Assembly (NCBI GenBank): GCA_016932965.1
Contig: JAFGBW010000175.1
Span: 1-7,022 of the forward strand
Source of the DNA: Candidatus Auribacterota bacterium
Lineage (GTDB): Bacteria > Auribacterota > JAFGBW01
DNA: 7,022 nt
Direction: 5' to 3'
Numbering within the stretch: the first letter of the stretch is position 1; the number at the start of each line of letters is the position of its first letter. The translations under genes were made by a program, and so were the position numbers. Shown piece by piece: positions 1 through 7,022 of the stretch. The notes beneath the pieces were generated by a model. That model searched no databases and was not told the DNA's origin. It worked only from the letters and a program-made list of their open reading frames with translations.

Positions 1-1398
1 AAGATCAAACTCCATGATTTTTTCCCATTCCTTGATGGATTTCTCAAATTCATTTTCGTTGAAATAAATCTCGGCCTGCTCCCGGATGAATACAATCTGC
101 TTTTGGACCTGCCTCTCTTTTTCCTGCTTTTCGGCTTCTTTTATCCTATCAGCCTCTTCCCTTTTATTCTTTTCCTCCAGCTTGGCTCTGGCTTTTTCCA
201 GCTCAACTAATATAGCCGGATTGGACGGGTCCATCGCATAACACTTCTCCAAAATGGTCACAGCCTGAAGGTAGTCCCCCTGGGAAAGAAATTTCAGTGC
301 TGATTCAAAAAAATCCCGGACCTCTGCCTCGCGTTTCTGTTTTGCCTCCCACTCCATTTCTCTTTTTTTAACATTCCATTCCCTTTCCTTCTGCAAATCC
401 AGACGCTTTTGTTCTTCCTCCGCCAAAAGCCGTTCCTCCACTCTTTTCATGTATAATTCCAGCTCTTCGTAATTCGGATTCAGCTTCATGACAACCGTAA
501 AACATCCCACCGCCTGCTGATACTGTCCTGTCATGAAATACTGGATGCCCATGACATAATTATCCCTGATTTGAAACTCTCTGTCTTCCAGTTCCTTTTT
601 TTCCCGTTCTGATTTTGATTTTTCCTCTTTTTCAGCCTGCATCATGGCATCATGAATACATTTGATCTCTCGGAGAATCTCTTCCCGGTGAGGATCCAAT
701 ATAAGAATCTGTTCCAGATAGGACACAGCCTTTGACTGATCCTTATTATTCAGGCAATCCTGAGCTTTCAACTGCCATTCGCGGATCTTCCTCAATTTCT
801 CTTCGCCTTCGGCCCTGGCTTTTTCGAGGACTTTTTTCTTTTCCCTGAACTGATTTTCAGCCTTGCTTAGTGTCTCCTGGACTTCCTTATTATCCGGCAT
901 CAGCAGAAGTGCCTTTTCAAGAAATCCAATGGCCTGTTCATATTCTTCCATTCTCAAATGCGTATTCGCAGTCACCATCCATTCATGCAAAAGCCGTTTT
1001 TTTTCCTCGCTCTCCTTTTTTGCCTTGTTTAAGATTTCATTGATCTCGCGGATGCGTTGCTCGCATTCTTCGGCGTATTTCAATGCCTCAGGCTGCTTTC
1101 CGCCCAAAGACACGGCTGACTGGAATTCCTCCAAAGCGCGTTCAAACTGTCCTTCCCGGTAAAAACGCTTGCCGGATTCCAAAAGATCCTGCACCTCCCT
1201 CGCCCGTTTTTTAGCCTCCTGTTCTTTCTGGAACCGCTCGTTTTCCTTCTGTTTCATCAGTGTCTTGATCTTCTGAATATGATAGATAGCCCGGACATTT
1301 TTCGGCTCCAAAGAGAGGACCTCCAGATACAACTCGATGGCCTCTTCCAACAGTCCCCCCTTCTCCTTTGTCTCACCGGAGTCGAACAACTCCTCCAT
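1..1398 (-). repeat. TPR-plus-linker repeat array of the second TPR gene (at least 7 units)
   Basis: The first four anchors (residues 94, 162, 230, 298) are spaced 68, 68 and 68 residues apart, a 204-nt period. Later spacings are 72, 83 and 75. Each unit is one TPR plus a charged linker. The nucleotide copies are diverged, so this is an old protein-level repeat rather than a recent DNA tandem array. Positions were counted by hand from the translation. Confidence 0.85.
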
Positions 1399-1620
1399 AC
1401 GGGATTTCTTTCTTTCTTCCTCTTCTCGAGTGGCCTTGATTTCGGATTCTAAAAAAGACAATTTTGTCTTTGTTTCCATCAAATCCGAATACGTCTCAGA
1501 AAACTGTTTCTCGAGATTCCGCAATTCCTCGAATTCCTTGAGATTTCTCGCGTATTTCTCTACATCCTTCTCATCCAGACTGAAGGACACGGTCCCTTGT
1601 GTCTTTAAAATCTCATCCAT
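1..1620 (-). CDS. TPR / charged coiled-coil repeat protein, second copy (C-terminus beyond the left edge)
   Basis: The reading frame is open for 540 codons from the ATG at 1620 to the window edge, with no stop, so the C-terminus is missing. Residues 1-70 form a charged, probably helical lead-in starting MDEILKTQG. At least seven TPRs follow. Taking the conserved small residue of TPR position 20 as anchor, they sit at residues 94, 162, 230, 298, 370, 453 and 528. Unit 5 shows the classical signature: G358 (position 8), Y361 (11), A370 (20), F374 (24) and P382 (32). Between TPRs lie linkers rich in Glu, Lys, Arg and Gln that should form long helices. No signal peptide or membrane segment is seen, so it is probably cytoplasmic. 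It is a paralogue of the gene just upstream, overlapping it by 8 nt (ATGGATGA), which suggests coupled translation. TPRs bind proteins; the partner here is unknown. The repeat type is clear; the cellular role is not. Confidence 0.9.
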   Translation of the reverse strand, partial: MDEILKTQGTVSFSLDEKDVEKYARNLKEFEELRNLEKQFSETYSDLMETKTKLSFLESEIKATREEEERKKSRMEELFDSGETKEKGGLLEEAIELYLEVLSLEPKNVRAIYHIQKIKTLMKQKENERFQKEQEAKKRAREVQDLLESGKRFYREGQFERALEEFQSAVSLGGKQPEALKYAEECEQRIREINEILNKAKKESEEKKRLLHEWMVTANTHLRMEEYEQAIGFLEKALLLMPDNKEVQETLSKAENQFREKKKVLEKARAEGEEKLRKIREWQLKAQDCLNNKDQSKAVSYLEQILILDPHREEILREIKCIHDAMMQAEKEEKSKSEREKKELEDREFQIRDNYVMGIQYFMTGQYQQAVGCFTVVMKLNPNYEELELYMKRVEERLLAEEEQKRLDLQKEREWNVKKREMEWEAKQKREAEVRDFFESALKFLSQGDYLQAVTILEKCYAMDPSNPAILVELEKARAKLEEKNKREEADRIKEAEKQEKERQVQKQIVFIREQAEIYFNENEFEKSIKEWEKIMEFDL

Positions 1621-4600
1621 TGTTTTCGGTTCCTCTTTCCTCGGCCGTATTCCTGGAAATGCCCAATTCCCTGATTTTATCTTCAGCATTTAATATACCG
1701 TTTTTTATTTCAACATTGTCCGGATCCATGATCAGGGCTTTCTCAAGAATCTCGATCATCTTCTCATACTGCCCGTCGTTAAAATATCGGTTGGCCATAA
1801 AAATCAAACGTTCAATGTTTTTTCTCTCTTCTTCCTTCTCTTTTCTTTCCTTCTCATTCTTATCCCGCTTTTCCTGGAGAAGGCCCTCTGCCTTCTCCAA
1901 TTCTTTCATCAGGCGTGAATCCGATCCGAATATCACCATGGCCCTTTCCCAGACCTGGACGGCTTTTTCCACCTCATTATTCCGGAGCAGCATGCGTCCC
2001 TCCAAGACAGCCTGATTGATCTGCCTTTCCTTTTGATCCTTCATCTCGTTTATCTGAATGGCTTCAATTTCTTTTTCCTTGATTCTGATTTTTGCGCGTC
2101 TGATCTCATCTTTGATTAGCGGATTTGAAGGCTGGATAAATTCGGCCTTTTCCCATTCCTCGATGGCCCGCTCATAATCGTTTTTCTGAAAATATTCCAG
2201 CCCGATCTTGTAGATAGTCCGTATCTCCTCCATCTGCTTCTGCTTCTTCATCTCCTGCTTTTCTTTTTCAGCCCGGAGTTCCTCTTCCCTGAATCTGGCC
2301 CTTTCCTCCCTCAATGCGTCCTCACGCTTTTTCTCCTCAATGATGCGGTCACGCAGTTCTTTGACGGGTTTATTCTCCGAATCATAAAAAAGCACTTCCT
2401 GGCATAAACTCAATGCTTCTGCATAAGACCCTGAAGCGTATAATTTGGCCGACAAGGCGGCCATGTCTTTTATGCGGTCCTTTAAAGCCACTTTATCTGC
2501 CATATCTCTTTCAATCTTTTGCCTCAGATGCCTTTTTAATTCCAAAATGGCCTTATGCGCACCCTCATGCTTGTAGTCCAATTCCAGGATCTTTTCGTAA
2601 ATCAGAATAGCTTTATCATAATCCCCTGCGTAAAAAAGCCTCTCCCCTTCCCACAACAAACGGTTGACTTCCTTGTTTTCTCTTTCCTGACGCTCTTTTG
2701 CTTCCAGGATATTCTGATTTTCCCTGCGCTTTTCACTGTCAATCTGCTGGATATAGTCCACGATTTCCTTGTTTTCCGGATCCAGTTCCAGTGCCCGGTA
2801 AAAATAATCCTGCGCCTCTTTCCAAAGCCCGCGTTTCATTTCAATATGGCCTTTGACCAGAAGTTCCTGAATGCTCATCCTGTTCTTTGCCGCCCGTTCC
2901 TCCTGTTCCCTCATTTCCCGGGAACGTTCCTCTATCCGATAGGATTCCATGAGATCCTTCAAAGATCCGATCTCTTTTAGAATCAATTCATTTCCCGGGA
3001 ACAACAACGCGGCCTTTTCCCCTTCCGCGATAGCCTCTTCAAAATGATTCTCCCTGATCAGCTGGCTGACACGGATCTTCAAACGCTGATAATGATCCTG
3101 AAATTCCTCCTTCAGCCGGGAATCCCTTTCTTTCTTTGATTCGTTCTCATTGAATTTTTGAAAGGTGCGTATCTTGAAATTGGATGCGTCCTCATCGGCA
3201 GGGTTATCATAACCCGCATCCTTGAAATACAGATACGCTTCCCCGTATTCTCCCAGCTGATAATATTGAAGCCCCTTTTTTAAATTGGAAATAAAAGCCT
3301 CTCTTCTCGCAATCTCACATTTATCCTCTTGCTCTTTTACTTTTTTAAACTGCTCTTCATGATCCACCAGCCTGACTTTCAAATCCTTGTCCAGCGCCCC
3401 TTGATGTTTGAGATCTTCCAGAAGAAGGATCGCTTCTTTTACATCTTTTTTTAGGAGGGCCTTTCTGAAGGCGCATTCCGTCTCCGCGATCTTATTTTTC
3501 AGGGCGTCCTTCTCCCTTAAGATTTCCTGTTCCTTGCTGCGCTCCTCCTCCTCTCTTTTAAGGAGACAAGACAATTCTTGGGCCTTTTCCTTCAATTCCT
3601 CTTTTTCTGGATAGTCCACCATGAGCCGGCGGAGTTTATAAAGCGCGTCCAAATTCCTGTTCCCCTTGGAAAGAGCTTCGGATTCATGCAGTCTTTCCAC
3701 ATAGGAACGCTCCCTTTCCTTTTGACTTTCAGCCATGTTTTCCTGTTTCTTCTGGATATCTAAAACGTCTTTTTCAGTCTTTTGACGATACAAGAGTTCC
3801 AGTTCGCGGATTTTTTCCATGGTTTCCGCGTAAACGGAGTCCGGACAATCAACCAGTATCTCTTCCAGAGCTTCAATAGCCTGAAAATAATCCCCGTTTC
3901 TGGAAAGTCTCATGGCTTTCAATTGAATCTCCCGCAAACGTTTTTTCTGTTCCTCTTCCCTGCGTGCATTGACTTCAGCTTCCTCGGAAAGCTTCTCCTG
4001 ACAGGTTTTAAGACCTTCAAGAGCGACCGAATTTTCAGGGTCCAGCAACAGGCAATTCTCATATTGTTCAACAGCTTTTGTGTATTCCGCCTTAAAAAGA
4101 TAATGCCTCCCCAAACTGATCCCTTTTATGACTTCCTTCTTTTTTCGTTCCTGCTCCTGGTGTTTCTGCTGATTCTGAATGTCTTTATCTTTTAAACGGC
4201 TCTCGCATTCAGCAAGAAGGCGGCAGGTCTCCGCGTCAGAGCCGTAAACTCTCATGGTCTCCTCGAGTATTTCTACCGCATCCGAGTCTTTCCCTTCACG
4301 GATCTTTTTCCTTGCAAGATTGTAGTATTCGATTCTCTCTCGCTCTTTTTTTGAATAAATCTCCTTTTCCCTGATCTTTCCTTCTGAGAGCTCCGAGAGT
4401 TTCTTTTCAGCTGTCTCGATACCGGATAAGGCAATGCTGTTGTTCTCTTCCAATATGAGGACGGATTCCCATTCGGAAATGGCCTGCTCATAATGACCGT
4501 TTCTGAAATAAGAGCGTGCTTTGATCAAGCGCTCCGTCACTTCCTTGCGTTTTTGCGCCAGCTTCTCTTTTTCCTCCTCTTTAGCCTCTAATATTTTCTG

Positions 4601-4771
4601 TGCCAGCGTTTCGGCCAGTGTTTTTCGTTTTTCCTCCAGTTCCTTTAAAAAAGCCTGGGAATGATCGATCTTATCCCTTATCTTTTCTTTTTCCTGGGAA
4701 AGCGTCTTCAGATCCTCCCTCATTTCCGGCATTTTTTCACCTTCACCCTGTTTCATGAAATCATTCATCAT
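1613..4771 (-). CDS. Large TPR / charged coiled-coil repeat protein, 14 TPR units
   Basis: The product has 1052 residues and no visible signal peptide or membrane segment. Residues 1-77 are a Lys/Glu-rich helical lead-in. Fourteen TPRs follow, with position-20 anchors at residues 97, 165, 233, 298, 376, 447, 512, 580, 653, 721, 786, 869, 937 and 1005. Unit 12 fits the TPR consensus closely: G857, Y860, A869, W873 in place of F24, A876 and P881. Linkers between TPRs are very rich in Glu, Lys, Arg and Gln and should form long helices or coiled coils. Units 5 and 6 are the most diverged, and unit 7 is rich in Tyr. The protein ends about 30 residues after the last TPR. It starts 3 nt after the STAS gene, behind the strongest ribosome binding site in the window; an ATG at codon 2 is an alternative start. 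TPR proteins are docking scaffolds, and operon context suggests a link with the partner-switch proteins. That link is inferred. Confidence 0.93.
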   Translation of the reverse strand: MMNDFMKQGEGEKMPEMREDLKTLSQEKEKIRDKIDHSQAFLKELEEKRKTLAETLAQKILEAKEEEKEKLAQKRKEVTERLIKARSYFRNGHYEQAISEWESVLILEENNSIALSGIETAEKKLSELSEGKIREKEIYSKKERERIEYYNLARKKIREGKDSDAVEILEETMRVYGSDAETCRLLAECESRLKDKDIQNQQKHQEQERKKKEVIKGISLGRHYLFKAEYTKAVEQYENCLLLDPENSVALEGLKTCQEKLSEEAEVNARREEEQKKRLREIQLKAMRLSRNGDYFQAIEALEEILVDCPDSVYAETMEKIRELELLYRQKTEKDVLDIQKKQENMAESQKERERSYVERLHESEALSKGNRNLDALYKLRRLMVDYPEKEELKEKAQELSCLLKREEEERSKEQEILREKDALKNKIAETECAFRKALLKKDVKEAILLLEDLKHQGALDKDLKVRLVDHEEQFKKVKEQEDKCEIARREAFISNLKKGLQYYQLGEYGEAYLYFKDAGYDNPADEDASNFKIRTFQKFNENESKKERDSRLKEEFQDHYQRLKIRVSQLIRENHFEEAIAEGEKAALLFPGNELILKEIGSLKDLMESYRIEERSREMREQEERAAKNRMSIQELLVKGHIEMKRGLWKEAQDYFYRALELDPENKEIVDYIQQIDSEKRRENQNILEAKERQERENKEVNRLLWEGERLFYAGDYDKAILIYEKILELDYKHEGAHKAILELKRHLRQKIERDMADKVALKDRIKDMAALSAKLYASGSYAEALSLCQEVLFYDSENKPVKELRDRIIEEKKREDALREERARFREEELRAEKEKQEMKKQKQMEEIRTIYKIGLEYFQKNDYERAIEEWEKAEFIQPSNPLIKDEIRRAKIRIKEKEIEAIQINEMKDQKERQINQAVLEGRMLLRNNEVEKAVQVWERAMVIFGSDSRLMKELEKAEGLLQEKRDKNEKERKEKEEERKNIERLIFMANRYFNDGQYEKMIEILEKALIMDPDNVEIKNGILNAEDKIRELGISRNTAEERGTENNG
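1631..1636 (-). promoter_or_regulatory. Probable ribosome binding site of the second TPR gene
   Basis: On the coding strand this reads AGAGGA, 10 nt before the ATG at 1620. It lies inside the end of the upstream TPR gene. The spacing is a little long, but it supports the ATG at 1620 over an in-frame ATG at 1689, whose extra N-terminal residues do not look like the rest of the protein. Confidence 0.5.
1715..4540 (-). repeat. TPR-plus-linker repeat array of the first TPR gene (14 units, modal period 68 residues)
   Basis: Spacings between consecutive TPR position-20 anchors are 68, 68, 65, 78, 71, 65, 68, 73, 68, 65, 83, 68 and 68 residues. The modal unit of 68 equals two TPR lengths, but only one half of each unit carries the TPR signature. 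The other half is charged and low in hydrophobic residues. The array covers residues 78 to 1019. Confidence 0.85.
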
Positions 4772-4774
4772 GAC

Positions 4775-5167
4775 TTATGCCTCCCTCCACGACTGCCATA
4801 ATAAATCCTTCTCCAAATCCATAACCGTGTTGGGCATCTCCATGAGGGCCTCTGGCGGCGGGAATGTGTAAATATCCACTATTTTATCCAAAAATCCCAT
4901 CTGTAGGACCGGCATCAATCCTTTTTCAGCCAGAAGCGAAGGATTCCATCCTTTTTCTCTGAGGGAAAAAAGCATCTCCTTCAGCCAGACCAAACCACAG
5001 CTGGAAATATAAAGTTGACGCCGCAAATCAATCCATATCCCGGCTTCTCTTTGAGGAGGCCGAAGCAGCGTCTCATCCGTTGTGATGGGTTCTTTCGAAA
5101 CCCCAAAAATCATTTCCGTTTCATCCGGAAAAATCCGTATCCGTTTCTCTTTGCATTCTACTTTCAT
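4775..5167 (-). CDS. STAS-domain protein, SpoIIAA/RsbV/HsbA-like anti-sigma-antagonist type, with Cys at the phospho-serine position
   Basis: The product has 130 residues, close to a single STAS domain. The recognisable part starts at residue 44: a strand (IWIDLRRQLYI), the turn S55-S56-C57-G58-L59, a helix (residues 60-72), a strand (NPSLLA) and a helix leading to GFLDKIVDIY. This follows the family pattern 'vvlDLs…iDSSGLgvL…G…L…gLd…iy'. In SpoIIAA the motif is D-S-S-G, and the second Ser is phosphorylated by the partner kinase; here that position reads Cys57, and the Asp is Ser55. STAS proteins of this class bind RsbW-like kinases and free their targets. The ATG lies in an ATGA overlap with the stop of the upstream regulator, which carries a kinase-like domain, so the two are probably made together and bind each other. 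The start has only a weak ribosome site, consistent with coupling. The first 40 residues match the family poorly. Family assignment is by pattern, not by search. Confidence 0.75.
   Translation of the reverse strand: MKVECKEKRIRIFPDETEMIFGVSKEPITTDETLLRPPQREAGIWIDLRRQLYISSCGLVWLKEMLFSLREKGWNPSLLAEKGLMPVLQMGFLDKIVDIYTFPPPEALMEMPNTVMDLEKDLLWQSWREA
4780..4788 (-). promoter_or_regulatory. Strong Shine-Dalgarno of the large TPR gene, inside the end of the STAS gene
   Basis: The coding strand reads GGAGGGAGG, 8 nt before the ATG at 4771. It falls in the last codons of the STAS gene (Trp127, Arg128, Glu129). It is the best match to the anti-Shine-Dalgarno sequence among the gene starts here, so the scaffold may be made in larger amounts than the STAS protein. 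Confidence 0.75.
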
Positions 5168-6537
5168 GACACAGATTCCAATATCAGCAGATTGTTTTCA
5201 TTTTTTAAATCCACCAATTTCCTGATGAACCGGGCACCCCTGGGGACAGAGAGGAACTCATCATTCTTATCGGCTTCTTCGTCCTCTTCCTTGACAATAG
5301 AACCGATATTTGCGCCCGAAACGCATAACCGGAAAGCCTTGTCTGAAACAAACCTGACATCGATTGAAAAGGCTTTCTCAAATCGTTTATCTTTTATAAG
5401 AACGAAAAGTTCCGCTAACGCGCTCAAAAACCGGACAATCAATTTTCTTGGAATTTGTTCCATTTCAAGTGTTTCCCTGAAAAACTGAAAACATTCCCTG
5501 ACATCCAAGGAAGCCCATTCTGTTTCATAGACATATGAGGTTGTTTTATCCGGCAGAAAGTAAACAATCAGAATAGGATCTTCCAGGGAAAGCAATTGAT
5601 AGTGATGCGCCAATACCGACAGCCATTGCTTTGAAAAATGGGGCCATCCAAGCTTTTTCCTTTTTAAAGTTTCCTTTGATATCTCACTCAAAGCGTCTCT
5701 TTGTTGAAACCCCTTCTCACCCCCGTTAAAAAGTAAAATGTCATTTCTGGAAAAAGAGAAATTCCCTTCTCCATGGCTCCATATCCGCGGGGAAATCCCT
5801 TGTTTTTCCTCTGTCCCTGGTATAACAAGAAACGACACAGGGCCGAAAACACTCCATTGAACCTCCTCACGAACCGAATCCATCTCCATGAGAATAAAAG
5901 AACAATCCGTGTTTGTCCCCATGGCATCCCGCATGAAAGAAACCATTTCTTTGAAAGGGGCGGCTTTCTGACAAAGAGCCTGAAATGCCCCGCGGATAAA
6001 CCCTTGAGCCTCTTTGTCCGCCTGAAACACATAACAAAAAAAGTGACGTTTTCCCGTTGTCTGATGGAAAACCTTCCAGTTTTTTTCCGGATCCCTATAG
6101 TAATGAACCAGATGGAAATCATCCCCGGTTTCACGGATCAGGTAAAAGGATCTCTCCCCTTTTTTTATTCCTGCTGCAGGGAGCGGTGCGAGTTCCTTTA
6201 TACGGGAAAGAAGTGCCGTATTGTCAAAAGGTTTCTGAAAAATATCATGGACACCAAGCCTCAATGCTTCCATCACATCCTCCAGATTCAAATAGGCGGA
6301 AATGATGACGCTTTTTGCAGGATTTTTCTCCTCACGAAGTTTCCGAATCAGTTCCAGTCCCGACATGCCGGGCATTTTCAGGTCTGTAATGATGAAATCA
6401 AAGCTCTTCTCATGAATGCGTGTCAAAGCTTCTGATGCGGTTCGCGACGTTTCAACGGCAAACCCCTCTGCTGAAAAGGCTCTTTTCAGGCCATTCACGA
6501 TAGATTCCTGATCATCTATCACTAATACACGAGGCAT
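5164..6537 (-). CDS. Response regulator: receiver + diverged SpoIIE/RsbU-type PP2C + diverged RsbW-like GHKL domain
   Basis: The product has 457 residues and should be cytoplasmic. Residues 1-118 are a CheY-like receiver with all key positions: D8/D9, phospho-acceptor D52 in TDLKMPG, S80, and K102 in QKPF. Residues about 128-327 resemble a SpoIIE-type PP2C phosphatase: GDDF (138-141) for GGDF, ADKEAQG (173-179) for GDVSGHG, WSVFGPVSFLVIPG for the 'aGHpPplll' strand, DILLFNGG (266-273) for 'D.LllYTDG', and LED (318-320) for the final DD. D140 and D174 may still bind metal, but the TDG Asp is Gly272. Residues about 340-455 resemble an RsbW-type kinase: LAELFVL (374-380) is the N box with Leu380 for Asn, SGANIGS (407-413) a broken G1 box, and PRGARFIRKLVD (432-443) the G2 box. 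HsbR and CrsR have the same domain order, and RssB shows that a receiver can control an inactive PP2C. An AAGGA site precedes the ATG. The receiver is certain; the other two domains are probable. Confidence 0.88.
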   Translation of the reverse strand: MPRVLVIDDQESIVNGLKRAFSAEGFAVETSRTASEALTRIHEKSFDFIITDLKMPGMSGLELIRKLREEKNPAKSVIISAYLNLEDVMEALRLGVHDIFQKPFDNTALLSRIKELAPLPAAGIKKGERSFYLIRETGDDFHLVHYYRDPEKNWKVFHQTTGKRHFFCYVFQADKEAQGFIRGAFQALCQKAAPFKEMVSFMRDAMGTNTDCSFILMEMDSVREEVQWSVFGPVSFLVIPGTEEKQGISPRIWSHGEGNFSFSRNDILLFNGGEKGFQQRDALSEISKETLKRKKLGWPHFSKQWLSVLAHHYQLLSLEDPILIVYFLPDKTTSYVYETEWASLDVRECFQFFRETLEMEQIPRKLIVRFLSALAELFVLIKDKRFEKAFSIDVRFVSDKAFRLCVSGANIGSIVKEEDEEADKNDEFLSVPRGARFIRKLVDLKNENNLLILESVS

Positions 6538-6625
6538 ATTTGTCCTTATATCCTAAATGTTATTTCTGAATCTATTTTCATACTCAATTCTCAATTTAAA
6601 CTTGTCCATTCTCAAAGTTTCCCCC
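6538..6625 (-). other. 88-nt AT-rich intergenic region between the LysM and regulator genes
   Basis: This is the only non-coding gap of note. On the coding strand it has TTGAGAAT at 6615-6608 and 6594-6587, and a variant TTGAGTAT at 6587-6580. A weak hairpin is possible near its upstream end: AAACTT and AAGTTT (6620-6615 and 6603-6598) around an 11-nt loop, with no U-tract after it. I see no convincing sigma-70 promoter pair and no strong terminator, so both read-through from the LysM gene and a separate promoter remain possible. Confidence 0.4.
6543..6547 (-). promoter_or_regulatory. Ribosome binding site of the response regulator
   Basis: AAGGA on the coding strand, 5 nt before the ATG at 6537. 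It supports that start. Confidence 0.7.
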
Positions 6626-7022
6626 TCATACTTCCAAATCTTCTTCAAATGCTTCATCCGTCGTATCTGCAGGCTGATTCATCTCAGACATCGCCTGAGA
6701 AACTCTATTATTTTCCTCTTGATCCGACATAACGGGCTTAGGCTGAGAACTCACCCCCTGCATCATCATCTCAATATAACGGGGAATCCTGATAACCATG
6801 CCGGGATAAATGAGATCCTGGTTCAAAATTTTGGACTGATTTTCATGATATATTTCCATCCACTTATATCCATTTCCATAAATATTTTCCTTGGCAGCGA
6901 TCTTCCATAGACTGTCCCCCTTTGCTACCTCATAGTACGCTGGATAATGCGAATCAAATATCGCCTTTTTTGAAAGCAAATCCACTTTCAATTGGTTGAG
7001 ATCATCCTCTGCCTTTAATGCC
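6626..7022 (-). CDS. LysM-domain protein, C-terminal part (start beyond the right edge)
   Basis: The frame stays open to the window edge; 131 residues are visible before the stop. A TTG at 6991 could be called as a start, but the frame continues upstream with helical sequence (ALKAEDDLNQL), so the protein very probably begins outside the window. Visible residues 1-20 look like the end of a coiled coil. Residues 29-81 form one LysM domain: YYEVAKGDSLWKIA, then YGNGYKWMEIYHENQ, then DLIYPGMVIRIPR. This is the complete pattern of a peptidoglycan-binding LysM, including the D-x-I-Y-P-G turn. A tail of about 50 residues follows, with no clear fold and an acidic end (EAFEEDLEV). LysM domains bind N-acetylglucosamine polymers and usually act outside the cytoplasm; any signal peptide or lipobox would be in the missing N-terminus. 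It lies 88 nt upstream of the regulator on the same strand, so operon membership is likely but not proven. Confidence 0.85.
   Translation of the reverse strand, partial: ALKAEDDLNQLKVDLLSKKAIFDSHYPAYYEVAKGDSLWKIAAKENIYGNGYKWMEIYHENQSKILNQDLIYPGMVIRIPRYIEMMMQGVSSQPKPVMSDQEENNRVSQAMSEMNQPADTTDEAFEEDLEV

Follow-up and report, generated by a model that had tools for sequence, protein, structure and literature searches.

Partner switching is normally defined by the reversible serine/threonine phosphorylation of a STAS protein, and the described systems closest to the locus studied here are HsbR of Pseudomonas aeruginosa and CrsR of Shewanella oneidensis, in which a receiver is followed by a PP2C domain and a GHKL kinase/anti-sigma domain (PMC6482189). 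Both act on a single STAS partner (HsbR/HsbA, CrsR/CrsA), and in the SypE/SypA pair of Vibrio fischeri one multidomain regulator likewise acts on a single STAS protein, with SypE as an active serine kinase and Ser56 of SypA as its target. Among further comparable systems, phosphorylation of the PhyR receiver triggers a partner switch with NepR (PMC5964349, PMC4814048), and in Escherichia coli RssB the receiver drives an inactive PP2C fold (PMC7226468, PMC12143880).

The DNA analysed here (the window) is a complete contig of 7022 bases from the draft genome of a Candidatus Auribacterota bacterium (3.1 Mb, 93% complete). On its minus strand it carries, in this order, genes for a LysM protein, a receiver regulator, a STAS-like protein and two TPR proteins. 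The regulator gene (5164-6537, 457 aa) and the STAS-like gene (4775-5167, 130 aa) overlap by 4 nucleotides, and the features of the locus are as follows.

6626..7021, minus strand: LysM protein (PF01476), truncated at the contig end, whose gene precedes the regulator in the operon; its identity to the LysM proteins encoded at the same place in loci L056-L058 is 35-46%.
6184..6537, minus strand: receiver domain, regulator residues 1-118 (PF00072, 94.2 bits); codon of D52 at 6382-6384.
5527..6183, minus strand: putative pseudo-PP2C region, about residues 119-337, assigned by synteny with the SpoIIE-type PP2C of L056-L058 and a moderate match of a three-member profile; metal Asp motifs missing.
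5164..5526, minus strand: putative pseudo-GHKL (RsbW-like) region, about residues 338-457 plus the stop codon, assigned by the match of the C-terminal half of the same profile to the family kinase profile.
4775..5167, minus strand: STAS-like partner, 130 aa, assigned by a profile match to a five-member STAS alignment that includes this protein itself and by alignment with canonical relatives, with the register set by Ser56 of SypA; codon of its own Ser56 at 5000-5002.
4796..4825, minus strand: C-terminal tail of the STAS protein, residues 115-124 (VMDLEKDLLW), kept in 6/6 STAS proteins at the locus.
1613..4771, minus strand: first TPR/coiled-coil protein, 1052 aa (Pfam TPR families), candidate output.
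1..1689, minus strand: second TPR/coiled-coil protein (Pfam TPR families), cut by the contig end, in the place of the syntenic second TPR gene.

Both TPR/coiled-coil proteins (1-4771, minus strand) are very large and contain many repeats. Read from its first ATG, the second TPR frame shares 77 bases with the first TPR gene (1613-1689, minus strand), and a start at 1620 (MDEILKTQ) is likelier.

The receiver of the window regulator is a normal PF00072 domain with its phospho-acceptor site, as in the HsbR/CrsR type, and D8, D9, D52, S80 and K102 are all where the initial annotation had placed them. The rest of the regulator departs from HsbR and CrsR. A central SpoIIE-type PP2C with metal-binding Asp residues is not recognized by Pfam, and a search of residues 119-457 for [ST]DG, G[GA]D, GD[VIAG], DxGxG and DD.[TV] found none of these motifs. 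Gly272 (codon 5722-5724) stands at the place of the TDG Asp, within ILLFNGGEKG, and Leu380 (codon 5398-5400) at the place of the N-box Asn, both as first described. Asn is entirely absent from residues 330-409, which means that no register restores either the metal-Asp motifs or the N-box Asn, and the C-terminal region lacks both hallmarks of an RsbW-type GHKL kinase, the N-box Asn and the DxGxG box. The proposal that the phosphatase and kinase sites are eroded thus held, including against the objection that the catalytic Asp and Asn might sit in another register. The surroundings of the pair also differ from those of HsbR/CrsR: TPR genes follow it, neither a sigma factor gene nor a protease gene was found in the locus (gene list and Pfam), and there is no anti-sigma gene nearby.

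The relatives of this locus within the phylum are informative about its origin. Weak STAS matches were found in several genomes, in four of which they lie directly downstream of receiver regulators. Three of these genomes (G021, G014 and G007) belong to the Auribacter family, which is not that of the window, and carry LysM, receiver-PP2C-GHKL, STAS, TPR and TPR genes in this order, with histidine kinase and NtrC genes around the operon. Pfam detects full SpoIIE, HATPase_c_2 and STAS domains in them, and they match HsbR/HsbA and CrsR/CrsA domain for domain. Their TPR proteins are smaller than those of the window, and the first has an apparent membrane segment. The fourth genome (G015, locus L055, 5751-7636) has a similar gene order, with no LysM gene detected, and a separate pattern of erosion: its PP2C cannot be detected by Pfam, its GHKL kinase is intact, and its STAS protein has Gly at the phospho-site. 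A search with LysM also brought up the operon in G001 and G002, the two genomes (two genera) from the window's own order, where the regulators have 450 and 453 aa and Pfam finds only the receiver. The contig of G002 ends ahead of its STAS gene. A TPR gene stands at the corresponding place in G001, G021, G014, G007 and G015, and the two TPR proteins of G001 are similarly giant (1710 and 796 aa). By sequence, one phylum therefore appears to hold three canonical, one half-eroded and three fully eroded members.

The alignment of close homologues that had been proposed found the regulator eroded in the same way in two further genera of this order, which rules out a sequencing error or a fresh pseudogene as the source of the erosion. 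The residues that survive at the PP2C and kinase sites vary among the three genera: by profile alignment, the TDG Asp (D263) and the second DFYD Asp persist in G001, with GDV and the kinase motifs gone, G002 retains only the second DFYD Asp, and the window has one Asp (D320) close to the last PP2C motif. A tree of receivers clusters the window with G001 and G002 (support 81/91) and does not settle its deeper link to the canonical receivers; the best matches to the window receiver among the receivers fetched are those of all six syntenic regulators.

That the tail of the regulator is PP2C plus GHKL had been guessed from one sequence, and the direct searches gave no help. Outside the receiver, nothing useful was found for the tail or the STAS protein in Pfam, NCBIfam, PADLOC or PDB sequences, and as a protein query the window tail found only itself (59 relatives, all 44 phylum genomes, genome contigs and viral contigs). 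Single-sequence hhalign and hmmsearch comparisons of the window tail were also unconvincing; in one of them, 36/2000 shuffles scored as well. The identification gains its footing from synteny and from a profile of the tails of the window, G001 and G002 (the trio profile), which was compared with a profile of 16 PP2C-GHKL proteins and scored 34.9 over 246 colinear columns, whereas 300 column shuffles gave a mean of 14.5 (sd 2.3, maximum 20.5) and the reversed profile 14.3. The GHKL half of the trio profile alone scored 21.2 against the family kinase profile (0/120 shuffles as good), and GHKL descent of this half is well supported by the profile comparison. With the full-length trio alignment, the PP2C half scored above all shuffles in global mode and above all but 0-1/60 in local mode, and it fails the profile test when realigned alone or without the window sequence; together with its position in the syntenic operon, this argues with moderate strength for PP2C descent. 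AF2 run with three homologues, none from the same order, gave a mean pLDDT of 45 for the regulator (the receiver good, the tail not) and 40 for the STAS protein, a low confidence that is due to the inadequate alignment. Taken with the loss of motifs and the intact receiver, synteny and the trio profile support, at the level of sequence, the view that the window pair descends from an HsbR/CrsR-type receiver-PP2C-GHKL regulator and its STAS partner.

The replacement of the whole tail by an unrelated effector domain through fusion would explain why the window tail alone matches nothing significantly and why the PP2C half fails some profile tests, but none of the 300 shuffles comes close to the colinear match, the GHKL half is significant by itself, and the tail occupies the same place in the same operon, which leaves this explanation a slim chance. 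The chance that the tail has remained catalytic by using unusual residues in its active sites is very slim: D320 and the TDG Asp of G001 could speak for it, and pseudoenzyme calls from sequence can fail, but the window has no metal-Asp motif, no N-box Asn and no DxGxG box, and each of the three genera retains a different set of residues.

For the STAS protein, the comparison changed the initial picture. SpoIIAA and RsbV are phosphorylated at the same register position as Ser56 of SypA. The site in SypA is Ser56 of FLDSSGIG, not Ser57 (PMC10120452), and it stands directly after Asp and two residues before Gly. The initial annotation had read Cys57 as the phospho-serine position; Cys57 is indeed present, but this register is off by one, and the true site is Ser56 in YI-S55-S56-C57-G58-L. 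The supposed loss of the phospho-serine is therefore refuted, and the window keeps an adjacent STAS partner with the conserved Ser in register, as in HsbR/CrsR systems. The canonical relatives also have Ser there, reading FISSRGLG or FITSRGLG, so that the Asp preceding the phospho-site is already replaced in them. In G001 the site is Asp-Ser, and in G015 it is Gly (YVSGAGLG) with a Ser one residue earlier. The Pfam STAS model does not match the window protein, and the G001 protein is likewise without Pfam recognition. All six STAS proteins of the locus (window, L162, L055, L056, L057 and L058) share the C-terminal tail V...EK.LLW, with V115, E119, L123 and W124 invariant and with Glu-Arg in G015 and Met for the first Leu in G001 (EEKEMLWA) as variants; the STAS core is not so conserved. 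Conservation is higher in this tail than around the phospho-site, and the STAS matches found at other places in the phylum stop short of it.

The retained Ser56, together with the Asp-Ser of G001, counts against a purely phosphorylation-free switch as first proposed, and serine chemistry may persist with enzymes acting in trans. In the genome of the window, there is no SpoIIE-type PP2C over the cut-off (three weak matches are Stp1/PrpC-like by sequence), no RsbW-type kinase above the cut-off (all HATPase_c_2 matches fall below it, and the two inspected are histidine kinases) and no Pfam-level STAS protein, whereas G007, G014 and G021 each have six to nine of the latter over the cut-off. The lineage thus appears to have lost most of its partner-switching machinery while this locus stays, although such gene absences are not absolute in an assembly that is 93% complete. 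The same genome has about 70 receiver matches, about two dozen Hanks-type kinases and three Stp1-type PP2Cs.

Because of these kinases and phosphatases, Ser56 could be phosphorylated in trans, with Hanks-type kinases and Stp1-type PP2Cs replacing the cis enzymes and the tail serving as a receiver-controlled docking platform for the STAS protein. The Ser at the phospho-site in both the window and G001 would fit this, but the operon contains no such kinase or phosphatase gene, the STAS protein of G015 has Gly at the site, and Hanks-type kinases are not known to phosphorylate this serine in partner-switching modules; we consider this reading unlikely, though worth keeping in view. Decidedly unlikely is that the module merely decays under relaxed selection after partner switching was lost in the order, the receiver then persisting for some time or serving as a phosphate sink. 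The PP2C half, the weakest part of the tail, is only 21% identical between G001 and G002, near the shuffled-codon level, and the genome is otherwise without a partner-switching repertoire, as decay would predict. Against this, three genera have intact frames of nearly the same length (457, 450 and 453 aa), the genes keep their order and lie close together, the STAS tail is conserved, and the regulator tails of G001 and G002 (27% identical overall, with receivers 75% identical) differ at second codon positions by 0.38, compared with 0.50 for shuffled codons. Judged from these sequences, the regulator-STAS pair looks like a fast-evolving yet maintained one.

RssB was an apt precedent, since it combines a receiver with a PP2C fold without an active site and acts by protein binding (PMC7226468), and P. 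aeruginosa RssB is encoded next to an RsbV homologue (PMC12143880), just as the window regulator adjoins its STAS gene; the window regulator has the receiver, and synteny and the moderate profile match suggest a putative dead PP2C. RssB also lacks a GHKL domain and is an adaptor for sigma-S degradation, and the P. aeruginosa RssB keeps an active phosphatase. An adaptor role as in RssB, in which the regulator hands a target over for degradation and the STAS protein is a co-factor, would recall P. aeruginosa, where rssB is in an operon with the rsbV homologue rssC, which is needed for adaptor function (PMC12143880). We regard it as barely credible, because the locus has no sigma factor or protease gene, the RssB fold comes without the GHKL part, and the NCBIfam RssB models match the window regulator in the receiver only (68.5 bits against a cut-off of 329, and 67.5 against 700). 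PhyR/NepR has no PP2C/GHKL and no STAS protein. PhyR uses a sigma-like domain, and the window regulator gave no sigma-domain match in Pfam or NCBIfam.

The best explanation, which we hold tentatively and with slightly less than even confidence, is that the window pair descends from an HsbR/CrsR-type system, has lost its cis catalytic sites and now works across the order as a receiver-gated binding switch. The ancestral receiver, like those of the Auribacter-family relatives today, presumably acted on a PP2C phosphatase and an RsbW-type kinase, which would have reset the STAS protein by dephosphorylation and phosphorylation of its serine. In the order of the window, the recognizable catalytic sites would then have decayed while the receiver, the operon, the full-length regulator and the STAS tail were kept. 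A histidine kinase would phosphorylate D52, and this may alter the grip of the fused pseudo-PP2C/pseudo-GHKL tail on the STAS protein, which, free or bound, would engage the output, perhaps through its LLW tail or its core; the adjacent TPR scaffold proteins are the best candidates for this output. The module probably signals by direct binding, as far as its sequence indicates. A receiver-driven binding switch in which the STAS protein is clamped by the PP2C and GHKL pseudoenzymes, a TPR scaffold takes the place of a sigma factor as the output, and all three states of erosion are found in one phylum is possible, but we hold this fuller version with distinctly lower confidence.

If this is true, the combination of receiver, regulator and STAS protein without both enzyme sites would show which component the switch cannot do without and how a binding scaffold arises from a kinase/phosphatase pair, in parallel with RssB becoming a non-catalytic adaptor. 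The eroded order and the intact relatives in another family of the phylum would thus form a natural series, which can be tested protein by protein.
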